Positions 1-64,000 of a DNA stretch of 64,000 bases are shown piece after piece. The notes below the pieces were generated by a model. That model worked only from the letters and a program-made list of their open reading frames with translations, was not told where the DNA came from and did not search any database. Position numbers and translations under genes: made by a program. Each line of letters opens with the position of its first letter. The first letter of the stretch is position 1. Where the stretch lies: contig NZ_BMKQ01000001.1 in NCBI RefSeq assembly GCF_014644415.1, positions 62,001 to 126,000 on the forward strand, given 5' to 3'. The stretch is from Marmoricola endophyticus. Lineage in GTDB: Bacteria > Actinomycetota > Actinomycetes > Propionibacteriales > Nocardioidaceae.

Positions 1-1297
1 CGCGGGCGGCGAAGTCGGCCTTGACCGCGTCGCGCTTGCGGGCGATGGAGGTGACGTCGACCTCCACCACCGTGGTCAGCTGGGCCGAGACCTGGAGCGA
101 CTCGACCATGCGGGTGGCGATGGTCTTGCGCAGGCGCGTCATCTTCTCGGTCTTGCCGCGCAGCGGGCTCGGGGTCGACGGCGCCGGTGTCGTCGACGCG
201 GCGGCGGGCTGCTCGGCCGCAGCCGGTGCCTCCGCGGCGGCGTTCTTGCCGCGCTCGGAGGCAGCGGCCAGCACGTCCTGCTTGCGGATGCGGCCGCCGA
301 CGCCGGTGCCCTCGACCGCGGCGAGGTCGACGTCGTACTCCGCCGCCATCTTGCGCACCAGCGGCGTGACGTAGCCGGCACCGTCGCGTGGGCTGCCGGC
401 GTCCTCCTGCTTCGGCTCCTTCGTCGGTGCCGGTGCCTCCTCGCGCTCCGGCTCCGGCTGCTTCTGCTCGGCGGCCGGCGCTGCGGGCTCCGGGGCCGGC
501 TCGGGCTCGGGCTCGGGCTCCGGCTCGGGCTCTGGCTCGGGTGCCTTCTCGGGCTCCGGCTCCGGCTCGGACTTCTCGGCGGGAGCAGAGGTCGCCGCGT
601 CACCGCTGCCGATCACGGCCAGCTCGGCGCCGACCTCGACCGTCTCGTCCTCCTCGGCCTTGATCTCCAGCAGCGTGCCGGCGACGGGGGAGGGGATCTC
701 GGTGTCGACCTTGTCGGTGGAGACCTCCAGCAGCGGCTCGTCGACCTCGACGGTGTCACCGACCTGCTTGAGCCAGCGGGTCACGGTGCCCTCGGTGACG
801 GACTCGCCGAGTGCCGGCAGCGTGACCGGGGTGCCCTCGCCACCGCCACCGCCACCGCCACCGCCGCCTGACGACGCGGCCTCGGCGGCCGGCTCCTGCT
901 CGGCGGGCGAGTCGTCCTTCTCGGACTCGGGCGTCTCGTCGCCGGCGGGCAGGTCGCCGGACTCCTCGGCGACCTCCTCCTCCTGCTCGGCCTTCTGCTC
1001 CGCCTGCTCATCGTCCTTGGGCTCGGCCTCGGAGTCGTCGGCGGACCCGCCGCCCTCGCCCTCCTCGCCGACGACGCAGAGCTGTGCCCCGACCTCGACC
1101 GTGTCGTCCTCCTCGGCGCTGATCTCCAGCAGCGTGCCGGCGACGGGGGAGGGGATCTCGGTGTCGACCTTGTCGGTGGAGACCTCCAGCAGCGGCTCGT
1201 CGACCTCGACGGTGTCACCGACCTGCTTGAGCCAGCGGGTGACGGTGCCCTCGGTGACGGACTCGCCGAGGGCGGGGAGGTTCACAGGTGTCGACAT
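1..1297 (-). CDS. sucB: Dihydrolipoamide acyltransferase E2 (2-oxoglutarate dehydrogenase), N-terminal part
   Basis: E2 core subunit of a 2-oxoacid dehydrogenase complex: its lipoyl-lysine arms carry acyl groups between E1 and E3. The gene runs off the left edge, so the catalytic domain is not visible. From the ATG at 1297 the protein starts [13 protein letters not shown]. It has two nearly identical lipoyl domains (lipoyl lysines near residues 43 and 196, each in STDKVDTEI), a Gly-rich and an acidic Pro/Glu linker, then a peripheral subunit-binding domain ([16 protein letters not shown]...GRIRKQDVL). lpdA ends 18 bp upstream of the start, so the two are probably one operon. Two lipoyl domains plus this context fit the actinobacterial SucB/DlaT type; whether it serves pyruvate, 2-oxoglutarate or both cannot be told from this part. 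Confidence 0.93.
661..811 (-). repeat. Direct repeat copy A (second lipoyl domain of sucB)
   Basis: This 151-bp stretch matches 1120-1270 with one mismatch (C at 782, G at 1241). The offset of 459 bp is exactly 153 codons, so the copies are in frame and encode the two lipoyl domains. Similarity drops sharply outside. Confidence 0.9.
1120..1270 (-). repeat. Direct repeat copy B (first lipoyl domain of sucB)
   Basis: Partner of 661-811. The identity includes third codon positions, which indicates a recent duplication or ongoing gene conversion rather than protein-level constraint alone. Confidence 0.9.
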
Positions 1298-1315
1298 GAC
1301 TGCCTTCCGTGGGGA

Positions 1316-2716
1316 TCAGGAGTGAGCGTGCAGGGGTTTGCCGGCGAGCGCCAGGTGGGCCTCGCCGAGAGCTTCGTTCTGAGTCGGGTGGGCGTGCACC
1401 AGCGGGGCGACGTCCTCGGGCCAGGCGTCCCAGCCGGTGATCAGCTGCGCCTCGCCGATCAGCTCGCCGACCCGCGAGCCGACCATGTGGACGCCGAGCA
1501 CCGGACCGTCGGTGCGCCGCACCAGCTTGACGAAGCCCTGCGTCTTGAGGATCTGGCTCTTGCCGTTGCCGCCGAGGTCGTACGTCAGCGTCTCGACCGC
1601 GTCGCCGTGGGCCTCCCGGGCCTGCGCCTCGGTGAGCCCGACCGAGGCCACCTCGGGGTCGGAGTACGTCACCCGCGGGATCAGCGCCTCGTCGAGCGGC
1701 GTCGGGTCCAGACCGGCGATGTCCTCGGCGACCAGGACCCCCTGGGCGAAACCGCGGTGGGCCAGCTGCAGGCCGGGCACGATGTCGCCGACGGCGTGGA
1801 CGCCGTCGAGGTTGGTGCGCCCGCGCTCGTCGGCGAGCACGAAGCCGCGCTCCATCGCGACGCCCTGGTCGTCGTACCCCAGGCCGTCGGTGGCGGGTCC
1901 GCGGCCGACCGCGACCAGCAGCAGGTCCGCCTCGAGCACGTCGCCGCCGGCCACGTGGACGCGGACGCCGTCGTCGGTCGTCTCCACCGACTCGAAGGCG
2001 GTGCCGGTGCGCAGGGTGATCCCGCGCTTGCGGAACGCACGCTCGAGCGCCTTGGAGCAGGCCTCGTCCTCCGCCGCGACGAGCCGGGGGAGCGCCTCCA
2101 GGACGGTCACCTCGGCGCCGAAGGAGCGCCAGACGCTCGCGAACTCGACACCGATGACGCCGCCGCCGAGCACGACCACGGAGCGCGGCACCTCGGTGAG
2201 TCGCAGTGCCTCGGTCGAGGAGACGACCCGCCCGTCGAGGTCGAGCCCGGGCAGGGTCTTGGCGTACGAGCCCGAGGCCAGCACCACGTGCGTCGCAGTG
2301 TACGTCGTGCCGTCGACCTCCACGGTGCGCGGCGAGGTCAGCCGCCCGGAGCCCGTGATCGTCGTGACGCCGCGGCCCTTGAGCAGCCCCGACAGCCCGG
2401 TGTGCAAGCGGTCGACGACCGCGTCCTTGTAGCCGTTGACGCCGTCCATGTCGATGCCGTCGAGCGTGGCGTGGACGCCGAACTGCTCCGACTCTCGGGC
2501 TGCGTCGGCCACCTCGGCCGCGTGCAGGAGCGCCTTGGTCGGGATGCAGCCGACGTGCAGGCAGGTGCCACCGACCTTGTCCTTCTCGACCAGGCCGACG
2601 CGCATCCCGAGCTGGGCCGCGCGCAGGGCGCAGGCGTACCCGCCCGAGCCGGCACCGAGGACGAGGACGTCGAAGTCCTGCTCGAGCTCCGTGCCGGGTC
2701 CTGCCTGGTCAGCCAC
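1316..2716 (-). CDS. lpdA: Dihydrolipoyl dehydrogenase (E3)
   Basis: FAD-dependent E3 that reoxidises dihydrolipoamide on E2 and passes electrons to NAD+. The 466-residue protein has an N-terminal FAD fold (VLGAGSGGYACAL, about residues 18-31), the redox disulfide in GGTCLHVGCIPTK (C52 and C57), an NAD-binding glycine motif (VVVLGGGVIGVE) and the C-terminal His-Glu pair in HAHPTQNEALGEA used across the dimer interface. Length is usual for the family. It sits directly upstream of sucB on the same strand, which suggests it is the E3 of that complex. Confidence 0.95.
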   Translation of the reverse strand: MADQAGPGTELEQDFDVLVLGAGSGGYACALRAAQLGMRVGLVEKDKVGGTCLHVGCIPTKALLHAAEVADAARESEQFGVHATLDGIDMDGVNGYKDAVVDRLHTGLSGLLKGRGVTTITGSGRLTSPRTVEVDGTTYTATHVVLASGSYAKTLPGLDLDGRVVSSTEALRLTEVPRSVVVLGGGVIGVEFASVWRSFGAEVTVLEALPRLVAAEDEACSKALERAFRKRGITLRTGTAFESVETTDDGVRVHVAGGDVLEADLLLVAVGRGPATDGLGYDDQGVAMERGFVLADERGRTNLDGVHAVGDIVPGLQLAHRGFAQGVLVAEDIAGLDPTPLDEALIPRVTYSDPEVASVGLTEAQAREAHGDAVETLTYDLGGNGKSQILKTQGFVKLVRRTDGPVLGVHMVGSRVGELIGEAQLITGWDAWPEDVAPLVHAHPTQNEALGEAHLALAGKPLHAHS

Positions 2717-2871
2717 AGCGCCTCGCGTCCTCCCCGCGTCGGTGCGACGCGTTGTCGCGCCGCCACTCGTTCATCCTTGCACCCCACCCGCCCCTGCGGG
2801 CAACCCGGTCCGTCGTACCTCTCGACCCGGTTCGACCCGCGCTGCTGGGAGGCATCGGCCACAATGGGCGC

Positions 2872-3213
2872 ATGGGGTTGATGGACCGGCTGCGACGTCG
2901 CGGGGGCTCCGGTGCGGCCGTCTCCGGGGGGACCGCCGTCGACGACGACCACCTGACCCGCTGGTCGGGCGAGCGGCGAGGCGTCGAGGGCTTCGTCGAG
3001 CCGCAGACCACCACCTCGCCCGTCACCCTGCTGCTGGTGGCCGTCGACGGTGAGTGGACCCGGCGCCGGGTGCCGTCGGTGCGGTGGGCGCACGACTTCT
3101 GCAACCGACTGGGCATCCCGTCGTACGACGCCGCGGTGGTCGGCGTGCCCGACCGGATGCGGGAGTGGAACCGCGCCCAGAGCGCCAAGAAGCGCGGCAA
3201 CAACTTCTACTGA
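2872..3213 (+). CDS. Conserved hypothetical protein beside lpdA
   Basis: A 113-residue protein of unknown function, beginning MGLMDRLRRRGG and ending NRAQSAKKRGNNFY. It is soluble, with no signal peptide or membrane segment, a basic N-terminus and a mixed alpha/beta pattern (PVTLLLVAVDGEW, IPSYDAAVVGVPDRM). The reading frame is open upstream to 2752, but the ATG at 2872 is preferred because a -10-like CACAAT lies 6 nt before it, fitting a leaderless mRNA. It is divergent from lpdA. No function is inferred. Confidence 0.7.
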   Translation: MGLMDRLRRRGGSGAAVSGGTAVDDDHLTRWSGERRGVEGFVEPQTTTSPVTLLLVAVDGEWTRRRVPSVRWAHDFCNRLGIPSYDAAVVGVPDRMREWNRAQSAKKRGNNFY

Positions 3214-3226
3214 GGCGTCCCCGCCC

Positions 3227-4774
3227 TCAGCCCTGCGAGGCGTCGGCGACCTGGGCGACGTACTCGACCACCGTGCGGACGCCGAAGCCGGTCGCGCCGG
3301 AGGGCGTGTGCCCCCACGCGGCGCCGGAGTTGTACGCCGGCCCGGCGATGTCGAGGTGAGCCCACTCGCGACCCTTGACGAACTGGGCGAGGAACCCGGC
3401 CGCCCAGGAGGAGGCCCCCCAGCGCACCCAGTTGTGCTGCAGCAGGTCCGCGATCGTGGACTCGGTGCGGATCGCGTCGAGCGTCGACTCAGGGATCGGC
3501 AGCCTCCAGAACAGCTCGCCCGTCACGGCGGCCGCGCGCTCGATGCCGTTCACCGTGGCGTCCTCGCCGAACAGCCCGGCGATGCGCTCGCCGAGCGCCA
3601 CGACGCAGGCGCCCGTCAGCGTCGACATCTCGACGATCGCGTCGGGCTCGAGCTCCGCGGCCATCGCGAGCGCGTCGGCCAGCACGAGCCGGCCCTCGGC
3701 GTCGGTGTTCTGGACCTCGACGGTCTGCCCGTCGTACATGCTCAGCACGTCACCAGGGCGCATCGCGGACCCCGAGACCATGTTCTCGGCCAGGGGCGCG
3801 AACGTCGTCACCGCGACGGGGAGACCCAGCTCGGCGACGGCGTACGTCGCGGCCACGGCGGTCGCGGAGCCCGCCATGTCGGTCTTCATCGTGGTCATCG
3901 ACGAGCCGGGCTTGATGGTGAGCCCGCCGGAGTCGTACGTGATCCCCTTGCCCACGAGCGCCACGTGCCTGGTCGCGTCCTTGGGGCGGTAGGTCAGGCG
4001 CACCAGTCGTGCCGGACGCGCCGACCCGGAGGCGACGCCCAGGATGCCGCCGCAGCCGAGCCTGCGCAGCTCGTCGTCGTCGACCACCTCGACCTCGACG
4101 GCACGGCGCGCCTTGGTGCCCTCCGAGCGCAGGTCGGCCATCTGCGTGGCGAGCTCGACCGGTCCGAGGAGGTTGGCCGGGGTGTTGACCCAGCCACGGG
4201 CGACGTCGGCGAGGTCCGCCACGACCAGCGCGGTCTCGAAGGCCTGGCGGCAGGCCTGCTGGCGCGCGCAGTCGCTGAGCACCGCGACCTCGGCGAGGCC
4301 GTCGTCGGCGGCTGCGCGACGGTGCGACTTGGCGCCCTTGGCCGGCGCCGGGGCGACGCGCTGGACCGCGTACGAGCCCGAGCGCAGGCCGTCGGCCACC
4401 GCTCGTACGGACTCGACGTCGTCGGCCGGCAGCGCGACACCGACCGAGGAGGCGTTGCCGAGGTTGCGCACGGCGATCCCGGCGGCCCGACGCAGCGTCT
4501 CGCTGGTCGTCGCGCCCGCCTCGCCCAGTCCGACGAGGACCAGCACCGGACTGGCGATCGCGCCGCCGGTCGGGACACGCACCGCCTCCCCGAGCCCTCC
4601 GGTCACCTTCATCCGCGCCAGCAGCGCTCCGAACGACCGGCCGAACGCCTTGGCGACCTCCTCCCCGCCGTCGCCGGCCGGGACGGGCTTGCCGTCGGTG
4701 GCGTGGACCCCGATCACCACCGCGTCGGCTCGGGTCTTGGCGGGGCTGGCCTTGCGCAGGGTGTACGACGTCAC
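3227..4774 (-). CDS. pepA: Leucyl aminopeptidase (M17 family)
   Basis: Cytosolic two-metal aminopeptidase that removes N-terminal residues from peptides. The 515-residue protein has the variable N-terminal macro-like domain and the C-terminal catalytic domain with metal- and substrate-binding motifs VGKGITYDSGG and the M17 signature NTDAEGRLVLADAL. The frame is open well upstream, but the GTG at 4774 is chosen: a TAGAGT -10 hexamer lies 7 nt before it, as for leaderless genes nearby, and it gives the usual family length. It is divergent from gcvT, as in mycobacteria. Confidence 0.93.
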   Translation of the reverse strand: MTSYTLRKASPAKTRADAVVIGVHATDGKPVPAGDGGEEVAKAFGRSFGALLARMKVTGGLGEAVRVPTGGAIASPVLVLVGLGEAGATTSETLRRAAGIAVRNLGNASSVGVALPADDVESVRAVADGLRSGSYAVQRVAPAPAKGAKSHRRAAADDGLAEVAVLSDCARQQACRQAFETALVVADLADVARGWVNTPANLLGPVELATQMADLRSEGTKARRAVEVEVVDDDELRRLGCGGILGVASGSARPARLVRLTYRPKDATRHVALVGKGITYDSGGLTIKPGSSMTTMKTDMAGSATAVAATYAVAELGLPVAVTTFAPLAENMVSGSAMRPGDVLSMYDGQTVEVQNTDAEGRLVLADALAMAAELEPDAIVEMSTLTGACVVALGERIAGLFGEDATVNGIERAAAVTGELFWRLPIPESTLDAIRTESTIADLLQHNWVRWGASSWAAGFLAQFVKGREWAHLDIAGPAYNSGAAWGHTPSGATGFGVRTVVEYVAQVADASQG

Positions 4775-4853
4775 GGCTGCGACTCTAGCCACGGCCGAGG
4801 ACGGCCCGGCGGTGCCTCGTACGCCGTCGGCAGGCTGCGCTAGTTTGCGCCCC

Positions 4854-5966
4854 ATGGCCTCTCCAGAGTCGACCACGGGGCTCGTGCAGTCCCCGCTCCA
4901 CGACCGGCACGTCGCGCTCGGCGCGAAGACTGCGGAGTTCGCCGGCTGGGAGATGCCGCTGGAGTACACCGGCGTCATCGCCGAGCACACCGCGGTGCGC
5001 GAGGCGGTCGGGGTCTTCGACGTCTCCCACCTGGGCAAGGTCGAGGTCCGCGGCGAGGGCGCGTACGAGCTGGTCAACTCCTGCCTGAGCAACGACCTCG
5101 ACAAGATCGAGCCCGGTCGCGCGCAGTACACGCTGTGCTGCGAGGAGGACACCGCCGGCATCGTCGACGACCTCATCGTCTACCTCTTCGCCCGCGACCA
5201 CCTGCTGCTGGTGCCGAACGCGGCCAACACCGCCGAGGTGCAGCGCCGTCTCGAGGCGGTCGCGCCCGACACCGTGACGATCACCGACCAGCACCGCAGC
5301 CACGCCGTCCTCGCGGTCCAGGGGCCGCGGTCGGGCGACCTGCTCGAGGCGCTCGGGATGCCGACCGAGGGCCGCTACATGAGCGTCGCCGAGCACACGC
5401 TGGAGGACGGGTCGCCGGTCACGGTGTGCCGCAGCGGCTACACCGGGGAGAAGGGGTACGAGCTGATCGCCCCTGCCGCGTCAGCCGGGCTGCTCTGGGA
5501 CACGCTGATGAGCGCCGGCGCCGACCTCGGCGTGGTGCCCTGCGGTCTCGGCGCCCGCGACACGCTGCGCCTGGAGATGGGCTACCCGCTGCACGGCCAG
5601 GACCTGACCCGGCAGACCACGGCCGTGTCCTCGGGCCTGTCCTGGGCCGTGGGGTGGAAGAAGCCCGCCTTCTGGGGTCGCGACGCGCTGCTCGCGGAGA
5701 AGGAGACCGGCGCGCGCACCCGGCTGGCAGGACTGCGCGCCAGCGGTCGCGGTGTCCCGAGGCCGCACATGCCGGTCGTCGACGGGGACGTGGTCCTGGG
5801 CGAGGTCACCTCGGGGACCTTCTCGCCGACCCTGCGGACCGGTGTCGCGCTCGCGCGGGTCGACGCCGCGGTGGAGGATGGCGCCGAGGTCACCGTCGAC
5901 GTACGCGGTCGGCCGCTGGCGGTGACGGTGACCAAGCCGCCGTTCGTGGAGACGCACACCGCGTGA
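4854..5966 (+). CDS. gcvT: Aminomethyltransferase, glycine cleavage T protein
   Basis: T protein of the glycine cleavage system: it moves the aminomethyl group from lipoylated H protein to tetrahydrofolate, releasing ammonia. The 370-residue protein shows the family opening (SPLHDRHVALGAKTAEFAGWEMPLEY), FDVSHLGKVEVRG, the folate-binding region and RSGYTGEKGYEL. TAGTTT lies 7 nt before the ATG, so a leaderless transcript is likely. The P and H proteins are not in the window. A small gene follows at 6016. Confidence 0.94.
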   Translation: MASPESTTGLVQSPLHDRHVALGAKTAEFAGWEMPLEYTGVIAEHTAVREAVGVFDVSHLGKVEVRGEGAYELVNSCLSNDLDKIEPGRAQYTLCCEEDTAGIVDDLIVYLFARDHLLLVPNAANTAEVQRRLEAVAPDTVTITDQHRSHAVLAVQGPRSGDLLEALGMPTEGRYMSVAEHTLEDGSPVTVCRSGYTGEKGYELIAPAASAGLLWDTLMSAGADLGVVPCGLGARDTLRLEMGYPLHGQDLTRQTTAVSSGLSWAVGWKKPAFWGRDALLAEKETGARTRLAGLRASGRGVPRPHMPVVDGDVVLGEVTSGTFSPTLRTGVALARVDAAVEDGAEVTVDVRGRPLAVTVTKPPFVETHTA

Positions 5967-6015
5967 GGGGCGCACGGGTGATCCGGCGCACGGACCGACC
6001 GACGAGGGGAGCGAG

Positions 6016-6231
6016 ATGAGCGAGAGCAGCACCTGGTGGTGGCGCCTGGAGGGGCCCGACGGGTCCGAGGTCCAGCCCGAGCAGCGGCAGGAGTTCCCGA
6101 CCCGGTCCGACGCGGAGTCGTACGTCGGGGAGGCGTACGTCGAGCTCGCGGACGCGGGTGTCGCCGCCGTCACCCTCTTCGAGGACGACCGCCTCGTCTA
6201 CGGCCCGATGTCGCTGTCCGCCGAGGCCTGA
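6016..6231 (+). CDS. Small conserved hypothetical protein
   Basis: A 71-residue acidic protein (MSESSTWWWRLEGPDG...) with no membrane segment. It is preceded by a purine-rich GAGGGGAGCGAG and lies 49 bp after gcvT on the same strand, so it may be cotranscribed. The Trp-rich start and the SYVGEAYVELADAGV helix look like a folded small domain. No function recognised. Confidence 0.65.
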   Translation: MSESSTWWWRLEGPDGSEVQPEQRQEFPTRSDAESYVGEAYVELADAGVAAVTLFEDDRLVYGPMSLSAEA

Positions 6232-6259
6232 GCGCCCGGGGCGCACACGTCTGAGCGTG

Positions 6260-6643
6260 TCACCCCTGCCCGTCGTTGGCGTCGAGCCAGTGCTCCACCT
6301 CGCGGTACGTCGGCGAGGGGCCGGTGCGGATGGAGCGCCCCGGCCCGAGGGGCTCGAGGCGACGGGTGCAGTGCTGCATCCGGACGGTGGCCGAGCCGAG
6401 GTCGGGTCCGCACGCCTGGTGGGGTGACAGGCAGCCGGTGCGCACGAGGACGGCGTGGTGCGAGCGGGCCACGAGGGGCCGCAGCGCCTCGAGGTGTCGC
6501 GCACCGGCCCCGGCGCACCCGCCGTGGGTGCAGACCAGGACCGCGCACAGCGGGTGGGTGCCGCTGCCGGTCGTGACGGCTCCGTCGCGTGCGGTGTCGC
6601 CCCGGGACCCGGTGGGGCGAGGACGTGGTGACGGCGTCTGCAC
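6260..6643 (-). CDS. Cys-rich protein, possibly (2Fe-2S) ferredoxin-like, in the zinc-starvation operon
   Basis: Last gene of the minus-strand operon that carries alternative ribosomal proteins. The GTG at 6643 starts 4 bp beyond the rpmJ stop and gives 127 residues. After a variable N-terminus comes CAVLVCTHGGCAGAG, then TGCLSPHQACG and MQHC: several cysteines spaced as in thioredoxin-fold [2Fe-2S] ferredoxin-like proteins or a metal site. The C-terminus (SPTYREVEHWLD) is well formed. The family assignment is tentative. The position implies expression under zinc limitation. A longer frame to 6706 would overlap rpmJ and is not preferred. Confidence 0.6.
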   Translation of the reverse strand: MQTPSPRPRPTGSRGDTARDGAVTTGSGTHPLCAVLVCTHGGCAGAGARHLEALRPLVARSHHAVLVRTGCLSPHQACGPDLGSATVRMQHCTRRLEPLGPGRSIRTGPSPTYREVEHWLDANDGQG

Positions 6644-6647
6644 CGCG

Positions 6648-6770
6648 TCAGCCCTGCCGCGCCTTGAGGCGGGGGTTGCGCTTGTTGATGACGTAGGTGC
6701 GGCCACGGCGTCGTACGACCTGAGCGCCGGGCTGGGCCTTCAACGAGCGCAGCGAGTTGCGGACCTTCAT
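6648..6770 (-). CDS. rpmJ: 50S ribosomal protein bL36, zinc-independent form
   Basis: A 40-residue L36: [20 protein letters not shown] then a basic tail with [15 protein letters not shown]. The ordinary actinobacterial L36 has zinc-binding Cys and His residues; this copy has no cysteine, the mark of the C-minus paralogue. Its ATG overlaps the rpsR stop (ATGA), so translation is probably coupled. Confidence 0.92.
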
Positions 6771-7036
6771 GTGGTTCCTCCGTGGTGGTGCTGGGTGGTG
6801 TACGGGAGCAGGGCCATCTCGCGGGCTGTCTTCACCGCGCGGGTGAGTGCACGCTGCTGCTGCGGCGTGAGGCCGGTGACCCTGCGCGGGCGGATCCTTC
6901 CCCGGTCGGACACGAACCTGCGCAGCAGCGTCACGTCCTTGTAGTCGACCGCGCGGACGTGCGGTGCCAGCAGGGGCTGCCGGCCGGCCGAGCGTCGGCC
7001 GGCTCCGGTGCGGGGGAGGGGCTTGCGCGCGCTCAC
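6767..7036 (-). CDS. rpsR: 30S ribosomal protein bS18, zinc-independent form
   Basis: An 89-residue S18: [23 protein letters not shown] and [27 protein letters not shown] are the conserved rRNA-binding part. No cysteine is present, unlike zinc-binding S18. The frame is open far upstream, but the GTG at 7036 overlaps the rpmF stop by 4 nt (GTGA) and gives the usual length. It sits between rpmF and rpmJ in the Zur-linked operon. Confidence 0.93.
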
Positions 7037-7209
7037 CACAGGTTCTCCGGGTCGACGTACCCGCGCTGCACGGCGCGGACGAGACGTCGTGGCACCTGGT
7101 ACGTACGGCCGCTCACGGTGACGGGCACCAGGGTGGGGACGCGCGCTCTCCAGGCGGAGCGGCGGTGGCGGGTGTTGCTGCGGGACGTGCGTCGTTTCGG
7201 AACGGCCAC
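7033..7209 (-). CDS. rpmF: 50S ribosomal protein bL32, zinc-independent form
   Basis: A 58-residue L32 starting at GTG 7209: (M)[19 protein letters not shown] is the family N-terminus. The C-terminal zinc ribbon is replaced by a Cys-free sequence ([20 protein letters not shown]). A GAGGAGG ribosome-binding site lies upstream. It follows the cobW-like gene by 39 bp and overlaps rpsR. Confidence 0.9.
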
Positions 7210-7248
7210 AGGAGCCTCCTCGTGTCGTCTGTCTTGGGGGGGTGGGGG

Positions 7249-8358
7249 TCAGGCCACGTCGCGGATCGGACCGAGCCACGGCTCCAGCCCGTCCTCGGCG
7301 ACGCGCCAGGTGCGAGGCTCCGAGCGGGCCTCGGCCGGGGTGAGGAGCAGTCGCTCCCAGCCGGCGGTCACCGAGGAGGGCATCTCGCCCGGGCCGGTGA
7401 CGACGATGCGCGAGCACGGCGCCCGGCGGCCCCAGGTGCCTTCGGCGGCGAGGCTGAGGTGCCCGCCGGCGCCGTCCCACACCTGGACGGAGCCGGGCCT
7501 CGTGGGCACCCAGAAGCAGCCGCGCGAGCGGTGCGCACCGTCGGCGAGCACGTCCAGCTCGTCCAGGAGCCGGTCTGGGTGGAACGCACGCGGCGTGCTC
7601 AGCTCGACCTGCCATACGTGCGCGTGGTCGGCCGAGTCGGGGTGGACGGGGAAGAAGGGCGAGGTGTGCTCTGCGTACCTGCGGTGCTGGTGGCCGGTTC
7701 TCGCGACCACGTCGAGGCCGAGGTGCTCGGTCCCCTCGACGAGTGCCGTGTCACGGCGGCCGAGCGCGCGCACCAGGGCGGCGCCGGCCTCGCGGTTCGG
7801 AGCCGAGTCGCCGGGACGCGGCGCGGGGTCGGGGTCGGCGAGCACGACCACGTCGGCGCTCTCGACCAGCGAGCACGCCACCTCGCCGATCCCCCGCTCG
7901 TCGTCCGGGCCGGTGTGCAGACCCCGGTCCCGCATCGTCGCCGGTCCGACGAGGTCCTCGACGAGGCGGCACCCGTCGAGGACCGCGACCAAGGACAGCA
8001 GCCGCAGCCGGCGAGCCAGGCGTGGGTCGGCGGCGAGCGCGTGCGCGAGCTGGTCGGCCGGCGCACCGACCGGGAGCCGGGCGACGATGGTGCGCCAGCG
8101 TGACTGCCTCGCGAGGCGGTCGAGGGTGGGCAGGACGTCCTCGCGCAGCGCGCAGCTCACGCACGCGTGCTCGAGCGGGATCTCCTCGCGCTCGATCTCG
8201 CCCGTCTGGTCGCTGACCACGCGCGTCAGCACCTGGGTGTCGGGGTCGATGTGGTGGGTGAGGGCCACCGCGTCCGGAGTGTCCCACAGCAGACCCAGGA
8301 CGGCGGCCGACATCGCGGCGGCGTCGACGCCGGTGACCACGACCAGTGGCGTCCTCAT
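7249..8358 (-). CDS. CobW-like protein with degenerate P-loop, zinc-starvation associated
   Basis: A 369-residue member of the CobW/COG0523 group, whose best-known members are GTPases that deliver metals. The N-terminus ([19 protein letters not shown]) sits where CobW proteins have GxxGxGKT, but the GK(T/S) residues are missing. The metal motif survives as CVSCALRED (C66 and C69), and the CobW C-terminal domain is recognisable ([20 protein letters not shown]...[12 protein letters not shown]). I recall a similar protein in mycobacteria (Rv0106). Its ATG overlaps the rpmE2 stop (ATGA). A role in zinc handling or ribosome remodelling during zinc limitation is inferred. Confidence 0.85.
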
Positions 8359-8609
8359 CGCGCGCCGTACCTGCGCTCGAAGGCCTGCACCCGACCTTCG
8401 GTGTCGAGCCTGCGTGTGCGACCGGTCCAGAACGGGTGGCTGTCGCTGGACACGTCGACGTCGACCACCGGGTAGCTCTGCCCGTCGACCTCGACCGTGG
8501 CGCCGGGGTCGAGGCCCGCCGCCAGGGTAGAGCGGACGAGGAGCACGCGTCCGGTGCTGCGGTCGCGGAACGCCGTCGGCCCGTAGGCCGGGTGGATGCC
8601 TTGCTTCAC
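8355..8609 (-). CDS. rpmE2: 50S ribosomal protein bL31 type B (zinc-independent)
   Basis: An 84-residue type B L31: [52 protein letters not shown]. It lacks the CxxC of type A L31. In bacteria with both, the B form replaces the zinc-bearing A form under zinc limitation. First gene of the minus-strand operon, starting about 20 bp from the Zur-type palindrome. Confidence 0.95.
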
Positions 8610-8628
8610 GGAGGGTCCTCACTGTAGG

Positions 8629-8647
8629 AATGAGAATCAGTCTCATT
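8629..8647. promoter_or_regulatory. Zur-type operator between divergent operons
   Basis: AATGAGAATCAGTCTCATT: perfect 7-bp arms around a 5-bp centre, close to the actinobacterial Zur consensus as I recall it. It lies between the starts of rpmE2 (8609, minus) and rpmB (8685, plus), so one site could repress both operons when zinc is sufficient. Confidence 0.85.
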
Positions 8648-8684
8648 TAAGATCTCAATCCCGTCAAGCAGAGGAGCTCATCGC

Positions 8685-8921
8685 ATGTCCCGTACGTGTC
8701 AGGTCACCGGCGCTCGTCCCGGTCACGGCAACCGCGTCTCGCACTCGCACCGGCGCACCAAGCGCCGTTTCGACGTCAACATCCAGCGCAAGCGCTACTG
8801 GGTCCCGAGCCTGCGCCGGCACGTCACGCTGCGCCTCAGCGCTCGTGGCATCAAGGTCGTCGAGGCTCGGGGGATCGACGCCGTCGTCCTCGACCTGCGG
8901 CGACGGGGGGTCACACTCTGA
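8685..8921 (+). CDS. rpmB: 50S ribosomal protein bL28, zinc-independent form
   Basis: A 78-residue L28: [59 protein letters not shown]. Only one cysteine is present, so the zinc site of the C-plus form is absent. A GAGGAG ribosome-binding site precedes it. First gene of the plus-strand operon; its stop overlaps the rpmG start (TGATG). Confidence 0.94.
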
Positions 8922-9091
8922 TGGCGCGGCGAGGCAACGAGCTGCGACCGATCGTGAAGCTGCGCTCCACCTCCGGCACGGGCTACACCTATGTGACCCG
9001 CAAGAATCGGCGCACCCACCCGGGCCGTCTCGAGCTGCGCAAGTACGACCCCGTCGTCCGCCGGCACACCACCTTCCGCGAGGAGCGCTGA
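8921..9091 (+). CDS. rpmG: 50S ribosomal protein bL33, zinc-independent form
   Basis: A 56-residue L33: [20 protein letters not shown], then [22 protein letters not shown]. It has no cysteine; zinc-binding L33 has two CxxC pairs. Start and stop codons both overlap neighbours by 1 nt (rpmB upstream, rpsN downstream), indicating tight translational coupling. Confidence 0.94.
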
Positions 9092-9396
9092 TGGCCAAGC
9101 AGAGCAAGGTCGCCGCCGACCGTCGTCGTCGCCGGCTCGTGGTGGCCTACGCCGAGCGTCGCGCCGCACTGAAGGAGCAGGTCAGGACCAGCTCCGCCGG
9201 GTCGGCCGAGCAGGCGCGGGCGGTCAGCGCGCTGTCCCGCCTGCCCAGGGACTCCTCACCCGTCCGGCTGCGCAACCGCGACCAAGTCGACGGGCGTCCG
9301 CGCGGCTACGTCCGCAAGACCGGTACCTCCCGCATCCGGTTCCGCGCGATGGCTCACCGAGGCGAGCTGCCGGGGATCCGCAAGTCCAGCTGGTAG
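9091..9396 (+). CDS. rpsN: 30S ribosomal protein uS14, zinc-independent form
   Basis: A 101-residue S14 of the longer, Cys-free type: [40 protein letters not shown], then [18 protein letters not shown]. Short zinc-binding S14 has CxxC pairs, absent here. Third gene of the plus-strand rpmB-rpmG-rpsN operon, the same order found in other actinobacterial Zur regulons. Confidence 0.95.
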
Positions 9397-9505
9397 CGGA
9401 CCCCGACAGGCGTCGGGAGGTCGGCCTCGTGCGCCGCTGGGTGCTCGTGCCGGGTGGTGGCAGGTCGGGCGGGTGCACCGGCCGACTGTGCAGCCGGCCG
9501 GGCGC

Positions 9506-10093
9506 TTAGTAGCGCTCGGGAAGCGGCTCGCGCCACTTGCGCTGCGGCTTGGGCATCCGCAGCTTGCGGATCTGGATCGCGCGCATGAACGCGTAGAACC
9601 GCCAGCCCCGGGGCGAGTGGTCCGTCCCGGCGAAGCGGGCCTTCACCTGCCGACCGAGCTGCCAGTCGAGGGCCACGACGTCCAGGAGCAGCAGGATGAT
9701 GCTGGCGATCCAGATGTAGCCGCTGGCCGCGACTAGCACGGGGACGGTGCTGGCCTGCAGGACGATGATGACGACCAGCACCGGCAGCAGGAACTCCATG
9801 AAGGAGACGCGGGTGTCGACGAAGTCGCGGACGAACCGCTTGACCGGACCCTTGTCGCGCTCCATCAGGTAGCGCTCGTCACCGGTGCGCATCCCCTCGC
9901 GCATCTTGGCGTTCTGCTCCGCCCGCTGTGCGCGCTGCGCCCTGGCGGTGGACTTCTTGTCCATCCCGCCCTTCGCGCGTTCCCGGGCGGCCGCCTCCGC
10001 CTCGCGACGGGTGGGGGTCGGGCGTCCCTTGCCGTGACCCTCGTCCTCGTGGGTCGCGGGCTGAGGGGCGGTCTCCTTGGTGCGTCCGAACAC
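9506..10093 (-). CDS. DUF3043 membrane protein
   Basis: A 195-residue protein with a charged N-terminal half rich in Arg, Glu and Ala, probably helical (TRREAEAAARERAKGGMDKK), two hydrophobic segments (FMEFLLPVLVVIIVLQ and ASGYIWIASIILLLLDVVAL), then a basic tail (IQIRKLRMPKPQRKW). This layout is that of the actinobacterial DUF3043 family, whose function is unknown. It converges on rpsN and diverges from pspA. Confidence 0.85.
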   Translation of the reverse strand: MFGRTKETAPQPATHEDEGHGKGRPTPTRREAEAAARERAKGGMDKKSTARAQRAQRAEQNAKMREGMRTGDERYLMERDKGPVKRFVRDFVDTRVSFMEFLLPVLVVIIVLQASTVPVLVAASGYIWIASIILLLLDVVALDWQLGRQVKARFAGTDHSPRGWRFYAFMRAIQIRKLRMPKPQRKWREPLPERY

Positions 10094-10240
10094 GGGTGCG
10101 GCTCCGGTGATCGTGGTGTGCAGGTCGTCGCGAAGCCTACTCGCCGGGGAACCTTGTACCCGGCGTGCGCGTTCACCTCATAGGTTGGGGGCGAGCACGC
10201 ACGTGCTCCACGACCGGACGCAACAGACAGGGAGCTCTCG

Positions 10241-11029
10241 ATGGGCTTGTGGCAGCGCTTCAGCATGATCTTCAAGGCCAAGGCGAGCCAGGCGCTCGAC
10301 CGTGCGGAGGACCCGCGTCAGACACTGGACTACAGCTACGAGCGACAGCTCGAGATGCTCACGAAGGTACGCCGCGGCGTCGCCGACGTCGCCACCAGCC
10401 GCAAGCGGCTGGAGATGCAGATCACCCAGCTGACGACCCAGCAGACGAAGCTGACCGACCAGGCGCAGAAGGCGATCGACGTCGGGCGCGAGGACCTCGC
10501 TCGGGAGGCGCTGAGCCGGAAGTCGGGCCTGACCGGACAGATCACCGACCTGCAGGCCCAGCACGAGCAGCTCCAGGGCGAGGAGGAGAAGCTCACCCGT
10601 GCCTCGCAGCAGCTGCAGGCCAAGGTCGACTCGTTCCGTACCCGCAAGGAGACGATCAAGGCGACGTACTCCGCTGCCGAGGCCCAGACCAAGATCAACG
10701 AGGCCTTCTCCGGGATCTCCACCGAGATGGGCGATGTCGGGCAGGCCGTGCAGCGGGCGGAGGACAAGACCGCCGCGATGCAGGCCCGGGCCGGCGCGAT
10801 CGACGAGCTGCTCGCCTCCGGCGCCCTGGACGAGCCGGGCGCGCTCGGGCGAGGTGACGACATCAGCCGTGAGCTGGAGCAGATGAGCTCGCAGTCCGAC
10901 GTCGAGTCCGAGCTCGCGGCGCTGAAGTCCAAGAGCCCGACGCAGGGCCAGCTCGGTGCCGGTGCCGGCGAGGACCAGCCGGTGCTGGACGCCGCCGAGC
11001 AGACCGACCCGCAGAAGAACACCGAGTAG
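10241..11029 (+). CDS. pspA: PspA/IM30 family phage-shock protein
   Basis: Peripheral membrane protein of the ESCRT-III-like PspA/Vipp1 family, which coats stressed membranes. The 262-residue protein opens with the amphipathic helix MGLWQRFSMIFKAKASQALD, followed by long coiled coil rich in Gln, Lys and Glu (about residues 25-210) and a low-complexity tail. Followed by htpX (35 bp) and pspAB, which fits an envelope-stress operon. No PspB or PspC gene is nearby. Confidence 0.93.
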   Translation: MGLWQRFSMIFKAKASQALDRAEDPRQTLDYSYERQLEMLTKVRRGVADVATSRKRLEMQITQLTTQQTKLTDQAQKAIDVGREDLAREALSRKSGLTGQITDLQAQHEQLQGEEEKLTRASQQLQAKVDSFRTRKETIKATYSAAEAQTKINEAFSGISTEMGDVGQAVQRAEDKTAAMQARAGAIDELLASGALDEPGALGRGDDISRELEQMSSQSDVESELAALKSKSPTQGQLGAGAGEDQPVLDAAEQTDPQKNTE

Positions 11030-11063
11030 TCGTCATCACCACGAGAGGCAGGACGCAGACCGC

Positions 11064-12026
11064 ATGAGCAGCAACCGATTCGTCAAGGACACCGGGCTCA
11101 CCGTCCGGATGACCACGGTGATGTTCCTGCTCGGGTTGCTGTTCGTCGCCTTCTTCGTGGTGCTGATGTTCATCGCGGCGCAGGCGGGGGCCGGCGGGCT
11201 GGTCCCGGTCATCGGGATCATCGGGGTCGGCATCGCCTGGTGGCAGTGGTACAACTCCGACAAGATGGCGCTGCGGGCCATGCGGGCCCGCGTCGTCACC
11301 GCGGAGCAGGCGCCGGAGCTGCACGGCATGATCGACCGGCTCTGCACGCTCGCGGACATGCCCAAGCCCGTCGTCGCCATCTCGGACACCGATCTGCCCA
11401 ACGCGTTCGCGACGGGGCGCTCGCCCCAGCGAGCGGCGGTCTGCGTGACCACCGGGATCCTCAACACGCTCACCGCCGAGGAGCTCGAGGGCGTGCTCGC
11501 CCACGAGCTCTCGCACGTCGCGCACCGCGACGTGCTGGTGATGACGGTCGCGTCCTCGGCCGGCGTCATCGCCGGCATGATCACGCAGTGGGGCCAGTAC
11601 GGCCTGTTCTTCGGCGGCGGCGGTCGCCGCGACAACGACGACGACGGTCCGGGTGCGCTGCCGCTGCTCCTGATCGCGCTGGTCGTGAGCGTGGTCGTCT
11701 ACGCCATCAGCTTCGTGCTGACCCGGATGCTCTCGCGCTACCGCGAGCTGTGCGCCGACCGCAGCGGCGCCCTGCTGACCCAGCAGCCCGGCGCGCTCGC
11801 CTCGGCGCTGGTGAAGATCTCCGGGGAGACGAACGCCATACCGAAGAAGGACCTGCGCGAGGCGGCCAAGATGAACGCCTTCTTCATCACCCCCGCGGCT
11901 GCCGGGGTGTCCATGCGGACGCTCACCTCGACCCACCCGTCGCTGGAGCAGCGCCTCGAGCAGCTCTCCAAGGTCGCCGCAGAGCTCGGCCGCCCCTTCG
12001 ACGGCGGTTTCGAGCAGCAGCACTGA
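11064..12026 (+). CDS. htpX: HtpX-like M48 membrane metalloprotease
   Basis: A 320-residue zinc protease for misfolded membrane proteins. Two N-terminal membrane segments (MFLLGLLFVAFFVVLMFIA and LVPVIGIIGVGIAWW) are followed by the zinc motif in LAHELSHVAHRD, a further hydrophobic pair, and the third ligand region SRYRELCADRSGALL. ATG 11064 gives the usual HtpX length. It is embedded between pspA and pspAB; the pspAB ATG overlaps its stop. Confidence 0.93.
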   Translation: MSSNRFVKDTGLTVRMTTVMFLLGLLFVAFFVVLMFIAAQAGAGGLVPVIGIIGVGIAWWQWYNSDKMALRAMRARVVTAEQAPELHGMIDRLCTLADMPKPVVAISDTDLPNAFATGRSPQRAAVCVTTGILNTLTAEELEGVLAHELSHVAHRDVLVMTVASSAGVIAGMITQWGQYGLFFGGGGRRDNDDDGPGALPLLLIALVVSVVVYAISFVLTRMLSRYRELCADRSGALLTQQPGALASALVKISGETNAIPKKDLREAAKMNAFFITPAAAGVSMRTLTSTHPSLEQRLEQLSKVAAELGRPFDGGFEQQH

Positions 12027-12598
12027 TGGGGTTCTGGAGCACGATCACCGGTCGCTCCGAGCCGGTACGACCGCAGTTGGACGCCCTCTTCGGCATCCCC
12101 GGAGCGGCGATCCAGCTGCAGGTGGCGATGGACATGGCGCCGACCGGCTTCGGCGCTGTCTGCTACCGCAAGGCCGAGGGCGCCGCGTTCCTCGATGCCG
12201 AGAAGCGGCTCGTCGAGCTGCTGGACTCCGACGAGGGCCCCGACGTCGACCGCGAGGACGACGGGTTCGGCTTCACCTGGCTGATCGTACGGACCGATCC
12301 GCCCGAGCCCGGCAGCCTGGTCACCGACCTGCACGCCGTGAACTCCAGCCTCGAGGCCGAGGGGTTCGCCCGCAGTCTGCTCTGCTCGGTGGTGGCGTTC
12401 CGCACCTCCGCCGGCGGCCCGGTCGGCCTGGTCTACCGCTACGCCACCGGCACGTTCTACCCGTTCGTACCGACGGGCTCCCAGCAGCGCGACTCGCTGC
12501 TGGAGATGAACGTCCGCTCCACCCTGGCCGGCGAGCTCGCCCTCGAGCCCGACCTCGGCAAGTGGATGCCGATCTGGGGTTGCCCGGTCCTGCGCTGA
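12026..12598 (+). CDS. pspAB: PspA-associated protein PspAB
   Basis: A 190-residue soluble protein beginning MGFWSTITGRSEPVRPQLDA, with LFGIPGAAIQLQVAMDMAPTG, FTWLIVRTD and a C-terminal NVRSTLAGELALEPDLGKWM. This matches the PspA-associated PspAB family of actinobacteria, of unknown biochemistry, encoded with pspA and htpX as here. Its ATG overlaps the htpX stop (TGATG). Confidence 0.85.
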   Translation: MGFWSTITGRSEPVRPQLDALFGIPGAAIQLQVAMDMAPTGFGAVCYRKAEGAAFLDAEKRLVELLDSDEGPDVDREDDGFGFTWLIVRTDPPEPGSLVTDLHAVNSSLEAEGFARSLLCSVVAFRTSAGGPVGLVYRYATGTFYPFVPTGSQQRDSLLEMNVRSTLAGELALEPDLGKWMPIWGCPVLR

Positions 12599-12611
12599 CG
12601 CGCGTCACCCA

Positions 12612-12712
12612 CCCGTCGAGTGGTGCCTTCTACAGGCGCGAGTGGTGCGTCGTGCAGGTGGAGGACCTGCACAATGCGCAACTCGGCCCAGCAGAGGGCA
12701 CCACTCAACGGG
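12612..12712. repeat. 101-bp nested palindromic element between convergent genes
   Basis: Outer arms of 20 bp (12612-12631 against 12693-12712) match at 18 positions, including GAGTGGTGCC/GGCACCACTC. Inside lies a second inverted repeat (12640-12659 against 12665-12684, 16 of 20) whose tip GTGCAGGT-GGAGG-ACCTGCAC is a perfect 8-bp stem. It fills the gap between pspAB and the nuclease stop. It could be a bidirectional terminator or a REP/MITE-like repeat. Confidence 0.8.
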
Positions 12713-12724
12713 CAGGTGCCGCGC

Positions 12725-15523
12725 TCAGCGGGGCTTGTTCGCCACGACCGTGGTCGAGGACGGGGCGACGGTGTCGGTGCCGGAGTACGCGACCTGCAGC
12801 GGCAGCTTCCCGGTGCCGGTCACGAAGACGCGCACCCGGAAGTTGCCGTTGCCCAGGACGACCCGGGCCAGCTCGGTATCGCCCTGGCTGATCGTGACGG
12901 TGCCGCTCCGGACCGTGTGCCCGTCGCTGGTGACCGTGCCGCGGACCGTGGTCCGGCCGCGGCGGTTCACCTCCTGCTCGGCGACCTTCGCCGAGACCTC
13001 CGAGGGCGTACGCGAGGACGGCACGGAGAAGCCGACCAGCAGCGGGTCGTGGTCGCTGGAGCGGTACGGGTCGGCCGAGTAGAAGTCGGTCGCGTTGTAG
13101 TTGTGGCGGCTGTACTCGTAGGCCACCGACTCCACCGAGTTGATGTTCCACACGTGCGCCCCCTGGACGGTGCCGAGCGCGGCGTCGTTGGCCAGGACGT
13201 GGTCCAGGGAGCCGACCAGCCCGCCGAAGACGTACGTCGACTCGTCCGGGACGAACCTCTGCCCGACGTCGGTGAACCCGGCCTCGCGCAGCACCTGCAG
13301 CGGGTCCTCCTCGGTGTAGGCGTTGAAGTCGCCGGTGAGGAACACCCGCTGGGTGCCGGTGGAGGCCTGCAGCTCCTTCACGAACCCCACCAGGGCCTGC
13401 GCCTGGCGCACCCGCGAGGCGTTCGAGGCACCCTGACCGTCACCCTGGTCGGCGTCGTCGCCGGAGCCGGAGCCCTTGGACTTGAAGTGGTTGACGACCG
13501 CCAGGAACTGCTGCTCCGACGAGCCCCCTGCCGGTACGAACACCTGTCCCAGCGGCTGCCGGGCGTTGGAGAAGGCGTCCGAGCCGAGCAGGATGTGCGA
13601 CGCGCCGACCGGCGCGACGGCCGCCTTCTGGTAGATGAACGCCGTCCGGATCACGTCCTGCGAGGCCAGCGGCGGCTGCTGGTCGACCGGCGGCGAGGGC
13701 ACGAACGCCCAGCGGTCGGAGCCGGCGGCCGCGTTGAGCGCGTCGACCAGCGTCGAGAGCGCGTCGTCGCGCTGCTCCGGTCCGTCGAACTTGGCCGAGT
13801 TGCCGATCTCCTCCAGGGAGAGGACGTCGGCGTCGAGGGCGTTGATCGCCGAGACGATCTTGGCCTGCTGCCGGGACAGGTCGGACGCGCCCCAGGCGCC
13901 CCGCGGACCGTCCGCGCCGCAGTCGTCGACGGTGACCGGCGTCCCCGTGCGGTCCTTGTAGCTGCTGCAGGAGTGACCGGAGGCGACGTACTTCTCGCCG
14001 GTCTCGGTGAAGTAGTTCAGGACGTTGAAGCTGGCGATCTTGAGGTCGCCACCGACAGCCCGCGGTGCGTCGGTGCGGGTGTCGGGGAAGGTCGCGGGCG
14101 CGACCTCGGCGTCGTTGGCCGCGGTCAGCTGGGAGGTGGGCTGGAACTTCCAGGTGTCGTTGCGGTAGTCGAGGATCACTGGCTTCGTGAACCGGGCCGG
14201 CGCGCCGACGCGGACGTGGCGGTCCTTGGTGATCCACGGCAGGGGGGTGTCCTTGCCGGTGGTGAGGTAGTTCAGCGAGGAGCCGTCGTCCAGCGTCACG
14301 GCTCGAGCGGCGTTGTCGGCGACGACCGCCTGCTGCTCGGGGGTGCCGGGCCTGGCGACGTCGGTCGGCTGCCGCAGCGGCGTGCTGCCGGAGGCGAGGT
14401 CGATCTCGGCGTAGTTGTTCAGCGTGTAGACGTCGGTGACGGTGAACGCGCCCGGTGCGGTGAGCATGCCCTCGCGGGTCTCACGGCCGGCGTCGGTCGA
14501 GGGGTAGGCGCCGGTCACGGGCTCGATCGCAGCCGCGGGGGTGTCCAGCGGCGTGCTGCTCGTGGCGCTGATCTCGGTCAGGCCGTTGAACTCCGAGACC
14601 GTGCCGGTCACCTGGACGTGCGCGCCGATCGAGGGGTACGACGACGCGGTCGCCGAGCCGCCCAGGTAGACGAAGACCGCGTCCGAGGCGTCGTGGCTGC
14701 TGCCGAGGTCGCCGCCGGTGCCGGGTGTCTGCAGGTAGTAGCCCGCGAAGCCTCCCGTCGGGTACGACGCCGTGACCACGCCCTCGGTGCGCACCGGCCG
14801 ACCGGCGAACGGGCTGGCGGCACCGGTGCCCTGGATTTGCGCGATCGTCAGGTCGGTCGGGGCGCCGGGCGGGGGAGTGGTGGTGCCGGAGCCGGTGCTC
14901 TGCGGATCGGGTGCCGTCGCCGAGAGGTCGGCGCTGTTGTCGTCGGTGTCCGTGCCGGCGGTGTCGCGGGAGACTGCGGCGGTGTTGCCGGCCCCGGTGG
15001 CCGGCGCCTTCTCGTAGGTGTTGGAGGCACCGAAGCCGACCAGGTCGATCACGTCGTCGCGCGCGACCGAGCCGGTCGGCAGGTCGGCGATCCTGGACGT
15101 GCCGCGCGCCAGCAGCACGGTGCCGGCGGTCGCGCTCATCGCGACGTCGCCGGTCGCGTCCGGCGTGGGCAGCGCGGTGCTGCCGCCGGTGCCCTTCGCG
15201 AGCGCGACCAGGTAGTGGCCGTGGGCGGGGACGGACCCGCTGAGCGCCACGAGTCCGCTCGGTGCGCCCGATCCGCCCGAGGAGCGGTACTGCAACGAGG
15301 TCCCGTCGACGGTGATCGCGGAGCCCGTCGGGTTGGCCAGCTCGACGAAGTCCTGGGTGTAGGTCGCCCCGGTGTTGCCGCCACCGCCGTACACCTCCGA
15401 GATCACCAGGCCGGATGACCCGGCGGCCTCGGCGGGTGAGGCGAGCGCCGCGGCCGGGATCGCGAGACCGAGCGCGAGGAGGGGGAGCAGGACGGGGCGT
15501 ACCGGGACGCGGGACGTGGGCAC
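12725..15523 (-). CDS. Secreted ExeM/NucH-type endonuclease with lamin-tail domain
   Basis: A 932-residue exported nuclease, likely degrading extracellular DNA. A signal peptide (VLLPLLALGLAIPAAALASPAEA) precedes a lamin-tail-like domain (LVISEVYGGGGNTGATY...DFVELANPT), an OB-like segment (LTIAQIQGTGAASPFAGRPV), and an endonuclease/exonuclease/phosphatase domain (KIASFNVLNYF, VLSLEEIGNS, FLTGDFNAYTEEDP, SSDHDPLLVGF) with the usual Glu, Asp/Asn and His residues. The last ~90 residues look like an Ig-like domain. GTG 15523 is preceded by GAGGAGACC. Confidence 0.9.
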   Translation of the reverse strand: MPTSRVPVRPVLLPLLALGLAIPAAALASPAEAAGSSGLVISEVYGGGGNTGATYTQDFVELANPTGSAITVDGTSLQYRSSGGSGAPSGLVALSGSVPAHGHYLVALAKGTGGSTALPTPDATGDVAMSATAGTVLLARGTSRIADLPTGSVARDDVIDLVGFGASNTYEKAPATGAGNTAAVSRDTAGTDTDDNSADLSATAPDPQSTGSGTTTPPPGAPTDLTIAQIQGTGAASPFAGRPVRTEGVVTASYPTGGFAGYYLQTPGTGGDLGSSHDASDAVFVYLGGSATASSYPSIGAHVQVTGTVSEFNGLTEISATSSTPLDTPAAAIEPVTGAYPSTDAGRETREGMLTAPGAFTVTDVYTLNNYAEIDLASGSTPLRQPTDVARPGTPEQQAVVADNAARAVTLDDGSSLNYLTTGKDTPLPWITKDRHVRVGAPARFTKPVILDYRNDTWKFQPTSQLTAANDAEVAPATFPDTRTDAPRAVGGDLKIASFNVLNYFTETGEKYVASGHSCSSYKDRTGTPVTVDDCGADGPRGAWGASDLSRQQAKIVSAINALDADVLSLEEIGNSAKFDGPEQRDDALSTLVDALNAAAGSDRWAFVPSPPVDQQPPLASQDVIRTAFIYQKAAVAPVGASHILLGSDAFSNARQPLGQVFVPAGGSSEQQFLAVVNHFKSKGSGSGDDADQGDGQGASNASRVRQAQALVGFVKELQASTGTQRVFLTGDFNAYTEEDPLQVLREAGFTDVGQRFVPDESTYVFGGLVGSLDHVLANDAALGTVQGAHVWNINSVESVAYEYSRHNYNATDFYSADPYRSSDHDPLLVGFSVPSSRTPSEVSAKVAEQEVNRRGRTTVRGTVTSDGHTVRSGTVTISQGDTELARVVLGNGNFRVRVFVTGTGKLPLQVAYSGTDTVAPSSTTVVANKPR

Positions 15524-15647
15524 AGAAGGTCTCCTCGAGAGCGGGAGCCGGACGGCTCCTCCAGACGAGGACCACCCAACCCCGTGGCACCGACAGTGCG
15601 GAAGGGACCCGCGGGTGACGATTCGGTTGCGGTTGGGTGTCGCAGCC

Positions 15648-16817
15648 TCAGCCGGGCAGCGAGAGCATCCGCTCCAGCGCGACGGTGGCCCACTCGGCGG
15701 TGGCGGGGTCGACCTCGATGACGTTCTCGACCCGGCCGGCCGCGAGCGACTCCAGCGAGCGGACGAGGTGGGGCAGGTCGATCCGGTTCATCGTGGAGCA
15801 GAAGCAGACGGTCTTGTCGAGGAACATGATCCGCTGCTCGGGGTGGGCGGCGGCGAGGCGGCGTACGAGGTTCAGCTCGGTCCCGATGGCCCAGACGGTG
15901 CCGGGCGGTGCGGCCTCGACCTGGCGGATGATGAACTCCGTGGAGCCGACCAGGTCGGCGCGGGTGACCACCTCGTGGCGGCACTCGGGGTGCACGAGGA
16001 CCTGGACGTAGGGGACCTCGGCACGGATCCGGTCGACGACCTCGCCGGTGAAGCGGCCGTGCACCGAGCAGTGCCCCTGCCACAGCAGCATCCGGGCGTC
16101 GCGCACCTGCTCGGGGCGGAGCCCGCCGTCGGGGCGGTGCGGGTTCCAGACAACACAGTCCTCCAGCGACATCCCCAGCTCGAGCACGGCTGTGTTGCGA
16201 CCGAGGTGCTGGTCGGGGAGGAAGAGCACCTTCGTGTCCGGGCCGTGCTGCGCCAGTGCCCAGTCCAGGGCGGTACGGGCGTTGGACGAGGTGCAGACCG
16301 TGCCGCCGTGGCGTCCGCAGAAGGCCTTGATGTCCGCCGAGGAGTTCATGTACGTCACGGGGACGACCCGGTCGGCCACGCCCGCGTCGACCAGTGCGTC
16401 CCACGCGTCCTCGACCTGGGCGAGGCGGGCCATGTCGGCCATCGAGCAGCCGGCCGCCAGGTCCGGCAGCACGACCTGCTGGGCCGACGAGGTGAGGATG
16501 TCGGCCGACTCGGCCATGAAGTGGACGCCGCAGAAGACGATGAACTCGGCGTCGGGCCGGGCGGCGGCGTCCTTGGCCAGCTTGAAGGAGTCGCCGGTGA
16601 CGTCGGCGAACTCGATGACCTCGTCGCGCTGGTAGTGGTGCCCGAGGACGAACACCCGGTCGCCCAGGGCCTGCTTCGCCGCGCGGGCCCGCTCGACCAG
16701 GGCCGGGTCCGATGCCGGTGGCAGGTCGCCGGGGCAGTCGACGCCGCGCTCGGAGGCGGGGTCCGAGCCGCGACCGAGGGGGAGCAGGGGGAGGTCCACC
16801 CGGGACGTGGCAGTCAC
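15648..16817 (-). CDS. nadA: Quinolinate synthase A
   Basis: [4Fe-4S] enzyme that condenses iminoaspartate with dihydroxyacetone phosphate to quinolinate for NAD synthesis. The 389-residue protein has VFVLGHHYQRDEVIEFAD, FCGVHFMAESADIL, VHPECRHEV and KTVCFCSTMNRID; cysteines in the last three regions are the expected cluster ligands. TATCCT lies 7 nt before the GTG at 16817 (leaderless start). nadB and nadC are not in the window. Confidence 0.95.
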   Translation of the reverse strand: MTATSRVDLPLLPLGRGSDPASERGVDCPGDLPPASDPALVERARAAKQALGDRVFVLGHHYQRDEVIEFADVTGDSFKLAKDAAARPDAEFIVFCGVHFMAESADILTSSAQQVVLPDLAAGCSMADMARLAQVEDAWDALVDAGVADRVVPVTYMNSSADIKAFCGRHGGTVCTSSNARTALDWALAQHGPDTKVLFLPDQHLGRNTAVLELGMSLEDCVVWNPHRPDGGLRPEQVRDARMLLWQGHCSVHGRFTGEVVDRIRAEVPYVQVLVHPECRHEVVTRADLVGSTEFIIRQVEAAPPGTVWAIGTELNLVRRLAAAHPEQRIMFLDKTVCFCSTMNRIDLPHLVRSLESLAAGRVENVIEVDPATAEWATVALERMLSLPG

Positions 16818-16891
16818 GGCGCCCAGGATAGGCGGGTCCGAGGGGCGGGCGTGACGCGAGCGGCGTCCCCGTGGGCTCCTACGATCGGGTG

Positions 16892-18205
16892 GTGACGTCG
16901 ATCCAGGCCCCGCCGCTGAGCCGGCGTGCCGTCGCCGTCTGGCTGGTGGGCCTGGCGACGTACCTCCTGGCCGTCTTCCACCGCTCGTCCCTCGCGGTCG
17001 CCGGGATCGCGGCGGCGCAACGCTTCGACATCAGCGCGGCCCAGCTGGCGACGTTCACGATGCTCCAGCTGCTGGTGTACGCCGGCATGCAGGTGCCCGT
17101 GGGTCTCCTCGTCGACCGCTGGGGACCCCGGACGGTGCTGGTCGCCGGTGCCGGGCTGCTGACGGTGGCCCAGGCCGGCTTCGCCCTGGCCGAGTCCTAC
17201 CCGGCGGCGCTGGCGGCTCGGCTCTTCGTCGGCATGGGCGACGCGATGACCTTCATCTGCGTGCTGCGACTGGTCAACTCGTGGTTCGCACCGCGGCGGG
17301 TCCCGATGGTGACGCAGGTGACCGGGATGGTGGGCCAGGCCGGAGCGCTGCTCGCGGCGCTGCCCATGACGTGGGCCCTCGCGCACCTGGGCTGGACGCG
17401 GTCGTACCTGCTCACCGCGTCGCTGGGGATCGTGATGGTGCTCGCGCTGCTGCTGGTGGTGCACGACGCGCCCGGCACCCGCAGGCTGCTCGGACCTCGC
17501 CAGGACCTCCGCGCCCTCGGCCGCAGCCTGCAGACGTCCTGGCGCCAGCCGGGCACACGGCTCGGGTTCTGGACGCACTTCACGACTCAGTTCAGCGCGA
17601 CCGTGATGAGCCTGCTCTGGGGATTCCCGTTCCTCACCCAGGGAGAAGGCCTCGGCGACGCGACCGCCGGGTCGCTGCTGACCGTGCTGGTGCTCGCCGG
17701 GATGGTCGTCGGCCCGGTCCTCGGCTGGCGGATCACGATGAGCCCGTGGCACCGCTCCACCCTGGTCATCGCCATCATCTGGGCGCTGGCGGCGATGTGG
17801 ACCGTCGTGCTCGCGTGGCCGGGGCAGGCGCCGCTGTGGCTGCTCGTCCTACTCGTCGTGGTCGTCGGCGTCGGCGGCCCGGCCTCGGTGATCGGCTTCG
17901 ACCTCGGGCGTACGTCCAACCCACCCGAGCGGCTGGCCAGCGCCACCGGGATCATCAACCAGGGCGGCTTCCTGGCCAGCCTGGTGCTCGTCGTCGTGAT
18001 CGGGCTGGTCCTCGACTGGCGGACGCCCGGGAGCGAGTCGTCGTACACACCCGAGGCGTTCCGCTGGGCGATGTCGGCGCAGTACGTCCTCTGGGCGCTC
18101 GGCCTGCTCCAGGTCTGGCGCTACCGCCGGCGGGCGCGCGCGCAGATCCTCGCCGCCGACCCCGACCTGGTGCGGTTCCGCGCCGGCGAGCCGCTGCACG
18201 GCTGA
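16892..18205 (+). CDS. MFS transporter
   Basis: A 437-residue major facilitator with about 12 hydrophobic segments. The loop after helix 2 (PVGLLVDRWGPRTVLVAG) is the family motif A, and a central charged loop (GPRQDLRALGRSLQTSWRQP) separates the halves. GTG 16892 is preferred over GTG 16871 and 16889 because TACGAT at 16880-16885 lies 6 nt before it. Substrate unknown. Divergent from nadA. Confidence 0.88.
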   Translation: MTSIQAPPLSRRAVAVWLVGLATYLLAVFHRSSLAVAGIAAAQRFDISAAQLATFTMLQLLVYAGMQVPVGLLVDRWGPRTVLVAGAGLLTVAQAGFALAESYPAALAARLFVGMGDAMTFICVLRLVNSWFAPRRVPMVTQVTGMVGQAGALLAALPMTWALAHLGWTRSYLLTASLGIVMVLALLLVVHDAPGTRRLLGPRQDLRALGRSLQTSWRQPGTRLGFWTHFTTQFSATVMSLLWGFPFLTQGEGLGDATAGSLLTVLVLAGMVVGPVLGWRITMSPWHRSTLVIAIIWALAAMWTVVLAWPGQAPLWLLVLLVVVVGVGGPASVIGFDLGRTSNPPERLASATGIINQGGFLASLVLVVVIGLVLDWRTPGSESSYTPEAFRWAMSAQYVLWALGLLQVWRYRRRARAQILAADPDLVRFRAGEPLHG

Positions 18206-18258
18206 CCGCGACGGGCAGCGGAGCACGGCGGGGGGCGCGACAGCCTAGGCTCCTGCGC

Positions 18259-18831
18259 GTGGAGTGGCTGGTGATCTGGGCACGCGACGTCCTCGTCAAC
18301 GGGTTCGTGACCTCGGGCCTGGTGCCCAACCGCGCCCGGGTCTGGTTCTACCGGCTCCTCGGGATGCGCCTGGCGCCCGGGGTGGTGATCATGCCGCGCA
18401 CCTTCATCGGCGGTCGGCGGCTGACCATGGAGCCCGGCAGCGGCATCTACTACGACTGCCACCTCGACACCGCCGCCCCGATCACCCTGGGCCGCAACGT
18501 CTGCCTCAGCACCGGCGTCACGCTGGTCACCTCGGGCCACGACATCGGACCCTCGGACTACCGGATGGGTCCCGACCGGCCGGCCCCGATCGTCATCGGC
18601 GACGGCTGCTGGCTCGGCATCAACGCGACCGTCCTCGGCGGCGTGACGATCGGCGAGGGCTGCGTGATCGCGGCCGGGGCGATCGTCGCGCGCGACTGCC
18701 AGCCCGACGGTCTCTACGCCGGTGCGCCCGTGGCCCGGCGGGTCAAGGACCTCGAGGCCGACCTCCCGCGGCGTCGCGGCGGGAAGCACGGGTCATGGAC
18801 GCGCGACACCCACCGGTCGTCGCAGGCCTGA
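18259..18831 (+). CDS. Left-handed beta-helix (hexapeptide-repeat) acyltransferase
   Basis: A 190-residue member of the WbbJ/maltose O-acetyltransferase type. After a short N-terminal helix come hexapeptide turns (ITLGRNVCLSTGVTLVTSGH, PIVIGDGCWLGINATVLGGV, TIGEGCVIAAGAIVARD) with the catalytic-type His in SGHDIG, and the closing YAGAPVARRVKD. TAGGCT lies 7 nt before GTG 18259. It could O-acetylate a sugar or surface glycan; the acceptor is unknown. Confidence 0.86.
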   Translation: MEWLVIWARDVLVNGFVTSGLVPNRARVWFYRLLGMRLAPGVVIMPRTFIGGRRLTMEPGSGIYYDCHLDTAAPITLGRNVCLSTGVTLVTSGHDIGPSDYRMGPDRPAPIVIGDGCWLGINATVLGGVTIGEGCVIAAGAIVARDCQPDGLYAGAPVARRVKDLEADLPRRRGGKHGSWTRDTHRSSQA

Positions 18832-18844
18832 GCGGCACGACGCG

Positions 18845-19729
18845 CTACAGCAGCGACCCGTGGTGGAGGTACGGCGCCGGCGGGCGGAGGCGTCGTACGG
18901 CCAGGTAGCCGGACGTCCACGGGTCCAGCCGCGCCGCCAGACCCACGTCCAGCGCCCACTGGTTGGCCGCGGTGACGTGGCGCACCGAGACGGGTGAGTC
19001 GACCGGCGCCGAGGCCAGCGCCTCCCACATCAGCCTGGCGGCCGTACGGCGGTCGGTCGCGGCCAGCAGCACCGGTGCCCCGGCCTCGACGTAGCAGTAG
19101 CCCGAGCCTGCCGCGCGGTCGCTGACCAGCAGCCGGTGGTGGCCGAGCAGCAGCTCGTGGTCCGGGCCGTGCGCGGCGCCGCGGGTGCGGCGGTCCAGCG
19201 AGTCGAGGAGGTCCCGGTCGCCCGGGTCGCCCTCGCGGACGTGCCTGCCGGGCGGGATCGCCGAGCGGTCGACGACCCCGGTCAGCGACACTTGAGGGTG
19301 CAGGTCGAAGCCCGAGGCGCGGTAGCGGCGCACCGCACGCGGGTCCGCCGAGGAGGTGAGCAACCCGCGCAGGCAGCCCTTGCCGTAGTCCTGCGCCACC
19401 GCGAGCAGCGCCCTGCCGATGCCGAGGCCCTGGTGGTCGCCGCGGACGGCGTACGAGGCCAGGACCCACGTCAGCTCGCGCCGGAAGGAGACCGCGAAGC
19501 CGACCGGCTCCCCGTCGACCTCCGCCACCCAGCTGCCGCCGGGGTCGGTCGCGAGCAGGTGCCGCGTGCGGGTCTCCCACCAGGCCGTACGTCCGGTCGA
19601 GCGCCCGGTCGGCTCCGGCAGCGCCCGCGGCTGCATCCGCCGGTCGACGGCGAGATAGCTCTCGGAGGACAGCGCGGCGGCGAGCGGCACGTCCTCGGGC
19701 GTCATCGGCCGGACGCGCGCCTCAGCCAC
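18845..19729 (-). CDS. GNAT family N-acetyltransferase
   Basis: A 294-residue protein. The N-terminal half is a GNAT domain: VRPMTPEDVPLAAALS, then the acetyl-CoA loop GDHQGLGIGRALLAVAQDYG. The C-terminal half (from LTGVVDRSAIPPG) looks like a second, degenerate GNAT-like domain. Convergent with the acyltransferase gene (14-bp gap); its start overlaps the upstream membrane protein by 8 bp. Substrate unknown. Confidence 0.83.
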   Translation of the reverse strand: MAEARVRPMTPEDVPLAAALSSESYLAVDRRMQPRALPEPTGRSTGRTAWWETRTRHLLATDPGGSWVAEVDGEPVGFAVSFRRELTWVLASYAVRGDHQGLGIGRALLAVAQDYGKGCLRGLLTSSADPRAVRRYRASGFDLHPQVSLTGVVDRSAIPPGRHVREGDPGDRDLLDSLDRRTRGAAHGPDHELLLGHHRLLVSDRAAGSGYCYVEAGAPVLLAATDRRTAARLMWEALASAPVDSPVSVRHVTAANQWALDVGLAARLDPWTSGYLAVRRLRPPAPYLHHGSLL

Positions 19730-20222
19730 CGACAGGTCCTCGTACGCCCTGCCGCCGGACGGCCTCGCGCCGGTCGGACCGGATGCTCAGGGCGGTGTGC
19801 GCGATCGCGGCGAGGATCCCGAGCGCCAGCAGCAGCCAGAAGACGACGGTCGGCCACTCGTTGCCCTCGACCAGCTCCCAGGTCTCCTTCGCGGCGATCA
19901 GCAGACCGCCGAGGCCCACCAGCACCCAGCCGCGCGCCTTGTTCATGAACGAGCTGAACGCCGCGTAGTCCTCGTCGCTGATGTGGGCCAGCATCGCCTC
20001 CTCGAACTCCTCGTGGCGCCGGTGCCGCAGCCACCACCACACCGGCGGCAGCAGCAGCCACCAGGAGGACACCTCCCGAGGGGGCGGCACCTCCTGCATC
20101 GAGGCGCGGATCCGGTCCGCCTCGAAGTCCTCCTCGCGGAGCTCGAGGCGGGCCTGGAAGAGCGGGCCGGCGACGAGCAGCCAGGCGCCGAGGAAGCCGC
20201 ACCACAGGATCAGCAGATGCAC
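19722..20222 (-). CDS. Hypothetical membrane protein
   Basis: A 166-residue protein: N-terminal segment HLLILWCGFLGAWLLVAGPL, a charged stretch (LELREEDFEADRIRASMQEV), hydrophobic WWLLLPPVWWWLRHRR, then two C-terminal segments (GWVLVGLGGLLIA and VVFWLLLALGILAAIAHTAL). GTG 20222 is chosen over 20231 because TAGCGT lies exactly 7 nt before it. No family recognised. Confidence 0.7.
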   Translation of the reverse strand: MHLLILWCGFLGAWLLVAGPLFQARLELREEDFEADRIRASMQEVPPPREVSSWWLLLPPVWWWLRHRRHEEFEEAMLAHISDEDYAAFSSFMNKARGWVLVGLGGLLIAAKETWELVEGNEWPTVVFWLLLALGILAAIAHTALSIRSDRREAVRRQGVRGPVGG

Positions 20223-20274
20223 CTCGGCCACGCTATGGCACGGCTCGACGTGGTGGGCGCCTACGGTGGCGCCC

Positions 20275-21369
20275 ATGCGTGTCGTGGTCGCCCCGGACAA
20301 GTTCGCCGGCACGCTCACCGCGGTCGAGGCCGCCGAGGCGGTCCGGACCGGGTGGACGCGCCGCGCGCCGGGCGACGACGTGGTGCTGCGGCCGATGTCC
20401 GACGGAGGCCCGGGCTTCGTCGACGTGCTCCACGAGGCGCTCGGCGGCGAGCTGCTCGCCGTCACCGTCACCGGCCCGTACTCCGCGCCCGCGCCGGCGA
20501 CGCTCCTGCGCGTCGGGGACACGGCGTACGTCGAGTCCGCCCAGGCCGTCGGGCTGCACCTGACCCCGGCCGAGGAGCGCGACCCCGAGCGCGCCACCAG
20601 CCGAGGGCTGGGCGAGCTGGTCCGCTCGGCCGTCGAGGCCGGCGCCCGGCGGGTCGTCGTGGGCCTCGGCGGCTCGGCGACCAACGACGGGGGAGCAGGA
20701 GCGCTCGCTGCGCTCGGAGCGACCGCGGAAGGCGGTGCGCTCGACGCCGGTCCGGCCGCCCTCCCCGGCATCACGGCGGTCGACCTGTCGCCGGCCCGCG
20801 AGCTCCTGCACGACGTCGAGCTGGTCGCGGCCAGCGACGTCGACAACCCGCTGGCCGGTCTGCGCGGAGCCACCCGCACCTTCGGGCCGCAGAAAGGCCT
20901 CGCCGACGAGCGGCTGGTGGAGGTCGACTCCTGGCTCGACGACTTCGGCGGGCTCTGCGACCGCTTCGTCGCCACCAGCAAGGGTGCCGGCGCCGCCGGC
21001 GGCCTCGGGTTCGCCCTGCTGCTGCTGGGTGCGTCGCGCGAGCCCGGTGTCGCGATGGTCGCCGACGCCGTGGGGCTGCTCGACGCCGTCCGGACCGCTG
21101 ACCTGGTGATCACCGGCGAGGGTGCCTTCGACTTCTCCTCCCGCTCGGGCAAGGTGCCGTACGGCGTGGCGCAGGTCGCCGCGCAGGCGCTGCGCCCGTG
21201 CGTGGCACTCGCCGGCGCGGTGCTGATCGGGGCGCGCGAGATGCGCACCCTGGGTGTGGAGTCGGCGTACTCGCTGGTCGACCTGGTGGGCGAGGATCGC
21301 GCCTTCGCCGATCCCGCCGGCGCGCTGGCCGACCTGGCCGAGCGGACCGCGCGCACCTGGTCGCGCTGA
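20275..21369 (+). CDS. glxK: Glycerate kinase
   Basis: Phosphorylates D-glycerate to a phosphoglycerate, feeding glycolysis. The 364-residue protein opens with MRVVVAPDKFAGTLTAVEAA and carries VVVGLGGSATNDGGAGALAA, FGPQKGLAD, SKGAGAAGGLGFALL and DLVITGEGAFDFSSRSGKV, all family blocks. TACGGT lies 7 nt before the ATG. Its place two genes from adoK and next to erpA matches the mycobacterial order (Rv2205c, recalled). Confidence 0.92.
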   Translation: MRVVVAPDKFAGTLTAVEAAEAVRTGWTRRAPGDDVVLRPMSDGGPGFVDVLHEALGGELLAVTVTGPYSAPAPATLLRVGDTAYVESAQAVGLHLTPAEERDPERATSRGLGELVRSAVEAGARRVVVGLGGSATNDGGAGALAALGATAEGGALDAGPAALPGITAVDLSPARELLHDVELVAASDVDNPLAGLRGATRTFGPQKGLADERLVEVDSWLDDFGGLCDRFVATSKGAGAAGGLGFALLLLGASREPGVAMVADAVGLLDAVRTADLVITGEGAFDFSSRSGKVPYGVAQVAAQALRPCVALAGAVLIGAREMRTLGVESAYSLVDLVGEDRAFADPAGALADLAERTARTWSR

Positions 21370-21470
21370 CTCCGCTGGAATAACCCCCGGTGTGCGACCA
21401 TTGAGCCCGTCGGGACGATCGTGGTCCCGACGCACAGACCATCCGCACCGAGACCATCCGGGAGCCGTTC

Positions 21471-21842
21471 ATGACCGAGCAGGTCCAGAGCACGGAGACC
21501 GTCGGCGAGCACCGCACCGACGGCATCAACCTCACCACGGGCGCCGCCGGGAAGGTGAAGTCCCTGCTGGAGCAGGAGGGTCGCGACGACCTGCAGTTGC
21601 GGATCGCGGTGCAGCCGGGCGGCTGCTCGGGTCTGCGTTACCAGCTGTTCTTCGACGAGCGGAACCTCGACGGTGACCAGGTCACCGACTTCGACGGTGT
21701 CGCCGTGGTTGTCGACCGGATGAGCGTGCCGTACCTCAACGGCGCCTCCATCGACTTCATGGACACGATCGAGAAGCAGGGGTTCACCATCGACAACCCC
21801 AACGCGACCGGGTCCTGCGCCTGCGGCGACTCCTTCCACTGA
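21471..21842 (+). CDS. erpA: Iron-sulfur cluster insertion protein (HesB/IscA family)
   Basis: A-type carrier that passes Fe-S clusters to target proteins. The 123-residue protein has an N-terminal extension, then LTTGAAGKVKSLLEQEG, VQPGGCSGLRYQLFFDE and the C-terminal CACGDSFH; these three cysteines are the A-type ligands. Targets could include the Rieske protein QcrA or NadA in this window, which is inference. A strong terminator follows. Confidence 0.95.
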   Translation: MTEQVQSTETVGEHRTDGINLTTGAAGKVKSLLEQEGRDDLQLRIAVQPGGCSGLRYQLFFDERNLDGDQVTDFDGVAVVVDRMSVPYLNGASIDFMDTIEKQGFTIDNPNATGSCACGDSFH

Positions 21843-21853
21843 CCCACCCGCGC

Positions 21854-21888
21854 GAAGGGCCCCGGACCGACCAGGTCCGGGGCCCTTC
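21854..21888. terminator. Bidirectional intrinsic terminator
   Basis: Perfect 15-bp stem GAAGGGCCCCGGACC / GGTCCGGGGCCCTTC with a 5-nt loop, 11 nt after the erpA stop and 9 nt beyond the end of the converging small gene. There is no long T tract, as usual at this GC content. Confidence 0.85.
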
Positions 21889-21897
21889 GGCGTCTCC

Positions 21898-22101
21898 TCA
21901 GAGCCCGAGGCGGGCGGCGACGAGGGCCGCGTCCTCGTCGGCGCGGGGCGGGGCCGCCGGACGCGGTCCGGGGGCGCGCACGCGCAGGTGCCGGTCGCGC
22001 GGGTCGGGCAGCCCCATGCGCACGGAGGCCACCCGGCAGTCGCCGCGCATGGTGTGCGTGTCGTCGGCGTCGGCGTACGGGGTGGAGCCGCGAGGAGTCA
22101 T
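21898..22101 (-). CDS. Small hypothetical protein
   Basis: A 67-residue basic, Arg/Pro/Asp-rich protein (MTPRGSTPYADADDTHTMRG ... ALVAARLGL) with no predicted membrane segment. A TAGCGT hexamer lies 7 nt before the ATG at 22101, and the shared terminator sits just past its stop; both support a real gene. Low-complexity composition leaves doubt. Confidence 0.5.
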   Translation of the reverse strand: MTPRGSTPYADADDTHTMRGDCRVASVRMGLPDPRDRHLRVRAPGPRPAAPPRADEDAALVAARLGL

Positions 22102-22225
22102 GCCGTCGACGCTAGGCGTTACCGACAGGTACTCCGAGGGGTCGCGCGCGCGGCGTCGCCGGTAGGGTCGGGCGTCGGTCCCCGCGCCACTGCGGGCCCG
22201 CCGTCCCCGAGACCCATGAGGACCC

Positions 22226-23203
22226 ATGTCGCTGCTGATCGCCGGTTCCATCGCCACCGACCACCTGATGACCTTCCAGGGCAAGTTCGCCGACTCGTTG
22301 GTCGTCGAGCAGCTGGAGAAGCTGTCGGTGTCGTTCCTCGTCGACGACCTGGAGATCCGCAGGGGCGGCTGCGGTCCGAACATCAGCTTCGCGCTGGCCA
22401 CCCTGGGGCTCCGACCGGTGCTGGTCGGCGCGGCGGGCGAGGACTTCGCGGACTACCGCGCCTGGCTGGAGCAGCGCGGCGTCGACTGCGACTCGGTACG
22501 GATCAGCAGCGACAAGCACACGGCGCGCTTCGTGTGCACCACCGACCAGACGATGGCGCAGTTCGCCTCGTTCTACCCCGGCGCCATGAGCGAGGCCCGC
22601 GAGATCGAGCTCGCGCCGATCGTCGAGCGGGTCGGCGACCCCGACTACGTCCTCATCGGCCCCGACGACCCCGACGGGATGCTGCGGCACACCGCCGAGT
22701 GCCGTGAGAAGGGCTTCCCCTTCGTCGCCGACCCCGGGCAGCAGCTGGCGTTCGGCGACGGTGAGCTGATCCGCGGCCTCGTCGACGGCGCCGCGATCCT
22801 GTTCAGCAACGAGTACGAGTCGCACCTGATCGAGCAGAAGACCGGATGGGGGCCCGAGGAGATCCTCGACCGGGTCGCGGTCCAGGTCGTCACGCTGTCC
22901 AAGGACGGCGCCCGCGTCCAGCGCAAGGGCGAGGACCCGATCGAGGTCCCCGCCTGCCTGGTGGAGGCCGCCGAGCCGACCGGTGTCGGCGACGCGTTCC
23001 GCGCGGGCTTCCTCGCCGCGCTGGAGTGGGGCGTCGGGCTCGAGCGGGCGGCACAGGTGGGCTCGACGATGGCGTCGTACGTCGTGGAGACGGTCGGCAC
23101 GCAGGAGTACGCCGTCACCCAGGACGCCTTCCTCGAGCGGTTCACCACGACGTACGGCGACGACGCGGCCCGCGAGATCACGCCGCACCTCCGGGTCGGC
23201 TGA
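22226..23203 (+). CDS. PfkB-family carbohydrate kinase, probable adenosine kinase
   Basis: A 325-residue ribokinase-fold kinase. It has the N-terminal substrate region (GGCGPNISFALATLGLRPVL), LFSNEYESHLI, VVTLSKDGARV and the anion-hole motif with catalytic Asp in EPTGVGDAFRAGFLAAL. The recalled mycobacterial gene in this position (Rv2202c) is an adenosine kinase, so nucleoside phosphorylation is the best guess, though sequence alone does not exclude a sugar. A purine-rich site precedes ATG 22226. Confidence 0.85.
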   Translation: MSLLIAGSIATDHLMTFQGKFADSLVVEQLEKLSVSFLVDDLEIRRGGCGPNISFALATLGLRPVLVGAAGEDFADYRAWLEQRGVDCDSVRISSDKHTARFVCTTDQTMAQFASFYPGAMSEAREIELAPIVERVGDPDYVLIGPDDPDGMLRHTAECREKGFPFVADPGQQLAFGDGELIRGLVDGAAILFSNEYESHLIEQKTGWGPEEILDRVAVQVVTLSKDGARVQRKGEDPIEVPACLVEAAEPTGVGDAFRAGFLAALEWGVGLERAAQVGSTMASYVVETVGTQEYAVTQDAFLERFTTTYGDDAAREITPHLRVG

Positions 23204-23205
23204 CC

Positions 23206-23442
23206 TCAGGCCACGCGTCGGACGACGTAGGACGGGGTGCCGTCCTGCGCGGTGACCGCGCCGACGTACTCGTGGCCGCGCATGCGGCACCACGCGGGTA
23301 CGTCGGTCGCCGCCGCCACGTCGTCCGCCTCGACGGCGACCGTCCCGCCGGCGGGGACCTCGGCGATCCGCTGTGCCAGCCGGATCACGGGGACGGGGCA
23401 GAGCAGGCCGCGGCAGTCGAGCACCAGGTCCACCGGGGTCAT
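23206..23442 (-). CDS. TusA-family sulfur carrier
   Basis: A 78-residue protein with LDCRGLLCPVPVIRLAQRIA: the second Cys, in the CPxP motif, accepts persulfide sulfur in TusA. The rest (GGTVAVEADDVAAATDVPAW, then CRMRGHEYVGA) keeps the beta-alpha-beta-alpha-beta-beta pattern. Its ATG overlaps the stop of the cysteine desulfurase (ATGA), so the two are probably donor and acceptor. Final target unknown. Confidence 0.88.
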   Translation of the reverse strand: MTPVDLVLDCRGLLCPVPVIRLAQRIAEVPAGGTVAVEADDVAAATDVPAWCRMRGHEYVGAVTAQDGTPSYVVRRVA

Positions 23443-24593
23443 CCGATCCCCGCCTGCGCACGCAGTCGCGCGACGACCTCCGGGAGCGCGGTGAGGAACC
23501 GCTCGACCTCGGCCTCGGTCGTCGCGCGGGTCAGCGACACCCGCACGTTGCCGTGGGTCAGCGCGCCCATCGCGGCCAGGACGTGGCTGGGCTCGAGCAC
23601 GCTGGAGGTGCACGCAGACCCGCTGGCCACGGCGAAGCCGAGCCGGTCGAGCTCGGTGACCAGCGACTCCCCGTCGAGGTAGAGGCAGGAGAAGGTCACC
23701 AGGTGCGGCAGCCTCTCCTCGGGGTCGCCGACCACGTCGACGTCGGGGATCCGCGCCACGGCGTCCCGGATCCGCGCGACCAGGGCGTGCTGCCGGGTGA
23801 CGGTCTCCGCGCGCTCGGCGACCACCGCCTGCAGCGCGGCGGCGGCGGCGAGTGCCGCCGGCACGTTCTCGAAGCCGGTCGAGCGCTCCTCGGCCCGGTC
23901 GTCGACCGGGTACGGCGCACGCCAGCGGGCGCCCTTGCGCACCAGCAGCACGCCGATGCCGGCCGGCCCGCCCCACTTGTGCGCGGACGCCGCGGCGACC
24001 GTCCAGCCCTCCGGCAGCGCGAGCCGCCCCGCCGAGGCACAGGCGTCGAGGAGCAGCGGCACGTCGCCGAGCCGACGGGCCACCTCGGCGACGGGCTGGA
24101 CGGTGCCGACCTCGTGGTTCGCGCTCTGGAGGGCGACGGCCGCGGTCGGCGGGCCCTGCGTGGCGGCCGCCACGAGCGCGTCGGCGTCGACCCGTCCCGT
24201 CCGGTCGACGCCGACCTCGACGACCTCTCCGCCGGCGTCCTCGTGCCAGCGGGCGGTGTTGAGCACGGCGGAGTGCTCGGCGGCACCGACGACGAGCCGG
24301 CCGCCGACCCGGGCGCGCCCGCGCAGCAGGCCGAGCAGTCCGAGGTGGACCGCGTGGGTACCGCTGGGGGTGAAGGTCACCTCGTCGGGGCGCACCCCGA
24401 GGCACTGCGCGGTGGCGGCCCGCGCGTTGTCGAGGACCAGGCGGGCCTCGCGTCCGGCCCGGTGACCGCGACGAGGGTCGGCGTGCACCGCGTCGGCGGC
24501 GGCGTGCAGTGCCTCGCGGGCGGCGGGGTGCAGCGGCTCCGAGGACGCCGCGTCGAGGTACGTCGGCCCCGCCGGGCCGGTGTCGTCCGCCAC
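23439..24593 (-). CDS. Cysteine desulfurase (class V aminotransferase fold)
   Basis: PLP enzyme that takes sulfur from cysteine as enzyme-bound persulfide. The 384-residue protein has TYLDAASSEPLHPAAREAL, SANHEVGTVQPV, the PLP lysine in AASAHKWGGPAGIG and the active Cys in ASGSACTSSVLEPSHVL. TAGGTT lies 7 nt before GTG 24593. Coupled to the TusA-like gene, unlike the housekeeping SUF operon, so it may serve tRNA thiolation or molybdopterin synthesis (inference). Confidence 0.9.
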   Translation of the reverse strand: MADDTGPAGPTYLDAASSEPLHPAAREALHAAADAVHADPRRGHRAGREARLVLDNARAATAQCLGVRPDEVTFTPSGTHAVHLGLLGLLRGRARVGGRLVVGAAEHSAVLNTARWHEDAGGEVVEVGVDRTGRVDADALVAAATQGPPTAAVALQSANHEVGTVQPVAEVARRLGDVPLLLDACASAGRLALPEGWTVAAASAHKWGGPAGIGVLLVRKGARWRAPYPVDDRAEERSTGFENVPAALAAAAALQAVVAERAETVTRQHALVARIRDAVARIPDVDVVGDPEERLPHLVTFSCLYLDGESLVTELDRLGFAVASGSACTSSVLEPSHVLAAMGALTHGNVRVSLTRATTEAEVERFLTALPEVVARLRAQAGIG

Positions 24594-24747
24594 GGTCGCG
24601 AACCTACCCGAGCGCCTACCGGCGGCCGGGTCGCGGAGGGTGCGGATCCACCCCTCGGCGCACCCTCACCTGCCCCGTGGGGTGAGGTGTCGGGGTAGTA
24701 CGCTCAGCGACGATCGATGAGCACGCGAGGCGACGAGAGAGGTCCCT

Positions 24748-25629
24748 GTGGGTCTGCCTGAATCCCCCCAGCGCCGTCCGGGACGTACCCGGATGAGGCG
24801 CGCTGCCGGCGTGGCGGCGCTGGCCGCCTCGGTCCTCGCGCTCAGCGGGTGCGACGCCGAGGGCAAGGACGAGATCCAGCGCCTGGCGATGCCGGCTCCC
24901 CGGGCCGACGAGGTCCAGAACATCTACGACCTGTGGCACTGGTCCTGGCTGGCCGCGATCATCGTCGGTGTCGTGGTGTGGGGCCTGATCGGCTACGCCG
25001 TGATCCGCTTCCGCCGCAAGAGCCCCGACGAGGTGCCGGTCCAGACGCGGTACAACCTGCCGATCGAGATCTTCTACACCGTGGCGCCGATCATGATCGT
25101 CGTCGTGCTGTTCTTCTTCACCATCAAGGTGCAGGACGAGGTGCTGCCGGCGGACCCGCCCAAGCCCGACCGCACCGTCGAGGTCGTCGGCCAGCAGTGG
25201 TCGTGGACCTTCAACTACCTCAAGGACGACGCGACCGGCGGGGAGACCGTCTTCGACTCCGGGACCCCGGCGGACTACCCCACGCTGTGGCTCCCGGTCG
25301 ACGAGAAGGTCCGGTTCAACCTGTACTCGCCCGACGTCATCCACTCCTTCTGGGTGCCGTCCTTCCTGTTCAAGATGGACGTCGTCCCGGGCCGTGACAA
25401 CCACTTCGAGCTGACCCCCAACCGGATCGGCACCTACGTCGGCAAGTGCGCCGAGCTGTGCGGCGCCTACCACTCGCGGATGCTGTTCAACGTCAAGGTG
25501 GTCTCCGCGGACGACTACGACGCCCACCTCAAGCAGCTCCAGGCGGACGGCAACACCGGCCTGACCCGGGGTACCGAGAAGGTTCGCGCGCAACCCGGGC
25601 TCGAGCCCGAGGCAGGAGCAGAGCGATGA
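24748..25629 (+). CDS. ctaC: Cytochrome c oxidase subunit II
   Basis: CuA subunit of the aa3 oxidase. The 293-residue lipoprotein precursor has a lipobox (LALSGC), two membrane segments ([20 protein letters not shown] and [20 protein letters not shown]), and the periplasmic cupredoxin domain with [28 protein letters not shown] and the CuA motif [15 protein letters not shown] 24748 follows a GAGAGGTCC site. Overlaps ctaD by 4 nt. Confidence 0.96.
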
Positions 25630-27410
25630 CCGCGACCGCTGGAGACGGCATTGCCGCCCGTTCCACCGCCGGAGCGCCGAGCCGGGCGATCGGTCAGCAG
25701 GTGGTGCGCGTCCTCACCACCACCGACCACAAGCTGATCGGCAAGCTCTACCTCGGCACGTCGTTCGCCTGGTTCATCGTGGGCGGCATCCTGGCTCTGC
25801 TGATCCGCTCGGAGCTGGCGTTCCCCGGGACCCAGATCGTCAACGACGAGGTCTACAACCAGCTCTTCACGATGCACGGCACGATCATGCTGCTGCTGTT
25901 CGCGACGCCGCTGTTCTTCGGCTTCGCCAACGTGATCATGCCGCTGCAGATCGGCTCGCCCGACGTCGCCTTCCCCCGGCTGAACATGTTCAGCTACTGG
26001 CTGTTCCTCTTCGGCGGCCTGATGGTGTTCTCGGGCTTCTTCACCCCGGGCGGCGCCGCCAGCTTCGGGTGGTTCGCCTACACCCCGCTGTCCAACGCCG
26101 CGCACTCGCCCGGTATCGGCGGAGACCTGTGGATCATGGGCCTCTACATCGCCGGTCTGGGCACCATCCTCGGTGCGGTCAACTTCGTGACGACGATCAT
26201 CTGCATGCGTGCGCCCGGCATGACGATGTTCCGGCTGCCGATCTTCTGCTGGAACACGCTGATCACCAGCCTGCTGGTGCTGATCGCCTTCCCGATCTTC
26301 GCCGGGGCCCTGCTCTCGCTCGAGGCGGACCGCAAGCTCGGCGCCCACGTCTTCGACCCGGTGCACGGCGGGCCGATCCTGTGGCAGCACCTCTTCTGGT
26401 TCTTCGGCCACCCCGAGGTGTACATCATCGCCCTGCCGTTCTTCGGCATCATCACCGAGATCCTCCCGGTGTTCAGCCGCAAGCCCGTCTTCGGGTACGT
26501 CGGCCTCGTCGGCGCCACCCTGGCGATCGCGATCCTCGCGGTCGCGGTGTGGGCGCACCACATGTTCGTCACCGGTGCGGTCGACCTGCCGTTCTTCGCC
26601 GGCATGACCTTCCTCATCGCGATACCGACGGGCGTGAAGTTCTTCAACTGGATCGGCACGATGTGGGGGGGATCGATATCCATGGACACCCCCATGCTGT
26701 GGAGCGTCGGGTTCTTGACCACCTTCCTGTTCGGTGGGCTGACCGGCGTCATCCTGGCGACGCCGCCGCTGGACTTCCACGTCTCGGACTCGTACTTCGT
26801 CGTGGCGCACTTCCACTACGTGGTGTTCGGCACGGTCGTCTTCGCGATGTTCGCCGGCTTCTACTTCTGGTGGCCGAAGATGACCGGGAAGATGCTCGAC
26901 GAGCGGCTCGGGAAGATCCACTTCTGGCTGCTGTTCATCGGCTTCCACACCACGTTCCTCGTCCAGCACTGGCTCGGCGTGCTGGGCATGCCGCGTCGCT
27001 ACGCCGACTACCTGCCCAGTGACGGCTGGACCGGCCTGAACCAGATCTCCACGGTCGGTGCGTTCTTGCTGGCTTCGTCGACGCTGCCGTTCTTCTGGAA
27101 CGTCTACAAGACCGCGACGTCCGGGCGGCGGGTCGTCGTCGACGACCCGTGGGGCTGGGGTCGCTCGCTGGAGTGGGCGACGTCCTGCCCGCCCCCGCGG
27201 CACAACTTCACCACCATCCCGCGGATCCGCTCGGAGTCGCCGGCCTTCGACCTGCACCACCCGGAGATCGCCGCGCTGGAGTACGACGAGAACCTCGAGA
27301 TGGCCGACGACTCCGGCTTCCGGGACGCGCCGGCCGACGCCGGCCGCGCGACGGTCCTCGCCGAGCGGATCGAGGAGCAGGCCGAGCAGGAGAAGGAGAC
27401 CGACCGATGA
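25626..27410 (+). CDS. ctaD: Cytochrome c oxidase subunit I
   Basis: Catalytic haem a/a3-CuB subunit of the terminal oxidase. The 594-residue, 12-helix protein has the low-spin haem His in [11 protein letters not shown], the His-Tyr cross-link motif in [13 protein letters not shown], the CuB pair AHHMFVTG and the haem ligand region [12 protein letters not shown] long charged C-terminus (after [11 protein letters not shown]) is typical of actinobacteria. ATG overlaps the ctaC stop; its own stop overlaps ctaF. Confidence 0.97.
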
Positions 27411-27802
27411 AGTCCGAGGCGTGGATCTTCGTCATCGCGACCGTCAGCCTGGTGATCATCACGCCGGCCTACTGGTTGCTGGCCCACGACTGGACCGGCA
27501 CGTCGGCCCTGGTGATGACGACGCTGCTGACGCTGATGGTGAGCGTCTACCTCGGGTTCTCGGCCAGCCGCCTCGACCCCCGACCCGAGGACCGCAAGGA
27601 CGCCGACATCGCCGACGGTGCCGGCGAGCTCGGCTTCTTCCCGCCGTACAGCTGGTGGCCGCTGTGGTGCGCGCTCACCGCCGCAGTGATCGCGCTGGGT
27701 GTCGTCATCGGCTGGTGGCTGGTCGTGATCGGCGCGATCCTCGGGCTCATCGCTGTCAGCGGGCTGATCTACGAGTACTACCGGGGCGTGCACGCGCACT
27801 GA
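27407..27802 (+). CDS. ctaF: Cytochrome c oxidase subunit IV (actinobacterial type)
   Basis: A 131-residue membrane subunit with four hydrophobic segments: an N-terminal pair ([20 protein letters not shown] and [18 protein letters not shown]), a loop with [20 protein letters not shown], and a C-terminal pair ([19 protein letters not shown] and [20 protein letters not shown]). This is the CtaF layout, part of the bc1-aa3 supercomplex. ATGA overlap with ctaD. Confidence 0.93.
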
Positions 27803-27949
27803 CGCTCGTCGCGAGACGGCGGTCGACCCGCCCGGGAGGCCCGCGAGAATCCGTCGGCTCGCGGCCGGGTCGAACCGTCTGATCGGTTGATCGGCTTGGT
27901 AGGATCACACTGCCCACCGCATCGACACGAGTTCCCGGGAGAAGCGTCC

Positions 27950-29164
27950 ATGCCGTTCCACCACAGGATCCGTCTGCGCCGTGCTGCCCTCGGCACCGCG
28001 GCCGCTCTGATGGTCCTTCCCGTCGCCGCCTGTGCCGGCGGCTCCAACGACGAGACGTCCTCGCCGGCCGGGAGCGACGCCTCGCAGGTCGCCAAGACCT
28101 CCAAGGCCACGATCTCCGCCAACGTGAGCGACGGCAGCAGCGACGTCGCCGTCGACAAGCTCGTCCAGGTCAGCTCGACCGACGGCACCTTCGCGGACGT
28201 GAAGGTCGCGACGCTCAAGGGCGAGCCCGTGGCGGGTGCGCTCAACGCGGACAAGACCCGGTGGACGGCCACGGACCGACTCGACTCGGGTCGCAAGTAC
28301 CGCATCACCGCGACCGCCGAGGACTCCGACGGCCTGGCCAAGAAGTACACCTCACGCTTCGACGCCGTCTCCCTGGCGAAGTCCGACGAGGTCTACCCCT
28401 CGATCACGCCGCTGGACGGCGCGACGATGGGGGTCGGCATGCCGGTCTCCGTGCACTTCGACTACCCCGTGGCCAACAAGAAGCTGTTCGAGCAGCACAT
28501 GAAGGTCACGAGCTCGGCCGGCCAGAAGGGCTCGTGGAACTGGTTCGACGACCAGAACGTCCACTACCGCCCCGCCGGCTACTGGAAGCCGAACCAGAAG
28601 GTGACCGTCGCGGTCGACGTCAACAGCCTGCCCGCCGGCAACGGTCGCTACGGCCAGATGGACCGCACCATCTCCTACGACGTCTCGCGCAACCAGGTGA
28701 TCAAGGTCAACGCCGCGAGCCACCAGCTGCAGGTCTTCCGTGACGGCAAGGTGATCAAGACGATGCCGATCACGACCGGCAAGGCGGGCTTCACCACCCG
28801 GTCCGGCACCAAGGTCATCACCGAGAAGTACCCGACCAAGCGGATGAACTCCGAGACCATCGGGATCAACCCCGACAGCGCCGACGGCTACGACCTCGAC
28901 GACGTCAAGTGGGCGATGCGGATCACCAACACCGGTGAGTTCCTGCACGCGGCGCCGTGGTCGGTCGGGTCGCAGGGCCAGGCCAACGTCTCGCACGGGT
29001 GCACCGGCATGAGCACCGAGAACGCGAAGTGGCTCTACGACCACTCGATCATCGGCGACCCCGTCGAGTACACCGGCACCGATCGCCAGATGACCCTGAC
29101 CAACGGCTACGGCGACTGGAACGACTCGTGGGCCGAGTGGCAGAAGGGCTCAGCCCTCGCCTGA
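27950..29164 (+). CDS. L,D-transpeptidase lipoprotein
   Basis: Envelope enzyme forming 3-3 peptidoglycan cross-links. The 404-residue precursor has a lipobox (LPVAACAGG), two Ig-like domains (about residues 45-140 and 145-245), and a YkuD catalytic domain with HAAPWSVGSQGQ and the nucleophile in SHGCTGMSTENAKWLY, followed by a C-terminal extension. This is the actinobacterial LdtMt2-like layout. ATG 27950 is preferred because the signal peptide follows directly. Its last 15 bp overlap the end of benE on the other strand. Confidence 0.93.
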   Translation: MPFHHRIRLRRAALGTAAALMVLPVAACAGGSNDETSSPAGSDASQVAKTSKATISANVSDGSSDVAVDKLVQVSSTDGTFADVKVATLKGEPVAGALNADKTRWTATDRLDSGRKYRITATAEDSDGLAKKYTSRFDAVSLAKSDEVYPSITPLDGATMGVGMPVSVHFDYPVANKKLFEQHMKVTSSAGQKGSWNWFDDQNVHYRPAGYWKPNQKVTVAVDVNSLPAGNGRYGQMDRTISYDVSRNQVIKVNAASHQLQVFRDGKVIKTMPITTGKAGFTTRSGTKVITEKYPTKRMNSETIGINPDSADGYDLDDVKWAMRITNTGEFLHAAPWSVGSQGQANVSHGCTGMSTENAKWLYDHSIIGDPVEYTGTDRQMTLTNGYGDWNDSWAEWQKGSALA

Positions 29165-30394
29165 TCCACGGTCCGCGTCGGCGGGTCGACCCTGAGGGGT
29201 CGGCCCGCCGATCTGCGTTCCGACCCGGCTCCCGCGCCGGCGCGAGGCGTCGTGGTGGAGCACCGTACGCACCAGCAGACCCGCAGCCAGTGCCCAGAAC
29301 GCCGACCCGACCCCGAGCACCGTGGTGCCGGACGCAGCGACGACCAGGCAGACGACGGCGGGCAGGCGCACCTCCTCCTCGACGAGCGCCTCGTGCAGCG
29401 ACGCGGCCAGGGTGCCGAGGAGCGCGAGTCCGGCGGCCGACTGCACGACCCCGTCGGGGGCGGTCGAGACCAGGGCGGTGACGCCCCCGCAGCCGGCCGC
29501 GAGGACGACGTACGTCCCCGCTGCGGCGAGCGAGGCGGGCCACCGGCGCGAGCGGTCCGGCCCCGCATCGGGGCCGGCCGTGAGCGCTGCTGTGATGGCG
29601 GCGAGGTTGACCGCGTGCCCGCCGAACGGCGCAGCCACGGCACTCGCGACCCCGGTCACGCTCAGTGTCTCGCGCCACGGGACCCGGTAGCCGAGGCTGC
29701 GCATCACGGCGACGCCGGGAACGTTCTGCGAGGCCATGGTGACGACGTAGAGGGGGAGCGCGATCCCGAGGACCGCGGACGCCGACCAGGTGGGGAACGT
29801 CGGCGCCAAGCGGGGAACGACGCTGCCCAGCCCCGGCAGCCGGTCGGCGGCGAGCACGACGACCAGCAGCGCGACGACGAGCGATGCAGGCACGGCCCAG
29901 CGTGGCGCCGGACGGATCAGCACCAGCCACGTGAGCACCACCGGCGCGACCAGCAGGGGAGTGGCGGCGAGGGCCGCGACCGGTTCGAGGCACAACGGCA
30001 GCAGGACACCGGCCAGCATGGCCCGGGCCAGGGCGGTCGGGATGGCTGCCACGAGGTCGCCGAGCCGTGGCACGAGCGCGGTCAGCAGGATCATCGCGGC
30101 GGCGACGAGGAACGCACCGACGGCAGCGGGCCAACCGCCGGTGACCGCACCACCCGAGGCCAGGAGCGCCGCACCGGGCGTCGACCAGGCGAGCGAGAGC
30201 GGCGTGCGGTGACGCAGGGCGAGCCAGACCATTCCGGCCGCCTGCGCGACGCACAGCGCCACCAGGCCGGACGCGGCCTGGGCAGGCGTCGCACCGACGG
30301 CCACCAGCCCGGCGAGCACGACGACGAACGAGCTGCTGAAGCCGACCAGCGCGGCGACCACTCCGGCGACGACGGCCTGGGAACGGGGCGGCAT
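29150..30394 (-). CDS. benE: BenE-family (benzoate/H+ symporter-like) transporter
   Basis: A 414-residue protein with about 12 hydrophobic segments. Family blocks include SLAWSTPGAALLASGG, IPTALARAMLAGVLLPLCL, PLYVVTMASQNVPGVAVMRS and APFGGHAVNLAAITAALTAG. BenE proteins are thought to import benzoate with protons; no aromatic catabolic genes are nearby, so the substrate is open. Divergent from the XRE-cupin regulator across a double palindrome, which suggests it is that regulator's target. Confidence 0.88.
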   Translation of the reverse strand: MPPRSQAVVAGVVAALVGFSSSFVVVLAGLVAVGATPAQAASGLVALCVAQAAGMVWLALRHRTPLSLAWSTPGAALLASGGAVTGGWPAAVGAFLVAAAMILLTALVPRLGDLVAAIPTALARAMLAGVLLPLCLEPVAALAATPLLVAPVVLTWLVLIRPAPRWAVPASLVVALLVVVLAADRLPGLGSVVPRLAPTFPTWSASAVLGIALPLYVVTMASQNVPGVAVMRSLGYRVPWRETLSVTGVASAVAAPFGGHAVNLAAITAALTAGPDAGPDRSRRWPASLAAAGTYVVLAAGCGGVTALVSTAPDGVVQSAAGLALLGTLAASLHEALVEEEVRLPAVVCLVVAASGTTVLGVGSAFWALAAGLLVRTVLHHDASRRRGSRVGTQIGGPTPQGRPADADRGSGEG

Positions 30395-30412
30395 TGCTAT
30401 CCTCCCGATGGT

Positions 30413-30444
30413 GTTCTACGAACAGAACGTTCTGTAAACAGAAC
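30413..30444. promoter_or_regulatory. Tandem palindromic operator between benE and XRE-cupin gene
   Basis: Two abutting 16-bp palindromes of the form GTTCT-N6-AGAAC (30413-30428 and 30429-30444). The second, GTTCTGTAAACAGAAC, is perfect over 6+6 bp. The AT-rich site sits 19 bp from the benE start and 20 bp from the regulator start, so one dimer pair could control both promoters. Confidence 0.85.
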
Positions 30445-30464
30445 CTAGCCGAGGTGACCATCTG

Positions 30465-30983
30465 ATGACCAGCGGTGCGCCGACCGGCACGCGGATCCGC
30501 GCCATCCGGCTCGCACAGGGTCTCTCCCTGTCGGCACTGGCCGCGGCGGCCGGGATCGGCAAGGGCACGCTCTCCGAGCTCGAGTCCGGCCGTCGCAACC
30601 CGACCCTGGACACGCTGTACGCGATCGCGGGACCGCTGGGCGTCCCCCTCGCCCACCTCGTGGCGGACGAGGACACCGAGGTGAGCGACGCGGCGCTGAC
30701 CTCGTGGCGCCTGCACGTCCGCCAGGACGTCGATCGGACGACCGAGGTCTACCTGGTCACGGTGCGTCCCGGCGCTGCTCGGAGCTCACCGGCCCACGCG
30801 ATCGGTGTCGAGGAGCAGCTGGTCGTCCTCGCGGGCGAGGGCTACCTCGAGACAGCGGGGGAGCGGACCCCGCTGGCTGCCGGGGTCCACCACCGGTGGC
30901 CGGCCGACGTGCCGCACGCGTACGTGTGCACGGGCGAGGAGGACCTGGTGGCGGTCGACGTCATCGTGACACCGACGTCCTGA
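30465..30983 (+). CDS. XRE-family regulator with C-terminal cupin domain
   Basis: A 172-residue transcription factor. The N-terminal HTH (about residues 8-62) reads GTRIRAIRLAQGLSLSALAA and IGKGTLSELESGRRNPTLDT; the C-terminal cupin (about 95-168) reads VEEQLVVLAGEGYLETAGE and HHRWPADVPHAYVC, and presumably binds a small ligand. It is divergent from benE over the double palindrome, so autoregulation and control of benE by a transported compound are likely (inference). Confidence 0.9.
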   Translation: MTSGAPTGTRIRAIRLAQGLSLSALAAAAGIGKGTLSELESGRRNPTLDTLYAIAGPLGVPLAHLVADEDTEVSDAALTSWRLHVRQDVDRTTEVYLVTVRPGAARSSPAHAIGVEEQLVVLAGEGYLETAGERTPLAAGVHHRWPADVPHAYVCTGEEDLVAVDVIVTPTS

Positions 30984-30991
30984 GCGAACCA

Positions 30992-31025
30992 GAAGGCCCC
31001 CACCCCTGACGAGGTGAGGGCCTTC
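30992..31025. terminator. Intrinsic terminator between convergent XRE-cupin and qcrB genes
   Basis: GAAGGCCC at 30992-30999 pairs with GGGCCTTC at 31018-31025; inner ACC/GGT extends the hairpin with a small bulge. It lies 8 nt after the regulator stop and 17 nt beyond the qcrB stop, so it can serve both strands. Confidence 0.75.
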
Positions 31026-31042
31026 GAGCGGTGGTGCCCGCG

Positions 31043-32776
31043 TCAGTCGCTCGGCGGAAGCTCCTTGCGCACCGGAGGGTCGACCTCGTGACGCTCAGAG
31101 GCGATCCCGGCGAGCTCGGAGTCCGACTCGTGGTCGTGCTCCTCTGCGTGGTGGTGCGCCTCCTCCAGCTCGGCCGCGGTGGGCTTCTGGACGTTCGTGC
31201 CGTACCACGCCTGCGAGAGCCGAGCGCGGACCTTCTCGGCGCGCGACCCGGGGGCCTCGACGCCGTTCTCGTCCGTGGAGGACTCGATCTGGAAGATCTG
31301 GTCCCGCTCGCGTGCACTGATCGCGTACGCCTCGTCGACCGGGAGCGGCTGGTGACGCTCGCTGTAGCCACCCGATGCGTCCCGCATGATGATGCCGGTC
31401 TCGTAGCCGTGCAGCAGCTTCTCGTTGTCCTGACGCTGCAGCGAGATGCACCACCGCTTGGTGATGATGAACGCGATGACCGGGCCTACGAACACCGCCA
31501 CCCGCAGGAAGTGGGTGATGGCGTTGATGCTCAGACCGAAGGTGATGGCGATGATGTCGTTGCCACCGGCGATCCAGAACAGCCCGTAGAAGGTCATCAG
31601 CGCGACCATCACCCCGGTGCGTGTCGGAGCGTCGCGGGGCCGCTGGAGCAGGTGGTGGTCCCGCTTGTCGCCGGTGATCCAGGACTCCACGAACGGCAGC
31701 GCCATCAAGATGCCGATGGCGAGGGTCGGGAGCAGGATGATCGGGATGAACACGTTCCACGACAGGGTGACGCCCCAGAAGTGCGACTCCCAGCCGGGCA
31801 TGATGCGCAGCGCCCCGTCGGGCCAGCCCATGTACCAGTCGGGCTGCGACCCGGCGGTCACCTCGGCCGGGTTGTAGGGACCGTACCGCCAGATCGGGTT
31901 GATGGAGAGGAACGCACCCATCAGCGCGGTGACCCCGAAGACGATGAAGAAGAACCCGCCCGCCTTGGCGGCGTACACCGGCAGCATCGGGAAGCCGACG
32001 ACGTTGTCGTTCGTCCGGCCGGGCCCGGGCCACTGCGTGTGCTTGTGGTAGACGAGCAGCAGCATGTGCGCGGCGATGAGGGCCAGGAGCAGGCCCGGGA
32101 TCAGCAGCACGTGGATGGTGTAGAGCCTCGGGATGATCGAGTCGCCCGGGAACTCACCGCCGAAGAGGAAGAAGTTGACGTAGGTCCCCACGACCGGGAT
32201 CGCCGCCACGAAGCCGTTGGCCGCGCGGATGCCGGTGCCGGAGAGCAGGTCGTCGGGCAGCGAGTAGCCCGTGAAGCCCTCGAGCGTCCCGAGGACGAGC
32301 AGCAGGACGCCGATGACCCAGTTGAGCTCACGCGGCTTGCGGAACGCGCCCGTGAAGTAGACGCGCATCATGTGCACGAGCATCGCGGCGATGAACAGCA
32401 TCGCCGCCCAGTGGTGCATCTGACGCATCAGGAGCCCGGCGCGCACGTCGAACGAGATGTGGAGGGAGGAGGCGTACGCCTCGGAGACCTCGATGCCGTT
32501 GAGCGGCTCGTAGCTGCCGGAGTAGGTCGTCTCGCCCATGCTGGGCTTGAACCACAGCGTGAGGAACACGCCGGTCAGCAGCAGGACGACGAAGCTCCAC
32601 AGCGCGATCTCGCCGAGCATGAACGACCAGTGGTCGGGGAACACCTTGCGGATGTTCTTCTTCATCGCACCGGCGAGGCCGAGCCGGGAGTCCGCCCAGT
32701 CGGCGACGCCCGCGACCTTGCTCGGCTTCTGCGAGCGCGCGGCCTTGGAGCCGTTGGTGGTGACTGCTTCGCTCAT
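31043..32776 (-). CDS. qcrB: Menaquinol-cytochrome c reductase cytochrome b subunit
   Basis: Di-haem b subunit of the actinobacterial bc1 complex, where menaquinol is oxidised. The 577-residue protein has haem-ligand helices (LLMRQMHHWAAMLFIAAMLV with following LVHMMRVYFTG, and YTIHVLLIPGLLLALIAAHM), the Qo-site region, and a long charged C-terminus typical of actinobacteria. Last gene of ctaE-qcrC-qcrA-qcrB. Members of this family are the target of Q203-type inhibitors in mycobacteria. Confidence 0.96.
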   Translation of the reverse strand: MSEAVTTNGSKAARSQKPSKVAGVADWADSRLGLAGAMKKNIRKVFPDHWSFMLGEIALWSFVVLLLTGVFLTLWFKPSMGETTYSGSYEPLNGIEVSEAYASSLHISFDVRAGLLMRQMHHWAAMLFIAAMLVHMMRVYFTGAFRKPRELNWVIGVLLLVLGTLEGFTGYSLPDDLLSGTGIRAANGFVAAIPVVGTYVNFFLFGGEFPGDSIIPRLYTIHVLLIPGLLLALIAAHMLLLVYHKHTQWPGPGRTNDNVVGFPMLPVYAAKAGGFFFIVFGVTALMGAFLSINPIWRYGPYNPAEVTAGSQPDWYMGWPDGALRIMPGWESHFWGVTLSWNVFIPIILLPTLAIGILMALPFVESWITGDKRDHHLLQRPRDAPTRTGVMVALMTFYGLFWIAGGNDIIAITFGLSINAITHFLRVAVFVGPVIAFIITKRWCISLQRQDNEKLLHGYETGIIMRDASGGYSERHQPLPVDEAYAISARERDQIFQIESSTDENGVEAPGSRAEKVRARLSQAWYGTNVQKPTAAELEEAHHHAEEHDHESDSELAGIASERHEVDPPVRKELPPSD

Positions 32777-32782
32777 CGGTGA

Positions 32783-33892
32783 TCAGCCTCGTTCCCAGAA
32801 GCTCGGGCCCACGGGTTCGGTGTAGTCGGACTGTGCCACCAGGTAGCCGTCGGGGTCGACCATCAGCGGCAGCTGGGGAAGCGCGCGGTTCGCCGGGCCG
32901 AAGATCACCTTGCCGTTGTCGGCCAGGTCGAAGGTCGACTGGTGGCAGGGGCACAGCAGGTGGTGGGTCTGCTGCTCCCACAGCGAGATCGGGCAACCCA
33001 CGTGGGTGCAGATCTTGGAGTACGCCAGGATCCCGTCGATGCCCCAGTCCTCGCGCCCCTTCGAGGGGGTGATGTCGCTGGGCTCCATGCGGACGACGAT
33101 GGTCGCGGCCTTCGCCTTCTCCTGCTGGAGCTCCACGCCCTCGGGGACCTCGAGCGGCTCCTCGCCACGGGCTTCGGCCTGGGCGGCGGTGAGGTCGTCA
33201 CCGTCGGAGTCCTTGGGGTTGAACGGTCGGTAGAAGACGTCCGGCTGCGCGTTGACCAGCTGCCCGACCTGGAGGTCCTCAGGCTTGATCGGCGTGCCCG
33301 TGACGTCCTGGACGACACGCATCCACTTGCGCCAGACCGTGTGGTAGAGCTTGTCGCCGGGCAGCGGCCCGAGGTCGCGCAGCGCGATGATCGCCGGCAC
33401 GCCCAGCAGCCCGGTCGAGAGCAGCAGCGTGTTGCGGATCAGCGGACGCCGGCCGATGCCGGACTGCTCGACACCCTCGGTGAGCGAGGCCACGGCCTCC
33501 TCGCGGTCCTCGTCGGAGGAGCGCGCCGGGTGGCGCATCTCGACGATCTCCTCGTCGCCCATCAGCTTGCGCGCCCACTGGATCGCGCCGACGCCGATCA
33601 GCAGGAGGGCCATGCCCAGGCAGAAGCCCAGCGCGACGTTGGACGCACCGAGGCCGAGCACCATCGTCGGGTCGTCACCGATGGCGAAGACGAAGTAGGA
33701 GACGCAGAACAGCACGGTGAAGACCGCCGACAGCAGAAACATGCCCGCGACCTGGCGCTCCGCACGACGCTCGGCCTTCTCGTCGACGTCGGTCGGCCGC
33801 AGCTCGTGGGGCGGCAGACCCGGGTCGGCGATCGGCTCCTCGGGCTCGTGCCGGACGACCCCGGAGTCGGGTCGGTTCTCGAGATCGGTCAC
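32783..33892 (-). CDS. qcrA: Menaquinol-cytochrome c reductase Rieske [2Fe-2S] subunit
   Basis: A 369-residue Rieske protein with three membrane segments (FLLSAVFTVLFCVSYFVFAI, FCLGMALLLIGVGAIQWA, LLLSTGLLGVPAIIALRDLG), the actinobacterial arrangement, and a C-terminal Rieske domain with cluster motifs CTHVGCPIS and CPCHQSTFD. GTG 33892 overlaps the qcrC stop (GTGA); the frame is open further upstream but only into the qcrC shadow. 6-bp gap to qcrB. Confidence 0.95.
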   Translation of the reverse strand: MTDLENRPDSGVVRHEPEEPIADPGLPPHELRPTDVDEKAERRAERQVAGMFLLSAVFTVLFCVSYFVFAIGDDPTMVLGLGASNVALGFCLGMALLLIGVGAIQWARKLMGDEEIVEMRHPARSSDEDREEAVASLTEGVEQSGIGRRPLIRNTLLLSTGLLGVPAIIALRDLGPLPGDKLYHTVWRKWMRVVQDVTGTPIKPEDLQVGQLVNAQPDVFYRPFNPKDSDGDDLTAAQAEARGEEPLEVPEGVELQQEKAKAATIVVRMEPSDITPSKGREDWGIDGILAYSKICTHVGCPISLWEQQTHHLLCPCHQSTFDLADNGKVIFGPANRALPQLPLMVDPDGYLVAQSDYTEPVGPSFWERG

Positions 33893-34758
33893 TGCTGGCC
33901 TCCCTTGACGGCCTTCTTGGCACGAGCGGTGTGGGCCGCGATCCAGACGGCGAACCCGACGAGGACGCCGATCCCGACCAGCCAGGCGAACATGCCCTCG
34001 GAGACCGGACCCAGCGTGCCCATGGAGAAGCCTCCGTACTTGGGCGCGTCGTCGTTCTGCCGGAGGTAGGAGATGACGTCGCGCTTGTCCGCGGGGGTCA
34101 GCACGTCGTTGGAGAACACCGGCATCTGCTGCGGCCCCGTCAGGAGCGCCTCGAAGATGTGCTTGGAGCTGACGTCGGTGAGCTTGGGGGCGTACTTGCC
34201 GCCGGGCAGCGCGCCACCGGCGCCGGCGAAGTTGTGGCACGCGGTGCAGTTCGTACGGAAGATCGCGCCACCTCGGGAGACGTCACCCTCGTTGGGGTCG
34301 TACTCCTCGGACTCGGGGACGGCGGGGCCGGGGCCGAGCGACTGGACGTAGGCACCCAGCTGCTGGATCTCCTCCTTGGTGTAGGAGACCTTCTTGCGCG
34401 GAGCCTGCACCGTCGGACCGGCCAGGGGCATCCGGCCCGTACCGACCTGGAAGTCGACGGCGGCCGCGCCGACGCCGACCAGGGGAGGGCCGTAGTTGTT
34501 GCCGCGCTTGGTGGCGATGCCCTCGCCGTTCGCACCGTGGCACGACGAGCAGCCCACGAGGAACAGGGCGCGTCCGGCCGCGACGTCGTCGGCGTCGTTC
34601 GCCTTCTTGGTCTCGGCCTGCGCGGGGGAGAACAGCGCGAACAGCCCGCCGGTGAGCATGAGGGCGATGAGCAGGACGGCCGGACCGGCCAGCTTGCGGC
34701 GCCGGTGCCGGGAGAGGCCACCGGCCAGCCGCCGGGTGGTCTGCGAGAGGAGTCGCAC
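33889..34758 (-). CDS. qcrC: Menaquinol-cytochrome c reductase di-haem cytochrome c subunit
   Basis: A 289-residue membrane-anchored cytochrome cc. An N-terminal hydrophobic segment (PAVLLIALMLTGGLFALF) precedes two c-type haem sites, CSSCH and CTACH, and a C-terminal anchor (MFAWLVGIGVLVGFAVWIAA). The second haem replaces a soluble cytochrome c in actinobacteria, passing electrons directly to CuA of CtaC. GTG 34758 follows ctaE by 28 bp. Confidence 0.96.
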   Translation of the reverse strand: MRLLSQTTRRLAGGLSRHRRRKLAGPAVLLIALMLTGGLFALFSPAQAETKKANDADDVAAGRALFLVGCSSCHGANGEGIATKRGNNYGPPLVGVGAAAVDFQVGTGRMPLAGPTVQAPRKKVSYTKEEIQQLGAYVQSLGPGPAVPESEEYDPNEGDVSRGGAIFRTNCTACHNFAGAGGALPGGKYAPKLTDVSSKHIFEALLTGPQQMPVFSNDVLTPADKRDVISYLRQNDDAPKYGGFSMGTLGPVSEGMFAWLVGIGVLVGFAVWIAAHTARAKKAVKGGQQ

Positions 34759-34786
34759 GATCAGTCCTTCGGTCTCGTTCGGTGGG

Positions 34787-35422
34787 CTACTTGATGAGGT
34801 AGATCGTGGCGAACAGCCCGATCCACACGACGTCGACGAAGTGCCAGTAGTACGACACGACGATCGCGCTCACCGCCTGCTCGTGGGTGAAGCGCTTCGC
34901 GAGGAACGTGCGTCCCAGCACGAGCAGGAACGCGATCAGGCCGCCGGTCACGTGGATCCCGTGGAAGCCGGTGGTCAGGTAGAACATCGTGCCGTAGCTC
35001 GAGGCCGGGATGGTGATCCCCTCGTGCACGAGCTCGGCGTACTCGAAGGCCTGCCCCGCGACGAAGACGGCGCCCATCACGTAGGTGAGGACGAACCACT
35101 CGCGCAGTCCCCACTTGGTGAACTGCAGGAGGGTGCCGGAGCGGCCGGGGCGGCCCTTCTCGGCGGCGAAGACGCCCATCTGACAGGTCACCGAGGACAG
35201 CACCAGGATGGTGGTGTTGGTCGCCGCGTAGGGAACGTTGAGGTTCGCCGTGCTCTGCGACCAGAGCTCGGGGCTGACCGCCCGGATCGTGAAGTACGCC
35301 GCGAACAGTGCCGCGAAGAACATCAGCTCGCTGGAGAGCCACACGATGGTGCCCACCGAGACCATGTCGGGGCGGCCGTGGTGCCCGTGCAGGCGGGAGG
35401 CCGGGATGCTTGCTGTCGCCAC
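34787..35422 (-). CDS. ctaE: Cytochrome c oxidase subunit III
   Basis: A 211-residue subunit III with about five membrane helices: [78 protein letters not shown] and [20 protein letters not shown]. First gene of the ctaE-qcrCAB operon. CATACT lies 6 nt before GTG 35422, a leaderless promoter for the operon. It is apart from ctaC-ctaD, as usual in actinobacteria. Confidence 0.95.
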
Positions 35423-35636
35423 GCGAACAGTATGAACCCGACGGCGGCGCTCGGCACGCCGACCCCCCGGCGTCGTCTCGCCCGGCGGCGCGGTCCGCGG
35501 TCACAGCCCCCACCGTGCCGCGGCGTGTCGGCGAAGCGCCTGCCCAGGGGTGTGGTCGCGAGCCGTCCCACGAGTCCCGGAACGCCGGAAGAAGGCCCCC
35601 AGGGGTGGCCCCGCGGTGCTGCGTAGGATCACGGTT

Positions 35637-36056
35637 GTGACTTCCGTCAAGCCGCTCCAGGTCCTTGTGTACTCCGACGACGTGCACACGCGCCGTCAGG
35701 TGATGCTCGCACTGGGGCGGCGGGTCCACCCGGACCTTCCGGAGCTCGAGTTCGTCGAGGTGGCCACCGAGCCCGTCGTGCTCCAGCAGCTGGACTCCGG
35801 CGCGATGGACCTGGTGATCCTCGACGGGGAGGCGGTCCCGGCCGGAGGGCTGGGGATCGCCAAGCAGCTCAAGGAGGAGATCTACCGGTGCCCGCCGGTG
35901 ATCGTCCTGACCGGCCGCCCGCAGGACGCGTGGCTGGCCACCTGGTCACGGGCGGAGGCGGCCGTGCCGCACCCGCTCGACCCCGTGCAGGTCGCCGAGA
36001 CCGTGGCCGACGTCCTGCGCGGGGGGACGCCGGCCGCGCTCGCCGCCGATGCCTGA
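35637..36056 (+). CDS. Receiver-like (response regulator fold) single-domain protein
   Basis: A 139-residue protein with a CheY-like beta/alpha pattern: [20 protein letters not shown], the candidate phospho-acceptor D63 in [15 protein letters not shown], and [20 protein letters not shown]. There is no output domain. TAGGAT lies 7 nt before GTG 35637. It overlaps trpD by 8 bp and diverges from ctaE. No kinase partner is adjacent; it may act by protein contact, or be non-phosphorylated. Role unknown. Confidence 0.8.
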
Positions 36057-37128
36057 GGCAGGGGCACGCGGTCCGGTCGGCGTGACCCCGGCGGTGGGCT
36101 CGTCGTGGCCCGAGGTGCTGACGTCGCTGATCGGCGGTGTCGACCTCACCGGCGGGCAGACGGCGTGGGTGATGTCGGAGATCCTCACGGGCAACGCGAC
36201 GCCGGCGCAGATCGCGGGCTTCGCCGTCGCGCTGCGTGCGAAGGGGGAGACCGTCGAGGAGGTCGAGGGCCTCGTCTCGGCGATCTACGCGGCGGCCAGG
36301 CCGCTCACCGTGCCCGGCCGCGTGCTGGACGTGGTGGGCACCGGTGGTGACCGCTCGTTCTCGGTGAACATCTCGACGATGGCGGCGATCGTCGCCGCCG
36401 GTGCCGGCGTGACGGTCGTCAAGCACGGCAACCGCTCGGCCTCGTCGCGCTCGGGGAGTGCCGACGTGCTCGAGGTGCTCGGGGTACGCCTCGACCTCGA
36501 CCCCGCGGACGTCGGCCGGATCGCCGTGGAGGCCGGGATCACGTTCGCGTTCGCGGCGGCGTTCCATCCTGCGCTCCGCCACGCAGCGGTGCCGCGCAGC
36601 GAGCTCGGCGTCGCGACCACGTTCAACCTGCTCGGGCCGTTGACCAACCCTGCGCGGCCGGCCAGCCAGGCGATCGGCTGCGCCGACCCGCTCAAGGCGC
36701 CGCTGCTGGCGGGCGTGTTCGCACGTCGCGGCACCGACGCGTGGGTGCTGCGCGGGGACGACGGGCTCGACGAGCTCACCACGACGACCACCAGCCGGAT
36801 CTGGGAGGTCCGGGACGGCGAGGTGCGCGAGCACGTCGTCGACCCGGCCGCGCTGGGAGTCCCCGTGGCGACCGCCGAGCAGCTCCGCGGGGGGGACGCC
36901 GCCCACAACGCCGAGGTGGTCCGGCGGTTGCTCGCCGGTGAGCCGGGGCCGGTCAAGGACGCGGTGGTGCTCAACGCCGGTGCGGCGCTCGCCGTCCACG
37001 AGGCCGGCGAGGGGCCGCTCGAGGAGCGGCTGGCCTCCGGCGTGCAGCGGGCGGCCGAGTCGGTGGAGAGCGGTGCGGCGCAGCAGGTGCTGGAACGCTG
37101 GGTCGCCGCGTCGCGCGCGGCGTCCTAG
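36049..37128 (+). CDS. trpD: Anthranilate phosphoribosyltransferase
   Basis: Second step of tryptophan synthesis: transfers phosphoribose from PRPP to anthranilate. The 359-residue protein has the PRPP motif [34 protein letters not shown], and [12 protein letters not shown]. It overlaps the receiver-like gene by 8 bp. No other trp gene is in the window, which is common for actinobacterial trpD beside ctaE. Confidence 0.95.
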
Positions 37129-37132
37129 CGTG

Positions 37133-37211
37133 TGTCTCCCCATCCTGGCCGTCCGCAACGCAGCCAGCGTGCGTGATGGGCGGCGGGCAGCAGGCCATGG
37201 ATCGGGAGACA
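37133..37211. repeat. Dispersed inverted-repeat element, short copy (79 bp)
   Basis: Terminal inverted repeats TGTCTCCCCATCCTGGCC (37133-37150) and, reversed, TGTCTCCCGATCCATGGCC (37193-37211). The 46-bp core 37152-37197 matches 57061-57106 in inverse orientation at 45 positions. It starts 4 bp after the trpD stop. It encodes no protein and resembles a MITE or deletion derivative of the longer copy at 57038. Confidence 0.85.
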
Positions 37212-37244
37212 TGGCCGAGGTCCGAGACCTGCCCTCGCTCCGGC

Positions 37245-37523
37245 TCAGTCGAGGCCGAGCGAGAAGGCCGACTCGAGGTCGTGGCGCGAGAAGGTGCGGT
37301 AGGCGATGTGGGTCTCGGTCGAGACGATCCCCGGGACCTTGTTGACCTTGTCGGCCACGACCGACGAGATCTCGTCGTGCTCTCGGACCCGGACCATCGC
37401 GATCAGGTCGATCTGACCGGTCACGGAGTAGACCTCGCTGACGCCGGGGACGGCGGCGATGGCCTCGGCGACCTCGGGGATCCGGGCGACGTCGGCGTTG
37501 ACGAAGACGATGGCGGTGATCAC
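37245..37523 (-). CDS. Stand-alone Lrp/AsnC ligand-binding (RAM) domain protein
   Basis: A 92-residue protein (VITAIVFVNADVARIPEVAE ... RHDLESAFSLGLD) matching the ligand-binding half of Lrp/AsnC regulators, with no DNA-binding domain. Start GTG 37523 is chosen because TAGCGT lies 7 nt before it; the open frame runs far upstream inside the exonuclease gene in another frame. Such SMLRP proteins bind amino acids and may modulate full-length Lrp proteins. Tryptophan sensing is possible given trpD opposite, but unproven. Confidence 0.86.
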   Translation of the reverse strand: MITAIVFVNADVARIPEVAEAIAAVPGVSEVYSVTGQIDLIAMVRVREHDEISSVVADKVNKVPGIVSTETHIAYRTFSRHDLESAFSLGLD

Positions 37524-37570
37524 GACGGCGACGCTACTCGGTCGCCGGCCCGCCCGGTCCGGTCGAGCAG

Positions 37571-39382
37571 TCAGCGCGTCGGCCGCTCCACGACGGGGAG
37601 CGAACGGCGCTCGTCGAAGGGGACCAGGTCGCGGCGCGAGGTCTCGACCGCGTCGAACAGGGCGAGCCGGCCGCCCGCACCGCGCACCGGGCAGGACCAC
37701 TCGCCCTCGACGGCGACCAGGCGGACTCCGGGCTGCTCCAACCACCGCAGGACCTTCTCCGACTCCTCGGCCGTGGCGGCCGGGGTCGGCCCCGGGCCGG
37801 GCAGCACGGTCTCGCAGCTGGCTCGCAGGTCGCTCACCCAGTCGCCGGCGTGCGCCTCGCGCGGGATCCGCCCGGCACCGGCGAGTCGCCCGTGGCGAAC
37901 GACATGGACCGACCAGCGGCCGTCGTCCTCGCGTCGGGCGGCGACGAGCTCCGGGCAGCGGGTGAGCGCGGAGAGCCGCTGGGTGCGCGAGGCGGCTCGT
38001 ACGAACGCGGCGAGCCGGTCGCGGTGCAGCCGGGCCTCCTCGAAGCGCTGACGCTCGGACAGCGCGGCCATGCGCCGTCCCACGGCTGCGACGACATCGT
38101 CCGGGCGGTGCAGCAGCGCGTCGCGCAGGTCGGCCACGAGGAGGGCGTAGTCGGCGACCTCGACCGAGCCGTCGCACGGGGAGAGGCACCGGCCCATCTC
38201 GGCCAGTGCGCAGGCGGTCCGGTCGGGGCGCCGGGGCATCCGCCCGCCGCACTGGCGCACGGGGAAGGTCTCGTGGAGCGCCGCCAGGCACGCCTCGGCG
38301 GTCCGACGTGAGCGGAACGGGCCGAGGTAGTCGGCGCCCTTGCCCGCGTCGTCGCGCACGGTCCGGACCACGGAGAGCCTCGGCCACACCTCGTCGGTCA
38401 GCTTGATCCAGCAGACCTTGTCCGGGCGCCGGCTGCGGCGGTTGTACGGCGGCTCGTGGCTGGCGATCAGCCGGAGCTCGCGGACCTCGGCCTCCAGCGT
38501 CGTCGCGCACTCCACCGCGGAGACGCGCGCGGCGATCGCGACCATCTCGCCGATCCGCGAGCGGGTCTCGGAGGCGGTGAAGTAGCTGCGCACCCGGGTG
38601 CGCAGGTCGCGGGAGGTGCCGACGTAGAGGACCCGGTCGCGCTCGTCCCGGAAGAGGTAGACGCCCGGAGCGTGGGGCAGCGCCTCGGCGAGGTGGCGCT
38701 TGCGGCGCTGGGCGGCCGAGACCTTGGCAGAGAAGGTCTGCAGCTCCTCCAGCGTGTGGACGCCGAGGCCCCCGAGCCGTTCCATCAGCCCGTGGAGGAC
38801 GTCGACCGTCGCCCGTGCGTCCGAGAGGGCGCGGTGGTTCGGGGTCGTCGTCGACCCGAAGGCACGGGCCAGCGAGCCGAGCTTGCAGTTGGGTGCGTCG
38901 TCCCGGGTGATCACCCGTCGGGCGAGCCGGGCGGTGTCGACCACCTCGAACGCCGGCCACGCGCGCTGCTGCTCGGCGGCGAAGTGCTTGAGGAAACCGA
39001 CGTCGAACGGTGCGTTGTGGGCGACCAGCACGCACCCCTCCGCGAACTCCAGGAAGGCCGGCAGCACCGACTCGATCGACGGGGCCGAGGCCACCATCGA
39101 GTCGGTGATGCCGGTGAGCACGGCGATGAAGGCGGGGATGCCCCCGCGCGGGTTGACCAGGGTCTGGAACTCCCCGAGGACCTCCCCGCCCCGCACCTTG
39201 ACCGCGCCGACCTCGGTGATCATCGAGCCGCCCGCCGCCGAGCCGCCGGTGGTCTCCAGGTCGACCACGCAGAAGGTCAGGTCGCTCAGCGGTCGGCCGA
39301 TCTGGTCGAGCGTCATCTGGGTCGACTCCCGGGTCGACCTCCGGGTCGACGCGGTGCTCGTCGGGGACGTCGTCGTGCTCAT
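37571..39382 (-). CDS. DEDDh exonuclease fused to UvrC-type GIY-YIG domain
   Basis: A 603-residue two-part nuclease. The N-terminal DEDDh 3'-5' exonuclease (about residues 35-195) has FCVVDLETTGG, VAHNAPFDVGFL and NHRALSDARATVDVLHGL. It is followed by a GIY-YIG domain like the UvrC N-terminus (APGVYLFRDERDRVLYVGTS) and a UvrB/C-like region (SERQRFEEARLHRDRLAAF). ATG 39382 is preferred over 39412 because TAGCGT lies 7 nt upstream. The mycobacterial counterpart in this position is Rv2191 (recalled). Likely DNA repair; function not established. Confidence 0.88.
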   Translation of the reverse strand: MSTTTSPTSTASTRRSTRESTQMTLDQIGRPLSDLTFCVVDLETTGGSAAGGSMITEVGAVKVRGGEVLGEFQTLVNPRGGIPAFIAVLTGITDSMVASAPSIESVLPAFLEFAEGCVLVAHNAPFDVGFLKHFAAEQQRAWPAFEVVDTARLARRVITRDDAPNCKLGSLARAFGSTTTPNHRALSDARATVDVLHGLMERLGGLGVHTLEELQTFSAKVSAAQRRKRHLAEALPHAPGVYLFRDERDRVLYVGTSRDLRTRVRSYFTASETRSRIGEMVAIAARVSAVECATTLEAEVRELRLIASHEPPYNRRSRRPDKVCWIKLTDEVWPRLSVVRTVRDDAGKGADYLGPFRSRRTAEACLAALHETFPVRQCGGRMPRRPDRTACALAEMGRCLSPCDGSVEVADYALLVADLRDALLHRPDDVVAAVGRRMAALSERQRFEEARLHRDRLAAFVRAASRTQRLSALTRCPELVAARREDDGRWSVHVVRHGRLAGAGRIPREAHAGDWVSDLRASCETVLPGPGPTPAATAEESEKVLRWLEQPGVRLVAVEGEWSCPVRGAGGRLALFDAVETSRRDLVPFDERRSLPVVERPTR

Positions 39383-39569
39383 GGCGGCGACGCTAGGCGC
39401 GGGGTCCGACAAGTCGGTGGCGGCGAGCCGCGACCCGCACGCCGGGTCCGCGGCTCCTCGGTTTCTGTCGGCGGCGGGTGCCAGCGTCCGGTACGAGCCG
39501 GTCGGGCAGGTGATGCCCGGGGCCGGACCGACAGATCACCCGGGCAGGGCCCGGGAGAGGAGTGACGCG

Positions 39570-39776
39570 ATGACTGTGCGGATCGACTGCGACACGTGCC
39601 TGGTGCGTGGGCTGTCCTGCCACGACTGCGTGGTGACGGTCCTGCTGGGGCCCACGCCCGGACTCACCATCGACGACGACGAGCGCCAGGCGCTGGACGC
39701 GCTGGCCGGCTCAGGACTGGTGCCGCCGCTGCGGATGGTGCATGCCGTCGGAGGCCCCGAGGTGGAGTCCGCCTGA
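39570..39776 (+). CDS. Small CxxC protein of unknown function
   Basis: A 68-residue protein: MTVRIDCDTCLVRGLSCHDC then VVTVLLGP, a helix (DDDERQALDALAGSGLVPPL) and RMVHAVGGPE. The CDTC and CHDC pairs look like a metal or disulfide site. A GGAGAGGAG ribosome-binding site precedes ATG 39570. It lies between the exonuclease (divergent) and the riboswitch-controlled hydrolase. Confidence 0.75.
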   Translation: MTVRIDCDTCLVRGLSCHDCVVTVLLGPTPGLTIDDDERQALDALAGSGLVPPLRMVHAVGGPEVESA

Positions 39777-39884
39777 GCCGGTGCGCTGGTGCCGCTGGGA
39801 CACATGTGGCGGGCTGCCATTCGTGCCCGATTCTGCCGCGTGACGTGTGCGCCAGGTCACCATCCACAGGTCGGCGGGGCCGGT
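39777..39884. other. Intergenic stretch upstream of the hydrolase promoter
   Basis: No gene, repeat or convincing terminator seen. It separates the small CxxC gene from the promoter and riboswitch that follow; the whole gap to the hydrolase start is 375 bp. Confidence 0.5.
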
Positions 39885-39913
39885 TTGAGCGCGGCGGTCG
39901 GCTCCTCTAGTCT
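39885..39913 (+). promoter_or_regulatory. Sigma-70-type promoter for the riboswitch-controlled hydrolase
   Basis: TTGAGC (39885-39890), 17-bp spacer, TAGTCT (39908-39913). It would start transcription near 39920, about 45 nt before the conserved riboswitch core. Confidence 0.65.
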
Positions 39914-39964
39914 CACCGTGGCGTCCGCACCAGCACCTCAGACCGGAGGGGCTCGGGCGTCACG

Positions 39965-40130
39965 TCGAGTCCTCTGACGAGACCACCCCGAACGGGGTCG
40001 GTGCCGCGGAGGAGCCGGGGAACCAAGCACGTGGGGTGAATCCGGTGTGGCACGCGGTCCGAGACCGTGGAAGCACTGGTAGGGCGATCGTGCGTCCGAA
40101 TCCGTCAGCTCACCTGGTAGGCGTCCACAC
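39965..40130 (+). ncRNA. c-di-AMP (ydaO/yuaA-type) riboswitch
   Basis: The leader carries the hallmark blocks of this class in order: GCCGGGGAACCAA (around 40014-40026), GTGGGGTGAATCC (around 40031), AGGGCGATCG and GTCCGAATCCGTCAGCT (40081-40112), and CCTGGTAGGCGT closing near 40126. In actinobacteria such leaders precede cell-wall hydrolases, as here. Ligand binding usually turns expression off. Boundaries are approximate. Confidence 0.9.
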
Positions 40131-40151
40131 GACGAAGGGGACCGTCCGCTC

Positions 40152-41153
40152 GTGATCGACGGCCGCAAGCGCACCTCCATCCGACCTGTCGCGGGTCTCG
40201 CCCTCGCCGCCTGTCTCGGCGGCCTCGGGCTCCACCTCGCCGCCCCCGCCTCGGCCGAGCCGAAGCTCGAGGACGTGCAGAAGAAGGTGGACCGGCTCTA
40301 CCACCAGGCCGAGATCGCCTCCGAGAACTACAACGCGGCGAAGATCCAGCTCACCGACTCCCGCGACCGGCTCACCACGCTCCGCAAGGACCTCGCCAAG
40401 CAGCAGCGCGTCGTGGACTCGATGCGCGGCGGCGTCGCCTCGATGATGGTGCAGCAGTACCACGGCCAGGACCTGTCCACCGCCAGCCAGGTGGTCTTCG
40501 CCAAGGACCAGCAGCGGTTCGTCGACAACCTCAACGCCGCCTCGTCGTACAGCAGCCAGCAGGCCACCGCGATGAGCGACTACGACGCCGAGCTGGCGTC
40601 GCTGGCGCTGCGCAAGAAGGCGGCCGATGAGCAGGTGGCCGCGCTGGACAAGACGGAGGACGTGCTCCGCAAGCAGAAGTCGGTCGTCGACAGCAAGGCC
40701 GCCGAGGCCAAGACGCAGCTCGACTCGCTCAAGGCCGCCGAGCGGGCCCGGATGTCGGCCGCGGACAACGGCGCGGCCTTCGACGGCCCGCTGCCCGCCG
40801 CCAGCGGTCGGGCCGGTGCAGCCGTCCGGTACGCGCTCGCCCAGGTCGGCGACAGCTACGTCTGGGGCGCATCGGGCCCCAACGCCTTCGACTGCTCCGG
40901 CCTGATGATGGCCGCCTGGGGCCAGGCCGGCGTCGGCCTGCCGCACCAGTCCGGGGCCCAGATGGGGTCGGGCACGCCCGTCTCCCGCGACCAGCTCCAG
41001 CCCGGCGACCTGGTCTTCTACTACTCCCCGGTCAGCCACGTCGGCATGTACATCGGCAACGGCAAGATCGTGCACGCCGCGAACCCGCGCTCCGGCGTGG
41101 AGGTCTCGCCGGTCGACTCGATGCCGTACTCCGGCGCCACCCGCGTGGGCTGA
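40152..41153 (+). CDS. Secreted NlpC/P60 peptidoglycan endopeptidase
   Basis: A 333-residue exported cell-wall hydrolase. Signal peptide (VAGLALAACLGGLGLHLAAPASA), coiled coil (about residues 35-215) and a C-terminal NlpC/P60 domain with Cys in FDCSGLMMAAWG, His in SPVSHVGMYIGNG and the third residue in IVHAANPRSG. It is RipA/RpfB-partner-like and corresponds in position to Rv2190c (recalled). GTG 40152 follows GAAGGGGACC. Expression is set by the c-di-AMP riboswitch just upstream. Confidence 0.94.
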   Translation: MIDGRKRTSIRPVAGLALAACLGGLGLHLAAPASAEPKLEDVQKKVDRLYHQAEIASENYNAAKIQLTDSRDRLTTLRKDLAKQQRVVDSMRGGVASMMVQQYHGQDLSTASQVVFAKDQQRFVDNLNAASSYSSQQATAMSDYDAELASLALRKKAADEQVAALDKTEDVLRKQKSVVDSKAAEAKTQLDSLKAAERARMSAADNGAAFDGPLPAASGRAGAAVRYALAQVGDSYVWGASGPNAFDCSGLMMAAWGQAGVGLPHQSGAQMGSGTPVSRDQLQPGDLVFYYSPVSHVGMYIGNGKIVHAANPRSGVEVSPVDSMPYSGATRVG

Positions 41154-41176
41154 CGCTGAACCGACGTCCGCACCCC

Positions 41177-42484
41177 GTGGCCGGTCGCTCCCCTGAGGGA
41201 GCGGCCGGCCGCTCGCGTCCCGGCCGCCCGGTGCCCGGGCGACTGCTCCTCGCGATCTGCGTGCTGCTGTGCCTGGTTCTCGGCGCGTGCGGCGGCACCG
41301 AGATCACGCCGCCCCGAGCCGACGGAGACACCGCCACCCGTCAGGACGCAGCGGCCAGCGACCTGCTGGGCCAGCTCGCCGCGGCGGTGCGGCAGGCGGA
41401 CGTCCCCGCCGCCGAGCGACTGGCGAGCTCCGGGGAACGCGACCGCGCGGCCGCGGTCGTACGCAATGCCGCGGCGCTGGGGCTGACCGACGTCCGGTTC
41501 CGCTACGTGTCCCGAACGGGCTCGGGCACGGACGACGGTGCGGGCGCCTCGGCGACCACGCAGTCCCAGGAGGACGACCGCACCTGGGACGCGACGGTAG
41601 CGGTCTCCTGGCGGCTGCCTGAGTACGACGACGCGCCGACCACGCTCTCGGCACGGTTCACCTTCGTCGCGCAGGGAGGCGGGGCCCGGCTGGTCGACAC
41701 CGACGCGCCGGGGGAGCGGGGCGCGCTGTGGCTCAGCGGCCCGGCCGCCGTGGAGCGCACGTCCGACACGCTGGTCCTCGCGGCGGCGGGGTCGGCGGCC
41801 GGCACACCGGCCGTGCTGAGCGAGCGTGCCCGCCAGGCGGTCCGCGACGTCCGCAAGGTCCTCCCCGGGTGGAGCGGGCCGCTCGTGGTGGAGGCGCCGG
41901 ACAGCGAGCAGGAGCTGGAGCGGCTGATCGGTGCACGACCGGGGAGCTACGCGGCGATCGCGGCCGTCACCACCACGGTCGACGGCAGCAAGGAGCCGGG
42001 CACACCCGTGCACGTCTACCTCAACCCGACGGTGTTCGGCGGGCTCGGGCCCCGGGGCAGCCAGGTGGTGCTCAGCCACGAGGCCACCCACGTCGCGACG
42101 AGGGCGAGCTTCGCCGACCTGCCCACCTGGCTGCTGGAGGGGTTCGCGGACTACGTCGCCCTCGCCCACGCGGACATCCCGTTCACGACGGCCGCCGGTC
42201 AGGTGCTGAGCCGGGTGCGCAAGGACGGTCCGCCGACGGCGCTGCCCGACGCCGACGACCTGGCTCCGAGCGCCAGCGGGTTGGGGGCGACGTACGAGGA
42301 GGCGTGGACCGCGTGCCGGTTCCTGGCGATGCGCTACGGGGAGCGGACGCTGGTCGACCTGTACGACGCCGTCACCGACGGCACCTCCGTCGCGGCGGCG
42401 TTCCGGAGCGTCGTGGGGACGAGCCAGCAGGCGTTCGAGCGGGCGTGGAGCGCCGACCTGGCGGCGCAGGCCGGTGACCGGTGA
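41177..42484 (+). CDS. Lipoprotein with peptidase-MA-like HExxH domain
   Basis: A 435-residue predicted lipoprotein: hydrophobic LLLAICVLLCLVLGACGG lipobox, a variable region, then a metallopeptidase-like C-terminus with VVLSHEATHVATRASFADLP (HEATH) and WLLEGFADYVAL, the downstream Glu typical of gluzincins. GTG 41177 lies 23 bp after the hydrolase gene and 10 bp before the M48 protease gene, so the three may be an envelope operon. Substrate unknown. Confidence 0.8.
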   Translation: MAGRSPEGAAGRSRPGRPVPGRLLLAICVLLCLVLGACGGTEITPPRADGDTATRQDAAASDLLGQLAAAVRQADVPAAERLASSGERDRAAAVVRNAAALGLTDVRFRYVSRTGSGTDDGAGASATTQSQEDDRTWDATVAVSWRLPEYDDAPTTLSARFTFVAQGGGARLVDTDAPGERGALWLSGPAAVERTSDTLVLAAAGSAAGTPAVLSERARQAVRDVRKVLPGWSGPLVVEAPDSEQELERLIGARPGSYAAIAAVTTTVDGSKEPGTPVHVYLNPTVFGGLGPRGSQVVLSHEATHVATRASFADLPTWLLEGFADYVALAHADIPFTTAAGQVLSRVRKDGPPTALPDADDLAPSASGLGATYEEAWTACRFLAMRYGERTLVDLYDAVTDGTSVAAAFRSVVGTSQQAFERAWSADLAAQAGDR

Positions 42485-42494
42485 CCGGTAGGGG

Positions 42495-43775
42495 GTGCCG
42501 GGAGTGACCTCGCGACGGTGGGCCGCTGTGGTGGTGCTCCTCGGACTGGTCGGCTTCGCGGTGGTCGCCGTCCTCCGCGTGCCGTGGGACCTGCTGCCCG
42601 ACACGCGGTCGCTGCCCGCCGTACGCCCCTCGGAGGTCCTCGACCCCACGGTGCTGGCCCGGGCCACGCGCTACTCCGCCACCCAGCGGGGGCTCTCCCT
42701 GTCCTCGCTGGGGGTCTCGCTGCTGGTGGCGCTCGTGCTCGGGCTGACCCGCGTGGGCTCGCGCCTGCTCGGCCGTCTGCGGGGCTGGTGGTGGGTGCGC
42801 GTGCTGGTCGGGTCGCTGCTCCTGCTGCTCGTCGGCCGGGTGCTGACGCTGCCGTTCGCGCTGGCCAGCCGGCACGAGTCGCTGGAGGCAGGTCTCAGCC
42901 GGCAGGGTCTCGGCTCCTGGGTGCAGGACCAGGTCGTGGCGCTGGGGGTCACCACGGTCTACACCGCCGTCGCGGCGATCGTCCTGATCGGCCTCGCGCG
43001 CCGGGCTCCGCGCAGCTGGCCGGTCTGGTGTGCGCTGGTCTCCGCCGTCCTGGTGGTGCTCGGCTCGTTCGTCTACCCGGTGGTGGTCGAGCCGCTGAAC
43101 AACCAGTTCGCGTCGCTCCCGGCGGGTCCACTGCGCGAGGGGGTGCTCCGCCTCGCCGACCGCGAGGGGGTCGAGGTCGACGACGTGCTCGTCGCGGACG
43201 CGTCACGTCGTACGACCACGTTGAACGCGTACGTGACCGGCTTCGGCGCCACGCGCCGGGTGGTGCTGTGGGACAACACCGTCCGCGACCTGCCGCGCGA
43301 CCAGGTGCTGTCGATCGTCGCGCACGAGCTCGGGCACGCGAGGGACGACGACGTGCTGACCGGCACGCTGCTCGGAGCCTTCGGCGCCGTGCTCGGCGTC
43401 GGGCTGCTCGGGCTGCTGCTCCAGCCGGGCGAGCGGACCTCCTGGTGGGTGCGCCGGTCGGGCGCCGCGGGCCCGCACGACGTGCGGGTCCTGGCGCTGC
43501 TGCTCGCACTGACCTCGGCCGGCGAGCTGCTGGCGACGCCCGTCGAGGACACCGTCTCCCGCGCGCTCGAGGCACGCGCGGACCAGACCGCGCTGCGGGC
43601 CACGCGGGACCCGTCCGCCTTCGAGGCCATGCAGCGGCGTCTGGCCGCACAGTCGCTCGGGGACCCGGACCCGCCGCTGGTCTACCGGCTCGTCTTCGGC
43701 ACCCACCCGACCACCGTGCAGCGGATCGGTGCCGCCCGTGCGTACGCCGAGGGAACGGTCAGGGCCGGTCGATGA
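42495..43775 (+). CDS. M48 family membrane metalloprotease (Ste24-like)
   Basis: A 426-residue membrane protease with five or more hydrophobic segments (VVVLLGLVGFAVVAVLRV, LGVSLLVALVLGL, VLVGSLLLLLVGRVLTLPFA and more), the zinc motif in SIVAHELGHARDDD, and a downstream Glu in SRALEARADQTAL. The domain order resembles Ste24/CAAX prenyl proteases. No prenylated substrate is known in bacteria, so it probably acts in membrane protein quality control. GTG 42504 is an alternative start. It overlaps the LuxR regulator by 17 bp (convergent). Confidence 0.88.
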   Translation: MPGVTSRRWAAVVVLLGLVGFAVVAVLRVPWDLLPDTRSLPAVRPSEVLDPTVLARATRYSATQRGLSLSSLGVSLLVALVLGLTRVGSRLLGRLRGWWWVRVLVGSLLLLLVGRVLTLPFALASRHESLEAGLSRQGLGSWVQDQVVALGVTTVYTAVAAIVLIGLARRAPRSWPVWCALVSAVLVVLGSFVYPVVVEPLNNQFASLPAGPLREGVLRLADREGVEVDDVLVADASRRTTTLNAYVTGFGATRRVVLWDNTVRDLPRDQVLSIVAHELGHARDDDVLTGTLLGAFGAVLGVGLLGLLLQPGERTSWWVRRSGAAGPHDVRVLALLLALTSAGELLATPVEDTVSRALEARADQTALRATRDPSAFEAMQRRLAAQSLGDPDPPLVYRLVFGTHPTTVQRIGAARAYAEGTVRAGR

Positions 43776-44397
43776 CCTCGTTGAGCAGCCCCATCCGCAT
43801 CGCGGTGACCAGGGCCTGGGCGCGGTTGGCGGCGCCGAGCTTCTCGTAGATCTTCGTGATGTGCGACTTGGTGGCCGACTCGCTCATGTAGATCTTGCCG
43901 GCGATCTGGCTGACGCCGAGCCCGGCGGCGAGGAGCTCGAGGACCTCGCGCTCGCGCTCCTTCAGCTGCGGGGTCGTGGAGTTCATCTTGCGCATCATGG
44001 CCTCGCCCAGCCCGGCGCAGGTGAAGGTGCGCGGCGAGACGGCGGCGTGCCGGGCGGCCGCGACCACCTCGGTGCTGGGGGCGTCCTTCCCGACGAATGC
44101 CGAGGCGCCGGCGTCCATCGCCGCGAACAGCTGCTCGTCGCCGGCGTACATCGTCAGCACGACCAGGCCGATGTCGTCGCGCTGCTTGCGCAGGGTGCGG
44201 ACGATGTCGAGGCCCGTCCCGTCGGGGAGCCGGACGTCGGTGACGACGACGTCGGGCTGAGCGCTGGAGGCGATGGCGAGCGCCTCGCGCACCGTGCCCG
44301 CCTCCCCGACCACGGTGAACTGGCCGGGCCCGGCGAACGCCCCGGCCAGACCGCTGCGGATCAGCTCGTGGTCGTCGACGAGGAGGACCGTGGTCAT
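43759..44397 (-). CDS. LuxR/NarL-family response regulator
   Basis: A 212-residue regulator: receiver domain with VLLVDDHELIRSG, phospho-acceptor D54 in VVTDVRLPDGTG and FVGKDAPSTEVV, then a C-terminal HTH (LKEREREVLELLAAGLGVSQ, ATKSHITKIYEKLGAANRAQ). It follows its probable sensor kinase gene by 88 bp on the same strand. Target genes unknown. Confidence 0.92.
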   Translation of the reverse strand: MTTVLLVDDHELIRSGLAGAFAGPGQFTVVGEAGTVREALAIASSAQPDVVVTDVRLPDGTGLDIVRTLRKQRDDIGLVVLTMYAGDEQLFAAMDAGASAFVGKDAPSTEVVAAARHAAVSPRTFTCAGLGEAMMRKMNSTTPQLKEREREVLELLAAGLGVSQIAGKIYMSESATKSHITKIYEKLGAANRAQALVTAMRMGLLNEVIDRP

Positions 44398-44485
44398 CGT
44401 CTGGTGCCTTCCGACTCGGTGAGGGGGTCGCGGTACGACGGCGGCCCAGAGCGCCGGGGTACGCGCCCGGGCATTCTCACACGAC

Positions 44486-46030
44486 TCACGCGGACGGGAG
44501 GCGAACGCTCAGCCGCGTGCCGGGACCGCTGTCGCGGGCCCCGACGTCCAGCACGGCGCCCACGCGCTCCGCCCGCTCGCGCATGATCCGCAGGCCCTGG
44601 GAGTCCTCGCGCGGCGGCTGCATCCCGGCTCCGTCGTCGACGACCTCGATCTCCACCCGCGGCGGTCGCACGGTGCAGCTGACCCAGAGGTTGCGGCCCT
44701 CGGAGTGCTTGCGGGCGTTGTTCATCGCCTCCTGGGCGATCCGCAGCAGCTCGGCCTCCAGCTCGGGCCGCAGCCGGGTGGCGCCCTCGTCGAGGCGTAC
44801 GTGCACGGTGAGGTCGGACCGCGAGCCGATCTGCCGGGCGTACGCCGAGACGCCCTGCCCGAGCCCCTCGCCGGCCCGCATCTCGTTGCGCAGGTCGTAG
44901 ACCGAGGCCCGCAGCTCGGCCACCACCCGGGTCACCTCGGTGCGCAGCGCCACCAGCCGGTCGTGCTGGGTCGTGCTGCGGGTCTGGGCGGCGATCGAGT
45001 CGATGACGTAGCCCAGCGACGCGATGTCCTGCGCGACACCGTCGTGCACCTCGCGGGCCAGCCGGTTGCGCTCCTCGCTGGTCGCGGTCGCGCGGACGTT
45101 GTCGAACAGCAGCGCCGCCTGCAGCTGCAGCGCCCGGTCGCGCACGGAGGCCTGGAGCCGCTCCAGCGCGGAGCTCTCGGCCTCGTGGGTGAGCTGGACG
45201 ACGAGGACGGCGACGGTGCGCTCCGGTGAGCGCACCGGGATCGCGGTGACGAGGTCGCGGGAGTGCAGCCGCTCGGTGGACCACACCTGCTCGACCAGCT
45301 CCTCGACGTCGCCGAACGCCGACGGCGCGCTGAACTCGGAGTAGCGCAGGGGGTAGACCCTGCCCTTGGCGCCGCGCGCGTAGACGACCGCCTGCTGCAC
45401 GGGCAGCGAGACGTCGGCGTCGGTCATGATCTCCTCGGCGAGGTGGACCGGGTCCAGGCCTCGGCTGAGTCGCGAGCTGAGGGCGTCGAGCTGGCTGATC
45501 AGCGAGATCGCGTTGCGGTAGTTCGTCTGGTCGTCCTCGGTACGCCGTCGCACCACGCGGCCGATCGCGATGCCGATCAACCCGACCGGGAGGGCGGCCA
45601 GGGCGACTAGGGCGAACGGCATCAGGTTGCGGCCGGCGCTGTCCAGGGTCGTGCTCCCGGAGAAGGTGTCGGTCCGCCACCAGACCAGGGCGATCGTGGC
45701 GGCCTCGGCCACCAGGGTGACGGCGGGGACCACCCACGTCGCGCGCATCCCGGCGACGAGGACGGGGACGAGGAGGTACGGCAGCGCCAGCACGCAGTCC
45801 GGTGAGGCCAGGACGACGGCGAGGCTCGCCGCCACGCCCTCGACCACGGCGAGCAGGTCCTGACGGATCCGTGTGGTCAGTGAGAGCGTCGACACGACGG
45901 CGGCCACGACGAGGATCTCCACCAGCGGACGGACGTCGTCGGAACGGCCCAGGACGACGCTGAGCATCAGGAGCACGGCGAGGACGAGGAAGCGCACGGC
46001 CGTGCCGATGCGGGCCCGAACCTCGTTCAT
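44486..46030 (-). CDS. NarL-type sensor histidine kinase
   Basis: A 514-residue membrane kinase of the HisKA_3 type. About six N-terminal hydrophobic segments, a central GAF-like region (about residues 170-300), then the phospho-accepting His in EERNRLAREVHDGVAQDIAS, AQEAMNNARKHSEG (N box) and VEIEVVDDGAGMQPP with QGLRIMRERAERVGA (G boxes). ATG 46030 is preferred to 46060. Pairs with the regulator downstream. Signal unknown. Confidence 0.9.
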   Translation of the reverse strand: MNEVRARIGTAVRFLVLAVLLMLSVVLGRSDDVRPLVEILVVAAVVSTLSLTTRIRQDLLAVVEGVAASLAVVLASPDCVLALPYLLVPVLVAGMRATWVVPAVTLVAEAATIALVWWRTDTFSGSTTLDSAGRNLMPFALVALAALPVGLIGIAIGRVVRRRTEDDQTNYRNAISLISQLDALSSRLSRGLDPVHLAEEIMTDADVSLPVQQAVVYARGAKGRVYPLRYSEFSAPSAFGDVEELVEQVWSTERLHSRDLVTAIPVRSPERTVAVLVVQLTHEAESSALERLQASVRDRALQLQAALLFDNVRATATSEERNRLAREVHDGVAQDIASLGYVIDSIAAQTRSTTQHDRLVALRTEVTRVVAELRASVYDLRNEMRAGEGLGQGVSAYARQIGSRSDLTVHVRLDEGATRLRPELEAELLRIAQEAMNNARKHSEGRNLWVSCTVRPPRVEIEVVDDGAGMQPPREDSQGLRIMRERAERVGAVLDVGARDSGPGTRLSVRLPSA

Positions 46031-46109
46031 GAGGGCTGATGATCGCAGCACCGGTGGCAAAAGGGCTACGCCGACGCGCGAGGGACGGCTGGCACGCGGT
46101 GGGATCTGC

Positions 46110-47919
46110 TCACCGGTCGTACATCCGGGAGACGTCGTCGAGCGTCTCGCGCATCAGGACCGAGCGCCGCAGCTTGAGCGACGGGGTGAGCTGGCCGCCC
46201 TCCTCGGTCCACAGGACCGGCAGGACCGCGAACCGACGGACCGCCTCGGCGCGGCTCACCGACCGGTTCGCGTCGTCGACGCCCCGCTGGAGGTCGGCAC
46301 GGAGGTCGGGGTCGTCGAGCAGGTCCTCGACCCGCTCGCCCGAGCGACCTCTCGACTCGCACCATGCGGCGAGTGCGTCGGGGTCGAGGGTGAGCAGCGC
46401 CCCGACGACCGGTCGTCCGTCGCCGACCACAAGGCACTGGTCGACCAGCGGGTGGGAGCGCAGGCGCTCCTCCAGCGCGGTGGGGGAGACGCTCTTGCCG
46501 CCGGCGGTGACGATGATCTCCTGCCGGCGACCGGTGACGCGGACGAACCCGTCCTCGTCGATCTCGCCGACCGTCGAGCGCCTCGGCCGTGCTCTCGGGG
46601 TCGTCCCAGTAGCCCGCGAACACCTGCGCGCCGCGGAACAGCAGCTCGCCGTCCTCGGAGACCCGGACCGCGGTGCCGGGCAGCGGACGTCCGACGGTCC
46701 CGATCCTCGTCGCACCGGGCGTGTTGACGGTCAGCGCGGCGGCGGACTCGGTCAGGCCGTAGCCCTCGAGCAGGTCGATGCCGACCCCTCGGTAGAAGTG
46801 CGCCAGCCGCTCGCCGAGCGGGGCGCCGCCGGAAACGGCGTAGCGGCAGGCGCCGCCGAGCCGGTCGCGCACCTGGCGGTAGACCGTGCGGTCGAAGCCG
46901 GCGTGACGCACCCGCAGGCGCAGCGGAACCCGACCCGTCGCGCCCACGTCGCTCCCGTCGCCCACAGCGCTGCGCGCCCGCGACCAGGCCATCGCGACCT
47001 CGACCGCGCGGGCGAAGCGGCGCCCGTCGCCGTCCGCGGTGGCGTCCTGCGAGGCCTGGTTGAACAGCATCTCGAAGATGCGGGGGACACCCAGCACGAA
47101 GGTGGGGGCGAAGGAGCGCAGGTCCTCGTCGAGAGCGGTGATCGAGGAGGTGTGCCCCGTGGCGACCCCCGCGCGTACGCAGGCCAGCTGCAGCACCCGT
47201 GGGAACACGTGGGCCAGCGGAAGGACCACGAGGGTCGAGGCGTCGTCGGCGGCGTACAGCGGCTCGAGGGCGTGCGTCGTGGCCTCGACCTCGAAGCGCA
47301 GGTTGCCGTGGGTGAGGGTGCAGCCCTTCGGCGCGCCGGTGGTGCCGGAGGTGTAGATCACCGTCGCGGGGTCCTCCGGACCCCGGGAGGTACGACGCGC
47401 CTCCAGCTCGTCGTCGGAGACGTCGCCGCCCAGCCGGGCGAGCAGGTCCAGTGCGCCCCCCTCGATCGCCCACACGTGGTGGAGGTCCTCGGCGCGGGCC
47501 CGGAAGGTGCCGACGTGGGCGGCGTGCGTCGCGTCCTCGACGACGAGGGCGCGCACACCGGCGTCGGTCAGCACGTGCTCGACCTGCGCCTGTGACGACG
47601 TCTCGTAGACCGGCACGCTGACCGCGCCGGCGTACCAGGCCGCGTAGTCGGCGACGACCCACTCCCACCGGGTCCGGGACCAGATCCCGACCCGGTCGCC
47701 GACCTCCACCCCGCTGGCGACCAGGCCCTTGGCCACGGCGCGCACCTGCTCGCGCAGCTCGAGCGCCGTCAGGTCGCGCCAGCCGGGCCCGTCCGGCGAC
47801 GGCGCCGGTCGACGCACCAGCACCAGCTCAGGTGTCTCCCGGACGCGCTGCTCGAGGTCGTCGCTCAGGTTGCCGCTGGCCGGGACGTCGACGTCCGAGG
47901 CGGTGGCGTACTCCCGCAC
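46110..47919 (-). pseudogene. Long-chain acyl-CoA synthetase (FadD15-like), frameshifted
   Basis: AMP-forming fatty acyl-CoA ligase. Frame 1 from GTG 47919 encodes the N-terminal domain with the P-loop VIYTSGTTGAPKGCTLTHGN, EGYGLTESAAALTVNTPGAT and LFRGAQVFAGYWDDPESTAEALDG. At about 46570/46571 the homology jumps frame: the other frame continues VGEIDEDGFVRVTGRRQEII and TAGGKSVSPTALEERLRSHP to a stop at 46110. Intact relatives have roughly W(F/L)HTGD between the parts, so about 20 nt seem deleted, taking the conserved TGD motif. Either a real pseudogene or a sequence error. Staying in frame 1 gives only an Arg-rich tail to 46066. Confidence 0.85.
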
Positions 47920-47996
47920 GCGAGCTCCCTTCCTCAGTGACGTACGCAGGTCCGCCGCGAGGCTACCGGGCCGGTGCAGCGGGATAGTGTGCGCGC

Positions 47997-48425
47997 ATGG
48001 CCGACCAGACCAGCTCCAGCATCGTCGTCGAGGCCTCGCCGACCGAGGTCATGGACGTCATCGCCGACTTCGAGGCGTACCCCGAGTGGGCGGGGATGTC
48101 CGCGGTGACGGTCCTCGAGAAGGACGGTCCCCGGGCCGACAAGGTCGCCTTCGAGCTGGACGCCGGGCCGATCAAGGACGCGTACACGCTCGTCTACGAC
48201 TGGCACGACGACACCTCGGTCTCGTGGACCCTGGTGGAGGGCAAGCTGATCACCGCGCTCGACGGGGAGTACGTCCTCAGCGCGCGGGGCGGCGCCACCG
48301 AGGTCACCTACCGGCTCGCCGTGGACATCAGCATCCCGATGATCGGCATGCTGAAGCGGCGCGCGGAGAAGGTCATCATCGACACCGCGCTCAAGGGCCT
48401 GAAGAAGCGCGTGGAGTCCCGCTGA
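47997..48425 (+). CDS. SRPBCC (START-like) family protein
   Basis: A 142-residue hydrophobic-pocket fold: MADQTSSSIVVEASPTEVMD, VIADFEAYPEWAGMSAVTVL, YDWHDDTSVSWTLVEG and a long C-terminal helix (IGMLKRRAEKVIIDTALKGL). TAGTGT lies 6 nt before the ATG. First gene of an operon with the ArsA-like ATPase, as with Rv2185c-Rv2184c in mycobacteria (recalled). Possibly a lipid- or polyketide-binding carrier. Confidence 0.9.
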   Translation: MADQTSSSIVVEASPTEVMDVIADFEAYPEWAGMSAVTVLEKDGPRADKVAFELDAGPIKDAYTLVYDWHDDTSVSWTLVEGKLITALDGEYVLSARGGATEVTYRLAVDISIPMIGMLKRRAEKVIIDTALKGLKKRVESR

Positions 48426-49726
48426 CGGCCCCGACCGCGGGCCGGGTCGGGCACACCCCCAGGGTCCTCCTGCTGACCGGCAAGGGAGGGGTCGGCAAGA
48501 CGACGGTCGCGGCCGGGACCGCCGCGCTGGCCGCACGGTCGGGTCGCCGGACCCTGGTGATGTCGACCGACGCGGCACACTCGCTGGCCGACGCGTACGG
48601 CCTGAGCGGCGCCGGCTCCGATCCCGTCGAGGTCGAGCCCGGGCTCTGGGTGCAGCAGGTCGACACCCAGCGCGAGCTCGAGCGCTCCTGGTCGGAGGTG
48701 TCGGGCTACCTGCGCGCGGTGCTCGACGCGGCCGGGGTCGACCACCTGACCGCCGAGGAGCTCACCGTCGTCCCCGGGCTGGAGGAGGTGCTGGCGCTGC
48801 TGGAGCTGCGCGCCCACGTCCGCCAGCAGCACCGGTCGGGCGGCGGGCCGTGGGACGTCGTCGTCGTCGACTGCGCGCCGACCGCGGAGACGCTGCGTCT
48901 GCTGGCGCTGCCGGAGGCGCTGCGGTGGTACCTCGACCGGGTGGGCGGTCCCGAGCGTCGGCTGCTCAAGGCGTTGCGCCCCGTCGTCGGGCGGGCCACC
49001 GGGCTGCCCGTCCCCGGCGACGAGGTGATCTCGGCGGTCGAGCGGCTCCAGGCCGACCTGCTGGAGGTACGACGGCTCCTCGTCCGGCCGGAGTCGTCGG
49101 TACGCCTGGTGCTCACTCCCGAACGGGTCGTCCTGGCCGAGGCCCGGCGGTCGCTGACCACGCTGTCCCTGCTCGGCTACCGGGTCGACGGGGTGGTCGC
49201 CAACCGGGTCTTCCCCGCCGGCGCCGGGGCCTGGGCCGACGGGTGGCAGGCGGCACAGGCCGAGGTGCTGGCCGAGGTGCACGACTCGTTCGCCCCGCTG
49301 CCGGTGTGGACGTCGTCGTACGCCGCCGCCGAGCCGGTCGGGCCCGACGCCGTGGCGTCCGTGGCGCAGGACGCCTATGCCTCCCGCGGCACGGAGGACC
49401 CCTTCGCGGTCCCCGAGGGCCCCGGTCCCGTCCGTGTCCGTCGCCTCGGTGCGACCGGCCCCGGCGAGCGGCGAGGTGCCGAGCTGCGGGTGTCGCTGCC
49501 CTTCGTCGCCACCGGCGACGTCGACCTCGCCCGGCACGGGGAGAGCCTCGTCGTGACGGTCGGCGCCTACCGCCGGGTGCTCACCCTGCCGGCGTCGCTC
49601 GCCCGGTGGCCGGTGTCGGGTGCCACGGTCGACGACGGCGTGCTGCGGGTACGGTTCCGCGAGGCCGCCGCAGCCGCGGCGGCCGAGGACGACGTACCCG
49701 AGCAGGGGGAGGAGCAGCCGTGGTGA
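48422..49726 (+). CDS. ArsA/GET3-like ATPase
   Basis: A 434-residue deviant Walker A ATPase: VLLLTGKGGVGKTTVAAGTA, STDAAHSLADAYG, WDVVVVDCAPTAETLRLLAL and TPERVVLAEARRSLTTLSLL, with a C-terminal beta-rich domain (ELRVSLPFVATGDVDLARHG). The frame has no ATG, GTG or TTG near the family start; the best candidate is CTG 48422, which overlaps the upstream stop (CTGA). Bacterial relatives lack the GET pathway, so function is unknown; cofactor or membrane-protein handling is possible. Confidence 0.87.
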   Translation: MTAPTAGRVGHTPRVLLLTGKGGVGKTTVAAGTAALAARSGRRTLVMSTDAAHSLADAYGLSGAGSDPVEVEPGLWVQQVDTQRELERSWSEVSGYLRAVLDAAGVDHLTAEELTVVPGLEEVLALLELRAHVRQQHRSGGGPWDVVVVDCAPTAETLRLLALPEALRWYLDRVGGPERRLLKALRPVVGRATGLPVPGDEVISAVERLQADLLEVRRLLVRPESSVRLVLTPERVVLAEARRSLTTLSLLGYRVDGVVANRVFPAGAGAWADGWQAAQAEVLAEVHDSFAPLPVWTSSYAAAEPVGPDAVASVAQDAYASRGTEDPFAVPEGPGPVRVRRLGATGPGERRGAELRVSLPFVATGDVDLARHGESLVVTVGAYRRVLTLPASLARWPVSGATVDDGVLRVRFREAAAAAAAEDDVPEQGEEQPW

Positions 49727-50178
49727 ACGACGAGCCCGACGAGTCCTCCCGGCACTCCGCCGGCGAGGACGGTGGTCCGGAGGTGGGGTCCGTCGGCGAG
49801 GAGGCCGTCAAGCTCCTCGGCGCCCTGTCCCAGTGGGCGCGCGAGCAGTCGCAGGAGCAGGGAAGGGCCGCGCACGCCGTGGCCGACCACGTCGCCGACG
49901 CCGCCCGCGACGTCGACGCGCACCTCGCCACCGACTCCGCGGAGTGCCGCTGGTGCCCGGTCTGCCGGGTCGTCCACGCCGTGCGGCAGACCAGCCCGGA
50001 GGTCCGCGACCACCTGGTCTCCGCGGCCGGTTCCCTGCTGGAGGCCGCCGCCGGGCTGCTCGCCACGCACGTGCCGCAGGAGGGTCGTACCGGACCGGGA
50101 CCGCAGGACGGCGTCGAGCACATCGACCTCGGGTCCGGGTCCGAGGAGGACTGGGACGTCGAGGACGACCGGTCGTGA
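49723..50178 (+). CDS. Conserved actinobacterial protein with CxxC motif
   Basis: A 151-residue protein: acidic N-terminus, helix (EEAVKLLGALSQWAREQSQE), then ECRWCPVCRVVHAVRQTSPE with a CxxC pair, a second helix (LVSAAGSLLEAAAGLLATHV) and acidic tail. GTG 49723 overlaps the ArsA stop (GTGA) and lies 7 nt after GAGGAG. Equivalent by position to Rv2183c (recalled). No function known. Confidence 0.82.
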   Translation: MNDEPDESSRHSAGEDGGPEVGSVGEEAVKLLGALSQWAREQSQEQGRAAHAVADHVADAARDVDAHLATDSAECRWCPVCRVVHAVRQTSPEVRDHLVSAAGSLLEAAAGLLATHVPQEGRTGPGPQDGVEHIDLGSGSEEDWDVEDDRS

Positions 50179-51098
50179 GCCCGGCGGGGACGCCGGGGGA
50201 CGGCACGGGGGTGCGGGTCGGTGTCGACATCGGCGGCACCAAGATCCTCGCCGGTGTGGTCGGGTCCGAGGGCCGGGTGGTCGACAGCGAGGGTCGTGAG
50301 ACTCCGCACCGCACCGCGCCGGCCGATGTGGTGGAGGGCCTGATCGCCGACGCGGTCGCGGCGCTCCAGCACCGTCACGCCGTCGAGGCGGTGGGGATCG
50401 CGGCCGCCGGCTTCGTCGACGCGGCGGGCAGCCGGGTGATGTTCGCCCCGCACCTGTCCTGGCGCGACGAGCCGCTGCGCGACCGCCTCGGCGCGCGGCT
50501 GGGGCTGCCGGTGACGGTCGCCAACGACGCCAACGCGGCGCTGTGGGCCGAGCACGTCCACGGCCGGGCCCGTGGTGCGCGCGACGTCGTGATGGTGACG
50601 CTCGGGACCGGGATCGGCGGTGCGCTGATGATCGACGGGCGGTTGCACGTCGGGCGCAACGGGATGGCCGGCGAGTTCGGCCACATCCGGGTGGTCCCGG
50701 ACGGTCGCCCCTGCGAGTGCGGGCACACCGGGTGCTGGGAGCAGTACTGCTCCGGCAAGGCGCTGGCCCGGTTCGCCGCCGACGCCGGGTCCCCGCTGAG
50801 CGGGCCGGCGCTGACGGAGGCGGCCGAGCGTCGCGACCCGGTCGCCCGTGGCGCCTACCTCGAGGTGGGGCGCTGGCTCGGGACGGGCCTGGCCGACCTC
50901 GTCGCAGGGTTCGACCCGGAGCTGGTCCTCGTCGGCGGCGGCGTCTCTGCCGCCGGTGAGCTGCTCCTCGAGCCCGCGCGCCGGGCCCTGCACGAGGCAC
51001 TCGTGGGCAGCGGCCACCGCTCGGAGCCGGAGCTGAGCGTCGCGACGCTCGGGCCGTACGCCGGTCTGGTGGGCGCCGCGGAGCTCACCAGGCTCTGA
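50175..51098 (+). CDS. ROK-family glucokinase
   Basis: Phosphorylates glucose (or another hexose). The 307-residue protein has the ATP motif VGVDIGGTKILAGVVG, VTVANDANAALWAEHVHG, VTLGTGIGGALMIDG, GEFGHIRV and the ROK zinc motif CECGHTGCWEQYCSG. GTG 50175 overlaps the preceding stop (GTGA), so it closes the SRPBCC-ArsA operon. Sugar specificity is inferred from the motif set only. Confidence 0.9.
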   Translation: MSPAGTPGDGTGVRVGVDIGGTKILAGVVGSEGRVVDSEGRETPHRTAPADVVEGLIADAVAALQHRHAVEAVGIAAAGFVDAAGSRVMFAPHLSWRDEPLRDRLGARLGLPVTVANDANAALWAEHVHGRARGARDVVMVTLGTGIGGALMIDGRLHVGRNGMAGEFGHIRVVPDGRPCECGHTGCWEQYCSGKALARFAADAGSPLSGPALTEAAERRDPVARGAYLEVGRWLGTGLADLVAGFDPELVLVGGGVSAAGELLLEPARRALHEALVGSGHRSEPELSVATLGPYAGLVGAAELTRL

Positions 51099-51110
51099 GG
51101 CTCGGTCGCC

Positions 51111-51584
51111 TCAGACGACCGCGCCGTCGTCCCAGTCGTCGTCGTCGCCACCGCGTCGCATCGTGGCCACCAGGTAGCCGAAGCCGCCGAGGAACCACAC
51201 CAGCATCAGCAGGCTGGCCCAGGTCGGGACGACCACGTGGAGGACCACGAGGACGAGCAGCAGGACCGGCACGCCGAGGACGCCGACCCAGGCCAGCAGC
51301 CGACGGGGCTCGGGCAGCGGGGTGGGAGCCGGCACCGGAGGCTCGAAGCGCTCCTCGCCCAGGTGCCGCGCGACCCACGGGTCCAGCGGGGGCGGGTCGA
51401 AGAGCCGTGGGTCGACAGGATGCTCGGTCCGGCGGGGCGGGTCGTCCGCCTCGGCGTCGGTCGCCGGCTCGTCGTTCCCGTGCGGCTGAGCGTCCGGCTC
51501 CTCGAGCGAGGCCCGCTCGCCGTAGTTCGCCACGATGGAGCGCCACGCGGCGTCCTCGTCGGCACCGTCCTCTCGTCCGCTCAC
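51111..51584 (-). CDS. Hypothetical membrane protein
   Basis: A 157-residue protein: acidic, Pro-rich N-terminal part (WRSIVANYGERASLEEPDAQ ... DPRLFDPPPLDPWVARHLGE) and a C-terminal hydrophobic hairpin (LLAWVGVLGVPVLLLVLVVL and WASLLMLVWFLGGFGYLVAT) ending in a run of Asp. GTG 51584 is chosen over ATG 51593 because CAGGAT lies 7 nt before it. Convergent with the ROK kinase gene (12-bp gap). Function unknown. Confidence 0.75.
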   Translation of the reverse strand: MSGREDGADEDAAWRSIVANYGERASLEEPDAQPHGNDEPATDAEADDPPRRTEHPVDPRLFDPPPLDPWVARHLGEERFEPPVPAPTPLPEPRRLLAWVGVLGVPVLLLVLVVLHVVVPTWASLLMLVWFLGGFGYLVATMRRGGDDDDWDDGAVV

Positions 51585-51617
51585 GCCGACCATCCTGCCC
51601 CTCGCCGGGTGAGCCTG

Positions 51618-52379
51618 TCAGCCGGTGACCCGGCGGACGAAGTCGACGGACTCGGCGAAGACCAGCTCGGCGTCGTTGTCCAGCGTCGCGACGTGGTAGC
51701 TGTCCTCGAGGACGTGCTCCTCGACGTCGCGGGAGCTGACCCCGGCCAGGATGTCGCGCGTGGACTGCTCGTCGACGACGTGGTCCTCCCGCGAGCGCCA
51801 GACCAGCAGCGGCTGGGTCACCTCGGGCAGGGCGGCCCGGACCTGCCGCCACCCCTGCACCATCGAGTGGAGGGCCTTGAGCGGCACCCGGTCGTACGCA
51901 CTCTCGGCGACGCCCGGCTTCTTGATGTCACCGCCGAGTCCCGGCATCGAGCCGAGCACCCACTTCAGCAGCGGCACCGCCAGGAGCTGCTTGTTCTGGC
52001 TGGAGACCGCGGCGTTGACCACCATCACCCCTGCGACGTCGCGCGGGTGGCGCGCGGCCAGCAGGAGCGAGAGCCCGCCGCCCATCGAGAGCCCGCCGAC
52101 CACGACCACGTCGGTGCGTGAGCGCAGCTCGTCGTAGGCGCTGTCGAGCGCGGCGTACCACTGGTCGTAGCCGGTCCGGTTCATCTCCTGCCAGGTGGTG
52201 CCGTGCCCGGGCAGGAGGGGTACGGAGACGGCGAAGCCCTGCGCGGCGAGGTGGCGGCCCCACGGGTTCATCGACCCGGGGCTGCCGGTGAAGCCGTGGC
52301 ACAGCAGCACCCCGGTGGTACGGCCCGACGCGTCGGGTCGGCCGGGTGCGGTGAAGGGTTCCGGGTCGTGGAGCGGCAT
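51618..52379 (-). CDS. Alpha/beta hydrolase (carboxylesterase/lipase type)
   Basis: A 253-residue serine hydrolase: oxyanion region GVLLCHGFTGSPGSMNPWG, nucleophile in VVVVGGLSMGGGLSLLLAAR, Asp in WRSREDHVVDEQS and His in LEDSYHVATLDND. It resembles Est30-like carboxylesterases or monoacylglycerol lipases. The frame is open upstream, but ATG 52379 gives the family length. It is divergent from the acyltransferase gene. Substrate unknown. Confidence 0.88.
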   Translation of the reverse strand: MPLHDPEPFTAPGRPDASGRTTGVLLCHGFTGSPGSMNPWGRHLAAQGFAVSVPLLPGHGTTWQEMNRTGYDQWYAALDSAYDELRSRTDVVVVGGLSMGGGLSLLLAARHPRDVAGVMVVNAAVSSQNKQLLAVPLLKWVLGSMPGLGGDIKKPGVAESAYDRVPLKALHSMVQGWRQVRAALPEVTQPLLVWRSREDHVVDEQSTRDILAGVSSRDVEEHVLEDSYHVATLDNDAELVFAESVDFVRRVTG

Positions 52380-52517
52380 GGCGGTGGGGGTCCTCGTCGA
52401 CTCGGCGGGACACGGCGTACGAGCCGCGGCGGCAGGGTGTCGCGATGGTGTCACGGCGGTCGCTCCAGCGGCTAGGGTTCGGGTGGTCGTACGGACGAGA
52501 CGGGGTCGGAGGCATCG

Positions 52518-53255
52518 TTGTTCTACTGGTTCTTGAAGTGGGTGGCGATCGGTCCGCTGCTCCGTCTGGTGTTCCGCCCCCAGACCGAGGGCATCGAGAA
52601 CGTCCCCGACGAGGGTCCGGCACTGCTCGTCTGCAACCACCTGTCGTACGCCGACTGGCTCTTCATGCCGTTGACGCTGCCGCGGCGGGTGACCTTCGTG
52701 GCGAAGGCGGAGTACTTCACCACGCCGGGTCTCAAGGGGTGGTTCCAGCGCAAGTTCTTCGCCGGCGCCGGGCAGGTGCCGATCGACCGCTCGGGCGCCA
52801 GCGCCGCCGAGGGTGCGCTCACGTCGGCGCAGCGCGTGCTCGACAAGGGTGAGCTGTTCGGGATCTTCCCCGAGGGCACGCGCTCCCACGACGGGAAGCT
52901 CTACCGCGGGAAGACCGGCGTCGCCCGGCTCGCGCTCCTGACCGGGGTGCCGGTGATCCCGACCGCCGTGGTCGGTACCGACGTGGTCGCCCCGCCGGGC
53001 AAGAAGTTCGGCCGCGTGACGCGGCCGGTCGTGCGCTTCGGCCGGCCCCTGGACTTCTCCCGCTACGAGGGCCTGGAGAACGACCGCTACATCCTGCGGT
53101 CGGTCACCGACGAGATCATGTACGAGATCATGACCCTCTCCGGCCAGGAGTACGTCGACCTCTACGCGACGCGGGCGAAGGAGCAGGCCAAGGAGCGCGC
53201 CAAGGAGGCCAAGGACGACGAGTCCTCGGCCGCGGAGCGGTCGCGCGCGTCGTGA
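52518..53255 (+). CDS. 1-acyl-sn-glycerol-3-phosphate acyltransferase (PlsC family)
   Basis: Acylates lysophosphatidate in phospholipid synthesis. The 245-residue protein has an N-terminal hydrophobic segment (FYWFLKWVAIGPLLRLVF), the catalytic NHxxxxD in LLVCNHLSYADWLFMPL, and the substrate motif GIFPEGTRSHDGKLYRGK. The C-terminus is a charged helix (AKEQAKERAKEAKDDE). It starts with TTG at 52518, 5 nt after GGAGG. It overlaps the kinase gene by 4 nt. Confidence 0.9.
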   Translation: MFYWFLKWVAIGPLLRLVFRPQTEGIENVPDEGPALLVCNHLSYADWLFMPLTLPRRVTFVAKAEYFTTPGLKGWFQRKFFAGAGQVPIDRSGASAAEGALTSAQRVLDKGELFGIFPEGTRSHDGKLYRGKTGVARLALLTGVPVIPTAVVGTDVVAPPGKKFGRVTRPVVRFGRPLDFSRYEGLENDRYILRSVTDEIMYEIMTLSGQEYVDLYATRAKEQAKERAKEAKDDESSAAERSRAS

Positions 53256-54433
53256 CCGGTCCCGCCGGTGCCGCGACCGGCACCGTCCAGGACTCGATGT
53301 TCCGGGCGCTCGCCGTCCTGCGGGTGGTGCTGCTGGTCAACGCGCTCGGCCTGGGGTGGTACCGCCGCGCCGGCCTCGACCACCCGGGCGCCGCCCTGGC
53401 CTTCTTCGTGGTGCTGGCGGCGTGGACGGTCGTGGCCACCTGGGCGTACGCCGCGCCGCGGCGACGGGGGGCCACGCTGCTGCTGCTCGACCTCGCGGTC
53501 GCGCTGCTCGGCATCGGTCTGACCCCGTGGATCAAGGGGCTGGACTTCGGCGCGACGCTCCCGGGGTTCTGGGTGATGGTCGTGGTGCTGGCCTGGGCGG
53601 TGCTCTGGGGCTGGCCCGGCGGTCTGGTGGCCGCGGCGGCGATCAGCGTCTCCGACATCGCGGCGCGGGCGAGCATCGACCAGTCCGACTACGGCAACGT
53701 CTTCCTGCTGCTCGTCGGCGGCGCTCTGGTCGGCTTCCTGTGCGACCTGCTGGGGCGGGCCACGCGCGAGCGCGACGCCGCCGAGCGCGCCGCCGCGGTC
53801 GCCGAGGAGCGGGCTCGGCTGGCCCGGGTCGTGCACGACGGTGTCCTGCAGGTGCTGGCGCTCGTCCAGCGTCGTGGCGCCGAGATCGGTGGCGAGACGG
53901 CCGAGCTGGCCCGGCTCGCCGGCGAGCAGGAGGTGGCGCTGCGCGCGCTGGTGCAGCGTCGCGAGCCCGCCCCGGCGTACGACGTCGCGGCCGGCGACGA
54001 GGTCGACCTCGCCGAGCTGGTCGGCGCCCTGCAGGCGCGTCCGGCGCCGCGCGTGCAGGTGGCCGTACCGGGTGGCCGGGTCCCGATGACGCGGGAGCGG
54101 GCCGAGGAGCTGGTCGCGGTGGCCGGCGCGTGCCTGCACAACGTGGTGGACCACGTGGGGGCCGAGGCGACGGCCTGGGTGCTGCTGGAGGACCTGGAGG
54201 ACGAGGTGGTGCTGACGGTGCGCGACGACGGGCCCGGGATCGCGGACGGCCGGCTCGACGCGGCGGCCGCCGACGGCCGGCTCGGGGTCTCGGAGTCCAT
54301 CCGCGGCCGGACCGGCTACCTCGGTGGGACCGCGACGCTGCACAGCTCGCCCGCCGAGGGCACCGAGTGGGAGATCCGGGTCCCACGGGGGGACGCCTCG
54401 GCAGCGTGGCTGCTGGGAGGAGGGCGACGATGA
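53252..54433 (+). CDS. macS: MacS-type sensor histidine kinase
   Basis: A 393-residue kinase: four or more membrane segments (about residues 20-150), then a coiled segment and the HisKA_3-type His in RARLARVVHDGVLQVLALVQ. The ATPase domain keeps LHNVVDHVGAEATAWVL and LTVRDDGPGIADGR. GTG 53252 overlaps the acyltransferase stop (GTGA), and its own stop overlaps the regulator start (ATGA). Coupling to the plsC-like gene hints at envelope sensing (inference). Confidence 0.88.
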   Translation: MTGPAGAATGTVQDSMFRALAVLRVVLLVNALGLGWYRRAGLDHPGAALAFFVVLAAWTVVATWAYAAPRRRGATLLLLDLAVALLGIGLTPWIKGLDFGATLPGFWVMVVVLAWAVLWGWPGGLVAAAAISVSDIAARASIDQSDYGNVFLLLVGGALVGFLCDLLGRATRERDAAERAAAVAEERARLARVVHDGVLQVLALVQRRGAEIGGETAELARLAGEQEVALRALVQRREPAPAYDVAAGDEVDLAELVGALQARPAPRVQVAVPGGRVPMTRERAEELVAVAGACLHNVVDHVGAEATAWVLLEDLEDEVVLTVRDDGPGIADGRLDAAAADGRLGVSESIRGRTGYLGGTATLHSSPAEGTEWEIRVPRGDASAAWLLGGGRR

Positions 54434-55140
54434 GCGACCCGGTGCGGTCCGGGCCCGACGAGGGCACGCTGCGGGTGATGGTCGTCGACGACCACCCGAT
54501 GTGGCGCGACGCCGTCGTGCGCGACCTCGAGGAGGCGGGGCTGCAGGTCGTGGCGACCGCGGCCACGGGGCAGGAGGTGCTGGCACGCTTCCCCGCCGCG
54601 CGTCCGCAGGTGGTCGTGCTGGACCTGCAGATCCCCGAGCCCGACGGCGTGGCCGTGGCCGGAGAGCTGGTCGCGCTCGACCCGACGGTCCGGATCCTGG
54701 TGCTGTCCGCCTCGGGGGAGCAGGAGGACGTCCTCGAGGCGGTGAAGGCCGGCGCCACCGGCTACCTCGTGAAGTCCGCCTCCAGCACCGAGCTGGTCGA
54801 GGCCGTCCGCCGGGTGGGGCAGGGCGACGCGGTGTTCACGCCCGGGCTGGCCGGTCTGGTGCTGGGGGAGTACCGCCGTCTCGGTGAGGCCGCGCACGCC
54901 GGCGGGGCCGTACCCAGCCAGGAGGACGACCGGCCGCAGCTGACCGAGCGGGAGACCGAGGTGCTGCGGATGGTGGCCAAGGGCCTGTCGTACAGGGCCA
55001 TCGCCGAGCGTCTCTTCCTCTCGCACCGCACCGTGCAGAACCACGTGCAGAACACGCTGCGCAAGCTGCAGATGCACAACCGGGTCGAGCTGGTCCGGTA
55101 CGCCATCGAGCAGGGGCTCGACGACGAGATCGACCCCTGA
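54430..55140 (+). CDS. LuxR-family response regulator (MacR-type)
   Basis: A 236-residue partner of the upstream kinase. Receiver domain: RVMVVDDHPMWRDAVVRDLE, phospho-acceptor D65 in VVVLDLQIPEPDG, and YLVKSASSTELVE. C-terminal HTH: LTERETEVLRMVAKGLSYRA and LSHRTVQNHVQNTLRKLQMH. ATGA overlap with the kinase gene. Confidence 0.92.
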   Translation: MSDPVRSGPDEGTLRVMVVDDHPMWRDAVVRDLEEAGLQVVATAATGQEVLARFPAARPQVVVLDLQIPEPDGVAVAGELVALDPTVRILVLSASGEQEDVLEAVKAGATGYLVKSASSTELVEAVRRVGQGDAVFTPGLAGLVLGEYRRLGEAAHAGGAVPSQEDDRPQLTERETEVLRMVAKGLSYRAIAERLFLSHRTVQNHVQNTLRKLQMHNRVELVRYAIEQGLDDEIDP

Positions 55141-55248
55141 GAGGGGTGCCCCGGTCCGCCCGGGGGCCGGGCGGGGGAAGATAGGCTCAGGTCGAGGCGT
55201 TGCAGACAGCAGTTCCGGCCCACGCGTGGCCGGTACGGGAGGAGACCC

Positions 55249-55569
55249 ATGGTGCTGTTCCGAGAGGAGCTCGGCCGGGTGCTGCGCGCAGAGCGGGTGG
55301 AGCAGGAGATGACCCTGCGCCAGCTGTCCGCGAGGGCGCGGGTCAGCCTCGGCTACATCTCCGAGATCGAGCGCGGCCACAAGGAGGCGTCCTCGGAGCT
55401 GCTCGCCTCGCTGTGCAGCGCGCTGGACCTGCCGCTGTCGCGGCTGCTCGGCGAGGTCACCGACTCCGTCGCCGCCCACGAGCGCCGCACGATCCAGGTC
55501 TCCGGGCAGGTCGCGACCCTGCCGGCCGTCCCCGCACGGGCCGGCGAGCCGGTCTCCAGCGCCGCCTGA
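55249..55569 (+). CDS. ClgR-like XRE-family regulator
   Basis: A 106-residue protein: an HTH domain (about residues 8-65) with LRQLSARARVSLGYISEIER and GHKEASSELLASLCSALDLP, strongly like ClgR, the actinobacterial activator of clp protease and pspA genes. A short flexible tail follows. TAGGCT at 55182-55187 and a ~55-nt leader with a hairpin precede GGGAGGAGACCC. No clp gene is adjacent; the pspA-htpX set lies 43 kb away in this window. Confidence 0.78.
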   Translation: MVLFREELGRVLRAERVEQEMTLRQLSARARVSLGYISEIERGHKEASSELLASLCSALDLPLSRLLGEVTDSVAAHERRTIQVSGQVATLPAVPARAGEPVSSAA

Positions 55570-55581
55570 GCCCCGTCGGGC

Positions 55582-57015
55582 TCAGCGGGTCCCGGCAACC
55601 TCCTCGAGCCTCGTCAGCTCCTCGTCGAGCCCGGTCAGCAGCCGCTGCAGGCTCGGCACCGCTCGGCGGCAGCCGGTCAGCCCGAAGTCCATCTCGCCGT
55701 CGTCCCCGCCGTAGCTCGCGCACGTGATGTTGAGCGCCATCCCCTGCAGCGGGATGGACAGCGGGTAGAGGCCGACCAGCTCCGCGCCGTTGTGGTACTG
55801 CTTCTGCTTCGGGCCGGGCACGTTGCTGATGATGAGGTTGAACGGCGGGCGTACGAGCTCGTGGACCCGCAGCGCCGGGTTGATCACGGCCGGTGCCAGC
55901 CCGATCGCACTCATCGCGAGGATCTGCGTGGGCGTCATCGTGCCGAGCGTCTGCTTGCCCTCCTGCATCGACCGGTGGACGGCGTCCAGCCGGTCGGCGG
56001 GGTCGGCCAGGTGGGTGCCGAGCTGCACCATCACCGAGCCGACGGAGTTGCCACCGCTGGAGGACGCCTCGTCGCCGCCGGCGTGCAGACTGACCGGCAC
56101 CATCGAGACCAGCGTGCGGTCCGGGAGCGCGTCGTGGTCGAGCAGGTAGTCGCGCACCGCTCCGCTGCACATCGCGAGCACCACGTCGTTGAGGGTGGTC
56201 CGGGTCGCCGTGGCGACACCGCGCAGGCGCTGCATCGACCAGCCCTGCGCCGCGAACCGGCGCGAGCCGGTGATCGAGGTGTTGAACATCGTGCGAGGCG
56301 CGTTCAGCGCCACCGCCGAGGTCTCGTTGCGCAGCGAGCCGAGGAGCGTACGGCTCAGGGCGGCCGGCATCCCCACCGCGTCCGCGGTCAGCGACCTCGC
56401 GGCGCGCAGCGCCTGGGAGCCGATGCCGGCGCCACCGGACGGCCGCCTCGTCGCAGCCTGCTCGGGGTCCCGCTTGGCCCACAGCACCGGGACGTCGCGC
56501 CGGTCCGGGTCGTCGGTGAGCATCGTGCGCAGCAGCCGGACGGCGGCCACGCCGTCGACCAGGCTGTGGTGCATCTTGATGTAGAGCGCCCACTGGTCGT
56601 CGGGGAGCCCCTCGATGACGTGGGCCTCCCACAGCGGCCGCTCCCGGCTGAGGCGCTGGCCCTGCAGCCGCGAGCAGAGCTCGAGCAGCTCGCGGATCCG
56701 GCCGGGCCGCGGCAGGGCGTTGTGCCGGACGTGGTACTCGATGTCGAACTGGTCGTCCGGCACCCAGGTCCACTGTCCCGCGGTCCGCGGTGAGCGGTGG
56801 GGGCGCCGCAGGAACAGCGGCTCGATCTCCTCCACCCCGATCATCTGCTCGTAGACCGAGCGGACGTAGTCCTCGCCGGCCTCCGGCGGCGTGCGGAAGA
56901 TCTGCAGCGCCGCCACGTGCATCGGCATGGTGCGGTTCTCGGCGACCAGGAAGGCGGTCGAGGTGGGGTCCAGCGGGATCGGCACGGGCGTCCCCTTCGT
57001 GGTCGGTGTGACCAT
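55582..57015 (-). CDS. Wax ester synthase/diacylglycerol acyltransferase (WS/DGAT)
   Basis: A 477-residue acyltransferase that makes triacylglycerol or wax esters for storage. Opening block PIPLDPTSTAFLVAENRTMP, catalytic motif in YIKMHHSLVDGVAAVRLL, TTLNDVVLAMCSGAVRDYL and PFNLIISNVPGPKQKQYHNG. ATG 57015 follows GAGAGG. No fatty-acid gene is adjacent on this strand; divergent from the YceH fusion across an inverted-repeat element. Confidence 0.92.
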   Translation of the reverse strand: MVTPTTKGTPVPIPLDPTSTAFLVAENRTMPMHVAALQIFRTPPEAGEDYVRSVYEQMIGVEEIEPLFLRRPHRSPRTAGQWTWVPDDQFDIEYHVRHNALPRPGRIRELLELCSRLQGQRLSRERPLWEAHVIEGLPDDQWALYIKMHHSLVDGVAAVRLLRTMLTDDPDRRDVPVLWAKRDPEQAATRRPSGGAGIGSQALRAARSLTADAVGMPAALSRTLLGSLRNETSAVALNAPRTMFNTSITGSRRFAAQGWSMQRLRGVATATRTTLNDVVLAMCSGAVRDYLLDHDALPDRTLVSMVPVSLHAGGDEASSSGGNSVGSVMVQLGTHLADPADRLDAVHRSMQEGKQTLGTMTPTQILAMSAIGLAPAVINPALRVHELVRPPFNLIISNVPGPKQKQYHNGAELVGLYPLSIPLQGMALNITCASYGGDDGEMDFGLTGCRRAVPSLQRLLTGLDEELTRLEEVAGTR

Positions 57016-57037
57016 CCTCTCAGTGTCGGACCCGGTG

Positions 57038-57263
57038 CCTAGGGCACGTCTCTCAATTCGTGGCCTGCTGCCCGCCGCCCATCACGCACGCTGGCGGCGT
57101 TGCGGAAGCTCGACGGGCCGCCGGCCCGCCTTCGCTCCCGCGCCATGCCACCACCCCACGAGACCGCTCGCTGCGCTCGCGCTCCCGCGGGGACCCCGGA
57201 GTTGCCAGCGCACGCGCTGGACGACGTTCAGCGGACGGCCAGAATCGAGAGACGCGCCCTAGG
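57038..57263. repeat. Dispersed inverted-repeat element, long copy (226 bp)
   Basis: Terminal inverted repeats of 27-28 bp: CCTAGGGCACGTCTCTCAAT... (57038-57065) and, reversed from 57237-57263, CCTAGGGCGCGTCTCTCGAT..., differing by two substitutions and one indel. The inner 46 bp (57061-57106) recur inverted at 37152-37197. No convincing protein is encoded, so it is non-autonomous and MITE-like. It lies between divergent genes, and TAGGGT at its right end is a possible -10 box. Confidence 0.85.
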
Positions 57264-57272
57264 GTGAGGGCC

Positions 57273-58529
57273 GTGCCGGACCAGCCTGCCCCGCCCTCCG
57301 CCCACGCGCCGCTCCCCGTCCTCGACCCCGCCGAGCAGCGCGTGCTGGGCTGCCTGCTCGAGAAGGAGGTGACGGTCCCGGCGTCGTACCCGCTGACGCT
57401 CAACGCCGTCCGCTCCGCCTGCAACCAGTCCAGCAGCCGCGAGCCGGTCGTGGACTACGACGAGCCCGAGGTGCACGCGGCGCTGCGGTCGCTGAAGGAC
57501 GAGGGGCTGGTCGGGGTGACCTGGCAGGACTCCGGGCGACGCACGATGAAGTACGTCCAGCGCGCCGCGGTCGCCTGGTCCCTGACCGACGAGGCGCGTG
57601 CGCTGCTGACCGTCCTGCTGCTGCGCGGCGCCCAGCAGCCCGGTGCCCTGCGTACCCGGACCGAGCGGCTGCACACCTTCGAGACCCGCGAGGACGTCAC
57701 CGCCTGCCTGGAGCGGCTGGCAGCGGCCGAGCCGCCGCTGGTGGCCCGCCTCGAGCGGCTGCCGCGCGAGCAGGACCACCGGTGGGTCCACCTGCTCGGC
57801 CCCGTCGAGGAGGCGCAGGCGGAACGGGCGCCCACGGCGTCCGGCGCCGAGGGTGAGTCGGTGCTCGCCCAGGGCGCCGAGGCGCGGGACGAGCGGGTGC
57901 GCCGGACGTACGACACCGTGGCGTCCTCGTACGCCGACGCGCTGAGCGAGGAGCTGGCCGGCCTGCCGTTCGAGCGGTGGCTGCTGGACCGCGTGGTCGC
58001 CGAGGTCGGGTCGGCGCCGGTCGTCGAGGTGGGGACAGGTCCCGGGCACGTGGCGGCCCACCTGACCGCGGCCGGTGTGACGGCGACGGGGCTCGACCTC
58101 TCGCCGGCGATGGTCGAGCAGGCGCGCCTGCGGCACCCTGGGACGACGTACGAGGTCGGCGACCTGCGCCGCCTGATGCGCCCGGCCGCCGCGGACGGCT
58201 GGGGGGCCGTGCTGGGGTGGTACTCGCTGATCCACCTCGCGCCCTCCGAGCTGCCCGCGGCGCTGGAGTCCCTGCTCCGGCCGCTGCGCCCCGGTGGCGT
58301 GCTGCTCCTGGCGCTGCACGCCGGCGAGGGTCTGCTCACCGGCACCGAGTGGTTCGGGCACGAGGTCGACCAGCGGGTGGTGCTGCACCGGCCCGCCGAG
58401 GTCGTCGCTCTCCTCGAGCGGGCCGGGCTGACGGAGGTGGAGTGGTACCTGCGTGGACCGCGCACCTCCCGGGGCGAGACCACGCAGCGGCTCTACGTGC
58501 TGGCCCGCTCGGGCGTCCGGCCTGCGTGA
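57273..58529 (+). CDS. YceH (DUF480)-SAM methyltransferase fusion
   Basis: A 418-residue two-domain protein. N-terminal YceH/DUF480 winged-helix part (about residues 15-195): LDPAEQRVLGCLLEKEVTVP, YPLTLNAVRSACNQSSSREP, and LLLRGAQQPGALRTRTERLH. C-terminal class I methyltransferase: RRTYDTVASSYADAL, PVVEVGTGPGHVAAHLTAAG, GLDLSPAMVEQARL. GTG 57273 is chosen because TAGGGT (57260-57265) lies 7 nt before it. The substrate is unknown; a DNA-binding domain with methyltransferase suggests regulation or modification (inference). Confidence 0.88.
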   Translation: MPDQPAPPSAHAPLPVLDPAEQRVLGCLLEKEVTVPASYPLTLNAVRSACNQSSSREPVVDYDEPEVHAALRSLKDEGLVGVTWQDSGRRTMKYVQRAAVAWSLTDEARALLTVLLLRGAQQPGALRTRTERLHTFETREDVTACLERLAAAEPPLVARLERLPREQDHRWVHLLGPVEEAQAERAPTASGAEGESVLAQGAEARDERVRRTYDTVASSYADALSEELAGLPFERWLLDRVVAEVGSAPVVEVGTGPGHVAAHLTAAGVTATGLDLSPAMVEQARLRHPGTTYEVGDLRRLMRPAAADGWGAVLGWYSLIHLAPSELPAALESLLRPLRPGGVLLLALHAGEGLLTGTEWFGHEVDQRVVLHRPAEVVALLERAGLTEVEWYLRGPRTSRGETTQRLYVLARSGVRPA

Positions 58530-58552
58530 GGAAGGGCCGCCGGTGCCCGTAG

Positions 58553-60214
58553 TCAGGCGTAGTGCGGTGTCCACCGAGCGCGGTGGATCGCTGCGCGCAG
58601 CTGGGCCTCCGTGGCGGGGGGCGCCACACCGTCCTCGACCGCGGCCAGGGCGGCGGCCAGGGCAACCCGGCGGGCGGTCGCGGGGAGGTCGCTGACCGGG
58701 GGCAGCAGGGGCGCGGGGTCGTCGGTCGCCCTCTCGGCGGCGACGGCGCCGAGCTCGGTCGCGGCCGCGACCAGCATCGAGTCCGTCACCCGGGTGGCGC
58801 GGGCGGCGGTGACGGCGAGGCCGATCGCCGGGAAGACGTAGACGTTGTTGCTCTGCGCGACCTCGACCTCGACACCGTCCACCTCGACCGGCGGGTACGG
58901 CGAGCCGGTCGCGACCAGCGCGAGGCCGCCGGTCCACGTCATCAGGTCGGCCGGGTCCGCCTCGGAGCTGGACGTCGGGTTGGACAGCGGCAGGATGATC
59001 GGTCGGTCGACCAGCCCGGCCATGGTGGACACGACCTCCTCGTCGAAGAGGCCGCCCACGGTGGAGAGCCCGACGAGCGTGGTCGGTGCGACGTTCTCGA
59101 TGACGTCGATCAGCGACGGCTTGGTGGTCGTCCACTCGTCGAGCTCGTCGGCATCGCGGGCGTACGCCTGCTGCTCGGGGGACAGGCCCCGTCGTGAGGT
59201 GGTGAGCAGCCCGTCGACGTCGACGACCCAGATCCGCCCGCGCGCCTCGTCCTCGGACAGGCCGGCGCGCACCATCGCCTCCCGGACCATGTCGAGCACG
59301 CCGATCGCCGCCGACCCGGCCCCGACCATCACCACCCGCTGGCCGGTCAGGGCCACCTTGCTCAGCCGGGCGGCGCTCGTCAGCGCTCCGAGCACGACGG
59401 CGGCCGTGCCCTGGATGTCGTCGTTGAAGGTGAGCATGGTGTCGCGGTAGCGCTCGAGGATCGGACGTGCCTGTGCGGTCGCGAAGTCCTCCCACTGCAG
59501 CAGCACGTCCGGGAGCTCGGCTCGTACGGCGTCGACGAACTCGGTCACGAAGTCGTCGTAGTCGCTCCCGGTCACGCGCTTGTGCCGCCAGCCGAGGTAG
59601 CGCGGGTCGTCGCGCACCTCCGTGGTGTCGGTGCCGACGTCGAGCAGCACCGGCAGCGTCCTGGCGGGGTCGATGCCGCCGACCGCGGTGTAGAGCGAGA
59701 GCTTCCCGATCGGGATGCCCATGCCGTTCGCCCCGAGGTCGCCCAGACCGAGGATCCGCTGTCCGTCGGTCACCACGATCACGTCGACGTCGCGGTGCGG
59801 TCGGTTGGCGAGCAGCTCGCGGATCCGCCCGCGATCGGCGTAGGAGAGGAACAGCCCGCGCGGGCGGCGGTAGATCTCGCTGAACCGTCTGCACCCCTCG
59901 CCGACCGTGGGCGTGTAGACCACGGGCAGCATCTCGCTGACGTGGTCGGTGACCAGGCGGTAGAAGAGCACCTCGTTGGTGTCCTGCAGCTGCCGGAGGT
60001 AGATCAGCTGGGCGACGGGGTCCGCGCAGGCGAGGAACGCCGCGTGGCACCGGGCCACCTGTTCCTCGAGGGTCTCCACCGCCGGGGGGAGCATGCCCCG
60101 CAGCCCGTACGCGTCGCGCTCCTCGTCGGTGAAGGCGGTGCCGCGGTTGGTGAGGGCGTCGTCGAGCACTGCCTGGCCGACGAGGACGGACGACGGGACG
60201 GGACGGGACTCCAT
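58553..60214 (-). CDS. NAD-dependent malic enzyme
   Basis: Oxidative decarboxylation of malate to pyruvate. The 553-residue protein is of the large, eukaryote-like type: GLRGMLPPAVETLEEQVARC, the tyrosine region LPVVYTPTVGEGCRRFSEIY, ILGLGDLGANGMGIPIGKL, the metal site TFNDDIQGTAAVVLGAL and the NAD fold VVMVGAGSAAIGVLDM. Length matches the SfcA/MaeA and mycobacterial Mez proteins. NAD preference is inferred from the family. Confidence 0.93.
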   Translation of the reverse strand: MESRPVPSSVLVGQAVLDDALTNRGTAFTDEERDAYGLRGMLPPAVETLEEQVARCHAAFLACADPVAQLIYLRQLQDTNEVLFYRLVTDHVSEMLPVVYTPTVGEGCRRFSEIYRRPRGLFLSYADRGRIRELLANRPHRDVDVIVVTDGQRILGLGDLGANGMGIPIGKLSLYTAVGGIDPARTLPVLLDVGTDTTEVRDDPRYLGWRHKRVTGSDYDDFVTEFVDAVRAELPDVLLQWEDFATAQARPILERYRDTMLTFNDDIQGTAAVVLGALTSAARLSKVALTGQRVVMVGAGSAAIGVLDMVREAMVRAGLSEDEARGRIWVVDVDGLLTTSRRGLSPEQQAYARDADELDEWTTTKPSLIDVIENVAPTTLVGLSTVGGLFDEEVVSTMAGLVDRPIILPLSNPTSSSEADPADLMTWTGGLALVATGSPYPPVEVDGVEVEVAQSNNVYVFPAIGLAVTAARATRVTDSMLVAAATELGAVAAERATDDPAPLLPPVSDLPATARRVALAAALAAVEDGVAPPATEAQLRAAIHRARWTPHYA

Positions 60215-60248
60215 GCGCCCATCATCGTCCTGCGGCCGCGAGCGCGCC

Positions 60249-61097
60249 TCAGGCCGGGGAGGTGACGAAGTCGATCAGCTCCTCGACGCGGCCGAGGAAG
60301 GCCGGCTCGAGGTCGCCGTAGTCGCGCACGCCGCCGAGGATGTGCTTCCACGCCCGGGCGACGTCGGCCTGGTCGCGGTGCGGCCACCCCCAGGCCTGGC
60401 ACACGCCCTTCTTCCACTCCAGGTGGCGCGGCACGGTCGGCCAGGCGGTCTTGCCCAGGCGCTGCGGCTTCACGGCCTGCCAGACGTCGACGTACGGGTG
60501 CCCGACGACCAGCACGTGCGCGGCGAGCGGGCCGCGCGCGACGGCGTCGGCGATCCGGCTCTCCTTCGACCCCCGCACCAGGTGGTCGACCAGCACGCCC
60601 GCCTTGCGGTCGGGTCCGGGACGGAAGTCGCGGAGCTGCTCGGAGAGGTCGTCGATGCCGTCGAGGTACTCCACGACCACGCCCTCGACCCGCAGGTCGT
60701 CGCCCCAGACCTTCTCCACCAGCTCGGCGTCGTGCCGTCCCTCGACGAAGATCCGGCTGGCCCGCGCGACCCGGGCCTTGCTGCCGGGCACGGCGAGCGA
60801 GCCCGAGGCCGTACGGCCGGGGGCCGCCGGCGCGGTGCGCGTCGTCGGCGCGACCAGCTCGACGGGGACGCCCTCGAGCAGGAACCCCGGCCCGAGGGGG
60901 AAGGTGCGCCGGCGCCGCTTGCGGTCCTCCAGGGTCACGGTCCCGAGGTCGCGCTCGACCCGGACGATCTCCCCGCACCAGTCGGTGCCGACCTCCTCCA
61001 CCACCAGGCCGAGGTCCGCGACGGTCTCCACGGAGCGACCCCGTCGTGGTGCGCGCCAGTCGCTGGAGAGGACGTCGGTGCCGTAGCGATCGCTCAC
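60249..61097 (-). CDS. DUF3097 protein
   Basis: A 282-residue conserved actinobacterial protein. It opens VSDRYGTDVLSSDWRAPRRG; the central part has RASRIFVEGRHDAELVEKVW and VVVEYLDGIDDL, a Toprim-like pattern of acidic residues, then GVLVDHLVRGSKESRIADAV and VLVVGHPYVDVWQAVKPQRL. GTG 61097 is chosen because TAGCGT lies 8 nt before it and the longer frame enters the padR leader. A nuclease- or primase-like role is only a guess. Confidence 0.85.
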   Translation of the reverse strand: MSDRYGTDVLSSDWRAPRRGRSVETVADLGLVVEEVGTDWCGEIVRVERDLGTVTLEDRKRRRRTFPLGPGFLLEGVPVELVAPTTRTAPAAPGRTASGSLAVPGSKARVARASRIFVEGRHDAELVEKVWGDDLRVEGVVVEYLDGIDDLSEQLRDFRPGPDRKAGVLVDHLVRGSKESRIADAVARGPLAAHVLVVGHPYVDVWQAVKPQRLGKTAWPTVPRHLEWKKGVCQAWGWPHRDQADVARAWKHILGGVRDYGDLEPAFLGRVEELIDFVTSPA

Positions 61098-61167
61098 GCA
61101 GAGGAACGCTAGACGTCCGTGCCGGCGGTTCCCGGCAGCGAAACACCTCTTGCGTGAAGAACAGTTG

Positions 61168-61177
61168 CGATATATCG
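61168..61177. promoter_or_regulatory. Candidate PadR operator
   Basis: Perfect palindrome CGATATATCG in an AT-rich spot 63 bp before the padR start. PadR regulators commonly bind ATATATCG-type sites upstream of their own gene, so autoregulation is likely. Confidence 0.65.
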
Positions 61178-61240
61178 TTAGAGCATCGCGAGGCAACGGA
61201 AGCCTCGCTCCACGCTCACGACACAGAAGGAGGTCCCACC

Positions 61241-61939
61241 ATGGGACGCCACCACCACTTCACCCGCGAGCAGGTCGAGGACCTGCGTCGCGGCTTCGAC
61301 ACCGCCGTGCACGACACCCCCGACCTCGCCGGCCCGCGCCGCGGCGACCGCCGCGCCCGCGGTGGCTTCGGCGGACCGCCCTGGGCCGGCTTCGGAGGCC
61401 CGGGGGGATTCCCTGGCGGGTTCCCGGGGTTCGGGGGGCGCGGCCCCGGCGGACCCGGGGCCGGACGACGTCGCCGTGGCGACGTCCGCGCCGCGATCCT
61501 CGACGTGCTGGCCTCGCAGGACGCGGCGCAGGAGTCGTTGAACGGCTACCAGGTGATCCAGGCGATCGCCGAGCGCACCGACGAGGCCTGGAAGCCGAGC
61601 CCGGGCTCGGTCTACCCGACCGTCCAGCAGCTCGAGGACGAGGGTCTGGTCCGTACCGAGGAGAGCGGTGGCCGCAAGGTCCTGCTGCTCACCGACGAGG
61701 GCCGCACCTACGTCTCCGAGCACGCCGACGAGCTCGCCGCCGTCTGGGCGCCGTTCGCAGAGGGCGACACCGAGGGCTCCGGCCGCAAGGACCTGAAGAA
61801 GGCGGTCGGCGAGACGATGGCCGCCGTCTGGCAGGTCGCGGCCACCGGCAGCCCGGCGCAGGTCGAGCAGGCCGTCGAGATCCTGGCCGACACGCGCAAG
61901 CGGATCTACACAATCCTCGCCGAGGGCGACCCGCGCTGA
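61241..61939 (+). CDS. PadR-family regulator with Gly-rich linker
   Basis: A 232-residue regulator. After MGRHHHFTREQVEDLRRGFD comes an unusual Gly/Phe/Pro-rich stretch (about residues 43-72), then the PadR winged helix: RGDVRAAILDVLASQD, LNGYQVIQAIAERTDEAW, PSPGSVYPTVQQLEDEGLV, GGRKVLLLTDEGRTYV. The C-terminal helices (DLKKAVGETMAAVWQVAATG, EILADTRKRIYTIL) dimerise in the family. AGAAGGAGG precedes ATG 61241. No effector gene is adjacent. Confidence 0.9.
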   Translation: MGRHHHFTREQVEDLRRGFDTAVHDTPDLAGPRRGDRRARGGFGGPPWAGFGGPGGFPGGFPGFGGRGPGGPGAGRRRRGDVRAAILDVLASQDAAQESLNGYQVIQAIAERTDEAWKPSPGSVYPTVQQLEDEGLVRTEESGGRKVLLLTDEGRTYVSEHADELAAVWAPFAEGDTEGSGRKDLKKAVGETMAAVWQVAATGSPAQVEQAVEILADTRKRIYTILAEGDPR

Positions 61940-61943
61940 CCCC

Positions 61944-62828
61944 TCACACGAGGGGCAGCCTGCGCCGGGCGCGGGGGAGTGCGTCGTACCCCCGCGCCAC
62001 GGCGTGCGCCAGCCGCTCGGCCGGGTAGGGCCACGAGGCGGCGCCGAGCGCGTCGTCGAGCGGCACCCCGCGGTCCACGAGGTCGCGGACGGTCTCGGCC
62101 ACCGTGCCGATGTCGTTGCGCTGCTCCTCGACGAGCTCCCTGCCCACCAGGCGGCCGTGCCCCGGCACCACGACGGTGTCGGGACCGGTCAGGCCGATCA
62201 CCAGGTCCAGCGCGAGCGGCCAGGACAGCGGGTGGGAGTCGGGGCCGTACGACGGCACGTCGGACTCCTCGACCAGGTCGCCGACCACGAGGACGTCCGC
62301 GGTGCCCGCTGGGTCGGTCACCCGCGCCACCAGGTCACCGCCGGTGTGTGCCGGACCGGGGTGCACCAGCTCGACCGCGCGGTCGCCGAGGTCGATCACG
62401 TGGACCGACGAGAAGGTCGTGTCCGGCACGGTGACCCTGGACGCGAGCACCTCCTCGCGGCGAGGGGCGTCGAGGGGCAGGCCCGCCGGGTCGCGGTCCC
62501 ACTCCTCGATCTCGGCGAGCGCCGCCTCGTGGGCGATCACCGGTACGTCCGGGTACGACGACCGCAGCGCCGCGTTGCCGAGGACGTGGTCGTGGTGGGC
62601 GTGGGTGTTGACCACTGCCACGACAGGCCCGATGCCCTGCGCGGCCAGGTCGTCGAGCACGGCACGCCCGGCCGCCTCGCTGCCGTGCGTGTCGATCAGC
62701 ACCGTTCCCCGCTCGCCGCCGACGGCGGTGAGGTTGACGTCGTACCAGCCGCGCCGGCTGACCCACACGCGGTCGGCCACCTCGACGAACCCCACGTCCG
62801 GCTCGGGCTGGTGCGGCGCGTGTCTCAT
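61944..62828 (-). CDS. Metallo-beta-lactamase fold hydrolase
   Basis: A 294-residue MBL-fold protein: metal ligands in VVNTHAHHDHVLGNAAL (HxHxDH), PGPAHTGGDLVARV, VVGDLVEE and VVPGHGRLVG. It starts MRHAPHQPEPDVGFVEVADR. TACGCT lies 7 nt before ATG 62828, although the frame is open much further upstream under hrcA. It may act as a quinoprotein relay-like or lactonase-like enzyme; the substrate is unknown. Divergent from hrcA. Confidence 0.88.
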   Translation of the reverse strand: MRHAPHQPEPDVGFVEVADRVWVSRRGWYDVNLTAVGGERGTVLIDTHGSEAAGRAVLDDLAAQGIGPVVAVVNTHAHHDHVLGNAALRSSYPDVPVIAHEAALAEIEEWDRDPAGLPLDAPRREEVLASRVTVPDTTFSSVHVIDLGDRAVELVHPGPAHTGGDLVARVTDPAGTADVLVVGDLVEESDVPSYGPDSHPLSWPLALDLVIGLTGPDTVVVPGHGRLVGRELVEEQRNDIGTVAETVRDLVDRGVPLDDALGAASWPYPAERLAHAVARGYDALPRARRRLPLV

Positions 62829-62866
62829 CCCGGCGAGCGTAGTCCCGGAGGCGTTCCCGAGTAGGC

Positions 62867-62893
62867 TTGGCACTCGAGACCAGGGAGTGCCAG
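62867..62893 (+). promoter_or_regulatory. CIRCE operator
   Basis: TTGGCACTC-N9-GAGTGCCAG, close to the consensus TTAGCACTC-N9-GAGTGCTAA, 25 bp before the hrcA start. A -10 hexamer TAGGCT (62862-62867) abuts it, so HrcA bound here would block its own promoter. Confidence 0.92.
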
Positions 62894-62918
62894 ACGCAGG
62901 GACGCGAAGGAGGACCTC

Positions 62919-63959
62919 GTGCAGGAGGAACGTCGCCTGGCCGTGCTCCGCGCGATCGTGCAGGACTACGTCGCCACCAAGGAGCCGGTCGGCTCCAAGA
63001 CGCTGGTCGAGCGACACAGCCTCGGCGTCTCGCCGGCCACCATCCGCAACGACATGGCCGTCCTCGAGGAGGAGGGCCTGATCGCCCAGCCGCACACGTC
63101 GGCGGGGCGGGTGCCGACCGACGCCGGCTACCGGGTCTTCGTGGACCGGCTGTCCCAGGTCAAGCCGATGTCCGCGGCCGAGCGCCGGGCGATCGCGGCC
63201 TTCCTCGACGGCGCGGTCGACCTCGACGACGTCGTCCAGCGCAGCGTGCGCCTGCTGGCCCAGCTGACCCACCAGGTCGCGATCGTGCAGTACCCCGTCC
63301 TCTCCGGGTCGACCGTGCGACACGTCGAGCTGGTCTCGCTCGCGCCGGCGCGGCTGCTGCTGGTGCTGATCCTCAGCACGGGGCGGGTCGAGCAGCGGCT
63401 CGTCGACCTCGACCCCGGCGACGCGGTGCCGGACGCCGAGACCGTGTCCGCGGTCCGCGCCGACCTCCAGCGCGCGACGGTCGGAGCCTCCGTGGTCGCC
63501 GCCGGGGACGCCTTGGCCGACCTCGCGTCCCGGGTGCCCGGGGAGCGTGCGGCCCTGGTGACCCGGGCGGCGGGGGTGCTGGCCGACGCGATCTCCGACC
63601 ACCGCTCGGACGAGCGCGTGGTGGTCGGCGGCACGGCCAACCTCACCCGCTTCGGGGACGCGTTCGACACCTCTCTGAAGCCGCTGCTGGAGGCGCTGGA
63701 GGAGCACGTGGTGCTGCTCAAGCTGCTCGGCGAGACCGGCTCGAGCGGCGACCTCACCGTCCGCATCGGAGCCGAGGGGCCGCTGCAGGAGCTCTCGTCC
63801 ACCTCCGTGGTGGCCAGCGGCTACGGCCCGGGCGCGGACGGCAGCGCCGCGCTCGCCGCGCTGGGCATCGTCGGACCCACCCGCATGGACTACCCGGGAA
63901 CGATGGCGGCGGTCCGCGCTGTTGCGCGCTACGTCTCCGCCATCCTCGACGAGTCCTGA
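62919..63959 (+). CDS. hrcA: Heat-inducible transcription repressor HrcA
   Basis: Repressor that binds CIRCE and is relieved when GroEL is titrated by unfolded proteins. The 346-residue protein has the N-terminal winged helix ([60 protein letters not shown]) and a GAF-like core ending [23 protein letters not shown] 62919 follows AAGGAGGACC. dnaJ usually follows in actinobacteria but would be beyond the right edge; the last 41 bp hold nothing recognisable. Confidence 0.96.
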
Positions 63960-64000
63960 GCGACCTCGCTCCACGCCCACCCACAGACGCCCGCACACGC

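Follow-up and report, generated by a model that had tools for sequence, protein, structure and literature searches.

A divergent locus for zinc-independent ribosomal proteins and an Mrf-like pseudo-GTPase around a single Zur box in Marmoricola endophyticus

In Streptomyces coelicolor, a full set of seven pairs of cysteine-containing (C+) and cysteine-pair-free (C-) ribosomal proteins is on record, according to the relevant part of PMC13418864, citing Owen 2007. For actinobacterial Zur regulons taken together, the corresponding section of PMC2823685 lists the seven ribosomal names and places a COG0523 protein in the conserved core. In mycobacteria, the hibernation recruiter Mrf (Rv0106) brings HPF/Mpy to ribosomes that lack zinc, and is degraded in its zinc-bound state. 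In Mycobacterium smegmatis, L28 and L31 flank Mrf (MSMEG_6069), in a cluster whose expression is higher on zinc starvation, as described in the portion of PMC7174638 drawn on here. Rv0106 is presented in an excerpt of PMC2770081 as having no Walker A motif and CxSC replacing CxCC. The title of Tobiasson et al. 2019 challenges the view that hibernation in mycobacteria always follows from zinc loss, and PMC8866557 makes no mention of Mrf.

We analyzed a 64,000-nt stretch of Marmoricola endophyticus DNA (GTDB lineage Actinomycetota; Actinomycetes; Propionibacteriales; Nocardioidaceae), which corresponds to positions 62,001-126,000 of the forward strand of NZ_BMKQ01000001.1 in GCF_014644415.1 and is hereafter called the window. 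The minus-strand operon has the order L31, Mrf-like, L32, S18 and L36, and encodes a type B L31 (8355-8609; PF01197, E=4.2e-23; NF002462, 98.7 bits against a cut-off of 86), an Mrf-like COG0523 pseudo-GTPase with a CobW_C domain (7249-8358; PF07683, E=1.9e-9; PF02492, E=2.6e-4), a zinc-independent L32 (7033-7209; PF01783, E=1.3e-10), a zinc-independent S18 (6767-7039; PF01084, E=1.7e-24) and a type B L36 (6648-6770; PF00444, E=3.2e-18; NF002021, 77.8 bits against a cut-off of 70). The plus-strand operon encodes, in order, the zinc-independent forms of L28 (8685-8921; PF00830, E=3.9e-23), L33 (8921-9091; PF00471, E=9e-18) and S14 in its long form (9091-9396; PF00253, E=1.7e-23; NF006477, 120.4 bits against a cut-off of 77). 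All seven ribosomal proteins exceed the Pfam cut-off and none contains CxxC; six have no cysteine at all, and L28 has one, unpaired (Cys5). Pfam matches and cysteine inspection thus confirm the claim, made in a sequence-only reading of this DNA, that seven ribosomal proteins here lack cysteine pairs. The gene overlaps described in that reading are borne out by the ORF coordinates on both strands: 4 bp for L31 and the CobW-like (Mrf-like) gene, 7 bp for L32/S18, 4 bp for S18/L36, and 1 bp each for L28/L33 and L33/S14. Its list of seven ribosomal genes also stands, but it overlooked the eighth, minus-strand gene at 7249-8358 between L31 and L32. A simple scan of 8300-9000 revealed no sigma-70-like promoter pair or terminator, and an Rfam scan of 6000-10300 returned nothing at gathering scores.

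The stretch 6260-9396, delimited earlier as the ribosomal set, does hold the seven ribosomal genes, but its portion 6260-6643 (minus strand) encodes no ribosomal protein. It carries a Cys-rich ORF of 127 aa, listed as genome protein P0121, whose place as the last gene of the operon is uncertain. The ORF is poorly conserved, with a single homologue (P0122 of Nocardioides bruguierae), and is absent from the loci of all 47 relatives compared below. No Pfam family exceeded the cut-off, the weak match being PEX6_vert_N (E=0.0045, 18 versus 26 bits), and Foldseek with a two-sequence model (pLDDT 72) gave no solved match under E=0.017. A mitoribosome chain stands first among the Foldseek rows, followed by complex I chains and thioredoxins. 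That the ORF encodes a thioredoxin-like [2Fe-2S] protein is only a guess, and it is at most a putative member of the system.

Each of the seven families has two genomic copies over the cut-off, one C- and one C+. The C+ paralogues are located on G000:C1 at 1369916-1370113 (L31), 1123664-1123819 (L32), 2170641-2170790 (S18), 1641291-1641401 (L36), 1129666-1129830 (L28), 1712124-1712261 (L33) and 1649404-1649559 (S14). The genome search for cysteine-containing paralogues, which had been suggested as a check, therefore found all seven, and a refutation by the lack of C+ paralogues is averted at the sequence level.

The matrix, consensus and pattern scans all identified a Zur box, a AATGAGAATCAGTCTCATT palindrome common to both operons, at 8629-8647, exactly where it had been placed before; the start codons of L31 and L28 are 19 and 37 bp away, respectively. 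A Zur weight matrix trained on 35 distinct sites from relatives, with the window left out, gives this site 34.5, compared with 28.5-40.2 for the training sites and 2.6 for the runner-up in the 64 kb. It is also the sole match in the window to the published 21-bp consensus with at most three mismatches, and is seen on both strands; shuffled controls gave a mean of 0.00 matches (n=100 shuffles). A Zur-consensus match at 10260-10274 was taken as chance because it lies inside ORF 10241-11029 and is outside the best 8 matrix matches. Across the genome, the degenerate pattern TGANNAYSATNNTCA with one mismatch was too loose (129 matches per strand, backward control 10 and 12). A narrower pattern gave 11 and 15 matches by strand, 26 in all (control 3 and 2), at 19 places, with fewer than two mismatches only at 8629-8647, which has none, and in the zur/znuA gap; the remaining 17 places have matrix scores of at most 8.6. 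In that gap, the only other place in the genome with a strong Zur box by the pattern used, a Zur-like gene (G000:C1, 175281-175640; best solved match 3mwm, E=6.9e-42) is divergent from znuA (PF01297, E=1.4e-52), with its own box in between. The C+ copies, the box and the Zur-like gene divergent from znuA support the proposal that zinc-independent paralogues stand under a single Zur-type operator, and both operons would be expected, from their sequence, to bind Zur and respond to zinc.

The loci of relatives were retrieved with peptide patterns drawn from the Mrf-like protein of the window, and the sample of 47 therefore consists of relatives picked by this gene; three organisms contribute two loci each, and 7 of the 47 are shorter than the length sought. 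Counted per locus, such that a C- gene missing at a locus may still be encoded in another part of the same genome, L32 and L36 occur together in 32/47 loci, all seven C- genes in 8/47, and S18, the rare member, in 11/47. The set had been called unusually complete through its inclusion of L32 and L36; these counts, the S. coelicolor precedent in the literature and the seven names on record for actinobacterial Zur regulons (PMC2823685) led us to reject that claim. At least one C- protein accompanies the Mrf-like protein in 41 of the 47 loci, and since none is nearby in the other 6, the tie is not obligatory. A site with at least 14 of the 15 consensus positions is present in 39 loci and missing in 8, as judged from the roughly 700 bases scanned around the head of the operon. 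Scored against the relatives' cluster copies, which were chosen with the window proteins as queries, the window's C- proteins rank above their own C+ paralogues in nearly every comparison (L31, 31/32; L32, 34/34; S18, 10/11; L36, 34/34; L28, 37/37; L33, 32/33; S14, 36/37).

Fur-family regulators have boxes that resemble one another. Given this likeness and the three Fur-family genes in the genome, the palindrome could belong to Fur or PerR rather than to Zur. We consider this very improbable, however, as the only other strong genomic site lies between the Zur-like gene and znuA, and no comparable site occurs in the 13 kb surrounding either of the remaining Fur-family genes (best matrix scores 2.4 and -5.5). 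Small proteins also diverge easily, and the C- copies might be the main ribosomal proteins or decaying duplicates, without zinc control. The C+ copies of all seven elsewhere in the genome, the intact and overlapping reading frames, and the recurrence of the Zur box and gene set in relatives leave this idea with next to no probability, and favor zinc-controlled exchange.

The overlooked gene encodes a protein without Walker A, in which CVSC replaces CxCC. NF047431 (hibernation recruiter MRF) matches it with E=7e-40, and because its 137 bits lie below the 375-bit cut-off, we named the protein Mrf-like and not an Mrf equivalog. The database entry has 363 aa from a later start codon, and the 369-aa version shares the MRTP beginning common in relatives. 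The alignment has 47 rows (46 relatives and the window; L090, a partial gene, was excluded), all of which contain HACVxCAxRE with an invariant CVxC; its N-terminal 40 columns contain no P-loop. The structure model reaches a pLDDT of 90.8, and a sequence search of solved structures returned nothing at E<=0.01. The gene sits among the C- ribosomal genes under the Zur box, overlapping L31, and one gene in the genome has a long-HPF C-terminal domain. By analogy with the mycobacterial system, the Mrf-like gene probably connects the cluster to ribosome hibernation. Alternatively, Zur-controlled remodelling may hold while the COG0523-like protein delivers scarce zinc to client enzymes, as a chaperone or insertase of the YciC/ZigA/ZNG1 type, rather than recruiting for hibernation. 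This is consistent with its COG0523 fold, for which the best solved match in a fold comparison is the E. coli GTPase YjiA, with the ZigA model matching all 35 members scanned, and with the core position of a COG0523 protein in actinobacterial Zur regulons (PMC2823685, in part). However, the MRF model also matches 35/35 and outscores ZigA on the window protein (137 versus 79 bits). Moreover, a GTP-driven chaperone cycle is unlikely because no Walker A was seen in the window protein or its 46 aligned relatives, and CVxC replaces CxCC. We regard the chaperone role as unlikely and favor a role in hibernation.

Taken together, it is very likely that this locus is a divergon under Zur repression whose products render ribosomes zinc-free and probably prepare them for hibernation, where repression, incorporation into ribosomes and hibernation are inferred from other actinobacteria. 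Under zinc-replete conditions, zinc-loaded Zur on the single palindrome would block both divergent promoters. Under zinc scarcity, Zur would leave, and L28-L33-S14 and L31-Mrf-like-L32-S18-L36 would be transcribed. The seven proteins without cysteine pairs would swap for their zinc-binding paralogues in ribosomes, whereby zinc would be spared or freed. The conserved CxSC of the pseudo-GTPase may report zinc loss, and the Mrf-like protein probably helps a long hibernation factor (HPF/Mpy type) to bind zinc-free ribosomes. More tentatively, in Nocardioidaceae and relatives one operator may drive both a full exchange of seven zinc-ribbon proteins and a pseudo-GTPase hibernation recruiter, such that zinc starvation rebuilds and then silences ribosomes; a nucleotide-free COG0523 fold could then be a zinc-status reporter for hibernation across much of the actinobacteria. 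If true, the linkage between zinc-free ribosomes and hibernation studied in mycobacteria would extend to other actinobacteria, and this compact cluster (seven exchanges, a recruiter and one operator in 2.8 kb) would be a convenient test of how zinc-ribbon removal affects the ribosome. The observation in its original form contributes little beyond the seven pairs already known.

The cluster is an example of a known Zur-controlled system, not a new kind. It shares with S. coelicolor the same seven pairs, the regulator family and the 15-bp type of Zur box (Shin 2007 and Owen 2007, as represented in parts of PMC6103462, PMC5472717 and PMC13418864); there, by the same partial accounts, rpmG/B and rpmF have separate Zur-bound promoters, whereas in the window all seven genes are at one operator. 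With the altRP/Mrf cluster of M. smegmatis (MSMEG_6065-6070), as far as it is set out in the sections of PMC7174638 and PMC5912738 compared here, it has in common C- S18, S14, L33, L28 and L31 under Zur control (predicted in the window), as well as a COG0523-like Mrf or Mrf-like gene that adjoins L31; L32, L36 and the arrangement in two divergent operons are additional in the window. Unlike mycobacterial Mrf, the protein encoded in the window falls far short of the NCBIfam MRF cut-off. It resembles the Rv0106-type COG0523-like proteins, from the part of PMC2770081 that describes them, in the absence of Walker A, CxSC for CxCC and predicted Zur control, but is distant from them by family score.

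Two divergent operons, separated by a gap of 75 bp, encode seven ribosomal proteins in the Marmoricola endophyticus genome (3.66 Mb, 22 contigs; window at G000:C1:62001-126000). The minus strand carries, in order, L31 (8355-8609), a COG0523-like gene (7249-8358), L32 (7033-7209), S18 (6767-7039) and L36 (6648-6770), with an uncertain cysteine-rich ORF of 127 aa (6260-6643) last; the plus strand carries L28 (8685-8921), L33 (8921-9091) and S14 (9091-9396). Five gene junctions in the cluster overlap by 1 to 7 bp each, and 39 bp lie between the COG0523-like gene and L32. All seven ribosomal proteins score over their Pfam cut-offs, L31 and L36 also over NCBIfam 'type B' models; none contains a CxxC pair, and their only cysteine is in L28. 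The sequence-only reading, which described seven ribosomal proteins without cysteine pairs around one palindrome, was correct. The predicted start of the cysteine-rich ORF sits at the end of L36, its single homologue in a protein search is from Nocardioides bruguierae, and it is possibly part of the minus-strand operon.

Genome-wide, every one of the seven families is represented by exactly two copies that pass its cut-off, one in the cluster and one outside; the L32 family has two extra matches, both under the cut-off. The outside copies carry CSNPAC/CPEC (L32), CQFC plus one cysteine (S18), CTC/CNKC (L31), CDIC/CTGC (L28), CVEC/CPRC (L33), CQRC/CRVC (S14) and CDKC plus one cysteine (L36). 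Because all seven retain zinc-ribbon cysteines, the cluster encodes paralogues without the cysteine pairs (C-) and not the standard forms of these ribosomal proteins. Lack of cysteine-containing paralogues had been named as a refutation, and they are present elsewhere in the genome for all seven.

The palindrome AATGAGAATCAGTCTCATT (8629-8647) agrees at 14 of 15 positions with the S. coelicolor Zur motif tGaNNatSatNNtCa and has three mismatches to a 21-bp actinobacterial motif (0 matches in 100 shuffles), both motifs being quoted in PMC5472717. Among 47 related loci, gathered through the COG0523-like protein, the best site within ~700 bases around the operon head matched at least 14 of 15 positions of a degenerate consensus in 39. 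A weight matrix trained on 35 distinct site sequences from these relatives, with the window left out, scored the palindrome at 34.5 (training range 28.5-40.2; next best position in 64 kb, 2.6), although the matrix depends partly on the published motif because its training sites were picked by consensus.

A genome-wide scan with a narrower pattern allowing at most two mismatches, which Zur boxes further from the pattern could escape, returned 19 places: 8629-8647, C1:175696 on the same contig (single mismatch; matrix score 27.5) and 17 with two mismatches, each scoring 8.6 or less. C1:175696, the only other strong box in this search, falls in the gap that separates a Fur-family gene from znuA (PF01297, E=1.4e-52). 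This Zur-like gene is divergent from znuA (6258-9401 of L128, the zur/znuA stretch; G000:C1:175257-178400 in genome coordinates), and ORFs downstream resemble, by eye, an ABC ATPase and permease. The best solved matches of the Fur-family protein are 3mwm (S. coelicolor Zur; E=6.9e-42), 7vo0_G and 2o03 (E=1.1e-36), named FurB, zinc uptake regulator. The genome's two further Fur-family genes have no comparable site in the 13-kb stretches around them. The proposed Zur control holds as far as sequence can tell.

At least one C- ribosomal protein lies within ~3.5 kb of the COG0523-like gene in 41 of the 47 loci, and no copy detected contains CxxC. L32 and L36 occur in 34 loci each (both in 32) and S18 in 11, within the same distance. 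Loci of the COG0523-like protein thus usually include L32 and L36, whereas S18 is optional, opposite to what the sequence-only reading had expected. The set had also been called unusually complete, but its completeness is ordinary for the group, with all seven proteins in eight loci (L045, L046, L047, L048, L052, L059, L077 and L087). A second L36-family match, counted by family match in the other genomes, occurs in 23 of 57 genomes drawn from the order and, at the level of the taxonomic family, in 8 of 17, M. endophyticus included in both.

In 17/47 loci L28 and L31 are adjacent and divergently oriented, the arrangement seen in the window; in L075 they are on opposite strands in a different order, and several other loci have all genes in one direction. 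In L059 and L088 the C- ribosomal protein genes share one strand and the Mrf-like gene is on the other, a layout suggesting that the operator can have the ribosomal genes and the putative recruiter gene on exchanged sides. Six loci (L058, L061, L063, L069, L074, L090) have Mrf-like genes without nearby C- ribosomal proteins; a Zur-like site (14-15 of 15 positions) lies near the Mrf-like gene start in all except the partial L090. N. gansuensis and N. albidus have loci of both kinds.

The COG0523-like gene lies inside the region described by the sequence-only reading, yet was not mentioned there. Its product has no Walker A, carries CVSC and resembles mycobacterial Mrf, a ribosome-hibernation recruiter; among named genomes, Nocardioides provides its best matches, followed lower down by Aeromicrobium, Pimelobacter, Jiangella and others. 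The analysis thereby adds to the remodelling set a companion gene for a pseudo-GTPase of hibernation-recruiter type, which overlaps L31 and shares the predicted operator. The main doubt rests on the chain by which zinc loss would, by analogy, lead to hibernating ribosomes.

Among the papers listed by a literature search on Nocardioides, Zur, alternative ribosomal proteins and zinc, no description of this cluster was found, and only PMC2823685 mentions Nocardioides, once. Known Zur regulons include those of Mycobacterium, P. acnes and S. coelicolor. Seven pairs of ribosomal proteins with and without the zinc-binding cysteines (C+/C-) are stated for bacteria (S14, S18, L28, L31, L32, L33 and L36), all of them present in S. 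coelicolor, in PMC13418864, citing Owen 2007; mycobacteria have an operon with four such proteins, according to PMC5912738.
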